Of a stretch of DNA of 58,585 nt, positions 1 to 58,585 are shown piece after piece. Within the stretch, counting starts at the first letter, position 1, and every line of letters starts with the position of its first letter. This DNA is from Nitrospinaceae bacterium (lineage in GTDB: Bacteria > Nitrospinota > Nitrospinia > Nitrospinales > Nitrospinaceae), in the NCBI GenBank assembly GCA_029261395.1, contig JAJDBJ010000021.1:1-58585 (forward strand). Reading direction: 5' to 3'. A program made the translations under genes and the position numbers. The notes beneath the pieces are model-generated. The model was not told the DNA's origin. It searched no databases and saw nothing but the letters and a program-made list of their open reading frames with translations.

Positions 1-754
1 CTTCCAGTTTTTTTAGATATACCGGAGGATACATTTTCATCCCTGCCGCACCCTGCACCAACGGCTCGAGGATCACCCCGGCGGCAGACTCCCGGTTGTT
101 CTCAATCGCCTGCGCCATCGGCTCAAAACATTCTGCGTTGCAGGACTCGCGCTTCAAACCGAAAGGACAGCGCAGGCAATCCGGGCCCTGCACTTCTAAA
201 TTTTGCGGAAGCACTTTCTCAAATTTTTCGCGGAACAGATTCATCCCGCACACCGAGAGCGCTCCCAACGTTTCGCCGTGGTAGCCGCCCTTCAGGTAAA
301 TGAATTGCGTCTTTTGAGGTTTGCCAGTCTGCACCCAGTATTGAAGGCTCATCTTCAACGCCACTTCCACGGCGGTGGATCCATTATCTGAAAAAAACAC
401 TTTGGTCAACTCAGGGGAAGATGTGTTCACCAGCTTTTCCGCGAGGTCGATGGCGGGTTGGTGCGTCATACCGGCAAACATGACGTGTGCCATCTTGTCC
501 AACTGATCTTTAATGGACTGGTTGATGCGCGGATGATTGTGCCCGAACAGGTTGACCCACCAGGAGGAGATCACATCCATGTACCGGTTGCCCTCCCGGT
601 CGTACAGATAAATGCCCTCGGCCCGGTCGATGAGGAGCGGCGGCATCTCGGCATGGTCCTTCATTTGAGTGCACGGATGCCAGATGTGATGGAAATCCCG
701 GACCAGGTCCTCGTCCTGTTTATGGTTCATCAATGCATGGGGCGAATTCGCCAT
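1..754 (-). CDS. bioA: Adenosylmethionine-8-amino-7-oxononanoate aminotransferase, partial (3' end outside window)
   Basis: Translating the minus strand from the ATG at 754 gives an open frame of 251 codons that runs off the left edge. Near the N-terminus it reads IWHPCTQMKDH, then DREGNRYMDVISSWWVNLFGH and KGGYHGETLGALSV, which are typical of the class III PLP-dependent aminotransferase BioA. BioA converts KAPA to DAPA in cytoplasmic biotin synthesis, with SAM as amino donor. The PLP-binding lysine lies in the missing C-terminal part. A weak GGGAT element precedes the start. The upstream neighbour thiO reads the same way, but a 226-bp gap with repeats separates them, so co-transcription is uncertain. 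Confidence 0.9.
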   Translation of the reverse strand, partial: MANSPHALMNHKQDEDLVRDFHHIWHPCTQMKDHAEMPPLLIDRAEGIYLYDREGNRYMDVISSWWVNLFGHNHPRINQSIKDQLDKMAHVMFAGMTHQPAIDLAEKLVNTSSPELTKVFFSDNGSTAVEVALKMSLQYWVQTGKPQKTQFIYLKGGYHGETLGALSVCGMNLFREKFEKVLPQNLEVQGPDCLRCPFGLKRESCNAECFEPMAQAIENNRESAAGVILEPLVQGAAGMKMYPPVYLKKLE

Positions 755-980
755 AAAATCCCAATTTATCCCTTTAGTAATGAGACCACCGCTAAGTGGA
801 ATAGAAGACTGGTAATAACTACTCCCCTCCTTACCAAGGAGGGGATACAGGGGAGGTTATAATAACTCCACCCCTCACCCTACCTCTCCCCCTGAGGGGA
901 GAGGGGTTTTTAATCCTGTAGTTGTCAATTTTCTTTGTGCACTCTGTGTGACCTCTCACTTACGGAAAGGTCCTTTAACA
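755..980. repeat. Intergenic hairpin repeats between thiO and bioA
   Basis: The gap holds two GC-rich hairpin-forming units. At about 820-858 CTCCCCTCCTT is followed by AAGGAGGGGA. At about 876-911 CCTCTCCCC pairs with GGGGAGAGG, followed by a T-run. The second unit recurs almost unchanged at about 35921-35957, so this is a dispersed REP-like element and not a gene-specific terminator. The T-run lies on the plus strand, opposite to the flanking genes. Confidence 0.6.
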
Positions 981-2093
981 TTAAAGGTCGTAACGGTCAG
1001 GAGAGAACTCTGCAATCGGGTCCTTCAAGGTTCCCAACAGGCAGGCGGTCATGTAAGCGGCTTGACGGGGCGTTTGCAGAATACCGTTTCGATAATGCCC
1101 GGTGGAGTAAAATAAATTCTCGTACCGCCCGCTGGCCCCCATGATCGGCATCAGGTCTTCCGCCGCGGGCCTCAATCCGGTCCACGATTCGATCAAGGGC
1201 GCCTCTTTCAGGCACGGCAGAATTCCTGCGGCGCGATTGATGAGGCCCTGAATCACATCGGCTTCCACCGTATCGTTGTATCCCCGGTCCTCCATGGTGG
1301 ACCCCACCACGAAGCCATTGCCTTCCTGCCAAGGCGCCACATAAGTCATCATGCCATGAATGGTATAGTCCAGCCGTCCATCCTCCACCGCCACGCGGCA
1401 CATTTGCCCCTTGATGGGTTTGAGCGGCATGGACACTTCAAGAACCTTGCCCATCTGTTGAGACCAGCTTCCTGCCGCCAACACAAACTGTTTGCCGCGG
1501 ACTTCTCCAGAGTCGGTCACCGCTGCGTGAATCCGGTTGGAGTAGCGTTGAAATCCCGTCGCGTTTTTGTTGAAGATCTGGACCCCGCGTCGAGTGGACC
1601 CCGCCACCAAGGCATCGTGCAATTGCCGGTTGTTGACCTGCCCTTCACCCACCCAGATCACCTCGCCGCAATCCGGCGCCAAGTCGGGTAGTTCCGCCCG
1701 AACACGATTCACCGGCCACACCTCATGCGGAATATTTTCCTCGCGGAAAAAACGCAGTCGCTCCTCCCACTGGTCCCCTATCGAAGATGCCGGCATGAGG
1801 GATCCGGCCATGGATAAATGGACACCCATTCCGCTAACGTGGGTCAATTCTTCAATGAAAGCTGGAAATTGATCGAGCGATTCCCGGCAGAACTGGAAAA
1901 AGCGGTCGCCCTGATCGCATTCACAATAGGGAGCCAGCATCCCTGCCGCCGCCCGGGACGCCATGAGGGAGTTCATGGGATCCCCCAGCACTGCCACGTT
2001 GAGCGTAGGTTCGGCTCCTTTCAATTGATAGGCGATGCTGTGGCCGATGACCCCGGCCCCGACCACCACCACATCAAACGTATCTGATGTCAT
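981..2093 (-). CDS. thiO: Glycine oxidase ThiO (FAD-dependent)
   Basis: A 370-aa FAD-dependent amine oxidase of the DAO family. The N-terminal Rossmann dinucleotide motif is VVVVGAGVIGHSIAYQL (residues 8-24). A C-terminal segment reads ESWTGLRPAAEDLMPIMG and then YSTGHYRNGILQTP, the usual ThiO/DAO signature in which the Arg and Gly-rich segments bind FAD and substrate. ThiO oxidises glycine to the dehydroglycine used in thiazole synthesis. The ATG at 2093 has a GGAGG box 8 nt upstream. No thiG or thiS is adjacent. The only other thiamine gene in the window is the thiD-thiN fusion near 50 kb. I see no TPP riboswitch in the upstream 240 bp. Confidence 0.85.
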   Translation of the reverse strand: MTSDTFDVVVVGAGVIGHSIAYQLKGAEPTLNVAVLGDPMNSLMASRAAAGMLAPYCECDQGDRFFQFCRESLDQFPAFIEELTHVSGMGVHLSMAGSLMPASSIGDQWEERLRFFREENIPHEVWPVNRVRAELPDLAPDCGEVIWVGEGQVNNRQLHDALVAGSTRRGVQIFNKNATGFQRYSNRIHAAVTDSGEVRGKQFVLAAGSWSQQMGKVLEVSMPLKPIKGQMCRVAVEDGRLDYTIHGMMTYVAPWQEGNGFVVGSTMEDRGYNDTVEADVIQGLINRAAGILPCLKEAPLIESWTGLRPAAEDLMPIMGASGRYENLFYSTGHYRNGILQTPRQAAYMTACLLGTLKDPIAEFSPDRYDL

Positions 2094-2332
2094 ACAATGC
2101 GCCTCCTGATATGAGTCCCGGCATTGTAACCAAATTTACAAAGAGGCTCCACTGAAAGGACTCTCGACAGCCTATAAATAATCCCTTCAATCGCCTACAA
2201 AGCTTGATAAAAGGCCAGAGGGTATGCTATTTTGAACCATCATAAAAATACACTTCCCTTACCCGGCGGATGCAGTGGACGTCTGGAAAGGTTAAGCTAA
2301 CCCATTGAAATTTTTGAATTTAAGGATTCGCC

Positions 2333-2986
2333 ATGACAGAAAAAGGCGCCCAGGAAACAGACGGTAACAGTGGGCAGGAAGCCGTTCAAAAGGCCAGTGA
2401 TCGGATCGAACCGATACTGGCCCACCTCAAGGTAGCGCAAACGGACATCGATCTGGACAAAATCCGCACTCATTTCGATCAACTGTGGGAATTTGAAAAA
2501 GGCGATGAGCTCAGCCCGGAGGAACAATACCTGACCACCATAGGGTTATTTATATATACCGCTCATGGCGCTCTGGATGATTACAACATCAATGTCAAAC
2601 GGGCGCGGGAATTTATCACCGAAGCCTTCCGGGGCTGGATGAAACCGGAACTTGATAAAATGGTTGCAGAAGAGAAGGCGTCAGACAACCCCTTCCGAGC
2701 CTTTGTCGACCAGAATCTCCCCAAGGTGGATGAAGTTTACTCCTGGCGGCATTTTCAACTGGAGCACAAGAAAAACGACGAGAACATCTGGGACTATAAA
2801 ATGAAAAAGTGCTGGTTCGCCACATTTTTCATTCGGTTCGGTCGGACCGACATTATCCAGACGGCCTGCAATTTTGATTCGATTCCGTCAGAAGCCCGGC
2901 AGGACTATGTAGACCTGAAGTTGACCAACACTTTTGCCAAGCTGGGAAGTTTCTGCCAGTTCAAATACACCCCGAAGAAAGATTGA
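2333..2986 (+). CDS. Putative L-2-amino-thiazoline-4-carboxylic acid hydrolase-like protein
   Basis: A 217-aa cytoplasmic protein with no signal peptide. The first 60 residues are acidic and helical. The C-terminal third carries the pattern KMKKCWFATFFIRFGRTD, then a Cys-x3-Asp segment (ACNFDS) and a final LTNTFAKLGSFCQFKY. This order of Cys, Cys-Asp and a terminal G-x-C-x-F resembles the ATC hydrolase-like family (PF14196), many of whose members have no tested function. Assignment is from memory of the family pattern, so it is tentative. The gene stands alone and converges on the FMN-binding gene that follows. Confidence 0.5.
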   Translation: MTEKGAQETDGNSGQEAVQKASDRIEPILAHLKVAQTDIDLDKIRTHFDQLWEFEKGDELSPEEQYLTTIGLFIYTAHGALDDYNINVKRAREFITEAFRGWMKPELDKMVAEEKASDNPFRAFVDQNLPKVDEVYSWRHFQLEHKKNDENIWDYKMKKCWFATFFIRFGRTDIIQTACNFDSIPSEARQDYVDLKLTNTFAKLGSFCQFKYTPKKD

Positions 2987-3011
2987 TTGCGTTCGAGATC
3001 GACTACAAAGC

Positions 3012-3632
3012 TTATTTCACTTTATCTTTGTAAATGACCTGAAATTCGGCGACCGCCTTTTTGACTCCCTTGGTCATGGAGCGGACCGACAAAGTGGCCC
3101 CGGTGATGTTGTTGATGTTGTCGAACGGATCGTTCGCGTCCCTCCCGAAAAACTGGCTCATGAACGATTCGAAGCGCACCTCCCACCCATGCGGCTCCCG
3201 GTACACCATAATCTCCACGTCCTTGACTGTGCCGTCAAGATTGATCACCACCATGAACGTGATGGGGTAAGACCGTCCGATTTCGTTGCCGATGACCATG
3301 GCACCCATCGGTTTGTCCGCTTCGTCCAACCCGAAATAATGGGTCACGCGGCGTTCATTATATTTAACCTGATCGCCGAGGATTTTCTGAATCGCGGCCG
3401 ATTGCGTATCGGTCAACCACAGCTTTTTCTTTTTGACTTTTTTGACCCCGGGAAACGCCACCTTAAGCGCCTCCTTCTTGGTCAGAAACATCTGTTCGAC
3501 GTACTCCTCCTCTTCCGCTCCCACGGTCAGGGTAAGAAAACACAGCATCACTCCTGCCAGCAGTCCGGCCTTCAAAAAGAAAGAAACCCGAGGCCACAGG
3601 CCCCCGGGTTTCTTCACAGGTTGCATATTCAT
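3012..3632 (-). CDS. FMN-binding domain protein with intact flavinylation motif
   Basis: An exported protein of about 206 aa with a hydrophobic N-terminal segment (FLKAGLLAGVMLCFLTLTVG). It ends in an FMN-binding domain of the NqrC/RnfG type (PF04205). The motif NITGATLSVRSMTKGV near the C-terminus contains the G-A-T-x-S core whose Thr is covalently linked to FMN by ApbE in this family. The first ATG is at 3632; a TTG at 3653 is possible. It is the last gene of a likely porin-FMN-FMN operon and is paralogous to the gene just upstream. It may carry electrons in the periplasm. No ApbE gene is in the window. Confidence 0.75.
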   Translation of the reverse strand: MNMQPVKKPGGLWPRVSFFLKAGLLAGVMLCFLTLTVGAEEEEYVEQMFLTKKEALKVAFPGVKKVKKKKLWLTDTQSAAIQKILGDQVKYNERRVTHYFGLDEADKPMGAMVIGNEIGRSYPITFMVVINLDGTVKDVEIMVYREPHGWEVRFESFMSQFFGRDANDPFDNINNITGATLSVRSMTKGVKKAVAEFQVIYKDKVK

Positions 3633-3669
3633 AAAGCTCAATGGTAATACCAAATCAATAACAGCCTTT

Positions 3670-4245
3670 CTATTTTACCTTGTCCAGGAAAATGACTCGA
3701 TAAGCGGAGGCAACTTTACGAACTCCCGCCGTAATCGTTCGAACCGAAACGAAGGCACCGTTGACGGCGCTGACGGACTGGAAATCAGAGTCGGCATTCA
3801 TCCCGGAAAACTGCTGCAACCAGGAATCAGACTGGATGCCCCAGTTAGCACGCGGCCCTTCCAAATCCAGCACTTCGACATTCTGGACGGTCCCATCCTC
3901 ATTCATCACCACTATGTAACGCATGGTCCAGGACCGATTTTTCACCGCTTCCATCACGGCGTATCCCATCGCCTGCCCGCCTTTTTTCCCAATGTAAAAA
4001 CTCATGGTTTTGTCCCGAATCGTTTGGGTGGTCAGCTTGCCAATGGCCGCCCGCTGGGAAGTGGTCAACCGAATGCGTTTTTTGACGATTTTGTCCGCTC
4101 CAGAGAAGACCTTCTTTATCGCATCTTCCTTGGAAAAAGCGCCCTGAGCTGAAGCGTTGCCCGCCATCAGCCCCAAAACCATGGCCGCTACCCCCAACCC
4201 CTGCCAGAGAATTCGGACCGTTTGTTTGATATTTTCAGTTTTCAT
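3670..4245 (-). CDS. FMN-binding-like domain protein lacking the flavin-acceptor Thr
   Basis: A 191-aa exported paralogue of the preceding protein. Both share the order: signal segment, a KK-rich stretch ending in LT-x-x-QRAAI, a central VVMNEDGTVQNVEVL strand, and a C-terminal SVRTITAGVRK. At the flavinylation site this copy reads AVNGAFVSVRT where the partner has NITGATLSVRS, so the acceptor Thr is Phe. The DNA (GGTGCCTTC on the coding strand) confirms this. The ATG at 4245 is preferred because GAGG lies 6 nt upstream; the frame could also begin at 4272. It may bind FMN non-covalently or be a structural partner; this is inference. Confidence 0.65.
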   Translation of the reverse strand: MKTENIKQTVRILWQGLGVAAMVLGLMAGNASAQGAFSKEDAIKKVFSGADKIVKKRIRLTTSQRAAIGKLTTQTIRDKTMSFYIGKKGGQAMGYAVMEAVKNRSWTMRYIVVMNEDGTVQNVEVLDLEGPRANWGIQSDSWLQQFSGMNADSDFQSVSAVNGAFVSVRTITAGVRKVASAYRVIFLDKVK

Positions 4246-4356
4246 TGCCCGCCTCATTTTTATAAAGTTCATTATACGTTCAATTGATATTTATTTGAAG
4301 TAATCCTTTTCACTGATTTTAAGTTTTCACGAAAGGATCCAACCTTTCATTTCCGA

Positions 4357-5682
4357 TTAGAAGAACATGTAAGCCAGACCGAAATTCACCTGATCCGTCG
4401 ACGTCCCATCATTAAAGGTCTGATGGGTATAATCCGCCTTCAACGCCACGTTGGTGGTCGCCGGAAACCAGGTGACACCGGCGGTATAGACATCCGTCTC
4501 TCCTCCGGAACCGTTATTAGGTGCAAATCCCGCCGGCATTTCGTTCTGAGTATCAATAAACTCGTACATGAAATGAGTGACCACATCATGAGACGTGCTC
4601 TTGCCCAGCAGTTGCGGCCAGTGAATCCCTGCCTGGATGTTGTAGCCCAGCATATTGGAAGCAATGTTCAGGTCGCCATGCGTTCCCGCTGTTATCGCGT
4701 TTTGGGCTATCGCGAAATTATTCAATTCCGCGGCGTTGTTGATAGTAATGTTGGCGATACTGGCATTCATGTCGAACCATTTGTAGCGGTACTTGATATC
4801 GCCTTCAATAATGGTAGTTCGGCCACCCTGTTCGATCAGACCATGAGTGGTGTCACCGGTATAAAATGATCCCGCCAGTTGGAATCCCGGAAACAGGTTG
4901 GAGAATTCAATGCGCCCCGTGACCGCAATATCTTCAGCAATCAAATTGTTCGCTTGAAGACGGCCGCTACGAATACCGCTGGAGGCCCGAAACCGTCCAG
5001 CAGCACCCCCGTTCCCGGTGACGCCGCTACCATCACTGAATCCGGCTTCTCGAATAGATTGCAGGGAATTGACGGCGTACACGCGGTAGTTCATGCCGCC
5101 CAGAAAATCACCGAAGGTTCCGAAGAAACCACCACCCGTGCCGTTCCAGGAAGTCGGAATAAGACGGTTATGAAACACAGGGCGTTCCACAGTCCAAAAC
5201 AAAGTCGGTTCGTGGAATTCATTGAGAAACCCAACGGGAATCAATACCGTACCCGCGCGAACATTGACTTTGGGATCGAGCAGAAAATCCAGATAGCCCA
5301 TCTCGAATTCCAGTTCCTGCGCCGCGTGTTCGTAATCGATTTCCGCACTCAAATAGATCCAGTCGTTGAAACGGGCGTTAACACCGATGACAAATCGGTG
5401 TGCGTCAAACGTATTGTCACGCCCGTCAGTCGGTATATTGAAATGCGTCTCGCCGTAACCGGTGACGTTGACGTTCTTACGAAGGGTGCTGAATATGTCG
5501 CGCATGTCATCGATCTCGTCCGCCAGTCGGTCGAGCTCCTCCCGCAAATCCTCGACGCTCCCGCCGCCGTCTTCCTCAATAATTAAAATATCGTCACCGC
5601 CGGATTTCTGCGCCCATGACGTAACTGGCATCTGCCACAGCGCCCAGGCCAGAATTCCTGCCACAATAAAACTTTTTTTCAT
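4357..5682 (-). CDS. Outer-membrane porin with N-terminal coiled coil
   Basis: A 441-aa exported protein. The signal peptide starts MKKSFIVAGILAWALW and is followed by an acidic Gly-rich linker and a short coiled coil (VEDLREELDRLADEIDDMRD). The rest alternates beta-strand patterns and ends in NFGLAYMFF, with the terminal Phe of an outer-membrane beta-signal. It resembles phosphate-selective/OprO-type porins. The ATG at 5682 has GGAGGG directly upstream; a TTG at 5694 is less likely. It is the first gene of a leftward set with the two FMN-binding proteins, so the barrel may serve the same extracytoplasmic process. Substrate unknown. Confidence 0.75.
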   Translation of the reverse strand: MKKSFIVAGILAWALWQMPVTSWAQKSGGDDILIIEEDGGGSVEDLREELDRLADEIDDMRDIFSTLRKNVNVTGYGETHFNIPTDGRDNTFDAHRFVIGVNARFNDWIYLSAEIDYEHAAQELEFEMGYLDFLLDPKVNVRAGTVLIPVGFLNEFHEPTLFWTVERPVFHNRLIPTSWNGTGGGFFGTFGDFLGGMNYRVYAVNSLQSIREAGFSDGSGVTGNGGAAGRFRASSGIRSGRLQANNLIAEDIAVTGRIEFSNLFPGFQLAGSFYTGDTTHGLIEQGGRTTIIEGDIKYRYKWFDMNASIANITINNAAELNNFAIAQNAITAGTHGDLNIASNMLGYNIQAGIHWPQLLGKSTSHDVVTHFMYEFIDTQNEMPAGFAPNNGSGGETDVYTAGVTWFPATTNVALKADYTHQTFNDGTSTDQVNFGLAYMFF

Positions 5683-5779
5683 TTTACCCTCCAAATAGGA
5701 CTGCTTATTAAATTAAAATAAAACCCCTGCCAATCGTATGTATTGTTCTATTGCAATACCGCGTCGATAGAGAATCCCT

Positions 5780-6061
5780 TCACGGTTTGAATTCTGAAAG
5801 GACTTTTTTCAAACCCGCCGCACTGCTGGTGGCAATGCGGAGAATCGGAATCCCCCGAAGGCGCGCGGTCCGGTTGACCTCTGCCACCATGTGGTGCGCC
5901 ACCATACCCGTCAAAATGACGATGCCATCGACCTTGGAAATGCGTTTTCCCAAATCCGGGACCTTGCGTCCAAAAAACTTCACTTTGTAACCCAGGTCTT
6001 TCGCCTGGCGCTCATACATATTTTGCAGGCGGTCCATGCCGCCGATAATCGCTATGCTCAT
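5780..6061 (-). CDS. DUF2325 domain protein
   Basis: A 93-aa cytoplasmic protein that starts MSIAIIGGMDRLQNMYERQA and continues with a Rossmann-like pattern (VDGIVILTGMVAHHMVAEVNRTA). This matches the short DUF2325 family, whose function is not established. The His-His pair at TGMVAHHM is a possible metal site. It follows, on the same strand, the thioredoxin-like ferredoxin and bacterioferritin genes, which places it in an iron-related neighbourhood. The 98-bp gap to the ferredoxin gene contains a short hairpin repeat (about 6119-6165). Confidence 0.7.
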   Translation of the reverse strand: MSIAIIGGMDRLQNMYERQAKDLGYKVKFFGRKVPDLGKRISKVDGIVILTGMVAHHMVAEVNRTARLRGIPILRIATSSAAGLKKVLSEFKP

Positions 6062-6159
6062 AAATTCCCCTTTCGAGCCTGCTGTTGATAATCCAGCTCA
6101 GTACCGGCCTGCCCCGTGGAATTCCCCCCTCGGAGGAGGTCAGGGAACAGGGGAATCCC

Positions 6160-6414
6160 TCAGGACATTACCGGCTGAGTACAGAGCATGGATTGCAATT
6201 GTTCCGGGGAATTTTTTATTTTCACAAAGGAATGCCGGGAGACGACTTCTACCGAGGTTCCGCCTCCGCATCTATTCATGCAGGCCGCAGAACAAACCCT
6301 GGGCTTCTCCGGGGTCGCTTCGCTCCAAACCTTTATTTGCTGAATAAGGCCTTTAGAGCCCCAAGCCCGGCATCCGGGTCCCTGACAAACTTTAATGATA
6401 TTTGTGGATTTCAT
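6160..6414 (-). CDS. Thioredoxin-like [2Fe-2S] ferredoxin-type protein
   Basis: An 84-aa protein with cysteines at about residues 10, 15, 41, 45 and 49. C-x4-C, then about 25 residues, then C-x3-C, is the ligand spacing of thioredoxin-like [2Fe-2S] ferredoxins (the fold of NuoE/HoxE C-terminal domains). The stretches VCQGPGCRAWGS and VCSAACMNRCGGG carry them; the loop between the pairs is shorter than in NuoE. It is probably an electron carrier. An AGGAT ribosome site precedes the ATG at 6414. Two Fur-like boxes lie 25-85 bp upstream, so expression is likely iron-repressed. Confidence 0.7.
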   Translation of the reverse strand: MKSTNIIKVCQGPGCRAWGSKGLIQQIKVWSEATPEKPRVCSAACMNRCGGGTSVEVVSRHSFVKIKNSPEQLQSMLCTQPVMS

Positions 6415-6438
6415 TATTCAAATCCTATTAATAGAAAT

Positions 6439-6453
6439 TGAAAATCATTATCA
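6439..6453. promoter_or_regulatory. Fur-like box 1 upstream of the [2Fe-2S] protein gene
   Basis: Read on the minus strand the site is TGATAATGATTTTCA. It matches the 7-1-7 Fur consensus TGATAAT-N-ATTATCA at 13 of 14 arm positions. It is 25 bp upstream of the ATG at 6414, where a promoter would lie. Confidence 0.65.
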
Positions 6454-6484
6454 TTATTAAAAACAAAAACAGTTTTATCTAATT

Positions 6485-6499
6485 TGAGAATGATTGTCA
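6485..6499. promoter_or_regulatory. Fur-like box 2 upstream of the [2Fe-2S] protein gene
   Basis: TGAGAATGATTGTCA matches the 7-1-7 Fur consensus at 12 of 14 arm positions. It lies 31 bp beyond box 1 in the same upstream region and shares the half-site ATTGTCA with box 3 upstream of bfr. Confidence 0.6.
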
Positions 6500-6668
6500 A
6501 TATTAAATATTACTTTTTTATGAGAAAAGTTGTAAATGAAATAAAACCTTATATTTTAATGATTTGGTCATCATTACGGAGGGCGGCTGGGAGAACCTGG
6601 TACTGAAAAATCCCATCAGCCTATTTGTGGTGCATCATAACAAGCTTGGAAGAGTGTCAGTAAAAACC

Positions 6669-6698
6669 AAAAAAGCCCTCTCCACAAAAGGAGAGGGC
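6669..6698 (-). terminator. Rho-independent terminator of bfr
   Basis: On the minus strand, GCCCTCTCC pairs with GGAGAGGGC across a 6-nt loop, followed by six T. It begins 38 bp past the bfr stop codon. Confidence 0.85.
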
Positions 6699-6735
6699 CG
6701 GAAAATGTGAACTTCACTACTTTCGGAGTGAATAC

Positions 6736-7206
6736 TTATGAGTGCATATGCTCTGCAAGATAGTTTTCAATGCCGATATCCTTGATTCGCTGGAACTGAG
6801 TCTCCAGCCAATCACAGGAGTCTTCCGTTTCTTTCAAGATGCCGTCCAGTAACTCTTTGGTTCCAAAGTCCTTTTTCTCATGGCACAACTGGATATGCTT
6901 TTTCAGCCGCTCAACGTGAGCGGTTTCAAGCTTGTACTGGTTTTTGAGTTGATCTTCGCAGTTGCCGCCTACCAGGATCTCGTCATAGCGCGCCATGTTC
7001 GGTAGCCCATCCAAGTACAAGACACGCTCAATGAGCTGGTCCGCATGCTTCATTTCTCCCATTGACTCTTCCCGGGCATGCTCCGCCAGCTTGTGATAGC
7101 CCCAGTCCTCCTGCATCTTATAATGCAGGTAATAGACATTGATAGCGGTCAGTTCCGCCGTCAACATTTCATTCAACGCTTCAATTATATTTTTGTCGCC
7201 TTTCAT
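6736..7206 (-). CDS. bfr: Bacterioferritin-type protein with altered ferroxidase site
   Basis: A 156-aa four-helix bacterioferritin that aligns to E. coli Bfr without gaps over the conserved helices. E18, E51, H54 and E94 of the ferroxidase centre are present, and so is M52, the haem ligand ([18 protein letters not shown]). In the last helix the residues equivalent to E127 and H130 are Thr and Ser ([15 protein letters not shown]). The site is therefore incomplete, as in some haem-binding partner subunits of hetero-oligomeric Bfrs. A GGAGGAGG ribosome site precedes the ATG, and a Fur-like box lies about 46 bp upstream. Iron storage or release is the likely role. No second ferritin is in the window. 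Confidence 0.85.
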
Positions 7207-7251
7207 GAGTCGCCTCCTCCATATTGAAATATAACAAGAACTTAATCTAAT

Positions 7252-7266
7252 TGATAATGATTGTCA
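7252..7266. promoter_or_regulatory. Fur-like box upstream of bfr
   Basis: TGATAATGATTGTCA matches TGATAAT-N-ATTATCA at 13 of 14 arm positions. It lies 46 bp upstream of the bfr start. Fur control of a bacterioferritin is somewhat unexpected, as storage proteins are usually induced by iron. Confidence 0.7.
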
Positions 7267-7344
7267 ATATTAATTTAAATGGTTTTAGGGCTGATATAAA
7301 TATTTGATTAAAAGGGATGGCTCTCATTTCTGCAGGTTTTTCGT

Positions 7345-8109
7345 TCAAAAAACGGTTTTGCCTTCGATGCGGGTGAGTACCTCATGGCCGTCGTTGGTGA
7401 CCAGGATGGTGTGCTCGTACTGGGCGGACAGGCTTCCGTCCTGGGTGACGGCGGTCCAGTTATCCTCCAGAATCCGGAGGTCGGGCTTGCCCAGGTTGAT
7501 CATGGGCTCGATGGTGAAAGTCATCCCCTTCTTCAGCTCCAAGCCTTGCCCGAATTTACCATAATGCAGGACCTGCGGGTCCTCGTGAAAATTGCGTCCG
7601 ATGCCGTGACCACAGAACTCTCGCACCACGGAATAGCCTTTTGGTTCCACATACTGTTGAATCGTGGCACCGATATCCCCCAGCCGCGCTCCCGGTCGGA
7701 CAATGGCGATGGCCTTTTGGAGAGACTCCCGGGTGGCTTCCACCAGTTTCTGAGCTTTCTTGCGGGGCGAGCCAACGAAAAATGACTGGTTGGTGTCGCC
7801 GTGAAATCCGTCAACAATCGTCGTGATGTCCAGATTCACCATATCGCCATTGCGCAGTTTACGCTCCGAGGGAATCCCATGACAAATTTCGTCGTTCACC
7901 GAGGTACAGATACTCTTTGGAAAGCCGCGGTAGTTCAGAGGCGCTGGAATGGCCCCGTTCTTGATGATAAAATCATGGCACCGGTCATTGAGTTCGTTGG
8001 TCGTCACTCCCGGCTGGATATACGGGGCGATCATCAACAGCACCTCCGCCGCCAGCTTGCCGGAGATGCGCATCAATTCAATTTCTTCGTCGGTTTTAAT
8101 GGTTACCAT
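7345..8109 (-). CDS. map: Methionine aminopeptidase, type I
   Basis: A 254-aa cytosolic metallopeptidase that removes the initiator Met. The metal ligands are visible in order: Asp in DGFHGDTNQSFFVG (two Asp), His in CGHGIGRNFHEDPQVLHYG, Glu in FTIEPMINLG and Glu in QYEHTILVT. There is no insert in the catalytic domain, so it is type I. Its ATG at 8109 overlaps the end of era by 14 bp, implying translational coupling. Confidence 0.95.
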   Translation of the reverse strand: MVTIKTDEEIELMRISGKLAAEVLLMIAPYIQPGVTTNELNDRCHDFIIKNGAIPAPLNYRGFPKSICTSVNDEICHGIPSERKLRNGDMVNLDITTIVDGFHGDTNQSFFVGSPRKKAQKLVEATRESLQKAIAIVRPGARLGDIGATIQQYVEPKGYSVVREFCGHGIGRNFHEDPQVLHYGKFGQGLELKKGMTFTIEPMINLGKPDLRILEDNWTAVTQDGSLSAQYEHTILVTNDGHEVLTRIEGKTVF

Positions 8110-9022
8110 GGGTATATCCGAATTCCTTCAAATAGCGTGCACTTTCCCGCCAGCGTTCTTTAATCTTAACAAAACTGTTTAGATACACTTTACTGCCCAA
8201 ACGTTTCTCAATTTCTACCCGCGCCTGGCTCCCAACCTTCTTGAGCAGGGACCCTTTTTCGCCGATGATGATCTTCTTTTGCGATGCTTTTTCAACATAA
8301 ATGGCCGCATCAATGACCATCACTCCCTTTTTGCCCTCGCGCATGCTCTCGATCATCACCGCCACGGCATAGGGCACTTCCAGGTGGGTGAGCCGGATGA
8401 TCTTCTCCCGGATGATCTCGGCCACCAGAAACTCTTCCGGGCAGTCGGTGATCATGTCCTCGGGAAAATATTGCGGTCCCTCCGGCAGATGCTTGAGCAG
8501 GATCTCTTTCAGGAGATCGAGCCCGTCCTCTTTTAAGGCGGAAATAGGGATGATGTCGGTAAACGGCGCACGGCTTTTCAGCTCGGCCATCAATCCCAAT
8601 ACTTCTGGCTTGGGGATCAGGTCGATCTTGTTGATCACCAGGAAAATCGGGGTTTTCACATGTTTCAATGAATCCAGCACAAACTCGTCTTCCGGTTGAA
8701 ACTTCTGCTTGGCGTCGACCATGAACAGGATGACGTCGACATCCCCGTAGGTGCTCATCGAGGCATGCACCATCGCCTGGTTGAGTTTGCTGGTGGATTC
8801 GTGGATACCGGGGGTGTCCATCAGGATGATCTGCCCACCGGGCAGGTGACAGATACCGGTGATCTTGTTGCGAGTGGTCTGGGGCCGCCGGGAAATCGCC
8901 GCCAATTTGCTCGATACCAGATGGTTCAGCAGGGTCGATTTCCCCACGTTGGGCTTGCCAATAAGGCTCGCGTAACCCGATTTGAATACTGTGCTCTCTG
9001 AGGCTAGAATGCTATTGTTCAC
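8096..9022 (-). CDS. era: GTPase Era
   Basis: Era binds 16S rRNA near its 3' end and helps 30S assembly. The G1 motif GKPNVGKST, the switch region RRPQTTRNKITG, G3 DTPG and G4 NKID are all present. A C-terminal KH domain follows (GEKGSLLKKVGSQARVEIEK, VYLNSFVKIKERWRE). I prefer the GTG at 9022 (308 aa, the normal Era length). The ATG at 9085 would add 21 unconserved residues and bring the start within 20 bp of the divergent hemW start. The gene precedes map on the same strand and is divergent from hemW. Confidence 0.93.
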   Translation of the reverse strand: MNNSILASESTVFKSGYASLIGKPNVGKSTLLNHLVSSKLAAISRRPQTTRNKITGICHLPGGQIILMDTPGIHESTSKLNQAMVHASMSTYGDVDVILFMVDAKQKFQPEDEFVLDSLKHVKTPIFLVINKIDLIPKPEVLGLMAELKSRAPFTDIIPISALKEDGLDLLKEILLKHLPEGPQYFPEDMITDCPEEFLVAEIIREKIIRLTHLEVPYAVAVMIESMREGKKGVMVIDAAIYVEKASQKKIIIGEKGSLLKKVGSQARVEIEKRLGSKVYLNSFVKIKERWRESARYLKEFGYTHGNH

Positions 9023-9104
9023 TTCTTTTGAAGGTGGGCGAATCGTTTCGCATGACTGGGTAAATTGTATTATAGGACGGACCATAAACCAAGCACGGAT
9101 ATCA

Positions 9105-10259
9105 ATGAACTCTATCGGTTTGTATCTTCACATTCCCTATTGCCTGCACAAATGCGGCTACTGCGACTTCAACTCCCACAACATCAACGAGGCGGAGATG
9201 GAGTCCTACGTCCGGGCCCTGCTCAACGAAATGGAGCAGGGGGCAAAAGAGGCGCGGGATCGGCGGGTCGATACGATCTTTTTCGGCGGCGGCACCCCCA
9301 CCACCCTGCCCTTCGCCGACCTCGCCCGTATTCTTGAGGCCTGCCACCAGCATTTCCAGGTCGACCCGCAAGCGGAAATCACCTGCGAGGCCAATCCGGC
9401 CACCATCCCGCAAACCGATCTGACCCAATTGCGCGAAGCCGGATTCAACCGCCTCAGCATCGGGGTGCAGTCATTCGATCCGGAAGAGCTGAAACGGCTG
9501 GAGCGGGTGCACAGCGTCGACGAGGTGTACCTCACTGTGGAGCGGGCGCGCCAAGCCGGATTCGATAACCTGTCGCTCGATCTCATGTTTGCTCTGCCGG
9601 GCCAAACAGTCGAACGATGGCGGGATAATCTGCAAAAGGCCATCGACTTGGAGCCGGATCATATCTCCGCCTACAACCTGACCATTGAGCCGGATACCGT
9701 CTTCTACAAACAACAATCACAGGGCCAACTGAAGATGCCGCCGGACGATTTCCAGCGGGAACTGTTTGAGATCACCATCGACACCCTCACCGGTGCCGGA
9801 TACGAACACTACGAAATTTCCAATTACGCAAAACCGGGAAAGCAAAGCCGGCACAATCTCAATTACTGGGTGGACGGCGAGTACATCGGGCTCGGCGCGG
9901 GAGCCTCATCTTTCTTCAATGGCGACCGCACTAAAAACACCAACCTGCCCGCCCGCTACATCACACAGATCAACAAATCCAAGGCCGCGGTGGAGTCGCG
10001 TGAAACACCCGACCGGCGTCAACGCATGGGCGAGGCGGTGATGCTCGGACTCCGTCTCAGCCAAGGACTCAATTTAACCACCTTTGAAAAGCAATTCGGC
10101 ATCTCGTTTCACGAGGCCTTTGGTGAAACTGTGGAACGCCTGGAGAAAATGGAATTACTGGAGACATCCAATGGACAAATCTACTTGACCCGCGAGGGTC
10201 TATTTTTAGCCGACTCAGTCATCATCGAATTCATCCCGGAACCGGAGAAAGCAACCTAA
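9105..10259 (+). CDS. hemW: HemW-type radical SAM protein (haem chaperone; HemN-like)
   Basis: A 384-aa radical SAM protein. The start at 9105 places the cluster motif C13-x3-C17-x2-C20 (YCLHKCGYCDF) near the N-terminus, as is normal for HemW; the open frame extends upstream to 8982 without conservation. The motifs FFGGGTPT, ANPATI, RLSIGVQSF and HNLNYW then GLGAGASSF mark the HemW/HemN group. The short HemW-like N-terminus and single cluster motif favour haem chaperone over coproporphyrinogen dehydrogenase, but sequence alone does not prove it. The next gene, mazG, starts 1 nt after the stop codon. Confidence 0.88.
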   Translation: MNSIGLYLHIPYCLHKCGYCDFNSHNINEAEMESYVRALLNEMEQGAKEARDRRVDTIFFGGGTPTTLPFADLARILEACHQHFQVDPQAEITCEANPATIPQTDLTQLREAGFNRLSIGVQSFDPEELKRLERVHSVDEVYLTVERARQAGFDNLSLDLMFALPGQTVERWRDNLQKAIDLEPDHISAYNLTIEPDTVFYKQQSQGQLKMPPDDFQRELFEITIDTLTGAGYEHYEISNYAKPGKQSRHNLNYWVDGEYIGLGAGASSFFNGDRTKNTNLPARYITQINKSKAAVESRETPDRRQRMGEAVMLGLRLSQGLNLTTFEKQFGISFHEAFGETVERLEKMELLETSNGQIYLTREGLFLADSVIIEFIPEPEKAT

Positions 10260-10260
10260 T

Positions 10261-11049
10261 ATGAGCCACACCCCTGACACGGCATTCAAAAAACTAATCG
10301 ATATCGTCAATACCCTGATGAGCGAAAACGGGTGCCCGTGGGACCGCGTGCAGACGCGCGAATCGTTAAAACCCTATCTCGTCGAAGAGGCTTACGAAAC
10401 ATTGGAAGCGCTCGACAGCAACCAGCCGGAAAAGATCAAAGATGAGTTGGGCGACCTGCTGTATCAGGTTCTGTTTCACGCCAAGATTTCCGAGAATCAG
10501 AAAGAGTTCGATATCACCGGAGTGATCGACAACCTCGCCGAAAAAATGGTACGGCGTCACCCGCATGTATTTGAAGATAGTAAAGCAGACACACCGGATG
10601 CGGTGATCAATCAATGGGAGCACATCAAGATCAGCGAGAAGGCCAACCGGGACCACAAGTCAGTACTCGACAGCGTACCGAAAAACCTGCCGTCCCTCGC
10701 CCGCGCGCAAAAACTCACCAAAAAAGCCGCCAAGCACGGTTTCGACTGGCAAGAGATCAAAGACGTGTTCGCCAAACTCGATGAAGAAGTCGCCGAGTTC
10801 AAGGAAGCGGTGCTGAGTGGTAAAGATGAAAACATCACCGACGAACTGGGCGACATCCTGTTCGTGCTGGTGAACATCGCGCGGCACAAAAAGATCGATG
10901 CCGAAGAAGCGTTACGCGGCACCAACAACAAGTTCATCCAACGCTTCCAATACATCGAAGCGCAAGTCGAACAATCCGGCAAAGCCCTCAAAGATACTCC
11001 CCTTGACACACTCGAACACTACTGGCAGGAAGCCAAGCGGAAAGGTTAA
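10261..11049 (+). CDS. mazG: Nucleoside triphosphate pyrophosphohydrolase MazG
   Basis: A 262-aa all-alpha NTP pyrophosphohydrolase with two MazG domains. The first carries CPWDRVQTRESL followed by EEAYETLEAL and DELGDLLYQVLFHA; the second carries DEEVAEFKEAV and DELGDILFVLVNIARH. The repeated E-x-x-E...E-x-x-D sets bind Mg2+. MazG hydrolyses NTPs or aberrant dNTPs and can lower (p)ppGpp. It is transcribed with hemW, with a 1-nt gap. Its last bases overlap the convergent hypothetical gene at 11046. Confidence 0.93.
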   Translation: MSHTPDTAFKKLIDIVNTLMSENGCPWDRVQTRESLKPYLVEEAYETLEALDSNQPEKIKDELGDLLYQVLFHAKISENQKEFDITGVIDNLAEKMVRRHPHVFEDSKADTPDAVINQWEHIKISEKANRDHKSVLDSVPKNLPSLARAQKLTKKAAKHGFDWQEIKDVFAKLDEEVAEFKEAVLSGKDENITDELGDILFVLVNIARHKKIDAEEALRGTNNKFIQRFQYIEAQVEQSGKALKDTPLDTLEHYWQEAKRKG

Positions 11050-11573
11050 TCAATATCCAAACTTTTATTTTTTAATGCCGCAACTCGGGTATCAATTAGA
11101 GAAAGTTGGTTTTCCCACCATTCTATCGCTTCCTTCACTATATCTCTCTGATCTTTACCTTTAAAAGGACCATCGGTAATTTTATAATCATATTCAACTG
11201 TCCCTTCACCAATTTGTCCTATCTGCTCAAATTTTTTATTTAAAACCACTGTGGGCACATTAATGGTTACATTCACTCCGGCTCGAAATCTATATTCCTT
11301 CAAAATTAAGTTTCGATCATCCTCAATAAATCCCCAAAAAATCTCTGGTGTTGGTTTTGATGTTTTTATGGCTTTCCACCATTCAGATATGACTTTTTTC
11401 ATTTCAGTACTTATCCCTGAATCAACCTTGTCTAAAACATGCCCCACGGAACGAAGTAAGGTTATGGTAGCTACCCATATTAATCGCCATTTTATCCCCT
11501 TGGGTTCATCATAAAGGTCATCCAGAGCATTCTTACAATCTTTTAAAACTATTCTGGCTAGATTTGTTATGAT
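11046..11573 (-). pseudogene. Conserved hypothetical protein, probably 5'-truncated
   Basis: From the GTG at 11447 a 133-aa product is possible (starts GHVLDKVDSGISTEMKKV). The same frame stays open upstream to the TGA at 11576-11574 and reads LVLDKVD-like context: LDDLYDEPKGIKWRLIWV, then ATITLLRSVGHVLDK. That extension looks like real coding sequence of the same domain, but contains no ATG, GTG or TTG before the internal GTG. The 5' end has therefore probably been lost, or a rare start is used. The gene is more AT-rich than mazG beside it, and the repeat-rich gap beyond supports local rearrangement. Function unknown. Confidence 0.5.
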
Positions 11574-11576
11574 TCA

Positions 11577-11895
11577 ATAATACTACACAAGGACCGGAAC
11601 TGTCATTTTGAGCAAACGCAGGTGGCTAAGAATATATGGTTTTAGTGGTGTTGCCTTCGACAGGCTCAGGGTGACATTAAGGAGGAATCCCCCTAACCCC
11701 CTCCTTCGACAAGCTCAGGACAATTTTTACAAGAGGGAGGCGGAGTACCTCCGCTAGCAACTAAAACCCAGATTCTTCGTCGCCGATGGCTCCTCAGAAT
11801 GACAGTTATTACTCAATTTGTCATCCTGAGCGTTAGCGAAGGATCTGGGTTTTCTCTAAGCCCTCTGCGGTAAAAATTTTTCCTGACTGCATATT
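11577..11895. repeat. Repeat-rich intergenic region with large imperfect hairpin
   Basis: It contains several dispersed-repeat fragments of the 'TTCGACAGGCTCAGG' and 'CATCCTGAGCG...AGCGAAGGAT' types. At 11763-11853 two copies lie head to head: AAAACCCAGATTCTTCG (11763) is the imperfect inverse of CGAAGGATCTGGGTTTT (11837), and CTCAGAATGACA of TGTCATCCTGAG. At 11732-11755 lies a 24-bp unit that recurs at 12897-12920. No gene is seen. Confidence 0.7.
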
Positions 11896-12735
11896 TCAAA
11901 ACATCCCTTCCGGAGATTGCACTCTCCGGCCCTGGAACAGGGGCTTCTCAATCACAAACTTCCATTCCGGGTTGAGGGCGACGTCCCGCAATCCACCGAG
12001 CAGTTGGTCGAAAGTCTCCGCGTCAGCATCGGCAAACTCAAAGTAGGTGATGAAGTCCTGATCGCCGCCCATGAATCGGGAGTGGTACAGTTTGCGGAAA
12101 ACTTTGTTGATGTACTTGAAGCCTATGGCGTTATGGCCGAGTTGCTGCGGGCTGAACACTTCCGGATGCTTGAAAAAATACTGCTCCCGTTTTTCCTGAG
12201 GGAGCCCCCACCATTCGGCGGTCTTCGACAGGGGGAGCACGACGGCGTTGGGCTGGTCTCGTCCTGTGCCGCGCGTCGGCGCCTGGTCTTTCAGCCGCTG
12301 GAGCGTGGCGGTATCCGTGTAATTCAACTGGCCCGTCACGCCGAATTGGGTTTCGATTTCAAAATAGGTGTTCAACTCACCCGACACCTCCCGAATGATT
12401 TTTTCGATGGTCTGGCGGTTCAGGGATTCCACCCGGATCATTCCTATCGGCTTGCGTGACACCGGCTGGCCATTGAGCGTATAAGAAACGGTCTTGTGAA
12501 ACTGGATGGTCTCAACTGCGCCTTTCTCAGGAGTGAAATCGTTGGAAAAGTTTCCGGAAGCCTGCTGGATGTGTTCGGAGAGTTTTTGTTTGTCCAGTTG
12601 GGACAAAACAATGCCAGGCTTGGGAAACAGAGACATAAACCCGACCCACTGGCCCTGGACAGCGTGCACACTTCCCGCCCAAAAGATAAGAAGGATACCT
12701 GCTGATAGGACAAAGCCTAATTTCTTTAAAATCAT
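11896..12735 (-). CDS. cld: Chlorite dismutase-family haem protein, exported
   Basis: A 279-aa protein with a Sec signal peptide (MILKKLGFVLSAGILLIFW, cleavage near SVHA). The C-terminal half carries the clade I chlorite dismutase pattern: TAEWWGLPQEKRE, then H201 and R214 exactly 13 residues apart (GHNAIGFKYINKVFR), then KLYHS and DFITYFEFAD. In known Clds the proximal haem His and the distal catalytic Arg have this spacing. The N-terminal half is divergent. The ATG at 12735 has GGAGG 5 nt upstream. Cld converts chlorite to chloride and O2, and occurs in nitrite oxidisers, where nitrite oxidoreductase can reduce chlorate. Activity here is inference. The gene stands alone, bracketed by copies of a 24-bp repeat. 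Confidence 0.8.
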   Translation of the reverse strand: MILKKLGFVLSAGILLIFWAGSVHAVQGQWVGFMSLFPKPGIVLSQLDKQKLSEHIQQASGNFSNDFTPEKGAVETIQFHKTVSYTLNGQPVSRKPIGMIRVESLNRQTIEKIIREVSGELNTYFEIETQFGVTGQLNYTDTATLQRLKDQAPTRGTGRDQPNAVVLPLSKTAEWWGLPQEKREQYFFKHPEVFSPQQLGHNAIGFKYINKVFRKLYHSRFMGGDQDFITYFEFADADAETFDQLLGGLRDVALNPEWKFVIEKPLFQGRRVQSPEGMF

Positions 12736-13002
12736 GTGCGCCTCCAAACAAAAAATTTATATATTAGCGATTGTACCCACATCAAACTCAGTTTTCAAAG
12801 GGGCAAACACTTATGCAACATGCATGACTCCTTTACGGGCTTCTCTGTGGGCTCTGTACCCTCTGCGGTGACAAATCCCCCCGGTCCCCTTCAAGAAGAG
12901 GGAGGCGGAGTACCTCCGCTGGAAATGTTTTCCCTGCTTCTTTTCGATTTTATCGGTGTTTATCTGTGTTCATCGGTGGATAAAACTGCGTGTGCCGCAG
13001 GC
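12736..13002. repeat. Intergenic region between cld and csp with repeat unit
   Basis: The gap upstream of cld holds the second copy (12897-12920) of the 24-bp unit found downstream of cld at 11732-11755. The unit includes the palindrome GCGGAG-TAC-CTCCGC. Other fragments shared with the downstream gap are CTCTGCGGT and a run of 'aatcccccc'. No coding sequence is apparent. Confidence 0.55.
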
Positions 13003-13044
13003 ACAAAAAAACCCCGGCGGGGCGGGAAGCCCGGCCGGGGTTTT
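13003..13044. terminator. Terminator downstream of the first cold-shock gene
   Basis: ACCCCGGC (13011) pairs with GCCGGGGT (13034). A-run on the left and T-run on the right make it usable in both directions. It directly follows the csp stop at 13059. Confidence 0.8.
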
Positions 13045-13058
13045 CGGTATTCGCGGTT

Positions 13059-13259
13059 TTACTTGGGAACGACGTTGGAGGCTTGCGGGCCTTTTTGCCC
13101 ATCAGTCTTTTCAAACTCGACCGTCTGGCCTTCCGTCAGGGTTTTGAATCCTTCCGATTGAATTTCTGAGAAGTGAACGAAAACATCTTCGCCATCTTCA
13201 CCTTCAATAAATCCATATCCTTTGCTGTCGTTGAACCACTTTACTTTTCCTACTGACAT
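13059..13259 (-). CDS. Cold-shock protein (CspA family), copy 1
   Basis: A 66-aa OB-fold protein. RNP1 is KGYGFIE and RNP2 is DVFVHFSEI, the nucleic-acid-binding motifs of CspA. It is an RNA chaperone in the cytoplasm. It differs from the second copy at only a few positions (for example VGKVKWFND versus LGKVKWFNE). AAGGAG lies just upstream, and a hairpin (GAGCG/CGCTC) sits before that ribosome site. The 350-bp upstream gap contains an apparently separate structured transcript with its own terminator. Confidence 0.95.
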
Positions 13260-13377
13260 AGCTTGTCGCGCTCCTTAAAATGAGCGGGAAAACGCTCGAG
13301 ACAAAACCCAAAACCGCATTCCCAGATTTTTCGTAAGACGGTCTTCAAAGACCTCCGCCGGACCGTTGCCCTTCCCT

Positions 13378-13404
13378 ACAAAAAAACCATCCCTGAGGAT
13401 GGTC
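13378..13404 (-). terminator. Terminator-like hairpin inside the csp1 upstream region
   Basis: On the minus strand ACCATCC, a 4-nt loop and GGATGGT are followed by seven T. It lies 120-145 bp upstream of the csp1 ATG, so it would stop a transcript from further upstream before the gene: either an attenuator or the 3' end of a small RNA. Confidence 0.7.
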
Positions 13405-13531
13405 GGTTCATATCGAATCGAATGCTCCAATCACCGCTGTTGGGACAGCCCGTTCATTCGGGCGGATGGATTCAAAGCCATCTCGTTTTACGGCCTCTTT
13501 TTACCACAGGTGATTCGATTTTCCCAAGTTT
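13378..13531 (-). ncRNA. Candidate structured RNA (small RNA or csp leader/attenuator)
   Basis: About 150 nt on the minus strand between two csp genes. A long-range stem pairs AATCGAATCACC (plus-strand 13509-13520) with 13416-13435, with a 6-nt bulge. Inside are hairpins GATGG/CCATC (about 13465-13482) and GCCCG/CGGGC (about 13448-13463). The 3' end is the terminator at 13378-13404. No open frame explains it. I cannot match it to 6S, SRP, tmRNA or a riboswitch I know. Structure by eye only. Confidence 0.45.
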
Positions 13532-13563
13532 TTTTAGGGCATGAGAGGCGGATGAGCGGGCAC

Positions 13564-13597
13564 AAAAAACCCGGCGGAGGTGGGGGCTCCGCCGGGT
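13564..13597 (-). terminator. Terminator of the second cold-shock gene
   Basis: CCCGGCGGAG (13570) pairs perfectly with CTCCGCCGGG (13587) over a 7-nt loop, with an A-run on the plus strand that gives T on the minus strand. It starts 17 bp after the csp2 stop codon. Confidence 0.85.
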
Positions 13598-13613
13598 ATT
13601 TGAATACGTGAGG

Positions 13614-13814
13614 TTATTTTGGAACTACGTTCGAGGCTTGCGGACCTTTTTTCCCCTCGGTCTTTTCGAATTCGACCTCCTGGCCCTCTTTCAGCGTTTT
13701 GAATCCTTCCGATTGGATTTCCGAGAAGTGTACAAACACATCTTCGCCATCTTCGGACTCAATAAAACCATACCCTTTGCTTTCGTTGAACCACTTAACT
13801 TTACCTAGAGACAT
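13614..13814 (-). CDS. Cold-shock protein (CspA family), copy 2
   Basis: A 66-aa CspA-type OB-fold RNA chaperone with RNP1 KGYGFIE and RNP2 DVFVHFSEI. It is a near-identical tandem paralogue of the 13059-13259 gene. GAGGAG lies just upstream of the ATG. The two leaders share the block TCGCGCTCCT near the start codon, which suggests that the duplication included the 5' UTR. The upstream 290 bp has no gene but contains a strong 9-3-9 palindrome at 13979-13999. Confidence 0.95.
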
Positions 13815-13978
13815 ACCAATCGCGCTCCTCAGATTCAGCGGGAATGCGTTCCATAGGGTACCGAAATCGCTTTCCCCAGTTGTCTATCAGGCGATTACTG
13901 GCCCCATCCCCGCAAAGACCCTGCCTGGGCCCCACTTTCCGGATTGCCGTGACCACTACCACCCCTCTTTCGCACGCG

Positions 13979-13999
13979 TATCCTACCATAGGTAGGATA
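13979..13999. promoter_or_regulatory. Perfect 9-3-9 palindrome upstream of csp2
   Basis: TATCCTACC and GGTAGGATA are separated by ATA. It is 165 bp upstream of the csp2 start. It could be an operator or a hairpin at the 5' end of the long csp leader. No T-run follows on the minus strand, so it is not a terminator there. Confidence 0.5.
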
Positions 14000-14106
14000 A
14001 AACCGCCCTTATTTTATGGCTAAAAAACCACAATTTCCCTATAAATAAACACCCTAAATAAGGTACTATCCCCTGACGTAGAGTTGCCATACTCCGTTTC
14101 CAGAGC

Positions 14107-14427
14107 TCACTTTATACCTCTGCCAACCTGCACCGCATCACGAGCCCAGAGAATGAGTTCCTCTTCATTTTCAAGTATGTCCGGTGGGACTTCGTAGTAA
14201 TTTTTGAGCGTCTGTTTGTCCGAGGGTTGAAACGGTTTCATGCTGTATGCTTCATAAGCAGGACGGGTGTGGTCATCGGTTTTGAAGTACAGACGTCCTT
14301 TATGCAGAATGCCGAAGAATGCGTCGCGTTGGTACAACCCGAATCCGCCAAACATCGCGCGGCAGGTGACAGGCATCATTCCCGCCAACTGGTCCAGCAC
14401 GAATTCTTTAAAGGAGTCTTGTTGCAT
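14107..14427 (-). CDS. TfoX/Sxy N-terminal domain protein
   Basis: A 106-aa protein with the TfoX N-terminal domain pattern: FVLDQLAGMMPVTCRAMFGGFGLYQ, then FFGILHKGRLYFKTDD and MKPFQPSDKQTLKNYYEVP. It lacks the C-terminal domain of full-length Sxy, so a competence role cannot be assumed; many such stand-alone proteins are uncharacterised. It starts 6 bp after the upstream 4-TM gene and is the last member of a GT2 - 4-TM - TfoX set. Confidence 0.85.
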   Translation of the reverse strand: MQQDSFKEFVLDQLAGMMPVTCRAMFGGFGLYQRDAFFGILHKGRLYFKTDDHTRPAYEAYSMKPFQPSDKQTLKNYYEVPPDILENEEELILWARDAVQVGRGIK

Positions 14428-14433
14428 CTCCTT

Positions 14434-14847
14434 TCATTCCTCCTCCTTTGCCGGAGCCAGTACAAAATACAGATTGCCAGCCATGATCAACAGCCCTGCC
14501 CCGGTCATCAAGGCGAATCCGACAAATGCGGCGTGCAGGATTCCGCCGGACCACAATCCTCCGGCAAGATGAGTCGAGGCCATGCCCAGCAAACCGGTGT
14601 TGTGCAATATGAAATGATACTTAACGCCGCCCGGCCAGGGAACGGGGCGGGAGTTGAAACGGGGAAGCACATGGTACGCCACCCCGGCGATAAACATGGT
14701 CATGAATCCCAGCAGGTTCAGGTGAATATGAACGAAGCGCAATCGTTCGCTCCACTCCGGCTGAGTGCCGATCACCACTCCCATCACTACTCCAAGTGCC
14801 AGATAAATCAACGCCATCTTGGTAAAACGTTTTGCCCAAATTTCCAT
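14434..14847 (-). CDS. Four-helix membrane protein related to haem-copper oxidase subunit I
   Basis: A 137-aa protein with four predicted membrane helices. Helix 2 carries VHIHLNLLGFMTMFIAGVAY followed by HVLPRF, similar to the haem-ligating helices of cbb3-type CcoN and NO reductase. Histidines fall at 40, 42, 59, 78, 82, 93 and 105, so a haem or metal site is possible. It is far too short to be a full oxidase subunit. The ATG at 14847 (AAGG just upstream) lies 4 bp after the glycosyltransferase stop; the frame is open upstream, but that extension overlaps the neighbour. Confidence 0.6.
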   Translation of the reverse strand: MEIWAKRFTKMALIYLALGVVMGVVIGTQPEWSERLRFVHIHLNLLGFMTMFIAGVAYHVLPRFNSRPVPWPGGVKYHFILHNTGLLGMASTHLAGGLWSGGILHAAFVGFALMTGAGLLIMAGNLYFVLAPAKEEE

Positions 14848-14851
14848 TCTG

Positions 14852-15994
14852 TTACCTTTCCGGTTGTGAATAAGTTCGTCCGCGCCATTCGGCTCTACCG
14901 CGGACCAATACATGGATCATCGAATTGATCATGATGGCGGCCATGACCAGAGCTCCCAAAGGAAACAGCAGAGCATAATACTTTTCCAGGTTCAGTTCAT
15001 GGCATAGAGCCCATTTCGTAATCAACACCAGCCCCAGCCCGGCCAGGGCCATTGCCTGCCATCCCGGGCCCGACCCCACCCACAGGTGAACCCCTACCAT
15101 GAGCCACGGAGTCACCACGAATCCCAATACGCAAAGGATATAATAAAACGTTTTGAATATCGATTTTTTCATCGCCAGGAAAACATTTTTGCGCCAACCG
15201 ATCCATATTTCCTGGAACGAATGGTACATGCGGATGGTATAAATTTTCCGGGCGTCGGCAATCATGATGTGGGCTCCGGATTGTTTCACCAGACGCGCCA
15301 TGCCGATATCCTCCAGAATGGCCTGCTTGAGCGGTTCATGGCCTCCCACCCAGTCATACACTTCCCTCCGTAGCATGATAAAAGCGCCGACACCCATGGC
15401 GTCCGGTGATTCCGGATCATTCACTTTTTTGAATCGCGTGAGGGCCGCGATGAACGCGAAAATGACCGGTTGCACCACTCGTTCCCAGAACGAACCAAAC
15501 TCGGCGCCGGGCAGAAGGGAGATCATGTCCAACTGCTGTTTCTGCATGAGGTGAACTGCAGTCGTCAAGGCGTACCGCTGGAACACGGGGTCGGCATCGG
15601 TGAACAGGAGTAGTTCGCCCCGCGCCTTGTGTGTGGCCTGATTCAGGGCGAAGGGTTTACCGTACCAATCGGCAGGCAATGCCGCACCTTGAATGGCGAT
15701 CAAATTGGCATGCCGTTCCTGCAACGATTTAATAATACGCGGCGTGTTATCGGTAGAGTTGTCATCGACCACGATCACTTCAAAGTGAGGATAGTTCTGG
15801 TTCAGCAACGAGGTGAGACAGGCTTCGATATCCCGTTCCTCGTTGCGTGCCGGGACACAAACCGAAACAAAAGGACACACGGGCAGGGGGCCGGCCGCAG
15901 GCTCGACCTTGACCAGAAACCAGGTATTGATCGTTAAATAGACCACGATCGCAATAATGAAAATAAACTGTAGAACGGTAAGAAAGATCAGCAT
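14852..15994 (-). CDS. Membrane-associated family 2 glycosyltransferase
   Basis: A 380-aa GT-A enzyme. It has an N-terminal membrane helix, then SVCVPARNEERDI and VVDDNSTDNT (nucleotide-sugar binding), TDAD (the DxD metal site) and LEDIGMARLVKQ (catalytic ED region). Three or four membrane helices follow, and the end reads AEWRGRTY, as in CrtQ/CruC-like glycosyltransferases that act on lipid or carotenoid acceptors. The acceptor is unknown. The gene heads a three-gene set with the 4-TM protein and TfoX. Confidence 0.85.
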   Translation of the reverse strand: MLIFLTVLQFIFIIAIVVYLTINTWFLVKVEPAAGPLPVCPFVSVCVPARNEERDIEACLTSLLNQNYPHFEVIVVDDNSTDNTPRIIKSLQERHANLIAIQGAALPADWYGKPFALNQATHKARGELLLFTDADPVFQRYALTTAVHLMQKQQLDMISLLPGAEFGSFWERVVQPVIFAFIAALTRFKKVNDPESPDAMGVGAFIMLRREVYDWVGGHEPLKQAILEDIGMARLVKQSGAHIMIADARKIYTIRMYHSFQEIWIGWRKNVFLAMKKSIFKTFYYILCVLGFVVTPWLMVGVHLWVGSGPGWQAMALAGLGLVLITKWALCHELNLEKYYALLFPLGALVMAAIMINSMIHVLVRGRAEWRGRTYSQPER

Positions 15995-16249
15995 TCAGAA
16001 CCCTGAGGATTAATTTTTGCCGCTGTAAAAATCCCACTCATTTGTAATCGAGAAATTTCCATGTTAGTCTGACGGGGTCATTCGGGAGCTTTTCGGGGGT
16101 TGACCCACCCGCGCTCTGAATAAACAACCTCAATTTTTTCAATTATTTATAGCGCACCCCTGAGCGAATCAAAATTGATCTTGCGGCATACTATAGCAAG
16201 TCCCTTGTCTGCAAACAGTTATAAATTCACCTCAATCCAAAATTTACCC

Positions 16250-16726
16250 ATGAGCCGTACGAACCCTAAATCTCAGAATACGTTCTTCCTTTTTTTGATT
16301 TCAATCTGCTTCGGCCTAACCGTACTATGGACTTCACCGGCCGATGCCTTATGCATCAAAGATCGCCAGGCCAATCTGCGGCAGGGCCCCGGACTCAACT
16401 ACGAAAAAATATGGGAAGTGTTTCGGTACATGCCGTTTCAGCAGTTGGGTAAAAAAGGCGAGTGGTTACGGGTGAAGGATCTGGACGGCGACATCTACTG
16501 GGTGCACAGAAGACTCACCACCAAATCGTACAAATGCGCCGTCATCAAAAAAGATGCAACCAATTTACGCAGTGGCCCCGGCACCAAATATAAAAAGGTT
16601 AAAGGGATGCCTGGAGAAAAATATTTTTCCATGAAAGTCCTCAAGATCAAGGACAACTGGGTGCAGGTTGTGGACGCCTGGGGGGACAAAGCGTGGATTT
16701 ACCGGCCTCTGGTCTGGATCAAATAG
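16250..16726 (+). CDS. Exported protein with two bacterial SH3 domains
   Basis: A 158-aa protein with a signal peptide (hydrophobic FFLFLISICFGLTVLW, cleavage near ADA) and two SH3b domains, each opening with the N-LR-x-GPG signature: QANLRQGPGLNYEKIWEVF (about 41-59) and ATNLRSGPGTKYKKVKGMP (about 101-119). SH3b domains often bind peptidoglycan peptides. I prefer the ATG at 16250, which places the signal peptide at the N-terminus, although no clear ribosome site precedes it; the frame extends to 16175. It converges on the sucrose synthase gene 9 bp away. Confidence 0.75.
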   Translation: MSRTNPKSQNTFFLFLISICFGLTVLWTSPADALCIKDRQANLRQGPGLNYEKIWEVFRYMPFQQLGKKGEWLRVKDLDGDIYWVHRRLTTKSYKCAVIKKDATNLRSGPGTKYKKVKGMPGEKYFSMKVLKIKDNWVQVVDAWGDKAWIYRPLVWIK

Positions 16727-16735
16727 AACCCTGCC

Positions 16736-19147
16736 CTAATCCCCGAGCAGTTTCTGAGCACGGCTTTTAAACACCATGTGGAACAGCAGATTGCAGTATC
16801 GGTCCACTTCCTTCTTTTCATCCCCGAGCACTGCATAATTCCAAAATCCGTACAGCTTGGCGGCTTTGATCAATTTCTCCGAGTACAAGTCCCAGGTGAA
16901 GCGCTCTTTGACGCGAACGATGGCCTGGCCGCCCAGCGTTTCCCAACAGGAAGGGGCTTGTTCGCACCGTAACAGGAAATCCAGAATGGGTTGGCTGATA
17001 AGCTCCGGCTGAGTGGGATTGATCAGATAACCGTTTTTATCGTCCTCAATGATTTCCTGCGGTCCGCCGAACTGGGTCGCGAATACCGGCAGGCCGCTGG
17101 CCATCCCTTCCAGAACCGTCAGCCCGAACGCCTCGAACAATGCAGGTTGCACAAACACCCCTCTTCGGTCGGCAATAACCCGATACGACTCCGCGCCATC
17201 CTGCCGCGATGAGTTTTCGACCCAGCGGATTTTGTTCCGGAGTCCATACTCTTCGATCAACTGATACATTTTTTTCAATTCGGACAATTCCTCTTCGCCC
17301 GTCACCCTCTCCTCCCGAATCGTATGGGTCACGACAATCAAATTGGTCCTGTCCTGAAGTTCCTTGCTTTGGCCAAAACTTTCCACCAGTCCAGTCAGAT
17401 TTTTGATTTTATCCAGCCTCGCCATGGTGAAAATGGGAGTTTTATCCGGATCGTCCAGCTCTCCAAAAATATCGTCTCCCTTTTTAAAGAATAACCGCTG
17501 GTTCAATTTTTTCGTCTGATTTTTGAGCCGCCGTGCCGTGTCAGTGTATGGGAAATAAATGGACTCATCGACTCCGGGAGAAACCACGTTGAATTTGGGA
17601 TGAAGCAGGTTGACGCCATCGGTCACCTTGTACAACTCCGGCATGGAAAACAGGCAGTAGGATTCGTATTGCCCCATACTGGTTTTCGTACCCGCGATTT
17701 CCTGCGCGGTGCTGGAAATAATAACGTCCGCCTTGTTCATAGCAATCAGATCAGCGGTGAATTGCAGTGAGAAGTTGTAATCCCTTTCCATATCCTGCCA
17801 GTACAGGGCGGAGAACAGATACTTGGGCTTTTCCAGCGCATGAGCAATATTGCACTGAATCACCTGAAACCAGGGTGCCAGTAGAGACGCCACCAGATTG
17901 CCATCCGAATAATTTCCGATAATCATATCCGGCTTGCCTCCGAATTCCGCCAACAATTCGCTTTTCGTATCCAGCGCGAACTGCTCCAGAAACGGCCACA
18001 CCTGAAACCGTGAGAGCCAGTGGGGAACGACATTCTGATCCTCATCCTTGAAAGGGACGCGCAAAATCCAGCAATTATCCGTCCCGTTGATTTTTTCGAG
18101 ACGCTGATTGCTGGTCGTACCTTCATTTTCGGGAATGAGGCGGGTCACCACTATGATTTTGGGTAGCACTGAAATTCCGGCGGAAGCGAGCGAATTTTTC
18201 AGAAAAGCTTCCAGCGCCTTCACCTGATCGAGAATATAAACCACCTGGCCGCCGGTGTCGGGGCGACCCAACACATGATCCTGCCCGAACCATCCATGCG
18301 GCGAGATCACTGCGATACGGGATATCAGTGGAATGGCACTGAGAAATTCATCGAGGTAATCCGCACTGGGCGATTCAAAAAGTTTAGAGAGCAATTGCAG
18401 GTGAGTCAGAGTCCGCTCGACAGTATCCCCGAAACCCTCTCGTATCCCCAGACTGCTCAGAGTGGCGCGGGCTTCACCGATCGGCGCTTTCTCATCCAAT
18501 AGTTCCAGAGAAGCGATGGCTTTTTGAAGCGCTTCCATTAATGCCTTCGGACCATCGATGATTTCTCCATCCACCAGTATCTGATCGTTGTTCATACTAT
18601 GGATTTTCAGAAATTCGCAGAGAAAAACCTGCCAGTTCTTCGGATCGTCCTGTAGTTTGCCAGCCATGTAGCTGTTCAAATATCGATGACCGGAGCCGAT
18701 CTTTTTGGGTTCTGGAATTTCAGGTCCTGTACTGTAAAACGGCTGGAAATCGATCAGCAGTTTTTTTTCGGGGGGAATATAGGCACGATCCGCCACAATT
18801 TCCCGATAATCCAGAAACTCTTCCGGCGTCAGTTCATCCACGCGGTCTTCCATATTATGAATCCGGTAAAAATGATATTGCGCCGCCTGGATTCGATGAA
18901 GGAGCACTACGTCCTCTTTCAGCAACAACACCTCCTGAGTCTTGGAAAAAAAATCTTTCAGGGTGGGAAAATTATCAGGATCGGTTTTCCCGGAATTCCG
19001 CTGGTCCAGAAATTGAGAAAACTGCAGGACGATTTCATTGCGAAGCAGGTGTTTTGCCGGCCGGAGATTCAACTCATAAAAAAATTCCCTGAGACACCGG
19101 GCTTCTTCTTTCGTCATCAGGGAAGACAATGTGGTTTTCTTTTCCAA
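16736..19147 (-). CDS. Sucrose synthase
   Basis: An 803-aa GT-B enzyme (GT4) that reversibly converts sucrose and UDP/ADP to fructose and NDP-glucose. It has an N-terminal regulatory region (about 1-260), then ISPHGWFGQDHVLGRPDTGGQ, and a C-terminal Rossmann domain with E-x7-E in ALFEAFGLTVLEGMASGLP. Length matches plant and bacterial sucrose synthases. I choose the TTG at 19147: GGAGAG lies 5 nt upstream, and the upstream SPS stop codon ends 1 nt before it (TAG-A-TTG), so translation is probably coupled. The first ATG (19117) is possible. Confidence 0.93.
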   Translation of the reverse strand: MEKKTTLSSLMTKEEARCLREFFYELNLRPAKHLLRNEIVLQFSQFLDQRNSGKTDPDNFPTLKDFFSKTQEVLLLKEDVVLLHRIQAAQYHFYRIHNMEDRVDELTPEEFLDYREIVADRAYIPPEKKLLIDFQPFYSTGPEIPEPKKIGSGHRYLNSYMAGKLQDDPKNWQVFLCEFLKIHSMNNDQILVDGEIIDGPKALMEALQKAIASLELLDEKAPIGEARATLSSLGIREGFGDTVERTLTHLQLLSKLFESPSADYLDEFLSAIPLISRIAVISPHGWFGQDHVLGRPDTGGQVVYILDQVKALEAFLKNSLASAGISVLPKIIVVTRLIPENEGTTSNQRLEKINGTDNCWILRVPFKDEDQNVVPHWLSRFQVWPFLEQFALDTKSELLAEFGGKPDMIIGNYSDGNLVASLLAPWFQVIQCNIAHALEKPKYLFSALYWQDMERDYNFSLQFTADLIAMNKADVIISSTAQEIAGTKTSMGQYESYCLFSMPELYKVTDGVNLLHPKFNVVSPGVDESIYFPYTDTARRLKNQTKKLNQRLFFKKGDDIFGELDDPDKTPIFTMARLDKIKNLTGLVESFGQSKELQDRTNLIVVTHTIREERVTGEEELSELKKMYQLIEEYGLRNKIRWVENSSRQDGAESYRVIADRRGVFVQPALFEAFGLTVLEGMASGLPVFATQFGGPQEIIEDDKNGYLINPTQPELISQPILDFLLRCEQAPSCWETLGGQAIVRVKERFTWDLYSEKLIKAAKLYGFWNYAVLGDEKKEVDRYCNLLFHMVFKSRAQKLLGD

Positions 19148-19148
19148 T

Positions 19149-21314
19149 CTAACTCTCCAAAAATTTATAATGAGACATTCCATCGATCACCCCACCGGCA
19201 TATTTGCGGGGGGAAAAATACACGCGGCGCTTGCCGCGAAGCACATCCATTTCCTTGCTGAAATTGCCGACCACCACGCCATGCGGTTCCCCTCGCAACA
19301 TTTCCTCATCGTTGCCGGAGTCACCCGCCACCAGAAAGTTTTCGAGAGGGATCTCCCATTTGTAACTCAGATAACGGATTGCTTTTCCCTTGGATGCTCT
19401 TTGCGGAAGCAGATCCAGGTACTTCTGGTGCGAATAGATCAACTGGTACCGGCACCGGTTTCGCGTCAACAGATCATGAATCTGAGCCAGATGGTCCTTA
19501 CTGGGTTCCATATAATAACTTATTTTAAATTCCCGCTCCGTTTCCGGATCCTGTTTTTTTACAAACGGCAGGGTCGCCATCAACCGCCGGATGGTTTCCT
19601 TGTCCCACTTCTGGCGGATATGCCTGGACCAGCCGTTGTCCCGATTATTCCGGTTTTGGTAATATATTTCAGTTCCCACGGAAGTGACAATCACATCCGG
19701 AATGGGGATGCCGTTTTCGGCCAGATGCTCCAGAGCCGAGTCAATAGAGCGCCCCGTCGCCACGCCAAAACCGATATGACGGCTGTTTTTTTTGAGCAAA
19801 GCTATCAGCTCTTTGAGCGATTCCGGATCTCCGGTAAGGGTATTGTCGATGTCGCAGATGATTATTTTGTTGAGATGGATCATCCTGCGGGCCACCGGAC
19901 CGGTTCCGGGGATCGACAGCTGTTTTTCAATACTATGGCTTTTTAAGTCGATAATTTTTTCCAGGTAACGGTCGATATGAGCGGACCAGGTATAGTAAGA
20001 GCGCACTTTATCGATCCCGTTGCGGGAATAGGTTTTCCACAATTCCTCGTCGATCAGAATTTTCTTGACCGCCTGGCTGATATTAACCGGGTCGGAGACA
20101 TCGACCAGAATTCCGTTGTTGCAGTTTTTAATGATATCCTCCGGACCTCCATCTTTCGTTGCTACAATGGGAAGTCCGCAGGCCCCCGATTCCAGAAGCG
20201 TTAATCCGAATGGCTCGGTCAACGCCGGGTTCACAAACACCCCGCGCCGGGAAGCGGCGATGCAGTATAACTCCGGCACCTCGTGGGTAAAATCGTGTTT
20301 TTTGGGGATGGCGATTTTGCCATAAAGATCGTACTTGTCCATCAAAAGAAGGGTTTCGATTAAAACATCACGCTCGTTTTCCTCCATACTCAGAATATCC
20401 TTGCGGATCCCCAGAAACACCGCCAAGTTAGCGATGGCCTGCAATTCCTTGCTCTCCCCGTAGGCTTGAATCAGCGAGGCCACGTTTTTTCTTTTATCAG
20501 GACGTGACAGTGACAGAATAAGCGGTTTATCCGGTGTGATAAAAAACCGGTTCAATTCAACCTGCAAGGTATCCCTGGCCTGCTTGGCCATATCATCCGT
20601 ATGCTCTTCGTCATAGTAGGGAGAAAACCGCTTGATATCGAGTCCGGGAGGATTCACCAAATAGCGCGGGACCGAATAATGCTCGTATTTACCGTACTGG
20701 TTCTTTACCTCTTGCTGAGTGCTGGCCACTACCAGATCGGCACAGCCCACAATGTTGTCTTCCGTATGGATCCTGTCCTCCATGTGATACTTCCGGTTGA
20801 TCTCTTCCTGATTCAAGCCTTCCTCCAACAACTTTTCCTGCTTCACCTTGCCCAGAGAATGCCCTGTAAACACAAAGGGAACACCGAACAGGGAAGCCAG
20901 GTGCATCGCCACATAACCGGCATCGGCATAGTGTCCGTGGACGAGGTAGGGGTCAAGGTCCTCGCGTTTGATGAATTTTAGGGTTTTGTCGATGAACTCA
21001 TCAAGATGAGGCCACAACAATTCCTTGCGGATATACCGACCACCACCACAGGGAATCCGGACGATCCGCGCTTTTTCGGAAATAGGCTCAATGGGCTGGG
21101 AATAATCCTCGGAAAACTGTTTGTCGCGGATCTGCCGGGTAAACAGATCCACCCGCTCAACTTCCGGACGAAGGCTCAACTGCTCGGCCAATTCAAGGAC
21201 GTACGTAACCTGGCCACCGGTATCGGCATTGCGCCCCATCTCGATATTTTGGGATCGGACCAACCCATGAATACTGAATAATAGGATGTACAATCCTTTT
21301 TCAGAGTCAGCCAT
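19149..21314 (-). CDS. Sucrose-phosphate synthase fused to sucrose-phosphatase
   Basis: A 721-aa two-domain enzyme. The GT-B part (about 1-460) has SIHGLVRSQNIEMGRNADTGGQ, LVHGHYADAGYVA, FTGHSLGKVK, LSRPDKRKN and the E-x7-E motif EPFGLTLLE. The C-terminal part (about 470-721) is a HAD phosphatase of the SPP type: DIDNTLTG, GVATGRS, and VAGDSGNDEEML. It makes sucrose from UDP-glucose and fructose-6-P through sucrose-6-P. The ATG at 21314 overlaps the fructokinase stop (TAATG), so the two are coupled. Sucrose is probably an osmolyte or carbon reserve. Confidence 0.94.
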   Translation of the reverse strand: MADSEKGLYILLFSIHGLVRSQNIEMGRNADTGGQVTYVLELAEQLSLRPEVERVDLFTRQIRDKQFSEDYSQPIEPISEKARIVRIPCGGGRYIRKELLWPHLDEFIDKTLKFIKREDLDPYLVHGHYADAGYVAMHLASLFGVPFVFTGHSLGKVKQEKLLEEGLNQEEINRKYHMEDRIHTEDNIVGCADLVVASTQQEVKNQYGKYEHYSVPRYLVNPPGLDIKRFSPYYDEEHTDDMAKQARDTLQVELNRFFITPDKPLILSLSRPDKRKNVASLIQAYGESKELQAIANLAVFLGIRKDILSMEENERDVLIETLLLMDKYDLYGKIAIPKKHDFTHEVPELYCIAASRRGVFVNPALTEPFGLTLLESGACGLPIVATKDGGPEDIIKNCNNGILVDVSDPVNISQAVKKILIDEELWKTYSRNGIDKVRSYYTWSAHIDRYLEKIIDLKSHSIEKQLSIPGTGPVARRMIHLNKIIICDIDNTLTGDPESLKELIALLKKNSRHIGFGVATGRSIDSALEHLAENGIPIPDVIVTSVGTEIYYQNRNNRDNGWSRHIRQKWDKETIRRLMATLPFVKKQDPETEREFKISYYMEPSKDHLAQIHDLLTRNRCRYQLIYSHQKYLDLLPQRASKGKAIRYLSYKWEIPLENFLVAGDSGNDEEMLRGEPHGVVVGNFSKEMDVLRGKRRVYFSPRKYAGGVIDGMSHYKFLES

Positions 21315-22228
21315 TAAACGCACCGATAAGGTTTATAAAACTCCCGGTTCTCCGGGAGAGCGCCGGGAATTTCACAAATGCGGGATGCAAATTCCGTAGC
21401 TTTTTCGATCAGGGTCTGCTTGGGCCACCCAGCCAGGTAACCGGCGGTCAGCATAGCGCAAAAAGCGTCCCCCGCGCCAACGGTATCCACAACTTTTTTC
21501 GGGGGCAGGGCTGGACAATAAAACGAAATGTTATTGCCCGCCTCATACAGTTCACTGCCCTCTTCTCCCTTGGTCACGCAAAGGAAATCCAATTTGTACG
21601 TGTCGAGCAAATACCGGGGCAAGTTCTCGGCAGACGAATCGATGCGCAACGTTTCTTTAATAGTGGCCAACTCGTCTTCATTGATTTTTAGAATACCGCA
21701 ATTCTGAAGAGAGCTCTGAATAACCTCTGGGGTATAAAAAGGGGAACGAAGGTTGATATCCAGCACAAAGGTCGACCGGGAAACAAGAACTTTGCAGATT
21801 TTATCCAGGGTTTCCGCAGAAGTAGAAAAGCGTTGGGCCAGGGTTCCAAAATAGACCAGGGAAATTTCTTCACGGGTCAGTGTCTCGATGCAGGAGTCGA
21901 ACTCGATATAATCATACGCCCGCTCCGGGAGAATATTGAATTCGGGAACACCCCGGTCGTTCAAGGTAACTTTCACCTCACCGGTGGGGTGGATGGTATC
22001 CACCTGAACACCCTCTGCGAAAAGACCGACTTTCTGCAAACGGTCCAAAATCTCCCGTCCCGGTTCATCCTCTCCAACCCGGCTGATCAAACGGACGGGG
22101 ATTCCCAAGTGATGCAGATGGAACGCGTAATTGAACGGAGCGCCACCTAAACTTGTCCGATTCGGGAACTTGTCAAACAGCACTTCACCAAATACCAGAA
22201 CCTTGCCCAGGGGCGTTTTAAGCTGCAT
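21314..22228 (-). CDS. Fructokinase (PfkB family)
   Basis: A 304-aa ribokinase-fold kinase. Motif one is TSLGGAPFNYAFHLHHLG near residue 30; motif two is DTVGAGDAFCAMLTAGYLAGW, which holds the catalytic Asp and anion hole. It is the first gene of the sucrose operon, and probably phosphorylates the fructose released by sucrose synthase and so feeds SPS with fructose-6-P. Fructose specificity is inferred from context; the family also includes other sugar kinases. Confidence 0.88.
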   Translation of the reverse strand: MQLKTPLGKVLVFGEVLFDKFPNRTSLGGAPFNYAFHLHHLGIPVRLISRVGEDEPGREILDRLQKVGLFAEGVQVDTIHPTGEVKVTLNDRGVPEFNILPERAYDYIEFDSCIETLTREEISLVYFGTLAQRFSTSAETLDKICKVLVSRSTFVLDINLRSPFYTPEVIQSSLQNCGILKINEDELATIKETLRIDSSAENLPRYLLDTYKLDFLCVTKGEEGSELYEAGNNISFYCPALPPKKVVDTVGAGDAFCAMLTAGYLAGWPKQTLIEKATEFASRICEIPGALPENREFYKPYRCV

Positions 22229-22437
22229 CCTTCACCCTCTTGCAATCTATAAATCGGTAATATTGGGTAAAAACCAATAACCCTCCTGAAATAGTTTAAG
22301 ATCGTTTGCCCGAAAAAACATCAAATAATTTTCCTTGAAGTATCTAAATGAAAAAGGACACCGGGATTCACTCCGAAGAAACCCTCAGGTCTTCCGGTAA
22401 TCAGAAAACTCGGGGATTGGACGGGGGATAATAAGGA

Positions 22438-23868
22438 CTATGCTATTTTCTGTTCGGCGACCTGGTGTTTGGGGAAACGGACTTTGAATTTAGCTCCCTC
22501 CCCCAGCTTGCTTTCCACATCGATGGTTCCATGATGGCGGTCCACGATATATTTGCAGATAGCAAGCCCGAGACCACTGCCGCCCTCCTGCCGGGAGCGT
22601 GCTTTGTCGACTCGGTAAAACCGGTCGAAAATTTTCGGCAGGTCCTGTTCGGGAATTCCAATGCCCGTGTCCTTGATAGTGAAGTACACGGTGTCATCCA
22701 GATCTTGAAGGGTGATCTTGATCTCCCCGCCGCCGGGTGTGAATTTGATGGCGTTGTGGATCAAAATCCATACCATTTGTTTGAGCCGATGCGCATCTCC
22801 TAAAATCGTCACCGGCTCCAGATAGGCCAAAGTGATTTTAACGTCTTTTTCATTGGCCAGAATTTCACCCTGGCGACTGACCTCTTCGATGATATTGCCC
22901 AGCTCAACCGGTTCCTTCTCCAGAGAAACTTCGCCCTCATCGCCTTTCGACAGGGTTAACAAATCCTGAAGAATGCGCGACATGTAATTGATCTCTTCCA
23001 GATTGCTGGACAGCACCTCCTGATATTCCTGCTTGGAGCGGGGTTTGCCCAACACCAACTCACTTTGCCCCTTCAGAACGGTCAGCGGCGTGCGGAGTTC
23101 GTGCGAGGCATCACTGCTGAATTGACGCATCTGAGCAAACGACTTTTCCAGCCGGTCCATCATTTCGTTGAACGTGTTGGCAAGGTTGCCGATTTCATCC
23201 TGAACCTCGGGCATCGGGATGCGCTGGCTGAGGTCGGCCCCATGCGCGATATTCTGCGCTGTCTGCGTGATTTCTGCAACGGGTTTCAAGGCGCGGGCGG
23301 CCATGAATCGTCCGCCCAGCGTACTCAGAATCAAAACCCCCGGTATGGCGGCGAACAGAAAAATCCTCAGATTCTTTAGTGTATCCTCAACCCCTTTCAG
23401 AGAAGTTCCGACTTGGATGAGGTTAACCAGATTATCGCTCCGGATCACCGGCATCGTGATAACGCGAATATGATGCTTGGGAGCCAAAGTAAACGTCTCG
23501 TAGGTGATTTCACCTTTCGTGGCGCGCGAATAGGAATCCTGCGTCAAAGGAAACTTGGACGCATCAATACCTTTCGACCGGGAATCGACATTCCCCGACC
23601 CGTCATAAATCCTGTAAAATTTATTGATATTGCTGTAACCCAGAAACTGATCGAAAAACAAATCCAGTCCCGGCAAGGGAGTCCTTGAATAATCGATCAG
23701 CGCCGCTTTTTTAACCACACTGGCCGACACCTTCAGCGAATTGTCGATGCTTTCGTGCAGTCGTTTGGAAAGAAACGCATAGAGTAGAACACTGAACAGG
23801 ATCAGAAAAAATCCAAGAACCGCGACATGCCAGGCTGTCAGTCTGGAGCGGATGGAATTGAAAATCAT
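22438..23868 (-). CDS. Sensor histidine kinase (OmpR-partner type)
   Basis: A 476-aa membrane kinase. TM1 is about 15-34, an extracytoplasmic sensor about 35-167, TM2 about 168-186, and a HAMP domain about 187-240. The phospho-acceptor is H256 in SSDASHELRTPLTVLKGQ. The HATPase domain has the N box HNAIKFTPGGG, G1 DTGIGIPEQD and G2 GGSGLGLAI. It starts 5 bp after its response regulator. The signal is unknown. The architecture resembles heavy-metal/envelope-stress kinases such as CusS, but no target operon is adjacent. Confidence 0.94.
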   Translation of the reverse strand: MIFNSIRSRLTAWHVAVLGFFLILFSVLLYAFLSKRLHESIDNSLKVSASVVKKAALIDYSRTPLPGLDLFFDQFLGYSNINKFYRIYDGSGNVDSRSKGIDASKFPLTQDSYSRATKGEITYETFTLAPKHHIRVITMPVIRSDNLVNLIQVGTSLKGVEDTLKNLRIFLFAAIPGVLILSTLGGRFMAARALKPVAEITQTAQNIAHGADLSQRIPMPEVQDEIGNLANTFNEMMDRLEKSFAQMRQFSSDASHELRTPLTVLKGQSELVLGKPRSKQEYQEVLSSNLEEINYMSRILQDLLTLSKGDEGEVSLEKEPVELGNIIEEVSRQGEILANEKDVKITLAYLEPVTILGDAHRLKQMVWILIHNAIKFTPGGGEIKITLQDLDDTVYFTIKDTGIGIPEQDLPKIFDRFYRVDKARSRQEGGSGLGLAICKYIVDRHHGTIDVESKLGEGAKFKVRFPKHQVAEQKIA

Positions 23869-23873
23869 AATTC

Positions 23874-24542
23874 CTAAGTCCTCATGACATAGCCGACGCC
23901 TCTCAAGGTGTGGAGAAGCTTGGCCGGATATTTCTTATCGATTTTTTTCCTCAAATGATTGACGTAAACGTCGATGACGTTGGTGAACGTATCGAAGTTA
24001 TAATCCCAGACATGTTCGGCAATCATGGTGCGCGTCAGCACCTTGCCCTCGTTGCGCATGAAATATTCGAGCAGGCTGTATTCTTTTCCGGTGAGCTCGA
24101 TCTCCTCGCCACCACGGCTCACCTTGTGGCTGACCATATCCAGAATCAGATCACCCACTTTCAACTCCGTTTGGGTTTCCGCCTGACCGCGACGCAACAG
24201 CGACCGAATGCGGGCCAGCAATTCTGAAAAGGCAAACGGCTTGGTCAGGTAATCGTCGGCGCCCTTGTTCAGGCCGGTGACCTTGTCATCCACCGCGTCT
24301 TTGGCAGTCAGCAACAGGATCGGCGTACTCACCTTTTTATCCCGGAGGCGGGACAGCACTTCCAACCCGTCCATCTTTGGAAGCATCCAGTCCAGGATGA
24401 TCATGTCGTAATCGTTCATCGCCGCGAGATGAAACCCCTCTTCGCCGTCGTAGGCAACATCGACGGCGTAGGTCTCTTCCTCCAGGCCTTTTTTGATGAA
24501 GCCGGCCACCTTTTTCTCGTCTTCGACGATTAAAATCCTCAC
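23874..24542 (-). CDS. Response regulator, OmpR/PhoB family
   Basis: A 222-aa two-domain regulator. The receiver domain has acidic residues E7-D8, the phospho-acceptor D51 (ILDWMLPKMDG) and the conserved Lys in YLTKPFAF. The C-terminal winged-helix DNA-binding domain contains ELTGKEYSLLEYFMRN and VIDVYVNHLRKKID, and ends LLHTLRGVGYVMRT. It is transcribed with the histidine kinase after it and the 67-aa gene before it (4-bp gap). Confidence 0.95.
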   Translation of the reverse strand: MRILIVEDEKKVAGFIKKGLEEETYAVDVAYDGEEGFHLAAMNDYDMIILDWMLPKMDGLEVLSRLRDKKVSTPILLLTAKDAVDDKVTGLNKGADDYLTKPFAFSELLARIRSLLRRGQAETQTELKVGDLILDMVSHKVSRGGEEIELTGKEYSLLEYFMRNEGKVLTRTMIAEHVWDYNFDTFTNVIDVYVNHLRKKIDKKYPAKLLHTLRGVGYVMRT

Positions 24543-24546
24543 CCGC

Positions 24547-24750
24547 TCAATCCCATTTCTTCTGAACTTTGTGGAGGTCGATTTCGCCCTTCAGCATCTT
24601 CACATGTTTTTCGCAATCTCGGATGATAGCGGAGTACATGGCGCGGCAGGTTTCATCGTTGGCATCTTCCATAGCCTGTTTGCAAACCTTCAGGGCACCC
24701 TGGGAAGTTTCCAGCGCTTTCAATATATTTTCGTTAAATTTTCGATTCAT
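24547..24750 (-). CDS. Small helical protein of unknown function
   Basis: A 67-aa soluble protein, all-helical by pattern, with Cys at about residues 23, 35 and 46 (KVCKQAMED, DETCRAMYS, IRDCEKHV). I do not recognise a family. It ends 4 bp before the response regulator start, on the same strand, so it is probably co-transcribed with the two-component system and may act in sensing. Confidence 0.6.
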   Translation of the reverse strand: MNRKFNENILKALETSQGALKVCKQAMEDANDETCRAMYSAIIRDCEKHVKMLKGEIDLHKVQKKWD

Positions 24751-24837
24751 AGAGGACTCAGTTTGTTAGTCGACCAATACCATCTTATTTTACATCATTT
24801 TTTAATGAATGCACCCGGTCAGGGCAGGAGAAACCAC

Positions 24838-25128
24838 TTATCCGCGGTCACTGGAACCTGAGCTTCCTTTACCAGACCCTTGTTTTTCAATATCTTTGCG
24901 GAACATATACCGCACCAGCAGCACCCCCAGCACGATGCCCATATACGGCAGGCCCTCGTATAACACGAGCAAACCCTTGCCAATCGCCCCGTAATCGCCC
25001 CGACCCGCTTGGGTCAAAACGCGGTTCCCGGAGCGCTCCACCGCGTAAATGAGCATCTGGATGAGCATACCGCACATGAATCCGATAAACCCGCCGAATC
25101 CAAAATAGAAATATTTCATACTGCCCAT
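24838..25128 (-). CDS. Small membrane protein of unknown function
   Basis: A 96-aa protein with two membrane helices (YFYFGFGGFIGFMCGMLIQM and YMGIVLGVLLVRYMF) and a Gly/Ser-rich polar tail. It has no recognised domain. An in-frame ATG 9 nt downstream of 25128 is an alternative start. It precedes the 67-aa protein and two-component genes on the same strand with an 87-bp gap, so linkage is possible but not evident. Confidence 0.6.
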   Translation of the reverse strand: MGSMKYFYFGFGGFIGFMCGMLIQMLIYAVERSGNRVLTQAGRGDYGAIGKGLLVLYEGLPYMGIVLGVLLVRYMFRKDIEKQGSGKGSSGSSDRG

Positions 25129-25470
25129 AGGATTTCCCTCTCTGGCCCCTTTCTACGTTGGATGGTTGGAATGATTACGGCGATATTGTGCTGGTATTCG
25201 TAAGCTCCATTATTATATACATAGGGCTTGATAGTTATAAAGCTTTTAGTCCCCATTCATGGGGCCGAAATATAAAACATAGATCCTTCGTCGCTTCTGC
25301 TCCTCAGGATGACACTACTGTACAATCTATCATTCTGAGCGCCAGCGTAACGCTGGACCCAATTCATGAATTGCGCCCAACGATCAGCCTCAGACAACAA
25401 CGGTCAGCACTCTCCCTCTCCGGGGAGGGGCGAAGCATCTGTGTGTTGACCTGCTTTAAAAGGAGAAATT
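25129..25470. repeat. Intergenic region with head-to-head dispersed repeat
   Basis: Between about 25274 and 25355 lie a CTCAGGATGACA unit and, inverted, TATCATTCTGAG followed by CGCCAGCGTAACGCTGG, the same family as at 11763-11853 and 28802-28877. The last 30 bp hold the AAAGGAGAA ribosome site of the SDR gene. No gene is seen. Confidence 0.65.
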
Positions 25471-26211
25471 ATGCGATTAAAGGACAAAACCGCCATCATC
25501 ACCGGAGGGGGAACGGGCATCGGTCTCGCCTGCGCTCAACTATTCGCAAAAGAAGGCGCACGGGTCGTCATTTTTGGCCGTCGACAGGACCGCCTCGAGC
25601 AGGCGCAGAAGAAAATCGGGTCTGCGGTACTGGCGATCCAGGGCGACATCACCAGCGCGGCGGATACAGAACGTCTGGTAGAAACCGCCGCCAAGCAGTT
25701 GGGCAAGGTGGACATTCTCGTCAACAATGCCGGAATTTTTGCGCCCTCGCCTCTCCATGAAACGGAGGACGACGTGTGGGACCAGACCTTCAACATCAAT
25801 ATGCGCGGCGTGTTTCAATTAACGCGAAAAGTCCTGCCGCAAATGATCGCACAAGGGTCGGGGAGCATCATCCACATCAGTTCTATATTGGGAATGATCG
25901 CCGTGCCCCAAACCGCGGCGTACAACGCCTCCAAGGGTGCGCTCAACCAGTTCAGCAAATCCATCGCCGTCGAATACGGAGGTCAAGGCATCCGCTCCAA
26001 CGCCGTCTGCCCTGGCATGATCGAAACCGAAATGACCAAAGAACTGCGTAGTGACCAAGCACTGATGGCAGAATTTTTAAAGGGATATCCACTGGGACGT
26101 TTTGGCAAACCGGAAGAAGTGGCGCAAGCCTGCCTGTTCCTCGCGTCCGACGAGTCCGCCTTCATCACCGGCACCACACTCCCCATCGACGGCGGGTATA
26201 CAGCCCTCTAG
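25471..26211 (+). CDS. Short-chain dehydrogenase/reductase (FabG-like)
   Basis: A 246-aa classical SDR. The cofactor motif is TGGGTGIG (residues 10-17); R at GRRQDR suggests NADP preference. NNAGIFAP follows. The catalytic set is S in IHISSILG and Y-x3-K in YNASKG. C-terminal ITGTTLPIDGGYTAL is typical. It may be a 3-oxoacyl reductase or another alcohol dehydrogenase; the substrate cannot be read from the sequence. AAAGGAG lies 6 nt before the ATG. No fatty-acid genes are adjacent. Confidence 0.9.
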   Translation: MRLKDKTAIITGGGTGIGLACAQLFAKEGARVVIFGRRQDRLEQAQKKIGSAVLAIQGDITSAADTERLVETAAKQLGKVDILVNNAGIFAPSPLHETEDDVWDQTFNINMRGVFQLTRKVLPQMIAQGSGSIIHISSILGMIAVPQTAAYNASKGALNQFSKSIAVEYGGQGIRSNAVCPGMIETEMTKELRSDQALMAEFLKGYPLGRFGKPEEVAQACLFLASDESAFITGTTLPIDGGYTAL

Positions 26212-26260
26212 AAAGCGTCACAGGCCAGCCGCATTTTTTGATTCCACGGAGCCAATCGTT

Positions 26261-26791
26261 ATGAAATTTTTAATCGTCTTAATTCAAATAATGTCGCTTC
26301 TGTTTATTCAGGGATGCAGTTCCAAAGGGGAGCCCATCAACAGATTCCTTTATGGAGCGGGGCAAAGCTATGACCAGAAGCAATGCGTAGAAAACCCGAC
26401 TGCGAAATGCGGCAACAATAAAAGTTATGAGCAATACAAACGAGAGCGGGAAGAATTGTTAAAAGCAGAAAATCCCGTTAATAAAGTTGACTCAGGAAAC
26501 CTGGCACTCCATACCTGCCTTTATCCGGGGAAACCTGTCAACTGGGTACTTCGCTATTGCGCCATTGAATACCAAACCGATGACGAAATTTTCCTGCGAA
26601 CAACCCCTTGCTTTGAAAAAGCGCTGGCCGATTTACATTCAAAAGGTAATGCCTGCCAGATCAAGGAAAATTACAAACGACACTACTGTAAGGTACTCGT
26701 GGAAAAATACCATACCCGCGATTCGGTCACATTATGCCTCGAAGATCATTCCATCAAACCCTTCTTTGTGGGCAACTCGCCAGACAAATAA
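26261..26791 (+). CDS. Cysteine-rich putative lipoprotein
   Basis: A 176-aa protein. The start at 26261 opens a short hydrophobic signal (MKFLIVLIQIMSLLFIQGC) with the lipobox-like end FIQGC, so Cys19 may be lipidated. The mature part has eight more Cys (QCV, KCG, TCL, YCA, PCF, ACQ, YCK, LCL), an even number that could form four disulfides. No family recognised. The longer frame from 26102 overlaps the SDR gene and is unlikely. Confidence 0.6.
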   Translation: MKFLIVLIQIMSLLFIQGCSSKGEPINRFLYGAGQSYDQKQCVENPTAKCGNNKSYEQYKREREELLKAENPVNKVDSGNLALHTCLYPGKPVNWVLRYCAIEYQTDDEIFLRTTPCFEKALADLHSKGNACQIKENYKRHYCKVLVEKYHTRDSVTLCLEDHSIKPFFVGNSPDK

Positions 26792-26924
26792 TAAAGGCAT
26801 GTGTTTGATGCCATCAAATATATGTAATGTCATAAATTTTGTTAGCGAGCATTTGAGTTGTAGTGATAAAATTTTTTAGTCTTGATAAATGTATTGTCAA
26901 AAAAACCAAAAAGGAAACATTAAT

Positions 26925-27272
26925 ATGTCCATAACCATTTATCACAATCCGAAGTGCAGTAAATCGCGCCAGACTCTGGAATTGCTCAAAGAGAACGGCG
27001 TCACGCCGACGGTTATCGAATATCTCAAAACCCCTCCCACGGCTGAAATATTGAAAGCAATTCTGGTTCAACTCGGGATGGCCCCGCGCGACCTGATGCG
27101 CAAGAAGGAAGCAGTCTATGCCGAACTGGAACTCGACGATCCGTCCCTGTCGGATGACGACCTGATAGATTTCATGGTCCTGCACCCGATTCTGATCGAG
27201 CGTCCCATCGTACTCGCCAATGGCAAAGCCGCCCTCGGCCGCCCTCCGGAACAGGTGTTGGATATTCTTTAG
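26925..27272 (+). CDS. arsC: Arsenate reductase, ArsC glutaredoxin type
   Basis: A 115-aa protein with the catalytic Cys11 in NPKCSKSRQTL, and the Arg-containing PIVLANGKAALGRPPE near the end, as in E. coli-type ArsC. It reduces arsenate to arsenite with glutathione or glutaredoxin; close relatives (Spx/YffB-like) have other roles. The ATG at 26925 has AAAGGAA upstream and gives the family length. No arsB, acr3 or arsR is adjacent. Confidence 0.85.
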   Translation: MSITIYHNPKCSKSRQTLELLKENGVTPTVIEYLKTPPTAEILKAILVQLGMAPRDLMRKKEAVYAELELDDPSLSDDDLIDFMVLHPILIERPIVLANGKAALGRPPEQVLDIL

Positions 27273-27322
27273 TCATCCGAGTCCAGCGTCACACTGGCCG
27301 GCGCTTCGCCGGTGTCGATCTA

Positions 27323-27721
27323 TTAAAATTTAAATTCAAATACTTTTGCCGGACGGGTAAGCGTATCTGGATGGCCCGGAGAAGAATAGGGATCCCAATT
27401 GTCCTGGCTGGGGATCGGGTCGTAGAGGGAGGAGGGTTTTTTCTTGATTCGGCCTTTTTCAAGAGTCATTTTATCTTCCTCTGACTCCCGCCAATTTTTT
27501 TCTGGCTCTTTAGGAGTGCGCCATTCCTCCGACGATTCAAAAATTCTGTTCGACAAAGGAACTTTGGAATCCTCTTCTACGGGTATTTTCAGGGAAGGGT
27601 CTGCAAAAACGATAAAATTACCCCAAAGAATTATTCCAAACGTTAAAAAAAGAACTAGCATCGATTGGGAATAAAACCGTTCCTGCTCATTCCATTTAGT
27701 TGAAAAAAAATCTATTTCCAT
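27323..27721 (-). CDS. Single-pass membrane/exported protein, unknown function
   Basis: A 132-aa protein with one hydrophobic segment (SMLVLFLTFGIILWGNFIVF, about 20-39) and a charged, Pro/Lys/Glu-rich remainder without a recognised domain. Its ATG lies inside the end of the upstream solute-binding protein gene (10-bp overlap), so it is probably translated with it. Confidence 0.6.
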   Translation of the reverse strand: MEIDFFSTKWNEQERFYSQSMLVLFLTFGIILWGNFIVFADPSLKIPVEEDSKVPLSNRIFESSEEWRTPKEPEKNWRESEEDKMTLEKGRIKKKPSSLYDPIPSQDNWDPYSSPGHPDTLTRPAKVFEFKF

Positions 27722-28539
27722 TTCAATGATTTAAACCAGTAATTGTGAGTGGATTGCAACCAGGTATCCGCTTGTCGGGAAATAATCCAGGAGTTCAGGA
27801 AGTTGAGAAAATCCGGGTCGCCTTTGTTGATGGCAAACCCCGTCTGGGTTGCCAGCAGAGGCTTGGACAAAGGAACATCCACCTTCTCCGGATGATCCAA
27901 TGCGATAAACCGGGGAATCGGATTGGATTCCACGTAAGCCTGGATTTTCCCACTTACGATTGCGTCTTCGGCCTCGTTACTTTTTTGAAAAACCACAATT
28001 GAGGCTTTTTTGAACACCCGCCGGGCCAGACCTTCCGAAACCGTTTCGGCTATAACCCCTATTTTAATGGACGGGTGGTTGAGCTCTTTAATACTCTTGA
28101 TATGCTTCGTACCTTCCAAATGGGTCGCCAGACTGACCCCGGATGTGGCGTAGGGCATACTGAAATTGACCTTCAAAGCGCGTGGCGGAGTAATCGACAT
28201 GCCCGCAATAATAATATCGATCTCTCCGTTCTTAAGGGCAGGGATCAGTTTTTTCCAGTCATAGGAAATGAATTTGGGAGCGACGCCCATATCCTTGGCC
28301 AGTTTTTTGGCCACATCCATTTCAAAGCCTATCAACTTCCCATCTTTACCCTTAAAAGCCCATGGCGTGAACAAAGCGACACCGACGCGCAGGACGCCAT
28401 TTTTTGTTATAGTTTCAAAGCTTGACCGGGCGGCGGTTTCATCGGCCGACACTGACTGGACAATCCCCATGAAAAGGAACAGAAAAAAAACCATCACGGC
28501 AGGCAAATAACGTGTTTTAAAAAGTTTTGTTGGAATCAT
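27712..28539 (-). CDS. Family 3 periplasmic solute-binding protein
   Basis: A 275-aa exported protein. A hydrophobic signal (MVFFLFLFMGIVQSVSA) is followed by an SBP_bac_3 domain: GVLRVGVALFTPWAFKGKDG, IGFEMDVAKKLAKDMG, DIIIAGMSITPPRALKVNFS, and a C-terminal FAINKGDPDFLNFLNSW. Such proteins deliver amino acids to ABC importers. No permease or ATPase gene is next to it, so it is an orphan. The ligand Arg of amino-acid binders is replaceable by the R in TPPRALKV, but specificity is unknown. Confidence 0.85.
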   Translation of the reverse strand: MIPTKLFKTRYLPAVMVFFLFLFMGIVQSVSADETAARSSFETITKNGVLRVGVALFTPWAFKGKDGKLIGFEMDVAKKLAKDMGVAPKFISYDWKKLIPALKNGEIDIIIAGMSITPPRALKVNFSMPYATSGVSLATHLEGTKHIKSIKELNHPSIKIGVIAETVSEGLARRVFKKASIVVFQKSNEAEDAIVSGKIQAYVESNPIPRFIALDHPEKVDVPLSKPLLATQTGFAINKGDPDFLNFLNSWIISRQADTWLQSTHNYWFKSLKWK

Positions 28540-28918
28540 AAAGTGTGATTATCCTCAAGTAATCGGAAAAATTTGAATGCACATGGAAAGGAATTTCATG
28601 GGCCATTATATTTGAAATGATCAAGGAATGGGACAAAACTTAAGACACTTCAAGGTCAAAGTCCGCCCTCCCCTGAAAAAGCTGTAACCAAAGCCCCCGG
28701 CCCACTTCGGAGAAGGGGGAGTCTATCGCCGGTGTCCCTGAAAACGCGGTATTGACTGGCCCCTCCCTGACGTTTAGAATCCTGATAATCGGCAAGAGTT
28801 TAAAACATAGATTCTTTCCTTCGGCAGGCTCAGGACAGGCTCTGCCATTCTGAGCGTTAGCGAAGAATCTGTGTTTTTATTTGTTTTGAGTGTGTAGGTA
28901 ATTTTTGAGTGAAAAACT
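28540..28918. repeat. Intergenic region with large inverted dispersed repeat
   Basis: At 28802-28877 AAAACATAGATTCTT is the inverse of GAAGAATCTGTGTTTT, with CTCAGGACAGG and CATTCTGAGCGTTAG between them. This is the head-to-head repeat also found at 11763 and 25274. It abuts the gatB start, within 42 bp of the ATG. The rest shows no gene. Confidence 0.7.
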
Positions 28919-30358
28919 ATGAAATATGAAGTGGTTATAGGGCTGGAGGTGCATGTCCAGCTGAAAACCCTGTCGAAAATCTTCTGTTCCTGCTCCACGG
29001 AGTTCGGCAGGCCGCCCAACGCCAACACCTGCCCGATCTGCCTCGGCATGCCGGGGGTTTTGCCGGTGATGAACAAAAAGGTGGTGGAGTACGCCATCAA
29101 GGCCTGTCTGGCGACCCATTGCGAGGTCCAGACGACCAGCCGCTTCGCCCGCAAAAATTTCTTTTACCCTGATATGCCGAAGGGTTACCAGATCACCCAG
29201 TTTGAATTGCCCATCGGCCTCAACGGCTACATCAATATCGAGACGGACGGCACTCCGAAAAAGATCGGCCTGACGCGCATCCATCTGGAAGAAGACGCCG
29301 GTAAATCGATCCACGGCGAAAACCTGGGTCGTCCCGGCAGGAGTTACGTCGATTACAACCGCACCGGCGTACCGCTCGTCGAAATCGTCAGCGAGCCGGA
29401 TTTACGGTCACCTGCCGAAGCGCGGGAATACCTCGCCCAGCTCAAGGCGATCCTCGACTACGCCGAGGTCAGCGACGTCAACATGGAGGAAGGCAGTCTG
29501 CGGTGCGACGCCAACGTGTCCCTGCGCCCCGTCGGTCAGGCGGAGTTCGGCACCCGCACCGAATTGAAAAATATCAACTCGTTCAAGTTCGTGCAAAAAG
29601 CGCTGGAGTATGAAATCGAGCGCCAGGCCAAGGTGCTGAATCAAGGCGATAAGGTGGTACAGGAAACCCGTTTGTACGATTCGGACAAGGGCGTCACCTT
29701 CCCCATGCGTTCCAAGGAAGAGGCGCACGACTACCGGTATTTCCCGGAACCCGATTTGGTGCCCACTGTGTGCGACGCGGCGTGGATCGATAGCATTCGA
29801 CAATCCCTGCCTGAGATGCCGGAGGCAAAGCGGGACCGATTCGTCAGCGCCTACGAAATTCCTGAATACGACGCGGGAGTACTGATCACCTCGAAAGCGC
29901 TGGCCGATTATTTCGAGACCAGCGTAAAGTTGCTCAACAAACCCAAAACCGTCAGCAACTGGATCATGGGCGACCTGCTGAAAGAATTGAAAAACGACGA
30001 TAAGGAAATCGATGAATGCCCGGTCACGCCGGAGCGGTTGACCGATCTCCTGAAGTTGATTGACGACGGGACGATCAGCGGTAAAATGGCCAAAACGGTA
30101 TTCGAAGACATGTACCAGTCCGGCAAACCGCCCGCGGAGATCGTCAAAGCCAAAGGCCTGACGCAGATCACCGACGAGTCTGCTTTAGCAAAAATGGTGG
30201 AGGACGTCATCGCCGCCAATCCCGGACAGGCGGAAGATTTCAAAAACGGCAAAGACAAATTGATGGGCTTTTTTGTCGGACAGGTGATGCAGGCGAGCAA
30301 AGGCCAGGCCAACCCGGCTCTGGTCAATAAACTGATTAAAGAAAAGTTGAGTTCCTGA
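28919..30358 (+). CDS. gatB: Aspartyl/glutamyl-tRNA amidotransferase subunit B
   Basis: A 479-aa GatB, which activates Glu-tRNA(Gln) or Asp-tRNA(Asn) for transamidation. It starts [17 protein letters not shown], with CSCSTEFG and CPICLGMPG supplying Zn-site cysteines, then [24 protein letters not shown] and CDANVSLRP. The C-terminal YqeY-like tail binds the tRNA elbow. gatA and gatC are not in the window. The stop overlaps the next start (ATGA). Confidence 0.97.
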
Positions 30359-30915
30359 TGATTTTTTCGAAATTTTCTGTAAAAACTATTTTCGTCGTGT
30401 TCTGCATTTTAATCTGGACCCTGCCGGGAGCCCTCCCCTCTCTGGCGGAAACGCCACAGGACGCACCGGCGAAAAAAGTCTGGTCGCAGGACAAGCGATT
30501 CGTTGACAACGGGGACGGCACCATCACCGATACCAAAACCCAGTTGATGTGGATGAAAAAGGAATCTCATCAGCAAACCGGCCACTGGCTCAACTGGGCG
30601 AAATCTTTTGAATATGTTAAAAAAGCCAACGCAGAAGGGTTTGCCAATCACTATGACTGGCAGATGCCGACTCTGGAGGACTTAAAAACCCTCTTCGAAC
30701 CCGACAAGACCAACAGCAAACAGCTGGGTCGGGAGATGATCATCCATATCGACCCGATTTTTGAGAAGGAAGGTTCGGGGATATGGTGGGCGTTGGAAGA
30801 CAACGGAAATTTCAATGCATTCGGCATTGAATTCAATAATGGGAACAAGTTTTCGGCGCCTAAACAATCGATTGCCCGAAAAGTAGTACGGCCCATGCGA
30901 GTGATCAAGCCTTGA
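30358..30915 (+). CDS. Exported DUF1566 (Lcl C-terminal-like) protein
   Basis: A 185-aa protein with a signal peptide (TIFVVFCILIWTLPGALPSLA). The domain opens with RFVDNGDGTITDTKTQLMWM, continues with NHYDWQMPTLEDLKTLF, and ends with the ARKVVRPMRVIK strand, as in DUF1566. The function of this family is not established; some members occur in adhesin or surface proteins. It overlaps gatB by 1 nt and so may be coupled to it, which is an odd pairing. Confidence 0.75.
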   Translation: MIFSKFSVKTIFVVFCILIWTLPGALPSLAETPQDAPAKKVWSQDKRFVDNGDGTITDTKTQLMWMKKESHQQTGHWLNWAKSFEYVKKANAEGFANHYDWQMPTLEDLKTLFEPDKTNSKQLGREMIIHIDPIFEKEGSGIWWALEDNGNFNAFGIEFNNGNKFSAPKQSIARKVVRPMRVIKP

Positions 30916-30943
30916 CGGTATCTGAACAGAAAAGGAGTTTATT

Positions 30944-32566
30944 TTGAAGCGACACGATTGGAAGTTTTTAGTTTTGGGTGCAACGATAGCAATGGGACTC
31001 ATGATGTTCTCACAACCGGCGGAAGCACGGTTTCCGGGAATGGACATTACCTTGTGGGACTCGCATCAGGCCAAGGAAGACCGTAAAAACTCCGACTACA
31101 TCAAGTTCCATAAATGGGTCGAAGAAAAAAAATACGACGAGGCCATGCAGTTGATCGATCTCGCACATCAGCAAAATCCGCAAAAAGGCACGCCGCTGAT
31201 ACTGAAATCTCTGCTCCTTTACGAATTGAAACGCTACAAGGAATCCTACACAGTTCTGCAACAGGGCCGTAGCATCCAGCCCCGGCACCCGGCCATTTCC
31301 TTCGCGCACTGCCGGATCTATCGCACGATGGGTAGAGTGGATCTCTCGGACCAGGCCTGTAAAATTTCAGTGCACCAGCACAAAGACAGCGCAGACGCCC
31401 ATTACGAATTTGCGCAGACCCTGGCTGGAATGGGATACATGACCCTGGCCAACAAAGAGCTAAAGCAGGCCGCCAGACTGGATGATACCAACTCCATTTA
31501 CCATTTCGAACGGGGAATGAATTCCTTTTACTTGAACGATCTGGAACAAGCCGAGAAATCATTCCTCGAGGCCCTGTCTCTGAACCCGGCCGACCTGGAA
31601 TCCGGTTATCAACTGGGATACCTGTACACGTTGCAAAAAAAGTTTCGGAAGGCTGAGGACCATCTCAGCCGCATCTGGCAAACACGTCAGAAACATCCCA
31701 AGGTGGAAGCCGCCCGGGCTTTGATCGAACTCATCAAAAAAGGCGATACCGACAAGCTCCCCTCAAAGATCGACCCGCATAAGTATCATTTTGACCGATC
31801 ACGGTCCCTCTACCAGTCCGGCCAGTACGGACTCTCGCTGTTTGAAGTTCAAACCGCCGCCCGTCTCAAGCCGAACGACAAAGCCACCCATCAGGTCCTC
31901 GTTGCCATCTCCAGCCTGCTGTTACAACTGGATTTGACCGAGAAATCCGTCAAGGAACTGCTCAGCGCTCACCCCAACGACAAAATCCTGCAAGCCAAAG
32001 GAGTCCAGGAACTGGGAGATATGAAAGTGATGCGTGGCCAACTGGATCAGGCGCGTGACTATTACAAACAATCCGAAGCGCTGGGCGACCCGAACGGTCT
32101 GGCCAAAACCAGCCTGGCGGAACTCCCCTCTAAAGCTCCAGACACACAGGGCGCGCTGGACTCCAAAGAACCCTTTTTCGATCCCGCGGAAGCACTGAAC
32201 CGAAAAGGCGAAGTGTTTGCTCATTATGGAATGTACCAACGGGCGCTGGCCTTGTACTCCCTGGCGCTCCGAACTCATCCCGGATTTTTGATGAGCAAAC
32301 TCAACATGGCGGCTGTCTATTACAAAATGGGAACGCCCCACAAGACCATCACCCTTTTGGAGCGAACTCTGATCTCTCATCCCGACCATGAGCATATTCT
32401 TTCGCATCGAGTGCTTCTCGCCAAGGCTTACGCGCAAAAAGGCAACAAGGACAAGGCACTCGAGAACTTGAAACTCATCCGGGAAGCCAAGCCCTCCGTC
32501 CTCCGGGCACTGAGAGATGACCCAGCGTTCAAGGATTTGAAAGATCATGAGGTGTTCAAGCAATGA
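30944..32566 (+). CDS. Exported tetratricopeptide-repeat protein
   Basis: A 540-aa protein with a signal peptide (FLVLGATIAMGLMMF, cleavage near AEA) and about ten TPR units, for example DSADAHYEFAQTLAGMGYMT, NSIYHFERGMNSFYLNDLEQ and ADLESGYQLGYLYTLQKKFR. TPRs mediate protein contacts, so this may be a periplasmic scaffold. The TTG at 30944 is preceded by AAAGGAG, 6-7 nt away, and fits the signal peptide. It follows the DUF1566 gene after 28 bp on the same strand. Confidence 0.85.
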   Translation: MKRHDWKFLVLGATIAMGLMMFSQPAEARFPGMDITLWDSHQAKEDRKNSDYIKFHKWVEEKKYDEAMQLIDLAHQQNPQKGTPLILKSLLLYELKRYKESYTVLQQGRSIQPRHPAISFAHCRIYRTMGRVDLSDQACKISVHQHKDSADAHYEFAQTLAGMGYMTLANKELKQAARLDDTNSIYHFERGMNSFYLNDLEQAEKSFLEALSLNPADLESGYQLGYLYTLQKKFRKAEDHLSRIWQTRQKHPKVEAARALIELIKKGDTDKLPSKIDPHKYHFDRSRSLYQSGQYGLSLFEVQTAARLKPNDKATHQVLVAISSLLLQLDLTEKSVKELLSAHPNDKILQAKGVQELGDMKVMRGQLDQARDYYKQSEALGDPNGLAKTSLAELPSKAPDTQGALDSKEPFFDPAEALNRKGEVFAHYGMYQRALALYSLALRTHPGFLMSKLNMAAVYYKMGTPHKTITLLERTLISHPDHEHILSHRVLLAKAYAQKGNKDKALENLKLIREAKPSVLRALRDDPAFKDLKDHEVFKQ

Positions 32567-32738
32567 TCTTGAAATTTCAACCTTTAGACCAGCGACACCC
32601 GCGCAATCCCCTCGCGCTAACATAAAGGTTTGACATCACCTTCTTTTCTTGGTTACATAAAAAGATACGGGCAATTTGATGCAAAACAAGCAGGCTGATT
32701 GTTCACTTATAACCCACCCAACACATTGGGGGAATTCT

Positions 32739-33191
32739 ATGAACTTATTACGAGACAGCAGAGCACGAACTGCCAACTGCTTGCGAATATGTTTTACCGG
32801 ATTTGTTTTTTTAGCCCTCCTCACTCCAAGCCTGGCTTTGGCAGACGCCTGCCAAAATGCGACACAGGATCTCCACTCCAGCTTTGAAGTGACTCAGGGC
32901 CGGGGCGGCATCTGGGGATACATGGAACAGAGTTCCGCCCTGAAAGGCGATTCCATGATCGGATTCCAAGTGGATGGCAAATTACAGCGCATCATTGTCC
33001 TTTTCGAAAATCAATGCAGAAAACTGAAAAAGCCTTCTAAAGAGAGTTTTCAGAAAGTTGAAAATATTCTGAGCGACGCACGGATGATCTTCAATCTGCG
33101 ACCGGGCAGGGATCCCGTCAAAAAAATCATGACACAAATCAACGGACTTCATTCCAATCTGAACAAACTGATTAAAGAGTTGGAAGCCTGA
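32739..33191 (+). CDS. Small exported protein of unknown function
   Basis: A 150-aa protein with a signal peptide (LRICFTGFVFLALLTPSLALA). The mature part has two Cys (DACQNATQD, ENQCRKLKK) and a helical C-terminus. No family recognised. The ATG at 32739 has GGGGGA 5 nt upstream and positions the signal peptide properly; the open frame from 32676 is longer but lacks these features. Confidence 0.65.
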   Translation: MNLLRDSRARTANCLRICFTGFVFLALLTPSLALADACQNATQDLHSSFEVTQGRGGIWGYMEQSSALKGDSMIGFQVDGKLQRIIVLFENQCRKLKKPSKESFQKVENILSDARMIFNLRPGRDPVKKIMTQINGLHSNLNKLIKELEA

Positions 33192-33210
33192 ATCACACCA
33201 TAAAGTCTCT

Positions 33211-33669
33211 ATGATTAAAGAAGGAAACAAAGCACCCGATTTTTCAGCCGCTGATCAAAACGGGAACAAAATCAAACTCAGCTCCTTCAAGGGCAAGAAA
33301 AACGTCGTCCTCTATTTCTACCCCAAGGACATGACGCCCGGTTGCACCACCGAGGCCTGCGATTTTCGCGATCAGTTCAAAAAATTCAAGTCCACGGAAA
33401 TTCTCGGTGTCAGTATCGACTCTCCCGAAAGACATCAAAAGTTCATTGGTAAATACGATTTGCCATTCACCCTGATCAGCGATGTGGATCAAAAGGTGGT
33501 GAACAAATACGGCGTCTGGCAGGAAAAAAAGCTCTATGGCAAGACGTTCATGGGGATTGTGCGGAGCACGGTCATCATCGACAAGTCAGGAGTGGTTCGC
33601 AAAATTTTTCCCAAGGTCAGAGTCAAGGGGCACATTGATGAAGTGTTGGAAGCTTTAAAGGAGCTCTGA
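33211..33669 (+). CDS. bcp: Peroxiredoxin, Bcp/PrxQ family
   Basis: A 152-aa thiol peroxidase of the AhpC/TSA fold. The peroxidatic Cys45 and resolving Cys50 lie in KDMTPGCTTEACDFRDQF, the C-x4-C spacing of PrxQ. The catalytic Thr/Arg environment (TPGCTTE, VRSTVIIDKSG) is intact. It reduces H2O2 and organic peroxides with thioredoxin. Its stop abuts the convergent peptidase stop with no gap. Confidence 0.94.
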   Translation: MIKEGNKAPDFSAADQNGNKIKLSSFKGKKNVVLYFYPKDMTPGCTTEACDFRDQFKKFKSTEILGVSIDSPERHQKFIGKYDLPFTLISDVDQKVVNKYGVWQEKKLYGKTFMGIVRSTVIIDKSGVVRKIFPKVRVKGHIDEVLEALKEL

Positions 33670-35109
33670 TCATTTCCGGCGCGGTCGCGCCATCAAGCGT
33701 TCGATCTCTGCCACCCGCTTCGGTATCCCTTTAGATAAATTGGCACACCCGGTCTTGGTAATCAAGAGATTGTCTTCAATCCGAATACCGATTTCCTCAT
33801 CGTAAACCTTGCCTTTGTGCTTCCAGCGGAACCGGCCATAAAGACCCGGCTCGTTGCTGATCAACCATCCCGGCTTCATCGGCTCGACCCCGTAATCACG
33901 GAACGGATCACCATCGTGCTCCTGTTCGCCGATCAGATGGCTCACGCCATGTGGGCGGCCCTTGTATTCCATTTTCGATTTGCCGCCCAGCTTATAAAAT
34001 TTCTCATCCAACCCTTTCTGCAGAGTTTCCCAACACGCATCATTCAAATCCACAATGGGCACTCCGGCGCATGCCATCCCCTCCACCGCCAACTGCGCTT
34101 CCAGAACGATCTCGTATAAAACTTTCTGCATCGGATTGAATTTCCCCGAGGCGGGAACCGTACGGGAAATATCAGCATGCATGGTCATCCAACGCACACC
34201 AAAATCCATCAGCACCAGTTCCCCTTTTTCGATGGGGTCGTCGTTTTTCATATAGTGCAATACAGTCGCATTATGACCGGACGCAATGATGCCCGGAAAG
34301 CTGAGACCATAAGGCGAGTCCATCAACATCTGCCCCTCAAGAAACCCCTGTAGTCGGCATTCATTGTCGAACTTCCTGAAATTCCGCAAGGTTTCCTTGA
34401 ATGCCTTGCCGGTGATCTCCTGCGCCTTGAGGGTGTTGGCAACATCGTAAGCGTCCAGCGGCAGTCGCAAATCAAAGTGTGACTGCATGATATTGCTGAG
34501 GCTTCCCTTCGGCGCTTTCACTTTCTTCAGCAGGCTTTCAATCCTCTTTTTGAAATTCCAGTTATGATCGGATTTGATGGTGTGTCGGGTACCGGTGCGC
34601 ATACTTTCGAGCCAGAAGGTGCCGACCTCTTTCTTTTTCCGTTTCGCTAAACGTTTTTTGAAAATCTCATCGAAGTCGTCGATATCCTGCACATCCTTGA
34701 TCCCGGTCACCCGCTTCACTTCGCGAATGCTGGCTGGATCGCCCACGCCGAACCGGATCCCATCCCAGAACTCCTTACGGGGGTCCTTCCTTTTGACAAA
34801 CAAAATCTCGTCGGACTCTTTGGATCCGGGGTCCAGCAGTAATAACACTTCCGACTGGTTGACGCCGGTCAGATACATGACCGTCGGCTCCTGATAGGTG
34901 GGGGCATAAGCGTAGGTCCAGGTCGTCTCCGCTCCCGGCCCATACGGCACGCCGGTCAGCACCATCAACCGGTTTTCTTTTTTCATCAACTTGCGGCGAC
35001 GTTCCCGGAAACGACTTTTCGCGCGGCTCCCTGCGCCTCCGTCGCGGAATATGCCGGAGTATACTTTCTTGCCCTTTTTAACCGTGGAACCAGTGGATTT
35101 CACATGCAT
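33670..35109 (-). CDS. Xaa-Pro aminopeptidase-like M24 peptidase (PepP type)
   Basis: A 479-aa protein with an aminopeptidase P N-terminal domain (about 45-210) and an M24 catalytic domain. Metal ligands: Asp in LMDFGVRWMTMHADISRT (two Asp), His in RPHGVSHLIGEQEHD, Glu in ISNEPGLYG and Glu in GIRIEDNLL. It probably removes N-terminal residues before Pro. The first 40 residues are basic and are not part of the usual domain; an internal start is possible, such as the Met in RRKLMKKENRLM. Confidence 0.85.
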   Translation of the reverse strand: MHVKSTGSTVKKGKKVYSGIFRDGGAGSRAKSRFRERRRKLMKKENRLMVLTGVPYGPGAETTWTYAYAPTYQEPTVMYLTGVNQSEVLLLLDPGSKESDEILFVKRKDPRKEFWDGIRFGVGDPASIREVKRVTGIKDVQDIDDFDEIFKKRLAKRKKKEVGTFWLESMRTGTRHTIKSDHNWNFKKRIESLLKKVKAPKGSLSNIMQSHFDLRLPLDAYDVANTLKAQEITGKAFKETLRNFRKFDNECRLQGFLEGQMLMDSPYGLSFPGIIASGHNATVLHYMKNDDPIEKGELVLMDFGVRWMTMHADISRTVPASGKFNPMQKVLYEIVLEAQLAVEGMACAGVPIVDLNDACWETLQKGLDEKFYKLGGKSKMEYKGRPHGVSHLIGEQEHDGDPFRDYGVEPMKPGWLISNEPGLYGRFRWKHKGKVYDEEIGIRIEDNLLITKTGCANLSKGIPKRVAEIERLMARPRRK

Positions 35110-35225
35110 GACATTTCCTAAAAAAAGATGAGACCTCTATCCATATTCAATAATTCATTATATGATTGAAACTGGAACCGCCAAAGTTTTCTTTTACCTG
35201 CGAACCGGAGGGAACCCAAAGCCTC

Positions 35226-35888
35226 ATGTGCGGACGCTACAGTCAGACGAAACCGATTAAAACACTGAAAGAACATTTCCAGGCCATCGCCTTGGAAATG
35301 GATGAAGAAGAGCGGTACAACATCGCGCCCAGCCAGTCAGTGCCCGTTGTAATCGCCGGGGACCAGGGACGCGAGATTCATACCATGCGCTGGGGCCTGA
35401 TCCCTTCCTGGGCCAAAGACTCTGCCCTCGGCAACAAGCTGATCAACGCCCGAGCCGAAACCGTCCACGAAAAGCCCAGCGTCAAGTCTTCTTTCAAACA
35501 ACGGCGCTGTCTCGTGCCGACCGACGGGTTTTACGAATGGCAGGTCCGCGATGCAGGAAAATTTCCGCAATACATCCGACTGCGCACCGGCGGGTTGTTC
35601 GCGTTCGCCGGCTTGTGGTCGGAATGGGACAGCGGCAAGGAGATTCTGCAAACCTTCACCATCATCACCATCACCGCCAACCGGGACCTCGAATCCGTCC
35701 ATCACCGCATGCCGGTCATCCTCATGCCCGAGAATTACGAAAACTGGCTGGCTCCTGCGTCCAAAGAATTCCCCGGCCTCATGAAACCACTCGGAGACGG
35801 TTTACTGGACCACTACGAAATTTCCAAAACCGTCAACTCCCCAAAAAACGACAGCGAGGAATGTATAACGCCGGTCTCCGAAAACTGA
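35226..35888 (+). CDS. SRAP domain protein (YedK/HMCES-like)
   Basis: A 220-aa protein that starts with MCGRYSQ, so Cys2 becomes the N-terminal nucleophile after Met removal. Other catalytic residues are visible: Asn in LINARAETV, Glu in TDGFYEWQ, and His in HHRMPVIL. SRAP proteins form covalent crosslinks to abasic sites in single-stranded DNA and protect them. The ATG at 35226 is fixed by the MCGR motif, so the longer frame from 35166 is wrong. Confidence 0.95.
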   Translation: MCGRYSQTKPIKTLKEHFQAIALEMDEEERYNIAPSQSVPVVIAGDQGREIHTMRWGLIPSWAKDSALGNKLINARAETVHEKPSVKSSFKQRRCLVPTDGFYEWQVRDAGKFPQYIRLRTGGLFAFAGLWSEWDSGKEILQTFTIITITANRDLESVHHRMPVILMPENYENWLAPASKEFPGLMKPLGDGLLDHYEISKTVNSPKNDSEECITPVSEN

Positions 35889-36146
35889 ACTGGCGAACCG
35901 CAGATGGCAATTAACTCCCCCCCCTCACCCTACCCTCTCCCCATGAGGGGAGAGGAGGTAATTAGCTTTTCAATTGCGCCCAACGATGTTCTTTGGCCGG
36001 CAACGTTCCACAAGTTCCCCCTCCGGGCAGGAGCTAGCGTGACGCTGGACTCAATTTTACTGAATGACACGACACATCCAGCTTGTCATCCTGAGCGCCA
36101 GCGAAGGATCCTTGTTTGGCAAATCCAGTTAATCCTGAAAATCCTG
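35889..36146. repeat. Intergenic region with dispersed repeats
   Basis: A CCTCTCCCC-ATGA-GGGGAGAGG hairpin at about 35933-35955 repeats the unit near 876-911. Further on, GAGCTAGCGTGACGCTGG (about 36031) and CATCCTGAGCGCCAGCGAAG (about 36087) are members of the other dispersed family. The last 25 bp lead into the convergent methyltransferase stop. No gene is seen. Confidence 0.6.
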
Positions 36147-36773
36147 TTATCCTGTCTGATCTTCCGGTTTTTTCCGCATGACCGCCAGCCATTCTTTATC
36201 CTTACGTTTCTCACTCGAAAACGAACATTTCTCAAGGCGTTCAATGTCGAACGCCGCCGCAAAGTGGCCTTGGATATCATCTTCGGTGGTATTGAATGGC
36301 GGACCCCCTTCTTCACCCGTCTCATAAAACAATCCGAACAGCAGTCCGCCGGGTTTCAAAATGCGGGACACCGTCTCGACATAAGCCGGTCTTTGCTCGC
36401 GATGGATCGCGCAGAAAAACGTCTGCTCCAACAGGTTGTCATAGGCTTGATTATGGGTTTCATCCAGCTCAAAAAAATCCTGGTGCAAAACCTGGGCATT
36501 CAGCTTTTTGGTGCGCAGGGAATCACGGAGTAATTTCTCCGCTCCGGGGGAGTAATCGACACCTGTCACCTGAAACCCACGCGCGGCGAAATAGATCACT
36601 TCATGCCCCTGTCCGCATCCCGGAACGATCAGAGTCCCCGGTTGGAGCACCTTGTCTTCCCACAGGCGGACGAAGGGATTCGCCACCTCGCCCAGGTCCC
36701 AGGCGAGATCATTTTCATCGTAATGTTTCTGCCAGTCGGCCTGCTCGTAGCCGTTGCGGATTTCTTCAGTCAT
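36147..36773 (-). CDS. Thiopurine S-methyltransferase-like SAM methyltransferase
   Basis: A 208-aa class I methyltransferase. The SAM motif I is LIVPGCGQGHEVIYFAARG, then VTGVDYSPGAEKLL (acidic residue for ribose), and DNLLEQTFFCAIHREQRPAY, which is characteristic of the TPMT-like family. TWDLGE-like AWDLGEVANPF near the N-terminus also fits. Physiological substrate unknown; related bacterial proteins methylate tellurite/selenite or thiols. It follows the SUMF1 gene with a 5-bp gap. Confidence 0.85.
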   Translation of the reverse strand: MTEEIRNGYEQADWQKHYDENDLAWDLGEVANPFVRLWEDKVLQPGTLIVPGCGQGHEVIYFAARGFQVTGVDYSPGAEKLLRDSLRTKKLNAQVLHQDFFELDETHNQAYDNLLEQTFFCAIHREQRPAYVETVSRILKPGGLLFGLFYETGEEGGPPFNTTEDDIQGHFAAAFDIERLEKCSFSSEKRKDKEWLAVMRKKPEDQTG

Positions 36774-36778
36774 ATCAA

Positions 36779-37591
36779 TTATGGTTTCCCCTCATCTTTA
36801 GCGCACCGGAAGCCGCTGTTGATGTAACGAGTGTTTGGTTCGCGCGAATCCCGGTAGGCGTGCGCCATCTTCTCTGGAGGAGTGCCCCAGGAGCCGCCGC
36901 GGATCACTTTGAACGAGCCCTTTGCCGGTCCCCGTGGATTGCGTTGCGGACTCTTTGAGTAATAGTTGGGATCGTACCAGTCCTGCACCCACTCCCAGAC
37001 ATTGCCCGCCATATCATAAAGCCCGTAGCGATTCGGATTGCGCGTGCCCACTGGCCGGGTCCGCTTGCCGGCATTGTTACCGTACCAGGCGTAGAGGTCC
37101 ATATGGTCCCGGTCCCAGTAGTACCACCCGGTGGTACCACCGCGTGCGGCCTTTTCCCATTCCGCTTCGGTGGGCAGACGTTTGCCTGCCTTCGCGCAGT
37201 ATTCGGATGCTTGGTGAAAAGTCACCTTCTCCACCGGGCACAGCGGGCATTGCTCGAAATAACTCGGATTCACCCCTAGCGCGCTCAGATACTGGAGCTG
37301 GGTCGCCTCATACTTGTCCATGTAAAAAGCATTCAGGTAAACGGTATGCGCCGGCTGTTCGTTGGAGCTCAACCCGTTACGTCCCATAACGAATTCACCG
37401 GCGGGAATCAGCACCATTTCCGACAACCGCTTCAGCTCCCGCTCTTCATGTTCCTTTTTTTCGTGCAACTGTTCCAGCGCTTGTTCATGATCAAAATCGT
37501 TCGTCTCATCCGCCCAAACCGGAAAACCGGAAAACACGAAGAACAGCAGGGCTAAACCCACCCGCACACAATGTTTGCGTCGATACATCAT
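36779..37591 (-). CDS. Exported SUMF1/formylglycine-generating-enzyme-like protein
   Basis: A 270-aa protein with a signal peptide (RVGLALLFFVFSGFPVWA), a short charged coiled coil and an FGE-sulfatase domain: LIPAGEFVMGRN, FYMDKYEATQLQY, GKRLPTEAEWEKAARGG, YDMAGNVWEWVQDWYD, VIRGGSWGTPPEKMAHAYRD, and NSGFRCAKD. The copper-binding Cys pair of true FGE is not evident here, so this is probably a binding or structural member and not an active formylglycine enzyme. It precedes the methyltransferase on the same strand. Confidence 0.85.
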   Translation of the reverse strand: MMYRRKHCVRVGLALLFFVFSGFPVWADETNDFDHEQALEQLHEKKEHEERELKRLSEMVLIPAGEFVMGRNGLSSNEQPAHTVYLNAFYMDKYEATQLQYLSALGVNPSYFEQCPLCPVEKVTFHQASEYCAKAGKRLPTEAEWEKAARGGTTGWYYWDRDHMDLYAWYGNNAGKRTRPVGTRNPNRYGLYDMAGNVWEWVQDWYDPNYYSKSPQRNPRGPAKGSFKVIRGGSWGTPPEKMAHAYRDSREPNTRYINSGFRCAKDEGKP

Positions 37592-37600
37592 TCCTCATCC

Positions 37601-38536
37601 CTACTTGCTGAAATATGCTTTCAAATGCTGAAACGCGGCGCGGGCCATGGCCTCCACCACTTCGACGGCGTTGCCGCCGATATGAGGCGTGACCATCAAT
37701 TGAGGACACGCCAGCAATTCCATATCCTCCGGCGGCTCCTGCGAAAATACATCGAGCGCCGCACCCGCGATGGTTTTCTTTAGAAGCGCTTCTTTGAGCG
37801 CCGCCTGATCCACCACATTTCCCCGGCTGGTATTGATCAGAAACGCCGTCGACTGCATCTTGGCGAGACGGGCGGCGTTGATCATATGCCGCGTGTCCTC
37901 CGTCAACGGAACGTGCATGGAAATAATATCGGCCCCTGCCAGCATTTCTTCCAGACTTTTTTCAATTGCGCCGGTTTCTTTGCAGAATTCAGACATATCC
38001 AGTATATCGCGGACCCAGACCACACACCCGAACGGTTGCAGGAGATGTGTCACCTCTTGCCCGATGTTCCCGCACCCGACGATGCCCACGGTCTTGCCCT
38101 GCAGAAGGTGTCCGCCGTCCTTGACCCATTGCCCCTGCTTGAGGTACCAACCGCCCCTGAACACGTTGTGACACAGTCCCAGCATGAAGCTGAGGGTTAA
38201 TTCGGCCACGGAGCGCCGGTTGACACCTGCGGTCCATCCCAATTCCACGGAATGCCGCTTCAACGCATCCTGATCGATCGTATCCAGACCCACTCCGTAT
38301 TTGGCGATGATCTTGAGTTGCGGCAGAGCGGAGAGCACCTTGTCGGTAATCCCGTCGCGCCCGACCAGCAGGGCGTCGGCTTCTCCGGCGAACCGGATCA
38401 ACTCGTCCTCGGTTAAATAACGGCCGGTGTCGTTAAACAGGGGTTGCGGAAAGAGAGCAGAGAGTTCATCCCGGAGAACGGAAGAATTGCAAATCGGAGG
38501 CGGAGTGACCGCCACCCGTGGGGTTGTCCGGGTCAT
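37601..38536 (-). CDS. D-isomer-specific 2-hydroxyacid dehydrogenase (SerA-like)
   Basis: A 311-aa NAD-dependent dehydrogenase. The cofactor motif is GKTVGIVGCGNIGQEV; catalytic Arg in NTSRGNVVD, Glu in DVFSQEPPE and His in VTPHIGGNA are intact. It resembles the catalytic part of phosphoglycerate dehydrogenase without the ACT domain. Substrate not proven. Its ATG overlaps the stop of the TraB gene (ATGA), suggesting coupled translation. Confidence 0.88.
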   Translation of the reverse strand: MTRTTPRVAVTPPPICNSSVLRDELSALFPQPLFNDTGRYLTEDELIRFAGEADALLVGRDGITDKVLSALPQLKIIAKYGVGLDTIDQDALKRHSVELGWTAGVNRRSVAELTLSFMLGLCHNVFRGGWYLKQGQWVKDGGHLLQGKTVGIVGCGNIGQEVTHLLQPFGCVVWVRDILDMSEFCKETGAIEKSLEEMLAGADIISMHVPLTEDTRHMINAARLAKMQSTAFLINTSRGNVVDQAALKEALLKKTIAGAALDVFSQEPPEDMELLACPQLMVTPHIGGNAVEVVEAMARAAFQHLKAYFSK

Positions 38537-39738
38537 GATCCGGAACCGAAAATTTTATAAACGATCGTCGATCCTGCGATGAAGGTTCCTGCCGCCGATC
38601 CGAGATTGGCGAAAAAGAAAATCAGGAATACCCGGATCACGCCGTTCTTCCACCACTTGGAAAAATGAGCGATATCCTCGCGCATCGATTCAAAATCGGA
38701 CACCTTGGGTTTCCGGATATAGGACTCCACGATGCCAACCACCATACCGGCACCGATGGTCGGATTGAGAGAGGTCAATGGCGCGGCCAGAAACGCCGCC
38801 ACGATTGAAACCGGATGAGCAAATGCCAACGCGGCACCCAAAGCGCTCAGTCCGCCGTTGATCACGAACCATTGGATAATCAGCTCGGTACCCAACTCGG
38901 GTGACCGCATGTATCCCACACCGAACATGCTGAGGATAAACAGACCGATTCCCCAACCGACGTAATACCCGGTTTTGCTGGGCGGCGGCTTGACGTCCAG
39001 TTCCTCCAACGCTTCGGGTGTGGGGGGATTTTCAAACGCAGGCAACATGCCGACCAGATGTCCGGCGCCCACCATCGCCAGAATATGTTTGGGACGATCC
39101 GGGGAGTTTGCCATCTCAATCAATTTTCCGACCATATACTGATCCCGCTCGTCGATCAGCACTTTCTTGACGGACGGCAGGACTTCCCCGAACTCCTCGA
39201 CCAGGGAATGCAGCATGTCGCCTTCCTTCAGATCTTCAATCTGCTGTTCGGTGACTTCCTCACCAACAAATATGCTGGCGATGAGGCTGGAAAACAATTT
39301 GAGCTTCTGCCAAAAAGAAACTTCGAGATACATGCGTTGCAAGGTGGTGGTGATATCCCGGTCAATCACCTCCAACGGCAAATCATATTCAGTAGACAGT
39401 TCGATGGCCTTCATCATCTCCTGCCCCGGCTCCACGCCAATTTTTTCGGCGAGACGCTTTTGATAGGCGGAAAGAGCCAGGTTCACCAGAAGCAGAGTTC
39501 CCTTACCCTGCCGAAGCACCTGATAAATATCCAGATTCTTCCACATGGACTTTTTCGTCAGGTTCTCCAAACGGGGAGGACACAACTCAATGGCGATGCG
39601 ATCGTATTCTCCGGTTCGGATCTTCTCCTCGACCAGATCGACACTTTTCTGCGAAACATGGGCGGTCCCCACCAATGTGATAGGGACACCGTTGACATGA
39701 ACTGTTTTGATAATATCCTGATTGGAACTGGCTTCCAC
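38533..39738 (-). CDS. TraB-family membrane protein
   Basis: A 401-aa protein. The N-terminal TraB domain has ITLVGTAHVSQKSV and RIAIELCPPRLENL, plus HILAMVGAGHLVGML with the second conserved Gly-His. Four or so C-terminal membrane helices follow (GIGLFILSMFGVGYM, ALGAALAFAHPVSIVAAFLA, TIGAGMVVGIVESYI, VFLIFFFANLGSAAG). The GTAH/GAGH pattern suggests a Tiki-like metalloprotease fold, but bacterial roles are unknown. The GTG at 39738 has AAAGGA 4 nt upstream. Confidence 0.85.
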   Translation of the reverse strand: MEASSNQDIIKTVHVNGVPITLVGTAHVSQKSVDLVEEKIRTGEYDRIAIELCPPRLENLTKKSMWKNLDIYQVLRQGKGTLLLVNLALSAYQKRLAEKIGVEPGQEMMKAIELSTEYDLPLEVIDRDITTTLQRMYLEVSFWQKLKLFSSLIASIFVGEEVTEQQIEDLKEGDMLHSLVEEFGEVLPSVKKVLIDERDQYMVGKLIEMANSPDRPKHILAMVGAGHLVGMLPAFENPPTPEALEELDVKPPPSKTGYYVGWGIGLFILSMFGVGYMRSPELGTELIIQWFVINGGLSALGAALAFAHPVSIVAAFLAAPLTSLNPTIGAGMVVGIVESYIRKPKVSDFESMREDIAHFSKWWKNGVIRVFLIFFFANLGSAAGTFIAGSTIVYKIFGSGS

Positions 39739-39765
39739 AAATTCCTTTCTCTACCCGGCAGGGAG

Positions 39766-39856
39766 TGTCGTAAACTATGCGAGGGTGCAACTCGGTGAAT
39801 CCCACCGGCCTCGGTGAAGGCTATACTTCCATCGCGGGGCTTTAAACCTGACGACA
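39766..39856 (+). other. Possible structured element in the traB-uvrB intergenic region
   Basis: TGTCGT (39766) pairs with ACGACA (39851), extended by CCCG/CGGG outside. Inside lie GCGA/TCGC, ACCG-gcct-CGGT and GAAG-gctata-CTTC. This could fold like a multi-helix leader RNA for uvrB, but the stems are short and the fold is by eye. It matches no riboswitch class I know. Confidence 0.3.
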
Positions 39857-39882
39857 GGGCGGGCAACAGCTATAAGGGTTCT

Positions 39883-39903
39883 GGCTGTTTACAGCCTTAT
39901 AAT
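39883..39903 (+). promoter_or_regulatory. Palindrome next to a TATAAT box upstream of uvrB
   Basis: GGCTGT-TT-ACAGCC (39883-39896) sits 1 bp before TATAAT (39898-39903), about 44 bp upstream of the uvrB ATG. An operator between -35 and -10 is a usual LexA position, and uvrB is a usual SOS gene. The -35 is poor. LexA binding is inference. Confidence 0.45.
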
Positions 39904-39946
39904 GTAACATAACCTCATTTTTGTTCACAAGGATCATTACCCGGCC

Positions 39947-41938
39947 ATGCAACCTTTCAAAATAGTATCTGATTACAGGCCCTCAGGGGACCAGCCGCAG
40001 GCGATTGAAACCCTGGTAAAGGGATTCGAGAAGCCCAACGGAATTCACCAGACTCTGCTGGGGGTGACCGGTTCGGGCAAAACCTACGCAGTGGCCAATA
40101 TCGTCGAGCAACTGCAATGCCCCACTCTGGTACTGGCTCACAACAAGACACTGGCGGCGCAGTTGTACAACGAGTTCAAAACCTTTTTCCCGAACAACGC
40201 CGTCGGCTATTTCGTCAGTTATTACGATTACTACCAGCCGGAAGCATATATGCCCACCAGCGACACCTTCATCGAAAAAGACGCGTCCATCAACGACGAA
40301 ATCGACAAAATGCGCCATGCCGCCACCCATGCCCTGTTCGAACGGCGGGACGTGCTGATTGTCGCCAGCGTTTCCTGCATTTACGGTCTCGGTTCGCCAG
40401 AAGCGTACCACGGCATGTTGCTATTTATGGAACCCGGAATGATGATCGAACGGGACGAGGTATTGGGTAAGCTGGTAGACATCCAGTACAAGCGCAACGA
40501 TATCGATTTTCAGCGGGGAACCTTCCGGGTGCGCGGAGACGTGGTGGAGGTGCTCCCGGTTTACGAGCGCAATGAAGCGATCCGCATTGAATTTTTCGGC
40601 GACGAAATTGAAAAACTCACCTGTTTCGATCCGATCACGCTGAAAACTCTGCGCACACTGGACCGCATCGCCATCTATCCGGCCAGCCATTACACCACGC
40701 CCAAAGAAAAACGGGAGATGGCGATAGAAAGCATTCAGGAAGAATTGAAAGAACGCATTCAGTATTTTCGAAGCCAGAACATGCTGATCGAAGCCCAGCG
40801 TATCGAGCAACGCACAATGTTTGACCTGGAAATGATCCGAGAGATCGGCTACTGCCAGGGCGTCGAAAACTATTCGCGTCATCTGATGGGGAGGGAGCCC
40901 GGCAGCCCGCCTCCGACTCTGCTGGATTATTTTCCCGAAGATGCCCTGTTCGTGATCGATGAAAGCCATGTCACCTTTCCGCAACTGAACGGCATGTACA
41001 AAGGCGACCGCGCGCGCAAGGACACGTTGATCCGTTACGGCTTCCGCCTGCCTTCGGCGTTCGACAACCGGCCGTTGATGTTTTCCGAATTTGAAGGCCG
41101 GACCAACAACCGCCTTTACGTCTCCGCCACACCAGGCAAATACGAAACCGAACAATCCGACGGCAAGATCATCGAAATGATCGTCCGACCGACAGGGCTG
41201 GTGGACCCTGCCATCGAGATTCGACCGGTCACGGGTCAAGTGGACGATCTCTTCAACGAAATTCAAAAACGCACCGCACAAAACCAGCGGACACTGGTCA
41301 CCACCCTGACCAAACGATTTTCGGAGGACCTCGCCGAACATTTTACGGAAATGGGATTGAAGGTTAAATACCTGCATTCCGACATCGTGACCATTGAGCG
41401 AATGGAGATCATCCGGGAGTTGCGGTTGGGCGAATTCGACGCACTGATAGGAATCAACTTATTACGGGAGGGACTGGATATACCAGAGGTTTCCCTGATC
41501 GCCATTCTCGATGCCGACAAGGAAGGATTTTTACGCTCCGCCACCTCGTTGATCCAGACTTCCGGCAGGGCCGCGCGGAACCTCGACGGGCACGTCATCA
41601 TGTATGGCGACACCATCACCAACAGCATGCAAATCGCTATTGATGAAACCCAACGACGGCGGACAATTCAAATGGAATACAACAAGACCCACAACATCAC
41701 CCCAGTCTCCATCAAAAAATCGATCCAGGAATCGCTGATGGGTCTGGAGAAATTCTCTATCGCTCCCATCGTTCAGGAGGAAGAAGAGGATTATTTGCTG
41801 GATGGGAACATCGTCGGACGGGCGACCCAGTTGGAGAAACAAATGCACGCGGCGGCCAAAGCGTTGGATTTCGAACGCGCGGCTCAACTGCGGGACCGGG
41901 TCAAACGGTTACGCGAAAAGGACCTGGGAATTATCTAG
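39947..41938 (+). CDS. uvrB: UvrABC excinuclease subunit B
   Basis: A 663-aa helicase-like damage-recognition protein. Walker A is [13 protein letters not shown]; the beta-hairpin region contains [12 protein letters not shown]; helicase motifs include VIDESH (DEAD-like), VSATPG and QTSGRAARN. The C-terminal UVR domain, [20 protein letters not shown], contacts UvrC. It acts in nucleotide excision repair. Its last 8 bp overlap the convergent PilZ gene. Confidence 0.98.
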
Positions 41939-42596
41939 CAGACCGGGGCCGGTCAGTACTCCGCCGCTCCCCCATGCGCGTCCCCATGAATTCACGTAGA
42001 ATTTTGTCATGCTCCGAGGAAAGTTTTGAAAATTCGAGGCCGGTGACGAAGGGTTCACTTATACTACCGGGGTTCTTGCGGACATTCCGTACCTCGACTT
42101 TCACATTGGAGAGTTCCCCTAAGTTGAGGTTAACGGTGAGGCGAAGGCTCTCCCCTTTGGTCAACCGTTGGGAATGCGTGATCAGGGCTCCGGAAAGGCT
42201 CAGGTCGCGGATGGTTCCAGTCAGCGCCTTTTCCGAGGCGGCCCCTTCAACAATAAACGAGCACTGGAAATTGGCCTTTTGCCGATTATTCTTCCTCAGC
42301 TTGTAACTGGTAAAACTTTTGGGGTACTCCAGCACCATAAAGCGGACGGGTTGCGCCACGGCATACAACACCAATGTTTTGAAATCGAAATAAGTCCCGT
42401 CAGAAGTGAAACTCAGGCTACACCCGGTGAGTGGGGCAATCTTGACAAAATCTCCCTGGAAGTGCGGATAATCCACAATAAGGTATTCATCTTCCACCCA
42501 ACCGCGAAGCGCGACCTGGTATTTCTCACCCCGCACGGTGGCTTGGATCTTCTTGCCCAGTGACAGATGCAACCCTGTTTTGGTAACCGTTTTCAT
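41931..42596 (-). CDS. PilZ-domain protein (c-di-GMP receptor-like)
   Basis: A 221-aa cytosolic protein. An N-terminal YcgR-like beta domain (about 1-95) precedes a PilZ domain. The c-di-GMP motif D-x-S-x-x-G is present as DLSLSGALI. The upstream RxxxR motif is only partly kept: the stretch [12 protein letters not shown] has basic residues but an imperfect spacing, so ligand binding is plausible and unproven. It lies between convergent uvrB and the end of the mre operon. Confidence 0.8.
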
Positions 42597-42710
42597 ATCA
42601 ACCCACCTTCAGTCCAATGACAATAGTCCCTCCTTACAAAATCGGCATAAACAGGTCACTATCTTTAGTTTTTTCAGGCGATCCGAATCATTTTATTTTA
42701 AGCAACGGGC

Positions 42711-44591
42711 TTATGTCCCGCTTCCCGGAGCTTCCTGAGGTTCCTCTTCGGAAGGATTCTGGGGGTAGTATTTATTGTAAGTGTCAATGATCTGGCGGAC
42801 GATGGGCGCCGCTGCAGAACCCCCATGCCCGCCATGCTCCACAATAACGGCCACTGCGATTTCCGGATTCTCGTAAGGCGCATACCCGGCGAACCAGGCA
42901 TGGTCGCGATGTTTGTAGGAGATTTCCTCATCGTCCTCACTTTTTGGCCCCTTCTTCAGGCGCACCACCTGGGCGGTGCCGGTTTTCCCAGCGACTGTTA
43001 TTTCCTTCAAACGGGCCCGCCAGCCCGTTCCACGCTTCTCATTGACCACTCCAAAAAGACCTTTTTGTATTAAGGAAAGAGTGTCAGGGCGACTCTCCAG
43101 TCTTTTCTCGATACTGGGGAAAATTTCTTTGACCACCCGGCCATCCTTATCTTTGATCTGCCGCACCAGATACGGTTTCAGCAGGATGCCTCCGTTGGCT
43201 ATAGTCGCCAGCAATCGTGCCTGCTGAAGAGGAGTCACCAGATTGAACCCCTGACCGATAGATGCGGAAATTGTTTCTCCGGCCAGCCACTCTTCCCCAC
43301 GGGCTTTTAACTTCCATTCTTTAGTCGGCACCAAACCCGGTTTTTCTCCGATCAGGTTAACTCGAGTGAGGCTTCCCATTCCCAGCATTTTCGCGTAACG
43401 GGCCAACGTATCGATTCCCAACTTGTAACCGACAGTATAAAAGTAAACGTCGCAGGACTGGACCAAAGCATCATGCAAGTCCACATCGCCATGCCCTCCC
43501 CGCCTCCAACATCGATACACTCCTCGACCCAACCGATAGTATCCGGGGCAGAACACCGTATCTTCCGGGTTCACGGCTTCTTCTTCCAAAGCCGCATAAG
43601 CGGCGATAATTTTGTAGACGGATCCCGGAGGATACTGACCGTCGATCGCTTTGTTCTGTAGCGGATGCTCTGTATTAAAGAGTAGCTTGCGCCATTCGGC
43701 ATTCGAAATTCCAGCAGAAAAAAGATTGGGGTCGAACGCGGGTTTGCTGGTCATGGCGAGAATTTCACCGGTCTGCACTTTTATGACAACCGCCGAACCG
43801 TAAATAGGGGCTTCTTCCGTTCCGGTCATCAATTGCTCGACCATCAGTTGAATTCTCAAATCCAGGGTCAACTGCAAATGATTTCCGCTTTGAGGAGGAC
43901 TCTTTCTCAAAACAGCCAACTCCCGGCCCGAGACGTCAACCTCGACTTCCTTGTATCCTTTCTTCCCCTGCATATCCTGTTCAAACAGGTATTCGATTCC
44001 CTCTTTACCGACGATGTCCCCCATTCGGTAGCCGGGCTCCCCCTTCATCAACTTGTCCTTGTTGATCTCTCCCAGATAACCCAAAGTGTGAGCGGCAAGT
44101 TCCCCATAATGATAATCCCTCAAAGGTTCGACTTTAAGATGAACACCGCCCAACAACTGGTTGTTCTCTTCAACAAAGGCCACCTGGTCTCTTTGGATAT
44201 CCGCTTTGATAAGAACATCCAGAAACGGTTGGGAGTGCCGTATATCATCTTTTACTTTTTGAATATCAAAATCAATTTTTTCTTTAAGAGCATTCAGCGT
44301 TTCACCCAAATCCTGAACATCCTCCGGGGTAATGTACAAGTTGAAGGAAGGACGAATGGAGGCCAGCGTCAATCCATTGCGGTCAGTGATTTCACCACGG
44401 TAGGAGGGAAGAGAAATCAGGCGCACCCGATTGCTTTCCGACAACCCCATAAAGTCGGATCCCTTCAGAACCTGGAGATACCAAACCCGTAACAACAGAA
44501 CAAGAAAACTGACGGCCACCAGAAACACGAAGAATTTTATTTTTCTTCGTACACCATCGGAATAGTCTCGGGAATAACGCTCGGTACTCAC
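42711..44591 (-). CDS. mrdA: Penicillin-binding protein 2 (MrdA)
   Basis: A 626-aa transpeptidase for elongation-phase peptidoglycan. One N-terminal membrane helix (FFVFLVAVSFLVLLLRVWYL) is followed by the PBP dimer domain (SNRVRLISLPSYRGEITDRNG) and the transpeptidase domain, with S-x-x-K in YPPGSVYKII, SCD in QSCDVYFYTVG, and KTGTAQ. The GTG at 44591 overlaps the mreD stop (GTGA), so the two are coupled. No rodA follows in the window. Confidence 0.95.
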   Translation of the reverse strand: MSTERYSRDYSDGVRRKIKFFVFLVAVSFLVLLLRVWYLQVLKGSDFMGLSESNRVRLISLPSYRGEITDRNGLTLASIRPSFNLYITPEDVQDLGETLNALKEKIDFDIQKVKDDIRHSQPFLDVLIKADIQRDQVAFVEENNQLLGGVHLKVEPLRDYHYGELAAHTLGYLGEINKDKLMKGEPGYRMGDIVGKEGIEYLFEQDMQGKKGYKEVEVDVSGRELAVLRKSPPQSGNHLQLTLDLRIQLMVEQLMTGTEEAPIYGSAVVIKVQTGEILAMTSKPAFDPNLFSAGISNAEWRKLLFNTEHPLQNKAIDGQYPPGSVYKIIAAYAALEEEAVNPEDTVFCPGYYRLGRGVYRCWRRGGHGDVDLHDALVQSCDVYFYTVGYKLGIDTLARYAKMLGMGSLTRVNLIGEKPGLVPTKEWKLKARGEEWLAGETISASIGQGFNLVTPLQQARLLATIANGGILLKPYLVRQIKDKDGRVVKEIFPSIEKRLESRPDTLSLIQKGLFGVVNEKRGTGWRARLKEITVAGKTGTAQVVRLKKGPKSEDDEEISYKHRDHAWFAGYAPYENPEIAVAVIVEHGGHGGSAAAPIVRQIIDTYNKYYPQNPSEEEPQEAPGSGT

Positions 44592-45103
44592 TGCGTAAGA
44601 CCCTCCAGCGAGGGAAATTTATGCAGTATCCGTTTTTTGCTCCAATTTATAAAAAAGAACAAAATGGGTCCGATCAGTGCATTGTACATAGCGTAAGTCG
44701 GGAGTGTGCTGAATAGAAAACTGAAGGGAATTTGGGCTTCTAGAAGTGTCGTCAGAACCAAATAATACACCAAACCATCGAAGAAAGAGGCGGCGAGCAA
44801 AATCACGGAGATGGGGACAAACCCGATCACCATCAGTTTGTCTTTCAGGGTGGAAAAGGTAAATCCAATGATGCTTTTGGATAGTGTATTGACCCCCAGC
44901 AGACTTCCGGAAAGACAATCCTGAATCAAACCGATCGCAAAACCCACCCAGATGCCCCGGTCTCCTTTAAGAAGTACGCCGCAATAAACCGCCAGAATCA
45001 GAGCCAGATCCAGCGTCACTCCACCCACGGAAAAATGACTCATCAGACTGGTCTGAAGAGAAAACAGGAAAATGAAGACTACTGTAAAAATGCCAACAAT
45101 CAT
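44588..45103 (-). CDS. mreD: Rod shape-determining protein MreD
   Basis: A 171-aa inner-membrane protein with about five helices (FTVVFIFLFSLQTSLMSHF, LDLALILAVYCGVLL, GIWVGFAIGLIQDCLSG, and two more). LQDCLSG-like GLIQDCLSGSLLGVNTLSKS is typical of MreD. It is part of the elongasome with MreB, MreC and PBP2, and lies between mreC (14-bp gap) and mrdA. Confidence 0.93.
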   Translation of the reverse strand: MIVGIFTVVFIFLFSLQTSLMSHFSVGGVTLDLALILAVYCGVLLKGDRGIWVGFAIGLIQDCLSGSLLGVNTLSKSIIGFTFSTLKDKLMVIGFVPISVILLAASFFDGLVYYLVLTTLLEAQIPFSFLFSTLPTYAMYNALIGPILFFFINWSKKRILHKFPSLEGLTQ

Positions 45104-45117
45104 GTTCCCTACTTATC

Positions 45118-45933
45118 TCACGACAAAAGGACAAGAACTTCTTCCAAACGCCCGAAATCCGCGCTGGGGGCGATGGTGATCTCCTGAAACAGCCCCTGGG
45201 TTGCTTTGGTTATACTGACAACGGTTCCCATCACCAATCCCTTGGGATAAACGCCTCCCAATCCTGAGGAAATAACCTGGTCGCCCACATTGACCTCGGC
45301 GGTGATGGGCACATATTTCATTTCACAAAACTCCATCCCCGTTCCAACGACAATGCCAGCAACTCGGTCGTCACTGAACAGGGTATCCACTGAGCTCCGA
45401 CCATCCACGATGAGCATGACTTTGGAGGTATTCAGTCCGGCTTGAATCACGTGGCCCACGATGCCCCCATTGGTGACCACCGCCAGATTCTCCTTGATCC
45501 CGTCCTGAGTGCCTTTATTGATGAAGACCACTCGCGCCCACTGGGTCGCATCGCGCCCTATCACCTTGGCAACGACGGATTTCAGTTGGTGCTGTTCCTG
45601 ATACTCCATCAAATCACCGACGCGGTCTCTCAGGCGGAGTTCCTCACGCAAATCGTTATTCTGCCGGATCAGCTTGTCTATTTCATGCTTGAGTTTTTCG
45701 TTTTCTTCGGAAACTGCCGCCGCCAGCAGATAATGGTCCACGACATCGTTGGCGGAATCCAAGGTAAGAGTGATCAAGTTTTGAACAGGAGAGACTACCC
45801 ACATCAGCACAGTCTCTAAAATGGTGGGAGATTGCGACCGCTTGATGTCAAAGGTCATCAAGGCAAACGAAGCCAAAACCAGCGACACCAGAATTATTAT
45901 ATTTTTACGACCACTGAGTTTCTTTCGCCACAC
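45118..45933 (-). CDS. mreC: Rod shape-determining protein MreC
   Basis: A 271-aa protein with a short cytoplasmic tail, one membrane helix (NIIILVSLVLASFALMTF), a coiled coil (about 70-105, ENEKLKHEIDKLIRQNNDLRE in part) and the periplasmic MreC beta-barrel domains (VINKGTQDGIKENLAVV, GIVGHVIQAGLNTSKVMLI, SSGLGGVYPKGLVMG). It bridges MreB and PBP2. It begins 1 bp after the mreB stop. Confidence 0.95.
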   Translation of the reverse strand: MWRKKLSGRKNIIILVSLVLASFALMTFDIKRSQSPTILETVLMWVVSPVQNLITLTLDSANDVVDHYLLAAAVSEENEKLKHEIDKLIRQNNDLREELRLRDRVGDLMEYQEQHQLKSVVAKVIGRDATQWARVVFINKGTQDGIKENLAVVTNGGIVGHVIQAGLNTSKVMLIVDGRSSVDTLFSDDRVAGIVVGTGMEFCEMKYVPITAEVNVGDQVISSGLGGVYPKGLVMGTVVSITKATQGLFQEITIAPSADFGRLEEVLVLLS

Positions 45934-45934
45934 T

Positions 45935-47201
<1,267 letters not shown>

Positions 47202-49145
47202 ATGCTCAACTTCATTAGAAAACAGTCCGATACCTGGCTGATCAAAACCGTCCTTTGGCTCATCGTTCTCGCCTTTGTCGCCACCATCTTCTATTCCTGG
47301 GGGGCAGGTGGCCAGTTCGGAGGTGCCAACAAAACCGTCGCTACCGTTAACGGGCTGGAAATCAAGGTTAATGAATTTGAACGCGCCTACAACAATATCA
47401 TCAATTTTTACCGGGAACAGTTCCGGGGCCAGTTTTCTGACGAAATGGCTGCAAAACTCAAGCTTAAGGAAAATGCACTGGATGCCCTGATCCAGAATAA
47501 ACTTGTGCTCCTGGAAGCCGAAAAAATGAACCTGGTGGTCAGTGATGAGGAACTGGCGGAAAGCATTTCCAAACGGCCTGAGTTTCAAAAAGACTCCAAA
47601 TTCAGCCGCAGTCGCTATCAGAACCATCTTCGTTTCAGCCGCATCAACGTCAAGGACTTTGAGGATAGCCTGCGGAAAAACCTTCTTCGCGAAAAACTTG
47701 AAAAAGTGATTAAGGCTTCGACTCAAATATCGGAAACTGAAATTCAAGATGCCTATAAAAAGGAAAACGAAAAAATAAAATTCAAATATATTGGTTTTTC
47801 GAAGGATTACTTCAAGCCCGCCAACCCCCCTTCTGACGAGGACATCCAAAAGTACTTCGACTCACACAAGAGCCAGTTCGAAGTACCTGAACAAATTCAG
47901 GTCCAGTACGTCAAGCTGACTCCAGCAATGATCGAGGACAGCATCGAAATCTACGAAGACGATATCAAGGACTACTACAATAGTAATAAAGGTAATTACT
48001 TCATCAAGAAACAATACAAAGCCAGCCACATCCTGGTTAAAAGCGATTCCGCCCTGCCCTTCGGAGAAGACTTGTCCGAAGAAGAAAAGAAAAAGTTGCT
48101 GGACGAAGCTGACGAGAAAACCAAAATCAAAGCCAATGAAATCCTGAAACAGATCAAGGAAGGCGCTGATTTTGGGGAAATGGCAAAAAAATATTCCGCC
48201 GACACGGCGTCTGGAAACAGTGGCGGTAGTCTGGGACAATTTTCAAAGGGAATGATGATCCCCGAATTTGAAGCGGCACTCGACCAGTTGACTCCCGGAG
48301 AGCTGGGGGGTCCCGTCAAGACGCAGTTTGGCTTCCATCTCATCCGTCTGGAGGAGGTGAAGCAGGAACACCTGAAACCTCTGACGGAAGTGCAGGAGGA
48401 AATCAAAAAAACGCTGAAAGAAGACAAGGCGCTGAAACGTATCCGGAGAATCGCCAAAAAAATTCGAAAAGCCGCCGGAGCCAGCAACGACCTGAACAAA
48501 GCCGCCCAGGAATACAAAGCCGAAACCCGAACCACCGAATTTATATCGGGCAAAAGCCACAATGTTCCCGAAATCGGCAATGTGCCCGAGTTTTTCAATA
48601 CGGCATTTTCACTGGCGGGTGAGCAGTTGAGTGAGCCGGTCAACACGCCGGATGCTTCGTACCTGCTCAAAGTCGTCGCACGCAAAGATCCTTACATTCC
48701 GGAGTTGAGTGAGGTTTTAAGCGAAGTGACCCAGGCGGTTGCCGAGGAGAAAAACAAATTGGCGACGGAAAATCAGTTCAAGGCTCTCGGGGAACAGCTG
48801 AAATCTGGAAACAATCTGGAGCAACTGGCTAAAACGCTTAAGATGGACGTAGAGGAAACTCCGTTCATCAGCCAATCAGATTCCATTCCCGGTATCGGTA
48901 ACATCCAGTCCATCAAAGACGCCGTGTTCCCGCTCAAACCGGGGGGAACCACCACCGGAGCCAGTCGGGGGGTCTACTATTTGATCCAACTGGTGGAACG
49001 CGAAGCAGTGGACCAAATTGATCCAGAAAAATCGAAAAAAATCTATGCCCGCATCAAAACCGAAAAGGCTCGGGCGATTTTTCAGGAGTGGATGGAAAAT
49101 GTTAAAGAGAATGCCGAGATCCTGATCGACCAGACCCTGCTGTAA
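47202..49145 (+). CDS. ppiD: Periplasmic peptidyl-prolyl isomerase PpiD/SurA-like
   Basis: A 647-aa membrane-anchored chaperone. An N-terminal helix (TVLWLIVLAFVATIFYSWG, about 15-33) precedes a SurA-like N-domain (TVATVNGLEIKVNEFERAY, ALDALIQNKLVLLEAEK) and a parvulin domain (about 270-385): ASHILVKSDS, ADTASGNSGGSLGQFSKG, and QFGFHLIRLEE. PpiD helps fold proteins leaving the Sec translocon. The C-terminal third is a second, more degenerate parvulin-like/coil region. Confidence 0.92.
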   Translation: MLNFIRKQSDTWLIKTVLWLIVLAFVATIFYSWGAGGQFGGANKTVATVNGLEIKVNEFERAYNNIINFYREQFRGQFSDEMAAKLKLKENALDALIQNKLVLLEAEKMNLVVSDEELAESISKRPEFQKDSKFSRSRYQNHLRFSRINVKDFEDSLRKNLLREKLEKVIKASTQISETEIQDAYKKENEKIKFKYIGFSKDYFKPANPPSDEDIQKYFDSHKSQFEVPEQIQVQYVKLTPAMIEDSIEIYEDDIKDYYNSNKGNYFIKKQYKASHILVKSDSALPFGEDLSEEEKKKLLDEADEKTKIKANEILKQIKEGADFGEMAKKYSADTASGNSGGSLGQFSKGMMIPEFEAALDQLTPGELGGPVKTQFGFHLIRLEEVKQEHLKPLTEVQEEIKKTLKEDKALKRIRRIAKKIRKAAGASNDLNKAAQEYKAETRTTEFISGKSHNVPEIGNVPEFFNTAFSLAGEQLSEPVNTPDASYLLKVVARKDPYIPELSEVLSEVTQAVAEEKNKLATENQFKALGEQLKSGNNLEQLAKTLKMDVEETPFISQSDSIPGIGNIQSIKDAVFPLKPGGTTTGASRGVYYLIQLVEREAVDQIDPEKSKKIYARIKTEKARAIFQEWMENVKENAEILIDQTLL

Positions 49146-49220
49146 GAAATAAACTTGTCACCGAGCCGATTAGCCTGTCCTGAGCTTGTCGAAGGAAAGG
49201 ACGGCATCTGAAGGAAAAAA

Positions 49221-50615
49221 CTACCGCACCCGCCAGGTATCCTTTTCACGTCCGGTCTGATTGGCTTGCACCAATTGGTTTATCCTGAGGACTTTATCTA
49301 CCAGTTCGCCTATATCCCGCGCCAGCACACGGACCATCTCTTCCTTGCCCTGCCCTCCCAGATCATAAATAATATCCGGCACGTAGCCGCAATCCGTGAT
49401 GGCTTTATGCGTTCCCCACTCCAATGAAGAACCTTCCTGTTGCTTGACGCTTTTGGGTTCTTTGGCGCGATCGAACGATGCGATTTTGAATTTTAGCTTC
49501 TTGCAGGCTTTTAAAATAGAATCCGTAAACTTGATATTCATCACCGCCCGCATTTCAGGATTAAAGTGCATGGCGGTCAATACGATTTTGGCGACATGTT
49601 GCGAAGCCCCGAGCTGAGGCGCGGCCACCGTAAAAATATCGTCGTCGACTCTGCTGATGCGTCCCGGAATGGCCGCCACATCCTCCGGTCCCCGTGCGCC
49701 GGGAATACCGACTCCAATATTCGACTGAACTTCCGGGATGAGTTTCCCGATACGCATATCCTTAAATATCTCCACCGCATCGGTCACATCCTCTAGAGCT
49801 TCCAGGCAGTTATGACTGTCAATCAAACCGGCCAGAGGGTTTACGCTTCCCGAATTCTCTCCAGAAACAATTCCGTATTCAATTCCATGCCTCACATCAT
49901 CTTTTCCATTTTGGACCGACGAGGATAAATCCAGACCCAATGCCAGGTTCGAAGCAATAGCGGCAGAAAGCACGCAACCGGTTCCGTGCCAATTCAACTT
50001 TCCAATTCGCGTTCCTTCAAAAACTTCACCGCTCTTACCGTCAAAGAAAAAATCATCGGCGTTGCCTTTAGCATGGCCGCCTTTGATCAGTACGTTGCGG
50101 GCCCCGAGTTTGGAAATCGCCTTGGCGGCTTTCAGCCGGTCCTGTGGACTCTTAATGCGAATGCCTGATAAAATCTCCGCTTCGGGAATATTCGGCGTCA
50201 CCAGCAGAGCCAGCGGCAGGAGTTTTTCCTTGAGCGCCTCCACGCCTTTTTTGGAGAGCAGGGTTTTTCCGCTGGAGGATTTTATGACCGGGTCCACAAC
50301 TAGATTCTTGATTCGCGCCTTCTTTAACAGGCGTGCGACGCTTTCTACCAAGAACTCGTTGCCCAGCATGCCGGTTTTGACAGCGGCGGGCTTGCCGTCT
50401 GCCAGCACGGCTTTCAACTGCGCTTCCACTTCCTCCGGTTGCAAATCGAACGTCGCCTGCACACCTTTCGAGTTCTGGGCGGTAATGGAGGTGATGACCG
50501 ACATCGCAAACAACTCATGGGCGGAAATGGTTTTGATGTCTGCCTGAATACCGGCACCGCCACTGGAATCGGAACCGGCAATTGTCAATACTGATGGAAC
50601 CTGTTTCATAGTCAT
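49221..50615 (-). CDS. thiD: Bifunctional HMP(-P) kinase ThiD fused to ThiN-type thiamine-phosphate synthase
   Basis: A 464-aa two-domain protein. The ThiD part (about 1-260) has LTIAGSDSSGGAGIQADIKT, GMLGNEFLV, NIPEAEILSG and the anion-hole motif NWHGTGCVLSAAIAS. The C-terminal part (about 285-455) is a ThiN domain: EVQSNIGVGIPGARGPEDVA, MNIKFTDSILKACKKL and DIIYDLGGQGKEEMVRVL. ThiN replaces ThiE in joining HMP-PP and thiazole phosphate, mostly in archaea and a few bacteria. The ATG at 50615 has AAAGGA 4 nt upstream. Confidence 0.88.
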   Translation of the reverse strand: MTMKQVPSVLTIAGSDSSGGAGIQADIKTISAHELFAMSVITSITAQNSKGVQATFDLQPEEVEAQLKAVLADGKPAAVKTGMLGNEFLVESVARLLKKARIKNLVVDPVIKSSSGKTLLSKKGVEALKEKLLPLALLVTPNIPEAEILSGIRIKSPQDRLKAAKAISKLGARNVLIKGGHAKGNADDFFFDGKSGEVFEGTRIGKLNWHGTGCVLSAAIASNLALGLDLSSSVQNGKDDVRHGIEYGIVSGENSGSVNPLAGLIDSHNCLEALEDVTDAVEIFKDMRIGKLIPEVQSNIGVGIPGARGPEDVAAIPGRISRVDDDIFTVAAPQLGASQHVAKIVLTAMHFNPEMRAVMNIKFTDSILKACKKLKFKIASFDRAKEPKSVKQQEGSSLEWGTHKAITDCGYVPDIIYDLGGQGKEEMVRVLARDIGELVDKVLRINQLVQANQTGREKDTWRVR

Positions 50616-50720
50616 GCAATCCTTTGATCGAAATTCAGCGAGTCTGTCAAAAGCCTCACTGGCAGTTGAATCGAATAGTTTTATTTAAAACAAACTTTGG
50701 GAGATGGTTCGGGAAACAGC

Positions 50721-52541
50721 CTAACCTACTGTTACAGATTTGGCAAGAGAACGGGGTTTGTCGACGTTTCTTTTCAGAGAGGTGGCCGTGAAATACGCAA
50801 ACAGCTGGGCGATGACCATCTGAATCAGGGGTGCGATGACCGGTGGCACCGGCGGCAGAATCAATTCCTCGCTATACAGATCCTGGGTTCGGTTGCCTTC
50901 GTCGAAGTGGATTCCCAAAACATATCCATCACGGGCGCGTATTTCCGCCACGCTGGCCAGGGTAGACTCATACAGGACTTTCTCCGAACTGGGGGGGACG
51001 AACACGATGGAATTGATATCCGAGTCGATCATGGCCAGGGTACCGTGCTTCAAAAACCCGCAAGGCATGCCCTCGGCATGAACATAAGCGACTTCCTTCA
51101 TTTTCAGGGCGGACTCCAGGGCGATGGGATAATACATTCCGCGCCCCAGGTACAACCAATGTTTGACGTTACGGTGCTTGTGGGCGATCCGGTGAATAAA
51201 CCCGGAGCGTTCGTTTAAAATGCTCTCGATAATACCCGGCAAGGACTTGAGCGATTCCATGTAGCCGTCATATTTTTTTTGAGTCAGGCTTTTGTTTTTG
51301 ACTCCCAGCTTCAATGCGGTGCGGGTCAGCAGAATCATCTGCGCCAATGCCGCCTTGGTGCTGATCACGCAGATTTCAGGTCCCGATCCCTGCAATACCG
51401 GGCAATCGACCATCCGGGAGAGGGTCGATCCCATCACATTCACTATCGCGCCGGTTTTCGCGCCCTTCGCCTTCGCATGCTTGAGGGCCGCTATGGTGTC
51501 ATAAGTCTCTCCCGACTGCGAAGCGGCTAGCACAAAACTATCCTTGCTCACTGGAGACAGGGAGACAAACTCATCTGAACTGATAGCGGGGATGTACCTT
51601 CCCGCCAGCGAGGAAAATATGTAGTTGGCGTACATCGTCACATAATAAGTCGTCCCGACACCCACCAACTGGGCATTTTTGCTTTTATGGATCATGCTCA
51701 CCAGACCGTCGATGGTTTTTTCTTCCACCTCCATCGCATTCAAAACGGTCTGCGGCTGTTCGTAAATCTCCTTGAGCATGTAATGCGGATACCCGCCTTT
51801 TTTGGACGTTTCGCTATCCCATTCCATCCGCGTGATGGGTTTGTTCACTTCTTCCCTGGTGACAAAGTTTTTAACGATGTAGCTATCCTTGGAGAGGATT
51901 GCGTATTCGTCATCATCGATGATCACTGCGTTTTTGGTATGGTCGATGAACGCGTTGAAATCCGAGCCGATAAACTTCACCTCGTCTCCGATCCCGAGCA
52001 ACAAAGGCGATTCCCTTTTGGCACAATAAAGCTGATCGGGTTCATAGTTACTGATAAAAGCCATCGCGAAAGTGCCTTCCAACTGCTTGAGGGTCTGCAA
52101 CAAGCTGGCTTCGACATTCCCCGTTTTCTTGTAGGCATTTTCCAGCAAGTGAGGGATCACTTCGGTATCGGTATCCGACAGGAACCGGTGACCTTCCTTT
52201 TGAAGGCGGTTTTTCAGCTCTAGATGATTGGAAATAATGCCGTTGTGAATGACGGCGAAATTATTATCGCAGGATAAAAAAGGATGAGTGTTGTTGCGGG
52301 TGACCTGCCCGTGTGTGGCCCAGCGGGTATGAGCGATACCCATATGAGAGGTATGCCTCAGAATATTTTCTTTCTGATAAACATCGCCCACACCTCCTAC
52401 ATTTTTTTTGACGACGATGCCCTTCCCGTTCATCAAAGCCACGCCGCAGGAATCGTAGCCCCGGTATTCCAGATTACGAATGCCGTCGAACAAAACATTC
52501 GATATATCTTTCAGGCCGACGGCCCCGGCGATTCCACACAT
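50721..52541 (-). CDS. glmS: Glutamine-fructose-6-phosphate aminotransferase
   Basis: A 606-aa enzyme that makes glucosamine-6-P. The N-terminal Ntn glutaminase uses Cys2 (MCGIAGAVG), with HTRWATHG and HNGIISNH. Two SIS domains follow (SQSGETYDTIAALKHAK; GRGMYYPIALESALKMKEVAY), and the end reads NVDKPRSLAKSVTVG. No glmS ribozyme is expected, as the upstream gap is 12 bp. It lies directly after the two nucleotidyltransferase genes, so this is a UDP-GlcNAc operon. Confidence 0.97.
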   Translation of the reverse strand: MCGIAGAVGLKDISNVLFDGIRNLEYRGYDSCGVALMNGKGIVVKKNVGGVGDVYQKENILRHTSHMGIAHTRWATHGQVTRNNTHPFLSCDNNFAVIHNGIISNHLELKNRLQKEGHRFLSDTDTEVIPHLLENAYKKTGNVEASLLQTLKQLEGTFAMAFISNYEPDQLYCAKRESPLLLGIGDEVKFIGSDFNAFIDHTKNAVIIDDDEYAILSKDSYIVKNFVTREEVNKPITRMEWDSETSKKGGYPHYMLKEIYEQPQTVLNAMEVEEKTIDGLVSMIHKSKNAQLVGVGTTYYVTMYANYIFSSLAGRYIPAISSDEFVSLSPVSKDSFVLAASQSGETYDTIAALKHAKAKGAKTGAIVNVMGSTLSRMVDCPVLQGSGPEICVISTKAALAQMILLTRTALKLGVKNKSLTQKKYDGYMESLKSLPGIIESILNERSGFIHRIAHKHRNVKHWLYLGRGMYYPIALESALKMKEVAYVHAEGMPCGFLKHGTLAMIDSDINSIVFVPPSSEKVLYESTLASVAEIRARDGYVLGIHFDEGNRTQDLYSEELILPPVPPVIAPLIQMVIAQLFAYFTATSLKRNVDKPRSLAKSVTVG

Positions 52542-52553
52542 AAAGTTGACTTT

Positions 52554-53759
52554 CTATTTGTTGGGCACGGAATAATGGGCGGGCAAAACCTTACCCGGTG
52601 GCACGATGGTGCCGGGCTCAATGGAATTTCCCGCGCCAATGACGACATCGTCCCCGATAAACGCACCCAGCTTCAAGATGCCCGTGTCTTTGGATTTCTT
52701 TTGGTGCTTGACCTTGATGGTGCTCCAGTCCAACTTCCGGTTCACCGTCATCGTTCCGGCACCAATGTCCACGTTCTCTCCCAAAACACTGTCTCCAATA
52801 AACGACAGACGGCCGATATGGGAATTTTTCTGAACCACACAGTTTTTCAGCTCCACTCCGTAACCGACGGAGCAGTTGTCCCCCAAGGCGGTATAACTGC
52901 GGATCAGGGAATTGTTTCCGATATAACATCCCTTGCCAATCGAACAGGGTCCCTCTAGCACTGCCCCCGCTTTAATAATCACATCATCCTCAATATGAAC
53001 CGTTCCCGAGATAGTGACGTTCGCTTCCAGAGTCACGGTTTTGGATATCTCCGAGCGCTCCCAGGAGTCCATGATGATTTTATTGGCCCGCAAAATTTCC
53101 CAGGGATAGACGACGTCCAGCCACTCGTCTTCCCACATGGAGGCCCGCAGGCCCTCGTCCATGACCAGTGCCTTGATCGCCTTTTCCATGGAGCGGTTAT
53201 TTTTTTCCAGCAAGCCAAAAAAACTTTCGGGCAGGATATACACACCGGACAACACATAATTGCCCAGGTCATCGCCCTTCGGCTTCTCAATGATTTTAGT
53301 TATGTTCATGTTGGCGTTCAAAAACACATTGCCGAACATCTCGTTGGAAGGCGGCAGACAGATGGAAGCCACCGGCCCCTTGAAGGCGTGAAATGATTGC
53401 TGGGTTTTGCTGAAAATGTTCTCCGCGGTCATAATATCCCCGTAAATCAGCAGGAAGTATTCCCCCGGTAAAATTTTATCCTTGACGGCCAGTACCGCAT
53501 CGCCGATTCCGCCAGCCCGCTTCTGTACCACATACTGAAGGTTCAAGCCGTTATGCACATGCTCACCGACCTGCTCAACCAATTTGTCCTTCTGATGCCC
53601 CACCACTACAAAAATATCATTGATCCCCGCTTTCTGGAGCAGGTCCAGGCTGTGGTCGAACAGATATTTTCCGGCCACACTGATCATGGGGTTGGGCCGG
53701 GTGTCGGTAAAAGGTTTTAGGTTGTCACCTTTGCCTGCGGCAAGGATTACAGCTTTCAT
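52554..53759 (-). CDS. Archaeal-type sugar-1-P nucleotidyltransferase/left-handed-beta-helix protein with altered signature residues
   Basis: A 401-aa protein with the layout of archaeal bifunctional GlmU-like enzymes (such as ST0452, also about 401 aa): a nucleotidyltransferase domain (about 1-230), then a left-handed beta-helix. Kept motifs are YGDIM, IIEKPKGDD and EWLDVVYPWEILRANK. The P-loop-like signature reads AAGKGDNLKPFTDTRPNPM; most relatives have G-T-R and P-K-P, so Arg and Lys are replaced by Asn. In the helix, IGRLSFIGD has Arg where GlmU-type acetyltransferases have the catalytic His. It may be specialised, inactive or regulatory. Adjacent to a stand-alone GlmU domain and glmS. 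Confidence 0.75.
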   Translation of the reverse strand: MKAVILAAGKGDNLKPFTDTRPNPMISVAGKYLFDHSLDLLQKAGINDIFVVVGHQKDKLVEQVGEHVHNGLNLQYVVQKRAGGIGDAVLAVKDKILPGEYFLLIYGDIMTAENIFSKTQQSFHAFKGPVASICLPPSNEMFGNVFLNANMNITKIIEKPKGDDLGNYVLSGVYILPESFFGLLEKNNRSMEKAIKALVMDEGLRASMWEDEWLDVVYPWEILRANKIIMDSWERSEISKTVTLEANVTISGTVHIEDDVIIKAGAVLEGPCSIGKGCYIGNNSLIRSYTALGDNCSVGYGVELKNCVVQKNSHIGRLSFIGDSVLGENVDIGAGTMTVNRKLDWSTIKVKHQKKSKDTGILKLGAFIGDDVVIGAGNSIEPGTIVPPGKVLPAHYSVPNK

Positions 53760-53809
53760 GATTTAACTTTCGAATGCGGTTGATTGGGGGAATCGATGGT
53801 GCCGGTCTG

Positions 53810-54547
53810 TCAGACTTGAGCAATCCGTTCGGCTTTTTTTAAATCCTCGGAAGAATTGATTCCGAAAACCTCATCCGCGTTCTGGGTCGAATGGCACGCC
53901 ACAACATGCCCGTCCCGCGAGAGAATTCCAACCGTATCGGTCAGATAATACTCCCCCTGCGCGTTGCTGGAGTCAACAGAAGCTAACGTCTTGAAAAGAA
54001 TACCCTTATCAAAACAATAAACGCCAGAGTTGTATTCGTCAATAGTTTTCTCCTGTTCGCTGGCATCCCGGACCTCCACGATACGCGAAACGGCCCCTTC
54101 CGGACTGCGGACGATACGGCCGAAATCCTTTTTTTGCTTGGTTTTAAGGCTCAACAGGGTACACCCCGCACTAGTTTTGTGGTGCAGGCGAAGTAAGTCC
54201 TGGAGGGTTGAGGATTTAATCAATGGCATGTCCCCGCACAGGACCAGAACGTCCCCTTCAAAGTCCTCCAAAGCGGCCTGAGCTTGCAGAACGGCATGTC
54301 CGGTCCCCAGTTGTTTATCCTGTTCGACGAACTCAATGGGACGGTTGGCGCAGGCCTGCTTGACTTCCTCGGCCTGATAACCAACCACCACCAGAACACG
54401 TTTGGGGTTCAGGGTGGCCACCGTGTCCAGCACATGGATCAACAACGGGCGCGAGGCCAAAGAATGTAAAACCTTGGCGCGGTCGGACTCCATCCGGGTG
54501 CCTTTACCCGCGGCCAAAATGACGACGGCTAACTCTTGTTTTGACAT
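53810..54547 (-). CDS. glmU: Stand-alone GlmU N-terminal uridylyltransferase domain
   Basis: A 245-aa protein matching only the N-terminal half of bacterial GlmU: VVILAAGKGTRMESDRAKVLH, QLGTGHAVLQAQ, LCGDMPLI, GEYYLTDTVGIL and EVFGINSSEDLKKAER. It stops just where the acetyltransferase beta-helix would begin. It should form UDP-GlcNAc from UTP and GlcNAc-1-P. The usual SxxPKVLH has Ala in place of Pro. The start codon lies inside the end of the fis-like gene, a 19-bp overlap. Confidence 0.85.
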   Translation of the reverse strand: MSKQELAVVILAAGKGTRMESDRAKVLHSLASRPLLIHVLDTVATLNPKRVLVVVGYQAEEVKQACANRPIEFVEQDKQLGTGHAVLQAQAALEDFEGDVLVLCGDMPLIKSSTLQDLLRLHHKTSAGCTLLSLKTKQKKDFGRIVRSPEGAVSRIVEVRDASEQEKTIDEYNSGVYCFDKGILFKTLASVDSSNAQGEYYLTDTVGILSRDGHVVACHSTQNADEVFGINSSEDLKKAERIAQV

Positions 54548-54795
54548 TTGATATTGTAGTCTTGGATTTTTTTGCGGAGGGTGTTGCGGTTGATGCCGAG
54601 AATGTTGGCAGCCTTGGTCCGGTTGCCTTCGGTTTCCTGAAGCACGATTTCCAACAGGGGTTTTTCCACTCCGCCGATGATCAAATCATGAAGTCCGCCG
54701 TTTTGCCGACAGTCCATGTGCGACACGTACTTTTTAACGCTGGTGTCCAGCCATTTCTCAAGAAACGTTTGGATTTTCTTATCAATCTTCGGCAT
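54529..54795 (-). CDS. Small Fis-family DNA-binding protein
   Basis: An 88-aa protein. The C-terminal helix-turn-helix, QETEGNRTKAANILGINRNT followed by LRKKI, is the Fis/NtrC-type HTH_8 motif. The N-terminal part is helical and has one Cys. Length is close to E. coli Fis (98 aa). It is either a nucleoid-associated protein or a remnant enhancer-binding regulator. It heads the glmU-glmS cluster and overlaps the next gene by 19 bp, so it is co-translated with it. Confidence 0.85.
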   Translation of the reverse strand: MPKIDKKIQTFLEKWLDTSVKKYVSHMDCRQNGGLHDLIIGGVEKPLLEIVLQETEGNRTKAANILGINRNTLRKKIQDYNIKCQNKS

Positions 54796-54994
54796 AGGCG
54801 TTCAACATGTAAATTACGTTACAGATCGGCTGTCATTGTGTGGAGATGGCGCATCGTAACAAACCCGCTTCGGGAGGTCAAGAACAGGTTCCCTGCGCTC
54901 CCGTATAAAAACAATTTTCAGTTGATAAAAATCAATGGGATGGCATAAGATGGGAAACCTTTTATTTAACGCAAAAGAGAGCAGAAAGTTTATT

Positions 54995-56326
54995 GTGAAA
55001 GTCGCCTTCGCCACACTCGGTTGCCGGACCAATCAAAACGACACCGCAGAAATGCAGACCGTCCTGGAACAGGAAGGGTATTCCATCGTCGATTGCCAGG
55101 AACGAGCCGACATTTACGTCATCAACACCTGCACGGTAACCGCCAAAAGCGATTCCAGTTCGCGCCTGGCGGTGAAGAAGTCACTGGCCATCAATGACGA
55201 CGCAATGATCGTATTTACAGGGTGTTATGCCCAAAACAGCCCGGAGGAGGCGGCCCAGATTGCGGGTCTGGATGTGATTCTGGGAAACGCCAACAAGCTG
55301 GAAATCGCCCAAGTGATCAAAACCCAACTGAACCGGTTGCAACAGGAAGATGCCTTTGGCCTGCCTCTGGTACACATGTCCGACATCACCCAGAAATGGG
55401 ATTTCAAAACCATTCCCGTTTCCGATTTCCATGGCAAAACCAAAGCCTTCATCAAAGTACAAACCGGGTGCGAGGAAGCCTGCGCCTTCTGCACCGTGGT
55501 GCGGGCCAGAGGGCGATCCATCAGCGATTCACGGGAAAATATTCTCAACAATGTGCGCCGTTCGCTGGAAGCCGGGTTCCGTGAAATCACCCTCACCGGA
55601 ATCAATCTGGGGACCTACGGGATGGATACCGAACCGGTGGAAACGTTCTCTTCTCTGGTGGAGGAAATCCTGGATCTCGAAGGGGAATTCCGCGTCCGTC
55701 TCAGTTCCATCAACCCGATGGAAATCGACGGCCGATTGATCGAACTCATGGCAGAACGGGATAACCTGTGCTCGCATTTTCATATTCCACTTCAAAGCGG
55801 AGACGACACGATTCTCGCTCGCATGCGCCGCAACTATAACTCCCGGCAATACCGCGACGTGGTGGAGAAGGTCATTGACCGGAATCCAGGCCTGGGACTG
55901 GGGGCGGATATCATTGTCGGCTTTCCCGGCGAAACCGACGCCATGTTTGAACACACCCGACAGATGATTGAAGACCTACCCTTCACCACCCTGCACGTGT
56001 TCTCTTATTCTCCCCGCAAAGGGACCGAAGCCACAGGATTCACCAACGACGTTCCCAAGAGCGTAAAAAAGGAACGCAATAAAATCCTGACCGAACTGGG
56101 AAACCAAAAAGCCCGGCGGTTCCGGGAAAGCTTACTGAACCAAACCGTTCCGGTGCTGGTCGAGAACAGCCGCGATCCTCAAACGGGACACCTGCGGGGT
56201 CATTCCGACACTTATATCCCGGTGACTTTCGAAGGGAGTGATGAGCGGATCAACAAAATCGTCCCCGTCCGCATTACCGAAGTTTCGGGGCAACAGGTTT
56301 TCGGATGCCTGCCGTCATCACCCTGA
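54995..56326 (+). CDS. mtaB: tRNA t6A37 methylthiotransferase MtaB
   Basis: A 443-aa radical SAM enzyme that converts t6A to ms2t6A at tRNA position 37. The N-terminal MTTase domain has three Cys (TLGCRTNQND, INTCTVTAKSD, FTGCYAQNSP) for the auxiliary cluster. The radical SAM motif C-x3-C-x2-C is in TGCEEACAFCTVVRARG. A C-terminal TRAM domain follows. Sequence features (CRTNQ, NTCTVT) favour MtaB over MiaB or RimO. The GTG at 54995 gives the family length; the frame begins at 54935. Confidence 0.9.
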   Translation: MKVAFATLGCRTNQNDTAEMQTVLEQEGYSIVDCQERADIYVINTCTVTAKSDSSSRLAVKKSLAINDDAMIVFTGCYAQNSPEEAAQIAGLDVILGNANKLEIAQVIKTQLNRLQQEDAFGLPLVHMSDITQKWDFKTIPVSDFHGKTKAFIKVQTGCEEACAFCTVVRARGRSISDSRENILNNVRRSLEAGFREITLTGINLGTYGMDTEPVETFSSLVEEILDLEGEFRVRLSSINPMEIDGRLIELMAERDNLCSHFHIPLQSGDDTILARMRRNYNSRQYRDVVEKVIDRNPGLGLGADIIVGFPGETDAMFEHTRQMIEDLPFTTLHVFSYSPRKGTEATGFTNDVPKSVKKERNKILTELGNQKARRFRESLLNQTVPVLVENSRDPQTGHLRGHSDTYIPVTFEGSDERINKIVPVRITEVSGQQVFGCLPSSP

Positions 56327-56466
56327 CGACCGATTCGGAAACGCCACCACTTCTATTTCGCGGAAAATGATATCGCAACATTACCCCCATTTTCAAAGCT
56401 TGACTGTTAAACTGGGTAAGACTATCATCCGCCGTTAGCAAACAAAACCCAGATAATCCCGGACCC

Positions 56467-56946
56467 ATGAATCAAAAAAGTCAAAATACCGAGGGCATTA
56501 AAATCATATGTCAGAACAAAAAGGCCCGGCACAATTACCATATTGAGGACACGATAGAGACGGGAATTGTTCTGCAGGGGACGGAGGTCAAGGCACTACG
56601 CGAGGGCAAGGCCAGCATGGCGGACTGTTACGCCATAGTGGACCGGGAGGAAGTCTACCTGCTCCACTGTCACATCAGCCCGTACACCCCGGCGCATGCG
56701 TTCAATCACGATCCCATGCGCAAGCGCAAACTCCTGCTCCACAAAAAAGAAATTTCTCGATTGATCGGCATCACCCAGGAAAAAGGTCACAACCTGATTC
56801 CCCTGAAATTGTATTTTAAAGGTGGGAAGGTCAAAGTGGAGCTTGCCATCGCCAAAGGCAAGAAGGATTACGACAAACGTGACACGATCAAGAAGCGTGA
56901 AGCGGATCGCGAAATCGCTCGCGCCATGAAACGCGACAAGCCTTAG
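56467..56946 (+). CDS. smpB: SsrA-binding protein SmpB
   Basis: A 159-aa tmRNA partner for ribosome rescue. It has ARHNYHIEDTIETGIVLQGT, EVKALREGKASMADCYA, ISPYTPAHAFNHDPMRKRKL and the basic C-terminal tail GKKDYDKRDTIKKREADRE that enters the mRNA channel. Its stop overlaps the convergent transporter stop by 4 bp. ssrA itself is not visible in the window. Confidence 0.97.
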   Translation: MNQKSQNTEGIKIICQNKKARHNYHIEDTIETGIVLQGTEVKALREGKASMADCYAIVDREEVYLLHCHISPYTPAHAFNHDPMRKRKLLLHKKEISRLIGITQEKGHNLIPLKLYFKGGKVKVELAIAKGKKDYDKRDTIKKREADREIARAMKRDKP

Positions 56947-57836
56947 TCTTTGCGGAGAACCATCACCACCCCGCAAATAGCGGTACAGGCGCCAACATAA
57001 CCCCACAACCCAATAATTTCAGGCGCTACCCAACCCGGTGCCGCAAAGGGCAGGATCTGCATGACCGTCATCGTAATAAACGGGTTGAGTGTGATCACCA
57101 CACTGATCAGCCACAGCGGAATATGATTGACCGCCTCCGCCAGACAACCGTATGCCAACAGAGTGTTTACACCCAGAAAAATCATCAATGCCCAGCTACC
57201 AAAATCAGGGTTATTGAATTCAGCCCAAGTCGCAACAGGAATCAACACCAGCGCAGCGGTGCCATATACCAGCAAATTCAGATGATGCGCTTCATGAGCC
57301 ACCGATAGTTTTTTCTGGCAAACCATGTATGCGGCCCACAGCACTGCAGCCACGATCATATAAACCGAAGTATCTGTATAGACTTCATTCCCCCAGTGCA
57401 GGCTTTGGTCTCTGTAAAAAAGAACAAAACCGACAACGGCAATCGCCAAACCTACACCCTGCCTCCAATTGAACCGTTCCTTGAATAAAACCACTCCCAG
57501 AAAAACCAGCAACACTGGCGCAATCTGGATCAGTATACCGGCGTTCGTTGGACTGCTGACGTCAACACCTTTCAAGAAATAATAGTAATTCCCTGCCAGA
57601 AAAATTCCCGCCAGGATTCCGAGTCTGGGCGGCGAAAGGATGATCGATTCAGGTTGCTTCTTGCGGAGTTTTAAAAACAGGAAGAGCACGATAAAAGCGA
57701 AGGTAAAGCGGAACCAGACGATGCTACCCCCGGAAAATTCCTGCAGGGCGATTTTCATGAAGATGGGAAGGAAACCCCAGAGCAAGGCGGTAATCGACAC
57801 GAAAGTAAGGCCCCGGACGTAATTGGACTTCTGCAT
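56943..57836 (-). CDS. EamA/DMT-superfamily transporter
   Basis: A 297-aa inner-membrane protein with about ten helices in two EamA repeats. Examples are FVSITALLWGFLPIFMKIAL (repeat one) and YMIVAAVLWAAYMVCQKKLS (repeat two). Substrate unknown; the family exports amino acids, nucleotides or metabolites. It lies 7 bp upstream of nothing else on this strand and follows hisH, starting 8 bp beyond the hisH stop, so it may be part of the same transcript. Confidence 0.88.
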   Translation of the reverse strand: MQKSNYVRGLTFVSITALLWGFLPIFMKIALQEFSGGSIVWFRFTFAFIVLFLFLKLRKKQPESIILSPPRLGILAGIFLAGNYYYFLKGVDVSSPTNAGILIQIAPVLLVFLGVVLFKERFNWRQGVGLAIAVVGFVLFYRDQSLHWGNEVYTDTSVYMIVAAVLWAAYMVCQKKLSVAHEAHHLNLLVYGTAALVLIPVATWAEFNNPDFGSWALMIFLGVNTLLAYGCLAEAVNHIPLWLISVVITLNPFITMTVMQILPFAAPGWVAPEIIGLWGYVGACTAICGVVMVLRKD

Positions 57837-57843
57837 GGTCCCT

Positions 57844-58455
57844 TTAGTTCAGGTGAGCAAACTTCTCCAGCATCGTCAATCCCTGCTTCTGGCTCTTTTC
57901 GGGATGAAACTGAAAGGCGTGAATGTTCTCGTGTTGGATTCCGGAAACGAACGGCATCCCGTAATCGGTAGTGGTAACGACCATATCCTGATTATCGGGA
58001 ACGACGTAATAGGAATGAACAAAATAATAATAGGGATGCGCATCCATCGAATCGAACAGTGGTGACGGCTTGTTGAGGGTCAACGTGTTCCATCCCATGT
58101 GCGGGACTTTCAGGGTGGGATCATCAAAATGGAAACGCAGGACCTTCCCCGGAAGAATTCCCAAACCTTCCACCGTGCCGAACTCGATGCTCTGTTCGAA
58201 CAGCAGTTGCAATCCGAGGCAGATACCGAGAAACGGTTTGCCGGATTGAATGGACTTGTGGACGACCTCGATCAATCCCAAGCGGTCAAGGTTGTCCATG
58301 CAGTCCTTGAACGCCCCGACGCCGGGAAGGACCACCGAATCGGCATCCAAAATGGTTTGAGGCTGACTGGACACGACGGCATCTGCGCCCACGGCTTCCA
58401 GCGCCTTTTGCACTGACCGTAAATTGCCCATGCCATAGTCGATAATGGCGATCAT
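57844..58455 (-). CDS. hisH: Imidazole glycerol phosphate synthase, glutaminase subunit HisH
   Basis: A 203-aa class I glutamine amidotransferase. The catalytic Cys lies in GICLGLQLLFEQS; His and Glu in FQFHPEKSQ complete the triad. It starts MIAIIDYGMGNLRSVQKALE, as HisH does. It supplies ammonia to HisF in histidine and AICAR formation. It directly follows hisB with no gap; hisF and hisA are not in the window. Confidence 0.97.
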   Translation of the reverse strand: MIAIIDYGMGNLRSVQKALEAVGADAVVSSQPQTILDADSVVLPGVGAFKDCMDNLDRLGLIEVVHKSIQSGKPFLGICLGLQLLFEQSIEFGTVEGLGILPGKVLRFHFDDPTLKVPHMGWNTLTLNKPSPLFDSMDAHPYYYFVHSYYVVPDNQDMVVTTTDYGMPFVSGIQHENIHAFQFHPEKSQKQGLTMLEKFAHLN

Positions 58456-58585
58456 TTAGAGAGTGCCTTTGGTGGACGGAATGGTGTTGGACCTGGGGTC
58501 CAGCGAACTGGCCTGGTCCATCGCCTTAGCAAACGCCTTGAAGGAGGCTTCCACGACGTGGTGCAGGTTGTTCCAGTAAGGGGCA
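58456..58585 (-). CDS. hisB: Imidazoleglycerol-phosphate dehydratase HisB, partial (C-terminal 42 residues)
   Basis: The minus-strand frame entering at the right edge reads [20 protein letters not shown] and ends STKGTL before a TAA that abuts the hisH ATG. The N-x-H-H-x-x-E motif holds Mn2+ ligands of HisB, and the SxKGxL end is the usual C-terminus. The 5' part lies outside the window. Confidence 0.95.

Follow-up and report, generated by a model that had tools for sequence, protein, structure and literature searches.

The question raised by this locus is whether a member of the Nitrospinota encodes a true chlorite dismutase (Cld), and to which part of the Cld family such a protein would belong. 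Clds hold ferric haem b on a proximal histidine, with an arginine on the distal side, and convert chlorite to chloride and O2 (PMC7931450, PMC4973843). The literature on 'chlorite dismutase' in marine Nitrospina is confused: the 'Cld' of oxygen-minimum-zone Nitrospina has leucine in place of the arginine and was renamed Cld-like in a published correction (PMC8114937, PMC8319166), and chlorite dismutase reappears in a later paper as part of the core of the genomes compared (PMC11373643). The locus described here separates two proteins cleanly. It lies in a stretch of 58,585 nucleotides (the window), contig C21 of a Nitrospinaceae genome of 2.94 Mb that is 97% complete. The protein encoded in the window is probably a haem b chlorite dismutase (chlorite:O2 lyase) that is exported by the Sec route and falls in the long, '2b'-like branch of lineage 2, as judged from its sequence and a structural model.

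The open reading frame at this position is a real gene, given its Shine-Dalgarno site, its signal peptide, its matches to PF06778 and the Protein Data Bank (PDB), and full-length orthologues beyond chance. The gene and the signals at its 5' end are as follows.

11896..12735, minus strand: cld-type gene, 279-aa precursor, ATG at 12735-12733, stop included
12741..12745, minus strand: Shine-Dalgarno GGAGG, 5 nt before the cld ATG, read from the sequence
12770..12798, minus strand: sigma-70-like promoter TTGAAA-17-TACAAT, 10/12, a consensus match only
12661..12735, minus strand: predicted signal peptide, residues 1-25 (MILKKLGFVLSAGILLIFWAGSVHA), Sec type, no twin arginine and no lipobox cysteine at +1

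The N-terminus, as read from the sequence, consists of KK, an uncharged hydrophobic core (LGFVLSAGILLIFW) and VHA ahead of residue 26. Comparable signal-type N-termini were present in all nine orthologues examined, and none of five relatives examined from beyond the clade had this combination of features (0/5). The window protein is thus very probably a Sec-exported protein by prediction, as are its orthologues.

Membership of the Cld family was examined with profiles, sequence searches and a predicted structure. PF06778 (Chlor_dismutase) matches residues 129-271 (29.7 bits against a cut-off of 25, E 6e-7; Pfam), and no NCBIfam or PHROGs profile matched the protein. Searches of the PDB with phmmer gave E 3e-14 to the Cyanothece Cld and 4e-10 to the Nitrospira defluvii Cld over residues 133-262, the best matches being lineage-2a Clds; the sequence matches above E 1 were Clds or Cld-like proteins and nothing else. 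An AF2 model of the mature chain as a monomer, built from 63 aligned sequences, reached a mean pLDDT of 95.3 and a pTM of 0.91. Its topology is beta-alpha-beta-beta-alpha-beta, twice, which is the double ferredoxin-like (dimeric alpha+beta barrel) fold. The earlier note had named this fold as the check on its assignment, and the model has it, with Clds as the best Foldseek matches in the PDB. The top E-values belong to lineage 1 (5a13, E 2e-14, TM 0.71 by query), and TM reached 0.84 by target with the Cyanothece Cld. The two domains are placed as follows.

12330..12660, minus strand: first (N-terminal) ferredoxin-like domain, approximately residues 26-135, from the AF2 model and an hhalign alignment to lineage 1 starting at residue 25
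11899..12329, minus strand: second (C-terminal, haem-binding) ferredoxin-like domain, approximately residues 136-279, from Pfam (129-271), phmmer (133-262) and the model

As modelled, Cld homology runs over the whole chain, the N-terminal half being a divergent first ferredoxin-like domain with the elements E5-13, H21-34, E51-62, E73-79, H82-96 and E100-108 (mature numbering). Foldseek matches to lineage-1 Clds cover approximately 260 alignment columns, which is both domains, and profile-profile alignment (hhalign) with lineage-1 Clds extends over residues 25-257 with a probability of 99.4%. The remark in the earlier note that this half is unlike known Clds is explained by the lack of a Pfam match there; it holds in the sense that the domain is divergent, and fails in the sense of an unrelated one, given the model, Foldseek and hhalign.

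The residues tied to chlorite activity in Clds are all in place in the C-terminal domain. K171, W175, W176, H201, R214, Y231 and E233 are identical in 63 of 63 aligned relatives, and the C-terminal motifs quoted previously (AEWW, KLYHS and DFITYFE) are all found in the translation, with 13 positions from H201 to R214 (His-x12-Arg). The main positions are listed below.

12223..12225, minus strand: K171, proximal-side lysine, invariant
12208..12213, minus strand: W175-W176, tryptophan pair, invariant
12136..12207, minus strand: 24-residue loop from W176 to H201 (residues 177-200), similar in length to that of 2b-like Clds; lineage 1 has 13
12133..12135, minus strand: H201, predicted proximal haem ligand, 63/63, aligned with H114 of the Cyanothece Cld
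12094..12096, minus strand: R214, predicted distal catalytic arginine, 63/63, aligned with R127 of the Cyanothece Cld; leucine in the HemQ-like paralogue
12037..12039, minus strand: E233, glutamate of the proximal hydrogen-bond network, invariant (63/63)

The distal arginine is conserved in functional Clds only (PMC4973843). In clade-2 Clds a glutamine (Q74 in Cyanothece) hydrogen-bonds the catalytic arginine (PMC7931450); its position is Ala152 in the window protein, an alanine that is invariant in the 11 family members (11/11) and frequent in the 2b-like group. Since the Q74V variant of the Cyanothece Cld is still active (PMC7931450), Ala152 is no argument against function. Taken with the signal-type N-terminus, PF06778, the PDB matches and the predicted fold, the intact residue set bears out the original proposal of an exported haem protein of the Cld family.

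The identity of the protein has to be weighed against HemQ, since the genome encodes a second PF06778 protein of that kind (G000:C58, L001 1465-2412, minus strand), a HemQ-like protein of 316 aa with a fused N-terminal PCP_red domain (PF08369) that the window protein does not have. A strong-scoring PF06778 protein of this type is found in nearly all good-quality Nitrospinales genomes, with leucine at the catalytic arginine position in the three HemQ-like Nitrospinota proteins checked (3/3). HemQ (coproheme decarboxylase) has both the Pfam family and the fold (Foldseek) in common with the window protein, and the latter could be a coproporphyrin decarboxylase of the HemQ type, which is what the 'Cld-like' proteins of marine Nitrospina proved to be (PMC8319166). 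This is highly improbable: HemQ proteins, including the paralogue in the same genome, have leucine (or alanine) for the catalytic arginine and tyrosine for the second tryptophan, and no export signal was seen in them, whereas the window protein has R214, a Trp-Trp pair and a signal peptide. Furthermore, Clds and HemQ split in the tree at 100/99, and the role of HemQ already has a separate, nearly universal candidate in the order. A HemQ identity was rejected on residues and architecture. A different doubt concerns the substrate, as a haem protein with a Cld fold could act mainly on a periplasmic compound other than chlorite, such as peroxide, a nitrogen oxide or a halogen oxyanion of another kind. 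Seawater contains little chlorite, and both it and chlorate are described as present there in vanishingly small amounts (PMC8114937); no chlorine genes lie nearby, there is a crystal structure of the Cyanothece Cld with nitrite (7ou5), and the literature on Clds considers other oxyanions too (PMC4973843). Such a substrate is nevertheless unlikely, because the full residue set tied to chlorite activity is invariant and known Clds are highly chlorite-specific with low peroxidase activity (PMC9751292, PMC4973843). The core protein of these bacteria is the HemQ-like one with leucine for arginine, and the complete Cld active site is found in the sporadic one, which is exported and apparently transferred. 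This contrast offers a simple means of telling from sequence which Nitrospinota might be able to remove chlorite or obtain O2 from it.

The remaining point of identity is the lineage, which the earlier note had given as clade I. Were the window protein a true clade (lineage) 1 periplasmic Cld, it would be a pentamer like that of N. defluvii. Lineage-1 Clds (N. defluvii 3nn1, Dechloromonas 3q08, Magnetospirillum 5a13) are indeed similar in their export, their two full ferredoxin-like domains including the helices of the N-terminal one, the KLYHS...DFITYFE motifs and His-x12-Arg, and they head the Foldseek E-values. However, identity to them on the structure alignment is approximately 20%, and the trees separate them from the window protein. 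Two trees, a quick one of 88 sequences and a careful one of 57, gave the same picture: the eleven exported Nitrospinota proteins form a single clade (100/99), placed inside lineage 2 with moderate support (96 SH-aLRT in the quick tree, 84/79 in the careful tree) and beside long 2b-like Clds of Acidobacteriota, Rokubacteria, SAR202 and others (87/80). L015, a true lineage-1 Cld of a relative in the same class, groups with lineage 1 in the quick tree, apart from the window protein. Forcing the window clade together with lineage 1 was disfavoured in a topology test, with a p-AU of 0.086 that is above 0.05 and hence no rejection; grouping it with 2a was equally allowed (p-AU 0.44). The spacing from the tryptophan pair to the proximal histidine is an independent character that agrees with the 2b-like placement: it is 13 in lineage 1 and HemQ, 13-19 in 2a, 24-25 in all 55 of the 2b-like proteins and 24 in 8 of the 11 family members. 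The other three (L007, L008 and L010, spacing 13) are a subclade, more than 90% identical across three families, without the 11-residue loop. With the best PDB sequence matches in lineage 2a as well, a lineage-1 origin is improbable and the clade I label is not favoured.

Within lineage 2, the branch in question was already catalogued in 2022, and the window protein is probably a further member of it. Barnum & Coates split lineage 2 into 2a and 2b, predicted two 2b clades to be periplasmic, gave mean lengths of 188 (2a), 229 (2b) and 264 aa (lineage 1), and named Nitrospina gracilis as the sole cultivated 2b host (PMC9751292); the genome paper of N. gracilis nowhere mentions chlorite. The short, dimeric 2a Clds (Cyanothece 5k8z, Nitrobacter winogradskyi 3qpi, Pseudomonas 9gtj) are the closest PDB relatives by sequence and have the haem-domain K/W/W/H/R/E in common with the window protein. 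They lack the first-domain helices and are described as cytosolic (PMC7931450, PMC4973843), with a loop of 13-19 and Gln74 in Cyanothece, whereas the window protein has helices at 21-34 and 82-96 (mature numbering, model), an export signal, a loop of 24 and alanine; identity as a short 2a Cld was rejected on the helices and the signal peptide. Lineage 2b Clds (PMC9751292) resemble it in lying, in the best tree, inside lineage 2 and outside the short 2a group, in being longer than 2a, in a Nitrospina host, in the periplasmic members of two 2b clades, and in the key residues kept, and differ in the reported mean of 229 aa against a precursor of 279 (254 mature). Membership of lineage 2b is the simplest reading of the sequence, one drawn from tree, taxon and architecture rather than from placement alongside the 2b protein of N. 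gracilis. A sequence search of the PDB found no solved structure for the long lineage-2 branch, and the window protein would be a good one for the first.

The gene is sporadic, being present in 11 of 77 Nitrospinota genomes, with full-length orthologues at 45-58% identity in ten genomes besides the present one. G002 and G003, with matches that cover just the C-terminal half, are not in this count, and the tree puts the G003 protein in lineage 1. The PF06778 protein of G001 (L152) was dropped as a relative, as it lacks the His-x12-Arg pattern. Given the 11 of 77, nitrite oxidation would seem to have no need of an exported Cld. Identities between genomes are at odds with those of the HemQ-like protein: the window genome and G019 (same genus) have 46% for Cld and 89% for HemQ-like, G008 and G010 (different families) 91% and 71%, and G010 and G011 (same genus) 51% and 88%. 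Such mismatches are the pattern of horizontal transfer or replacement among Nitrospinota. Viral contigs held no relative of the window Cld, and plasmids held distant Clds only, below 38% identity among the matches listed. Other Nitrospinota or nitrite-oxidiser-labelled MAGs (L085, L087, L088 and L094, one being ODZ_NOB7a) carry a non-exported Cld of SAR202 type, which keeps the full residue set including the arginine. This sets it apart from the Cld-like proteins in the oxygen-minimum-zone MAGs already published.

A source of chlorite has been sought in nitrite oxidoreductase (NXR), which is held to turn chlorate into toxic chlorite (PMC10504367). Searching the genome with PF00384 returned three other molybdoproteins and no complete NxrA. 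The ends of contigs C43 and C9 carry the first 172-177 residues of NxrA, 95.5-95.9% identical to the 1,159-aa NxrA of G010, and both starts bear the twin-arginine signal MRLNRRKFLQ. These Tat-signal starts at two contig ends indicate that the host is very probably a nitrite oxidiser with a periplasmic NXR, at least two copies of which would have collapsed there. The presence of such an enzyme in the same genome makes NXR-made chlorite a plausible substrate source, and the earlier suggestion that a periplasmic Cld protects against it is coherent, the link itself being an indirect one. Haem loading, chlorite as the substrate, the oligomeric state and the connection with NXR are all inferred for the window protein, for which the following mechanism is proposed. 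After export, the C-terminal ferredoxin-like domain of each subunit would take up ferric haem, H201 serving as the proximal ligand and being hydrogen-bonded to E233/K171. Chlorite would enter on the open distal side of the haem, where R214 may aid Cl-O cleavage and hold the hypochlorite intermediate until hypochlorite and the ferryl oxygen recombine to Cl- and O2. The likeliest task would be the clearing of periplasmic chlorite, whether it arises from the side reduction of chlorate by NXR or is taken in from outside. It is conceivable, if doubtful, that the clade represents a structurally unseen class of Cld, combining a lineage-2 haem domain, a complete first domain, a loop ahead of the proximal histidine that is longer by 11 residues, and export. 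In Nitrospinota such a Cld could couple to periplasmic NXR (chlorate reduction, then chlorite dismutation, with O2 released where nitrite is oxidised) or have a different oxyanion of the periplasm as its substrate.

The surroundings of the gene point to a variable site. A pathway operon was looked for around the window cld and none was found; no neighbouring gene is common to the window and six orthologous contigs, or among those six, and no link to NXR or to any chlorine gene was seen in these seven neighbourhoods. The lack of neighbours in the same pathway noted at the outset thus extends to six orthologous loci. The features of the interval are as follows.

11037..12994, no strand: variable interval with cld and a 133-aa orphan ORF, 1,958 bases; unmatched sequence instead in two same-genus genomes
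11731..11777, plus strand: left copy of an imperfect direct repeat flanking cld (47 nt, 79%)
12896..12942, plus strand: right copy of the same repeat

In G016 (same genus) the flanks match at 85-89% as far as window position 11036 and again from 12995, with approximately 0.53 kb of unmatched sequence between them, and in G018 (same genus) the interval is replaced by approximately 0.44 kb of unmatched sequence. The core 19-mer of the repeats occurs exactly at these two places only in the genome. The orphan ORF (11046-11447, minus strand) has no Pfam or PHROGs match. Adjoining the interval are tandem cold-shock-protein-like genes (13059-13260 and 13614-13815, minus strand), whose 202-nt stretches are 84% identical. 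Elsewhere in the window, the sole Rfam match is CRISPR-DR45 (34535-34558, plus strand; 38.1 against a cut-off of 37), which lies inside an aminopeptidase-like ORF on the opposite strand and is probably due to chance. A 159-aa membrane protein at 14437-14913 (minus strand) gives a weak, below-cutoff match to PF00115 (cytochrome oxidase subunit I) and is far shorter than that family.
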